The position numbers were made by a program, and so were the translations under genes. From the NCBI GenBank assembly GCA_016219235.1, contig JACRBO010000411.1, forward strand, positions 1-6,373: DNA of 6,373 nt. Reading direction: 5' to 3'. This document shows positions 1-6,373 of this stretch, one piece after another. Origin of the DNA: Chloroflexota bacterium. Lineage in GTDB: Bacteria; Chloroflexota; Anaerolineae; Fen-1058. The notes beneath the pieces are model-generated. The model made no database searches. It saw only the letters and a list, made by a program, of their open reading frames with translations, and was not told the DNA's origin. The first letter of the stretch is position 1, and each line of letters opens with the position of its first letter.

Positions 1-70
1 CTAACACGGTGTAGTGCGAGGTTTCCATTTTGCCGCTTTGGTCAACATCGATTCTGAGGGAATGTGTCAT
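1..70 (-). CDS. 5' fragment of an unknown protein, cut by the window edge
   Basis: An ATG at 70-68 opens a frame that stays open to the left edge, giving 23 residues that begin MTHSLRIDVDQSGK and continue to TVL. It lies 48 nt after the nucleoside kinase stop on the same strand, so it may be the next gene of the same transcript. No good Shine-Dalgarno sequence precedes the ATG. The opening IDVDQSGK resembles the first strand of a small RNase H-like or ribonucleoprotein-like fold with an early Asp, but 23 residues are too few to name a family. Whether this is a real gene depends on sequence outside the window. Confidence 0.5.
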   Translation of the reverse strand, partial: MTHSLRIDVDQSGKMETSHYTVL

Positions 71-118
71 CGGTGATTGCTTATGCCAGTTGGTCAGGAT
101 GTCAGGCGCAGTATCAGG

Positions 119-1825
119 TCAGACCGTAACCCATAATTTGAAGTCGGCCAGGCTTCCAAAACCAATAAACTCCCGCAGGATGCTGTTATCGGGGATGAAC
201 TCGATCGGCGCAGGCAGGAACCAATCGAGAAACGCCAGCAGCCGCTCGGCCTCCAGATATTCCGCCGTCCCCGGTCGAATCTGGCGCAGCAGCGGCTCGA
301 CCATCGACTTTAACGCCGCGTGTTCAAACACCAGGGACGAATTGAACATTACATCCGCGTTCTCCTGATACGGGAAGATGTTGCGGCTTTCACCTGCGCG
401 CACTTTCTCCCAGCGGCTAATGGTGTCGCGCGCCGCATAGCCGCGTTCGCGGGCATCGCGCGCGATACGGCGCACCAGGCGCGTGTCTGTGGTGGCGATG
501 CGATTGTGCGAATCGATGTTGAGCTGGGTCAGGGCGGACACGTACACGCGATACACCCGCTCCGGCGGCACGTCCGGCAGCAGGTCGGGGTTCAGCGCGT
601 GAATGCCCTCGGCAATGACGATGTGATCGCGCGAGATCTGGACTGTTTGCCCGGTGACGCGCGTGCCCGATTTGAAGTCGTAATGCGGCATCGTCACCGC
701 CCGGCCCTCGGTCAACTCCAGCAGGTGTCGATTGAACAGCGCGTGATCGACCGCTTCAAACGCTTCAAAATCGTAGTCGCCGTGCGCGTCGCGGGGGGTC
801 AAATGCCGATCGACAAAATAGTTGTCCATCTCGATCGCCATCGGGCGCAGGCCGTAAGCCAGCAACTGCACGGACAGGCGCTTGGAGAATGTCGTCTTGC
901 CCGACGACGACGGCCCCGCAATCAACACCAACCGGATGCTGTCGCGTTTGTCAGCGATCTGGCGCGCGATCTCGGCGATGCGGCGCTCGTGCAGCGCTTC
1001 GGCCACCAGCATCACTTCGCGGATGCGCTTCGATTCGATCGCCTGATTGAGTGAACCGACGTCCTCCACTTCCATCGCGCGCATGTATTCATTGTGGCGC
1101 GAGAAGACCACGGCGAGCCGCGACGACCGATCGGCTTTCTCCAGCTGATTGGGATTCGATCGCCGCGGAAATTGCAGAATAAAACCCGTCGCCAGCGGCG
1201 TCAGCGCAAAGGTCTTCAAATAGCCCGTCGAGGGCAGCATGTAGCCGTAAAAATAATCGGTCAGGCCGCGCAGCGTGTAGACCGTGAGATAGTCTTTGGT
1301 GCGATATTTCAGCAGGCGCAGCTTGTCAACGTACCCCTGCCGGGTGAAGATGGCCTCGGCTTCGGCCAGCGGCAGGCGGGCCTTCATGATCGGCTCGTCG
1401 GCGTTGACGATCTCGCGCATGCGATTCTGCAGCGCCATCAGTTCGTCCAACGTCAGCGGTTCGCGGCCGTGCACCTGGCAGTAGAAGCCGCCAAAGGGCA
1501 GCGAATGATCGATATAGATCGTCGCATTCGGAAACAATTCGTGCGCAGCGACAACGAGCACGAAGACCAACGACCGCCGATAGATCCGCATGCCGTCGCG
1601 GTGCGACACATCCAGCGGCGTCACAGTACAGTCGGCGTGGATGGGCTGGAACAGTTCGCTGAGCTTGCCGTTGACCAGTGCGCCCACGATCGACCACCAG
1701 CGCGTGGGATACGCGCAGCGAATATACTCCGAGAGCAGCGTGCCGACGGGCGCTTCAAACGCGCCCGTGCCATTGCTGAAACGAACTTGCGCCGTTTCGC
1801 GCGGCGCAACCGATTTAGCGATCAT
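119..1825 (-). CDS. Nucleoside (uridine-type) kinase with N-terminal TGS/ThrRS-like domains
   Basis: The product is 568 aa from the ATG at 1825; an in-frame TTG two codons upstream (1831) would give 570 aa. No clear Shine-Dalgarno sequence separates them, so the ATG is preferred. In 570-aa numbering, residues ~15-80 look like a TGS ubiquitin-like domain. Residues ~100-240 resemble the threonyl-tRNA synthetase second additional domain (YIDHSLPFGGFY at 106-117). From ~300 there is a P-loop kinase of the uridine kinase/phosphoribulokinase type: Walker A GPSSSGKTT at 306-314, the substrate-side DNYFVD at 336-341, HYDFKSG at 383-389, EGIHALNP at 408-415 and the Arg-rich lid TRLVRRIARDARERG at 450-464. 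About 550-570 aa is the usual length for this fused family, which is annotated as nucleoside kinase in many Firmicutes, Thermotogae and Chloroflexota. By homology it transfers phosphate from a nucleoside triphosphate to a nucleoside such as uridine, in the cytoplasm; the true substrate and the role of the synthetase-like half are not visible here. It follows the protease gene by about 100 nt and may be cotranscribed. Confidence 0.9.
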   Translation of the reverse strand: MIAKSVAPRETAQVRFSNGTGAFEAPVGTLLSEYIRCAYPTRWWSIVGALVNGKLSELFQPIHADCTVTPLDVSHRDGMRIYRRSLVFVLVVAAHELFPNATIYIDHSLPFGGFYCQVHGREPLTLDELMALQNRMREIVNADEPIMKARLPLAEAEAIFTRQGYVDKLRLLKYRTKDYLTVYTLRGLTDYFYGYMLPSTGYLKTFALTPLATGFILQFPRRSNPNQLEKADRSSRLAVVFSRHNEYMRAMEVEDVGSLNQAIESKRIREVMLVAEALHERRIAEIARQIADKRDSIRLVLIAGPSSSGKTTFSKRLSVQLLAYGLRPMAIEMDNYFVDRHLTPRDAHGDYDFEAFEAVDHALFNRHLLELTEGRAVTMPHYDFKSGTRVTGQTVQISRDHIVIAEGIHALNPDLLPDVPPERVYRVYVSALTQLNIDSHNRIATTDTRLVRRIARDARERGYAARDTISRWEKVRAGESRNIFPYQENADVMFNSSLVFEHAALKSMVEPLLRQIRPGTAEYLEAERLLAFLDWFLPAPIEFIPDNSILREFIGFGSLADFKLWVTV

Positions 1826-1831
1826 GATCAA

Positions 1832-1923
1832 GGCTCAATTCTTAAGGCACAATGCATACTGCATAGTTCGAATACGAAGCTCGCAATGATTGAAACATAC
1901 CTTACGAAGAAATCATCCGACTA
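1832..1923. other. Gap between protease and kinase genes; no clear site
   Basis: This is the only sizeable gap inside the presumed operon, about 92 bp and more AT-rich than its surroundings. The protease gene ends at its upstream edge with tandem stops TAA TAG. It contains a short palindrome, ATGCA-TAC-TGCAT at 1852-1864, and a TTCGAA site. I see no convincing minus-strand -35/-10 pair and no GC-rich stem followed by a T-run. A weak internal promoter or an operator cannot be excluded. Confidence 0.4.
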
Positions 1924-2307
1924 TTATGGCTCAAAATACAATTGGCCTTTACTCAGGTCGATGACGGCGCGCGTTTGGGTGAGGAAATCCATGCCCAGAA
2001 TGCCATTGATGGCAAAGCCGTAGTCGAGGCCGCCCACTTCGATTTCAAATCCGCGCAATTGTTGTTCATCGACTTGCAAATGATCAACGTGTCGTGTAAA
2101 GACGGCCTCAGTGCCACCAACGCCTTGAATGAGTTTCAGGACATCGGTCGGTTCAGGTACCAGGTCAATGTGTACAACTTGATCGGCTGCCAGGATCGTG
2201 CTGGCCGAGCCGGTATCAACCAGAATGTCGGAGATGTGAAGCCGGCGACCTTGATAGGCGACTGTCACAGATACGAAAGGGAGATCATCCTTCAGCAATA
2301 GGTGCAT
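1924..2307 (-). CDS. Retropepsin-like aspartic protease, single-domain
   Basis: The product is 127 aa. The ATG at 2307-2305 is chosen because GGAGG lies just upstream (2312-2316, 4-nt spacing); the open frame continues further upstream but lies inside the preceding gene. The sequence has the hallmark of one retropepsin half-molecule: a hydrophobic strand, then the catalytic DTGS at residues 31-34 (ILVDTGSASTIL), and a second hydrophobic-Gly element, NGILGMDFL, at 101-109. Such proteins normally act as homodimers, each subunit giving one catalytic Asp. No signal peptide or membrane segment is evident, so it is probably cytoplasmic. It overlaps the upstream 92-aa gene by 23 nt, which suggests translational coupling. 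The fold assignment is firm; protease activity and targets are inferred, since the catalytic motif is intact but no substrate is known. The gene ends with tandem stops TAA TAG. Confidence 0.85.
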   Translation of the reverse strand: MHLLLKDDLPFVSVTVAYQGRRLHISDILVDTGSASTILAADQVVHIDLVPEPTDVLKLIQGVGGTEAVFTRHVDHLQVDEQQLRGFEIEVGGLDYGFAINGILGMDFLTQTRAVIDLSKGQLYFEP

Positions 2308-2563
2308 GACCCCTCCGCACGCCGATCCACCGTTGCTCGATGATCTCCAGCGTTTCCCGCTGAGTGTGCGCAAAATAAAACTCGCGCGCAGGATACAGCT
2401 GATGCAATCGTCGATAACTCTGCATAGCCGCAGAGCCATCCGTGCATACATCGATCACTGCAACCTGATCGAGCGTCCGCCGTTCGTGATCGGTATGAGC
2501 CTCAAGCGCTTCAATGACCAGCCACTGATTTGGATACACGGCGCGGACTTCAGGCCATTGCAT
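2285..2563 (-). CDS. Conserved-type 92-aa protein paired with the aspartic protease
   Basis: The 92-aa product starts at the ATG at 2563-2561, which has a near-ideal Shine-Dalgarno sequence, AAGGAGG, six nt upstream. The protein is soluble and rich in aromatic and charged residues. Visible segments are YPNQWLVIEALEAHT (residues 10-24), VAVIDVCTDGSAAMQSYRRL (34-53) and AREFYFAHTQRETLEI (59-74). I know no biochemical function for it. From memory, similar short proteins often sit directly beside small retropepsin-like genes in cyanobacteria and Chloroflexota, which would suggest a partner, regulator or substrate of the protease. That association needs a database check. Its 3' end overlaps the protease gene by 23 nt, and its Shine-Dalgarno sequence overlaps the stop codon of the chelatase gene, so translation of all three is probably linked. 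Confidence 0.75.
   Translation of the reverse strand: MQWPEVRAVYPNQWLVIEALEAHTDHERRTLDQVAVIDVCTDGSAAMQSYRRLHQLYPAREFYFAHTQRETLEIIEQRWIGVRRGHAPIAEG
2312..2316 (-). promoter_or_regulatory. Shine-Dalgarno of the aspartic protease gene
   Basis: Read on the minus strand this is GGAGG, four nt before the ATG at 2307. It lies inside the 3' end of the 92-aa gene and decides the protease start against longer versions of the open frame, which would extend a further 48 codons into non-protease-like sequence. Confidence 0.75.
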
Positions 2564-2569
2564 GGTGAG

Positions 2570-2576
2570 CCTCCTT
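2570..2576 (-). promoter_or_regulatory. Shine-Dalgarno of the 92-aa gene, overlapping the chelatase stop
   Basis: Read on the minus strand this is AAGGAGG, six nt before the ATG at 2563. Two of its bases belong to the TAA stop (2577-2575) of the VWA chelatase frame. Ribosomes finishing the chelatase, which should be only those that changed frame upstream, would terminate on this site, so frameshifting may influence initiation downstream. Confidence 0.75.
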
Positions 2577-3546
2577 ACTGCACTTTCGGATTGTCCAATT
2601 CGTCGCGCACGGTGCGATAGAGCGACTCGGCTTTGAGTTCCTTCAGCGAATAGCAGGGCGATTCAAGCGCGTCGGCCAGCTTCTGCGCCAGCCCTTGATC
2701 GAAGGCCGGATGCTCCATGTTGATGACAACCATGCGAACTTTCAACTTGCAGATTTCGTCGCAGATCTTGTAAGACTCTTCCTGCGCGGGCAGGCCGCTT
2801 TGCGAGACGTTGCCCGCCCCATCGGTCAGGATGATGGCAAGCGGCGCGACATCGGGATGCAGGCGCATCTCTTGCTGCAAGACGATGTGCGTCAGCGTGA
2901 GACCCGCCGATAACGGCGTCTTGCCGCCCACCGGAATATCGCGCAGCGCCTTCTGCGCCAGATCGACCGAATTGGTTGGCGGCAGCACCAGCCGCGCCTG
3001 ATCTTTCTGGAAGACGATCAGTCCCACACGATCGCGGCGTTGATAGGCATCCGTCAGCAGCGACATGATCGCGCCTTTGGTCGCGGCCATGCGCTCGGCC
3101 ACGGCCATCGACCACGAGGCATCGACGACGAACAAGATCAGGTTGGCCGACTTGCGGACGCGCACCTTCTTCTGGTAGTCGTGGCGTTTGACCCGGAAGG
3201 CGGGGCCGTGCAGTTCTTCCAGCTTGCGTTGGTTTTGAAACGGCGCGGCGGCGCGCAGCGTCGCATCAAAGGCGAGGTCTTTGGGGTTGCCGGGGGACGG
3301 TCGGGCCTGGATGTAGCGCCCGCGTTTGCGATCGGTCTTGCTGGTGCTGCGCCGGCCGGCCGCGCGCCGCGTTAGCTTATCGAGCGGCGTGTCCAGCTTG
3401 CGCACGTCAAACGTCTCGCCGATGGGCGTGTTGTCGCCGCCCTCCCACCAGTAGGCGTCTTGATTGCCGGTCGTTTGTGATTTGGTTTTAGCGTCGCTGT
3501 GCCCGAAGTCGGCGTTATCGTTGACTTCGCCTTCCGGGCTTACCGT
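2575..3546 (-). CDS. chlD: ChlD-like C-terminal half (linker plus VWA domain), expressed by -1 frameshift
   Basis: This frame is open from the A-run (first new codon ACG at 3546-3544) to TAA at 2577-2575, 323 residues. The first ~45 residues are an acidic, Asn/Gly-rich linker. They are followed by GETFDVRKLD, basic sequence and then an integrin-I/VWA domain. The metal-ion-dependent adhesion site is complete: DASWSM (Asp, Ser, Ser at 142, 144 and 146 of this segment), Thr in GGKTPLS (210) and Asp in ILTDG (242). In ChlD/BchD and CobT-like subunits this domain docks the AAA+ ring to the large chelatase subunit. No ATG occurs in this frame before the VWA domain. The only plausible independent start is a GTG at 3405-3403 inside the conserved FDVRKLD motif, without a good Shine-Dalgarno sequence. 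I therefore infer it is made as the tail of a ~689-aa fusion with the preceding ChlI-like frame. A one-base sequencing error in the A-run is the main alternative. Confidence 0.85.
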   Translation of the reverse strand, partial: TVSPEGEVNDNADFGHSDAKTKSQTTGNQDAYWWEGGDNTPIGETFDVRKLDTPLDKLTRRAAGRRSTSKTDRKRGRYIQARPSPGNPKDLAFDATLRAAAPFQNQRKLEELHGPAFRVKRHDYQKKVRVRKSANLILFVVDASWSMAVAERMAATKGAIMSLLTDAYQRRDRVGLIVFQKDQARLVLPPTNSVDLAQKALRDIPVGGKTPLSAGLTLTHIVLQQEMRLHPDVAPLAIILTDGAGNVSQSGLPAQEESYKICDEICKLKVRMVVINMEHPAFDQGLAQKLADALESPCYSLKELKAESLYRTVRDELDNPKVQ

Positions 3547-3567
3547 TTTTTTTTGGTGGCGCCCTCT
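3501..3567 (-). promoter_or_regulatory. Probable programmed -1 frameshift (or transcriptional slippage) signal in chlD
   Basis: In mRNA orientation there are three elements. An SD-like AGAGGG (3567-3562) ends 7 nt before nine A's (3554-3546), read as three AAA Lys codons. The zero frame then ends at CGG TAA (3545-3540). Six nt after the A's a hairpin can form: GCCCG (3539-3535) with CGGGC (3505-3501), AAG with CTT, then GCG with CGC, around a 13-nt loop. A competing perfect 7-bp stem, CGAAGTC with GACTTCG, lies in the same place. An SD-like stimulator, an A-rich slip site and a downstream stem are the same components as in dnaX-type -1 frameshifting. The result would be a short ChlI-like product and a long ChlD-like product. 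Insertion of one extra A by RNA polymerase would give the same outcome. Confidence 0.75.
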
Positions 3568-4643
3568 TCGCCCGACTCGTCCATCTCGGCGTCGTCGCCG
3601 CCGGGGAATTCGCTTTCGGCGCGTTCCAGGCGTTCGCTCAAATCCTGCGCCGAGATCGATCCGTCGTCCTGGAACGGTTGACGCTTCAAACGATGTGGCA
3701 AGGCTAGTTCAGCGGCCAGCAAAATGTCGTCGTGCGTGATGTGCGTGCGGCCATGCAGTGCGGCGTGCGCGCGCGCGCCCTTGAGGATCACGATGTCGGC
3801 GCGATGACCGTCGATGCCCAGGCCGCCCACCATGCCCGCGATGGCAGCCAGATCGTGCTGGCGATATTTCACTTCCGGCAGCAGTTTCCGCGCCCGATCG
3901 ATCTCCTGGCTCAACTGCTGCTCGTGCGGTTCCCACTCTGCGCGGAAGCCCTCCGGATCGCTATCGAATTGCAGGGTGCGTTCGAGAATCGCCATGCGCG
4001 CCATTTGATCGTGAATGCCCTGAATATCGACGGCAAACGCAAACCGATCGAGCAGCTGCGGCCGCAGGTCGCCTTCTTCGGGGTTCATCGTGCCGACGAG
4101 GATGAAGCGCGCCGGATGGCTGAACGAGATGCCTTCGCGCTCGACCACGTTGACGCCCATCGCCGCCGAGTCGAGCAGCAGATCGACCACATGATCGTCG
4201 AGCAAGTTCACTTCATCAACGTAGAGCAGGCCGCGATTGGCCGAAGCCAGCACGCCCGGCTCGAAGCGGCGGATGCCCTTCTGGATGGCCTGCTCAATGT
4301 CGAGCGTGCCCACCACGCGATCTTCCGTCGCGCTGACGGGCAGATCGACGAACTTCGTGCGGCGTTTGCTATGCGGTAATTCCTTGCCGTTGCTGGCCGC
4401 GCGCTCGCGGCATTCGGTACACCAGGTCGCGGGTTGATCGGGATCGCAGCCGAAGCGGCAGTCCTGCACCACTTCGATGTCGGGCAACAGCGCCGCCAGC
4501 GCGCGCGCCGCCGTCGACTTGGCCGTGCCGCGTTCGCCGCGGATCAACACGCCGCCGATCTGCGGATAGATGGCATTCAAAACGAGCGCGCGTTTCATGC
4601 GCTCCTGACCAACGATAGCAGTAAACGGGAAGATATTGGGCAT
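3540..4643 (-). CDS. chlD: Magnesium/cobalt chelatase AAA+ subunit (ChlI-like; N-terminal half of ChlD)
   Basis: The zero-frame product is 367 aa from the ATG at 4643 (MPNIFPFTAIVGQE, which matches where ChlI/BchI proteins usually begin). An upstream GTG at 4679, overlapping the previous stop as GTGA, would add 12 residues; a GAGG lies 14 nt before the ATG. From the ATG, Walker A GERGTAKST is at 36-44 and Walker B LLYVDEVNLL at 139-148. Sensor 1 and the arginine region, GTMNPEEGDLRPQLLDRF, are at 184-201, and the sensor-2 type GHRADI at 279-284. A four-Cys insert, CRFGC followed by CTEC (Cys 62, 66, 75 and 78), resembles the insert of cobaltochelatase-type members and may bind metal. ATP hydrolysis by the hexameric ring drives insertion of Mg2+ or Co2+ into a tetrapyrrole by the large subunit. 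Which metal applies cannot be decided here. The protein ends in an acidic tail and KKKR just after the A-run, and its length suits a stand-alone small subunit. The same ribosomes can also shift frame to add the VWA half. Confidence 0.92.
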   Translation of the reverse strand: MPNIFPFTAIVGQERMKRALVLNAIYPQIGGVLIRGERGTAKSTAARALAALLPDIEVVQDCRFGCDPDQPATWCTECRERAASNGKELPHSKRRTKFVDLPVSATEDRVVGTLDIEQAIQKGIRRFEPGVLASANRGLLYVDEVNLLDDHVVDLLLDSAAMGVNVVEREGISFSHPARFILVGTMNPEEGDLRPQLLDRFAFAVDIQGIHDQMARMAILERTLQFDSDPEGFRAEWEPHEQQLSQEIDRARKLLPEVKYRQHDLAAIAGMVGGLGIDGHRADIVILKGARAHAALHGRTHITHDDILLAAELALPHRLKRQPFQDDGSISAQDLSERLERAESEFPGGDDAEMDESGEEGATKKKR

Positions 4644-4675
4644 GATGCTTTGATAAACCTCTTTTAGCTGGACAA

Positions 4676-4933
4676 TCACACTGCTGGTTGGGCGGTGCGA
4701 TAGGATTTGTTCATGGCGCGCACGATGGGGCGCGGCAAATCGATCACGACGAAGTAGGCCGCCGGGTACAGATAATCTTCGCCGCTTTCGTCGATGATGC
4801 GCAGATCGCCGTCGGCCACTGCGTCCGCATCCGGCACGACGCGGTAGACCTTATGCAGTTCCAGCGAGGCCGGATACTCGGCATTGTTCACGCAAATAAC
4901 AAAGCGGGGTGTTGATGATTTGCGGGTTGTCAT
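4676..4933 (-). CDS. Small conserved-type hypothetical protein, 85 aa
   Basis: The product starts at the ATG at 4933-4931; only a weak GAG precedes it. A basic N-terminus is followed by RFVICVNNAEYPASLELHKV (residues 10-29) and an acidic segment with IDESGEDYLYPAAYFVVIDL (46-65). The pattern of short strands ending in DESGEDYLYPA.YF looks like a small beta-barrel-type protein, and I recall similar uncharacterised 70-90 aa proteins in many bacteria. No signal peptide, membrane segment or catalytic motif is visible. It starts 7 nt after the stop of the 78-aa gene, and its TGA overlaps a possible GTG start of the chelatase frame by four bases, so it is cotranscribed with the chelatase. A functional link to the chelatase is not shown by the sequence. 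Confidence 0.75.
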   Translation of the reverse strand: MTTRKSSTPRFVICVNNAEYPASLELHKVYRVVPDADAVADGDLRIIDESGEDYLYPAAYFVVIDLPRPIVRAMNKSYRTAQPAV

Positions 4934-4940
4934 GTCTGCT

Positions 4941-5177
4941 CTATTTTAGATAGCGCTTACGCTTGAATTCTTTGCGGCCCAGGCCATGTGCTTCATACCA
5001 GTGAATTTCGGCCAATCGGACTTTGCCATTTCGCAAACGGATCATGGCGGTGCCCTTCAGTTTTCGCCAACGGCCGGGTCCATATTGTTTGCGCAACCTC
5101 GCTACATCGCGAATTGTGCTGCCGACGGCGATAGTCTCAATGTCTACAATTTCGCCGATGATTTCAAATGAGGTCAT
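4941..5177 (-). CDS. Small basic conserved-type hypothetical protein, 78 aa
   Basis: The first gene of the presumed operon starts at the ATG at 5177-5175, about 25 nt downstream of a TATAAT box; only a weak GGCGG precedes it. Residues 1-20 (MTSFEIIGEIVDIETIAVGS) are followed by YGPGRWRKLKGTAMIRLRNG (32-51), AEIHWYEAHGLGRKEFK (56-72) and a Lys/Arg-rich end. The arrangement of KYG.GRWRK.KG, then a strand, then AEIHWYEAHG.G is one I associate with a recurrent family of short uncharacterised proteins. The high positive charge would fit nucleic-acid binding, but no known binding motif is present. There is no signal peptide or membrane segment. Confidence 0.75.
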   Translation of the reverse strand: MTSFEIIGEIVDIETIAVGSTIRDVARLRKQYGPGRWRKLKGTAMIRLRNGKVRLAEIHWYEAHGLGRKEFKRKRYLK

Positions 5178-5202
5178 GTATCATCCGCCCGTGTCTCGTC
5201 TG

Positions 5203-5231
5203 ATTATACCGCACTTTAGCCCTGCGTTCAG
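5203..5231 (-). promoter_or_regulatory. Sigma-70-type promoter for the 78-aa/85-aa/chelatase operon
   Basis: On the minus strand there is a perfect -10 box TATAAT (5208-5203). Seventeen nt upstream lies a weak -35 hexamer, CTGAAC (5231-5226), matching TTGACA at the central TGA. Transcription would start near 5196, giving a leader of about 20 nt before the ATG at 5177. It is the only convincing minus-strand promoter I found, so it may drive everything down to the protease and perhaps the kinase. Confidence 0.6.
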
Positions 5232-5271
5232 ACGTTGGGCGCGGTTTCAGGCAGAGGCCGATCGGGCAAAC

Positions 5272-5306
5272 AGACACACCCCAGGCATCAGGCCCGAGGT
5301 GTGTCT
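5272..5306 (-). terminator. Strong hairpin downstream of the SPFH gene; possible terminator
   Basis: AGACACACC (5272-5280) and GGTGTGTCT (5298-5306) form a perfect 9-bp stem with a 17-nt loop; an inner GGC/GCC pairing (5284-5286 with 5292-5294) can shorten the loop. It lies 35 nt after the SPFH stop and before the next promoter, the right place for a terminator. The T-run after the stem on the minus strand is poor (GTTTG), so it could instead be an mRNA-stabilising stem or an operator. Confidence 0.5.
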
Positions 5307-5341
5307 CGTTCAATCAACGGCTTCGCTCTACCGAGCCGACG

Positions 5342-6274
5342 TTACTCTGCTTTGCGGCCCGGCTCCGATTTGACTTGCAGCCCCTGCCGAATCTGCGCCA
5401 GCATCGCTTCGGCTTCCGGCGAACGCGGCGATTGATTCGTCGCTCCAGCCCCCAGGCGTTCCGAGAGCAGCATGGCCATCAGCGCTTCCATGATGCTCCC
5501 GTTGCTGCCGTCCTGCCCGCCGATCATGATGCGCGGCACCACGTCCACTCCGGCCTGCTGAATGGCCTCGGCAAAGCGGCTGAGCACGGTCTGCGTGACC
5601 TGGAACTGCGGCCCGCCATAGGCGCGCACTTGCTCTTCCGTCGCCAGCGCCTGCGCGATACCGATGCGCGCCACCTTCTCCGCTTCGGCGTGGGCCAGGG
5701 CGCGAATCTGCGCCGCCTGCTGCAGCGAGCGTTGATACTCGGCCTTGCCCTGGTTGCCCAGCACCGTAATGCTCAACTCCGATTCGGTGAGGTTGGTCTG
5801 CATCTCCGCGCGCGCCTGCGCTTCCTTGAGATCGCGCTCCTTGACGGCGGCTTTCTGCTGCCGATCGAACGTCTCCACCTGTTCGGCCGCGACCTGTCGC
5901 GAGCGCAGCTGCACGAGGATCGTTTCGATCTGCGTGTCGCCGGGCGCGGACGTCGGGGTGCCGATCAGCACTTCTTCCAATTCCAGGTTGTAGTGCGCGA
6001 ACTTCTCCCGCATCTCCTGACTGGCGACCTGCTGGATCAGGCTGCGCTCTTGCAAGAGTTGAATCAGCGTGCGCGTCTGCCCCACGTTCTTGAAGTAGGC
6101 GGACACCATCGGGTCCAGCGTCTGTTCCACCAGACGTTTGATGTCACCAAAGCGTTGAATGACCAGCGGCGCTTTCTGGTAGTCGATGTGGATGACCACC
6201 GACAGCGGCAGCGATGGCTCGAAGGCGTCTTTACTCGATAGTTGTGTTTTGCCGAATAGCAAGCGAATCGTCAT
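5342..6274 (-). CDS. SPFH/band-7 (flotillin-like) protein, apparently lacking its N-terminal half
   Basis: The product is 310 aa from the ATG at 6274. Residues ~15-110 correspond to the later part of an SPFH domain (DAFEPSLPLSVVIHIDY, then VIQRFGDIKRLVEQTLDPMV and LIQLLQERS). Residues ~125-220 form an Ala/Glu/Gln-rich helical coiled coil (VAAEQVETFDRQQKAAVKE, AQIRALAHAEAEKVARIG), and 220-255 is the typical AYGGPQFQVTQTVLSRF segment ending VPRIMIGG. The C-terminal tail looks disordered. Family members of this type usually carry an N-terminal membrane or palmitoylation segment and an earlier half of the SPFH domain, and they scaffold membrane microdomains. Here neither is present before MTIRLLFGKTQL, so the protein is either a soluble short variant or 5'-truncated. 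It overlaps the upstream frame as ATGA and has only a weak AAGG upstream. Its stop, TAA, is at 5344-5342. Confidence 0.75.
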   Translation of the reverse strand: MTIRLLFGKTQLSSKDAFEPSLPLSVVIHIDYQKAPLVIQRFGDIKRLVEQTLDPMVSAYFKNVGQTRTLIQLLQERSLIQQVASQEMREKFAHYNLELEEVLIGTPTSAPGDTQIETILVQLRSRQVAAEQVETFDRQQKAAVKERDLKEAQARAEMQTNLTESELSITVLGNQGKAEYQRSLQQAAQIRALAHAEAEKVARIGIAQALATEEQVRAYGGPQFQVTQTVLSRFAEAIQQAGVDVVPRIMIGGQDGSNGSIMEALMAMLLSERLGAGATNQSPRSPEAEAMLAQIRQGLQVKSEPGRKAE

Positions 6275-6373
6275 GCGGGAGCCAGCCTTTGTTGCTTGGC
6301 AAACAATTGGGCAAAAACGTCTTGGGCTTGCTGACCATGCTGAAGCCGGTCATGCGCGTGCAGGATGAGCGCC
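6271..6373 (-). CDS. 3' end of an unknown gene, cut by the right edge
   Basis: A frame open from the right edge encodes 33 residues, starting ALILHAHDRLQHGQQAQDVF and ending AKQQRLAPA. It stops at TGA (6273-6271), overlapping the SPFH start codon as ATGA. The four-base overlap is typical of translationally coupled neighbours, which is the main support for a real gene. The residues are Gln/Ala-rich and probably helical; no family is recognisable. If it is the remnant of the missing SPFH N-terminal half in another frame, it does not look like it. Confidence 0.5.
   Translation of the reverse strand, partial: ALILHAHDRLQHGQQAQDVFAQLFAKQQRLAPA

Follow-up and report, generated by a model that had tools for sequence, protein, structure and literature searches.

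A conserved A-run recoding site in a chlD-like gene of Chloroflexota, and the run lengths and downstream folds of its relatives

Recoded chlD genes are a published phenomenon, and Chloroflexi are among their hosts (PMC3711429, PMC9227772). A −1 shift was reported for 23 magnesium chelatase genes, including Herpetosiphon, by Antonov and colleagues (2013, PMC3711429), and E. coli cassettes of three chlD sites gave frameshifting of 63% (A11), 40% (A9) and 10% (A7). In passages of the same paper, the fused relatives in Chloroflexus aggregans and Rubrobacter are described as fusions of two parts, and poly-A sites in general are said to work possibly in transcription or in translation (PMC3711429). 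Passages of a later study describe recoded chlD (fs-chlD) genes in Chloroflexi, some of them without B12, chlorophyll or large-subunit genes, and a ribosomal shift at AT-rich slip sites that have RNA structure downstream (Kuznetsov, Milenkin and Antonov 2022, PMC9227772). That nine A's can act in transcription came from dnaX of Thermus thermophilus, and the run length given for slippage by bacterial RNA polymerase is at least nine (PMC5009743, PMC1088944).

Here, we have analysed a chlD-like gene on a 6373-base stretch of DNA (the window) from a Chloroflexota bacterium. Its features are as follows, in the coordinates of the window:

3540..4643, minus strand: predicted short ChlI-like product, an AAA+ ATPase of 367 aa with its ATG at 4643
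3562..3567, minus strand: SD-like AGAGGG, 7 nt ahead of the A9 run
3546..3554, minus strand: A9 slip run in the codon phase AAA AAA AAA, with an in-frame A_AAA_AAA
3540..3542, minus strand: TAA stop of the 0 frame, two codons past A9
3501..3539, minus strand: predicted hairpin of 39 nt, 6 nt past A9
2575..3546, minus strand: −1 frame of 323 codons and a stop, with the linker and the VWA domain, completing a predicted ChlD-like product of 689 aa

The ChlI-like frame ends in ...ACC AAA AAA AAA CGG TAA, and the −1 frame, entered when one A is re-read, runs to its stop at 2575-2577. This bears out the first-pass annotation, which had read A9 and then CGG TAA in the ChlI-like frame, and 323 open codons with linker and VWA domain in the −1 frame. 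Translation from the ATG at 4643 would yield products of 367 and 689 aa, with KKK-TVSPEG as the predicted junction peptide at A9; a GTG at 4679 is an alternative start of the ChlI-like frame and would add 12 aa. The profile TIGR02442 (putative cobaltochelatase) covers the two halves in order, the ChlI-like part over profile positions 1-349 (4.2e-153) and the −1-frame part over 364-640 (4.4e-78), each alone below the curated whole-protein cut-off, as is the match of TIGR02030 to the ChlI-like part (4.5e-126). The ChlI-like part also matches ChlI of PDB entry 8osf (1.1e-104), and the −1-frame part matches VWA_2 (7.3e-13) and the BchD VWA domain of PDB entry 2x31 (1.2e-18). A9 is the sole single-base run of at least seven in the window, and past it the 0 frame closes after 2 codons and the +1 frame after 10. 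No Rfam match and no tRNA was found in the window, and its minus strand further encodes a protein of 570 aa (119-1831), which has a uridine kinase/phosphoribulokinase domain and, at its N-terminus, a weak match to threonyl-tRNA synthetase, and a small retropepsin-like aspartyl protease (Asp_protease_2; 1924-2451).

With a ChlI-like frame, an overlapping frame that carries the linker and VWA domain, and a −1 shift at a conserved A-run with an in-frame A_AAA_AAR, the locus belongs among the fs-chlD genes; its host is of a Thermoflexales-like lineage within Chloroflexota. As the first-pass annotation had noted, the basic phenomenon is already published, and the locus is one more recoded chlD gene.

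The conservation of the site was followed by a genome-contig scan with the N-terminal part of the window's product as query, which confirmed at least 499 relatives, the best 80 of which were kept as L001-L080. Of these 80 loci, 65 have the VWA part in the −1 frame and one in the +1 frame, and in 14 it shares a single frame with the ChlI-like part. A run of A7-A10 is present at the junction in 78 of the 80, all 78 with an in-frame A_AAA_AA[A/G]; the −1 break falls at such a run in 64, the 65th (L072) being a −1 gene without a run. The nearest loci of the 80, L001 and L002, come from other MAG assemblies of the window's lineage (99% and 98% protein identity) and have exactly A9 at the same place, and A9 is also shared by L003-L005. 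The junction A9 exceeds chance expectation in L001-L080: exact nine-base runs of A or T number 60 in 1,075,551 bases of these loci, and 58 of the 80 have A9 at the junction; likewise there are 5 ten-base runs, and 5 junctions with A10. Over 599 nt of the C-terminal part, the window and L001 differ 25 times at third, 5 times at first and never at second codon positions of the −1 frame, and in the first 150 nt past the run third-position changes dominate in each of L001-L005. Because these substitutions follow the codon positions of the −1 frame, we take the −1 frame to be translated from the A-run onward. The relatives thus bear out the earlier claim of one chlD gene with a conserved −1 recoding site for ChlI-like and ChlD-like products; given the frames and their conservation, both proteins are probably produced.

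To compare the sites more widely, 106 loci from the class of genome G001 were added, giving 186, of which 180 were distinct after removal of 6 duplicates (L139, which has no C-terminal part, was dropped). The added loci were the fused loci and the high-scoring split loci of the class, and the proportion of fused genes in this set of 180 should therefore not be taken as their prevalence. Split −1 genes have A9 in 96 cases, A10 in 4, A8 in 6, A7 in 15 and no run in 2; both split +1 genes have A10; fused genes have A9 in 25 cases, A10 in 6, A8 in 2, A7 in 9, A6 in 2 and no run in 11. The two split −1 genes without an A-run are L072 and L152, and their slip site, if any, is of another kind.

Structural prediction downstream of the run separates the sites by run length. 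The fold was scored twice, in one 55-nt window and as the best of three 45-nt windows, the latter being used for the class counts, and a fold was called strong when it ranked within the best 10% of its own gene, a limit of our own choosing. Strong folds occur at 22 of 24 A7 sites, 2 of 8 A8 sites, 8 of 121 A9 sites and 2 of 12 A10 sites (fold percentiles of A7-8 versus A9+, P 3e-10 with relatedness ignored). The main stems of A7 sites start 5-10 nt downstream, and L100 and L118 are the only A7 sites without a strong fold. GC content does not explain the link between A7 and folding, because the contrast persists among genes above 60% GC (21/23 A7 versus 6/76 A9+). Tree-aware comparison points the same way in 2.5 and the opposite way in 0 of 3 independent pairs for A7, and in 2.4 and 0.4 of 6 pairs for A7-8; with pairs this few, neither result is significant.

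At A9 sites the runs themselves are longer than a ribosomal heptamer would require. In codon phase 1, the base past the minimal A8 is A in 60 of 67 cases (own-gene background 0.20), and this A occurs in nine different codons for five amino acids. In codon phase 2, the bases past the minimal A7 are AA in 48 of 72 cases (background 0.05), G in 24 and A followed by another base in none; the binomial values for run extension ignore relatedness, the state changing 5 and 6 times on the tree. This pattern suggests to us that selection keeps runs at nine or more whatever the codon phase, beyond what a codon-phased heptamer would need. At runs of minimal length (e.g. L049, L187, L143), the next base is always G (phase 2, 24/24; phase 1, 7/7).

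Fused relatives are common, since a protein search (120 matches listed of 7998 scored) listed only near full-length single-frame relatives of 665-735 aa and 64-72% identity. Among the listed TIGR02442 matches of the class, a full-length single frame was counted in 54 of 361 genomes; one of the 54 (G033) is cut, and some are paralogs near 55% identity. The fused genes mostly keep the site. All 42 with a run of at least seven (L006, L007, L009, L011-L013, L018, L019, L025, L030, L033, L035, L059 and 29 further loci) have a −1 stop within 1-10 codons of it, rounded down, and the own-gene chance of so close a −1 stop is 0.03-0.20 per locus in the 13 tested, which makes any one case no more than moderately unlikely. 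By this analysis, 42/42 could make the same protein pair in reverse, as dnaX does. These fused genes with a run resemble ordinary full-length chlD and yet are predicted to yield a short ChlI-like product.

The closing frames of the fused genes also differ between run lengths. Both other frames are closed within 10 codons in 22 of 31 fused A9+ genes and in 0 of 9 fused A7 genes, where only the −1 frame is closed (9/9); limits of 8 or 12 codons give 20/31 or 23/31 and 0/9 or 1/9. For the +1 stop, the comparison of A7 with A9+ is not significant by percentile (P 0.11), and a plain count gives P 2.6e-7 with relatedness ignored; the fused A7 loci belong mostly to one Thermoflexus clade. In split loci, the 0 and +1 frames are closed within 10 codons at 88 of 101 A9+ sites (window included) and 7 of 15 A7 sites. 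On a FastTree tree of 180 rows, from which L072 was omitted as too short, the fused or split state changes 22 times, at least 12 of these by well supported branches. Other slip motifs were sought in the two A6 fused loci, ten of the eleven run-less fused loci, L152, L053 and L072; L094 carries two heptamers in frame, followed by −1 stops at 3 and 6 codons, and in the others nothing convincing was found. Seven fused, run-less loci (L094, L096, L101, L112, L113, L133 and L053) have a single TIGR02442 match (E up to 1e-60) per genome.

The first-pass annotation had proposed that the AGAGGG 7 nt upstream and the hairpin 6 nt downstream stimulate the shift. Their placement stands, and the spacings resemble those of E. 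coli dnaX, but that both of them matter as stimulators is not borne out. The SD-like match is within the best 4% of positions in its own gene, while the hairpin (MFE −17.9 kcal/mol, 50-nt window) is only within the best 18%. AGAGGG becomes AGAAGG in L001, L002, L004 and L005, four of the five closest loci listed, and in L003 the nearest SD-like element lies ∼16 nt from the run, so the SD-like hexamer is not conserved in L001-L005. The A-run is kept among orthologues; in the five closest loci a hairpin is predicted again with similar energy but is unexceptional within their own genes, ranking at 13-41% by the first scoring, and L003 alone enters the best 10% by the second. Because the arms of the hairpin are formed by codons of peptides that are themselves conserved (PEG and DFG), the persistence of the fold cannot be counted as independent evidence.

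How the frame may be changed at this site is suggested by the two classes. The default reading would give the 367-aa ChlI-like AAA+ ATPase, and a −1 change of frame at A9 would give the 689-aa ChlD-like protein, with the same AAA+ part, the linker and the VWA domain. We argue that in the window's branch run length rather than stimulators may drive the site: RNA polymerase would slip on A9 and produce mixed mRNAs, those with one extra A encoding the long protein, and ribosomal slippage on A_AAA_AAA could contribute too. The A7 relatives with strong hairpins probably rely on the ribosome. We infer polymerase slippage because the A9 class keeps runs of at least nine, matching the published run length for slippage of the bacterial enzyme, and because stops close to the nine A's of the window end the frames that do not lead to the long product, as in Thermus. 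For the A9 class, window included, transcriptional slippage would fit at least as well as ribosomal frameshifting. Taken whole, namely polymerase slippage at A9, the ribosome at A7 and an I/D motor acting without a large subunit, this is the explanation towards which we lean, by a modest balance of the evidence.

Classical ribosomal −1 frameshifting, in which A_AAA_AAA slips with the help of AGAGGG and the hairpin as in E. coli dnaX, is a serious possibility that we nevertheless doubt for this site. It is the published reading of fs-chlD in the passages of PMC9227772, and the E. coli run-length series suits it as well as it suits the polymerase. Phase-2 A9 sites contain two overlapping heptamers, and an in-frame A_AAA_AA[A/G] is found in 78/78 loci with a run among the best 80 of at least 499. 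The SD-like element and hairpin of the window lie at dnaX-like distances, the rank of the former in the best 4% of the gene favours the ribosome, and most A7 relatives have clear hairpins with main stems from 5-10 nt downstream. Against the ribosomal reading stand the poor conservation of AGAGGG in L001-L005, the ordinary rank of the hairpin in the five closest loci (13-41% of own gene; L003 in the best 10% only by the second scoring), the scarcity of strong folds in the A9 class (8/121) and A9 runs that exceed what the heptamer requires. What the first-pass annotation had said of slippage holds for −1 recoding; it had considered only the ribosome as the slipping machine, where either the ribosome or RNA polymerase may slip.

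A question that the relatives make directly testable is why a cell should need an I-type and a D-type protein from one gene when these relatives are without a large chelatase subunit. The large subunit (CobN/ChlH) was judged from the genomes of relatives, mostly MAGs, in which absence from any single genome is weak. Neither CobN/ChlH nor CbiC was found in the genomes of the five closest relatives. Across the genomes of the best 80 of at least 499 loci, a PF02514 large subunit is over the cut-off in 6, with a seventh, weak match below it in G035, and CbiC is present in 1 (G055). Since both are rare among these genomes and absent in the five closest, the two proteins most likely have a role outside B12 and chlorophyll synthesis, to judge by gene content. 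The 367- and 689-aa proteins would probably form an I/D-type ATPase motor that acts without CobN/ChlH. Gene neighbourhood offers no functional lead in L001-L080: the commonest neighbour families, represented by an S1-domain protein and an M19 peptidase, occur at 18 loci each, and neither includes a gene of the window (the count leaves aside chlD itself and the opposite-strand frames overlapping it, taken as shadow frames). As to a separate small-subunit gene, among the five closest genomes a second TIGR02030 match above 40 bits is absent in G002 and G004, and one of 179-259 bits is present in each of G001, G003 and G005. Of 396 genomes in the class, 361 have TIGR02442 matches at E up to 1e-60, a count that takes in paralogs.

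That one chlD gene supplies the cobaltochelatase subunits for B12 is, in our view, unlikely. Antonov (2020) reportedly proposed small and medium chelatase subunits from one gene for genomes with cobN. In keeping with this, the two halves of the gene match TIGR02442, a putative cobaltochelatase, in order, and a CobN was typed in G074, one of the 80 genomes (the other typed large subunit is a BchH, in G014). The earlier view of the host as a cobalamin producer is nevertheless not supported by the large subunit, over the cut-off in 6/80 related genomes and in 0/5 of the closest, or by CbiC, present in 1/80 (best 80 of at least 499 loci). Moreover, in all six large-subunit genomes a separate BchI over the TIGR02030 cut-off shares its contig with a large-subunit match, as expected of bacteriochlorophyll gene clusters, and fs-chlD in Chloroflexi without B12, chlorophyll or large-subunit genes is reported in passages of PMC9227772. 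In G049, G055, G056, G062 and G074, fs-chlD stands alongside a separate BchI and a large subunit, and the corresponding loci L049, L055, L056, L062 and L074 are all A7 sites with a strong fold.

Assembly error, a decaying gene, or phase variation through replication slippage of the A-run is very improbable. Comparison of the 42 fused loci gave four fused/split sister pairs with similar ungapped flanks and runs 1-2 A's apart, which means that changes of run length occur or are misread; two of the four involve +1 loci, and in the pair L107/L151 the flanks are only 63-75% alike. However, A9 is found in the window, in two other assemblies of the lineage and in 121 of the 180 distinct loci (both architectures), and intact domains under purifying selection lie on either side of the run. 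From the sequences compared, we conclude that the A9 site is neither an assembly error nor a pseudogene. Least credible of all is termination and re-initiation with the C-terminal part as a separate protein from an internal start, for although the TAA sits where the two frames overlap, the C frame contains a GTG at 3405 (149 nt past the run start) and the first C-frame ATG/GTG of 121 split loci with a run is at a median of 69 nt, the window has no ATG, GTG or TTG in the C frame ahead of GTG 3405, a start codon between −30 and +45 nt from the slip is seen in only 20/121 split loci, and the stretch ahead of GTG 3405 evolves as −1-frame protein, so that a start 149 nt downstream is no explanation of a frame translated from the run on.

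Extended to the class of G001, polymerase slippage at A9 and ribosomal slippage at A7 would make a chlD-like gene read by two machines, the polymerase mostly on A9 and the ribosome on A7 with a hairpin, whose polarity flipped often while the pair was kept and whose motor works outside B12 and chlorophyll; this wider proposal is conceivable and we put it forward tentatively. A literature search over titles, abstract openings and passages, to which Antonov 2020 did not belong, returned no apparent description of inverted polarity or transcriptional slippage in chlD. Relative to those parts of the literature cited here, the finding that orthologous sites fall into two forms, A9 lacking strong folds and A7 carrying hairpins, together with the repeated change of polarity, is apparently new. 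The relatives make it testable whether orthologous recoding sites can swap transcriptional and ribosomal slippage, and which run length decides between polymerase and ribosome. It also follows that fused genes resembling plain chlD may conceal a short second product.

Set beside the systems described in passages of the cited papers, the locus shares with published fs-chlD genes a ChlI-like 0 frame, a VWA domain in the −1 frame and an A-run slip site, Chloroflexi examples included. It differs in that the window's site is A9 without conserved stimulators, whereas the sites in PMC9227772 have downstream RNA structure; and published fused chlD genes are described as fusions, whereas the fused relatives here mostly keep the run and a close −1 stop. 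With dnaX of T. thermophilus it has in common a run of nine A's, early closure of the frames that do not lead to the long product, and two products with the same N-terminus. The window would however need an extra base for its long product, the reverse of Thermus. The A_AAA_AA[A/G] of E. coli dnaX, as far as passages of PMC3711429 and PMC5009743 describe it, is found in the window too, but the window's clade is without conserved stimulators and its 0-frame product is the short one. It is the A7 fused loci, mostly Thermoflexus, that share the polarity of E. coli dnaX. The fused forms resemble both dnaX systems as these passages present them, those with A9 or more the T. thermophilus gene, where the polymerase slips, and those with A7 the E. 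coli gene, where the ribosome does.
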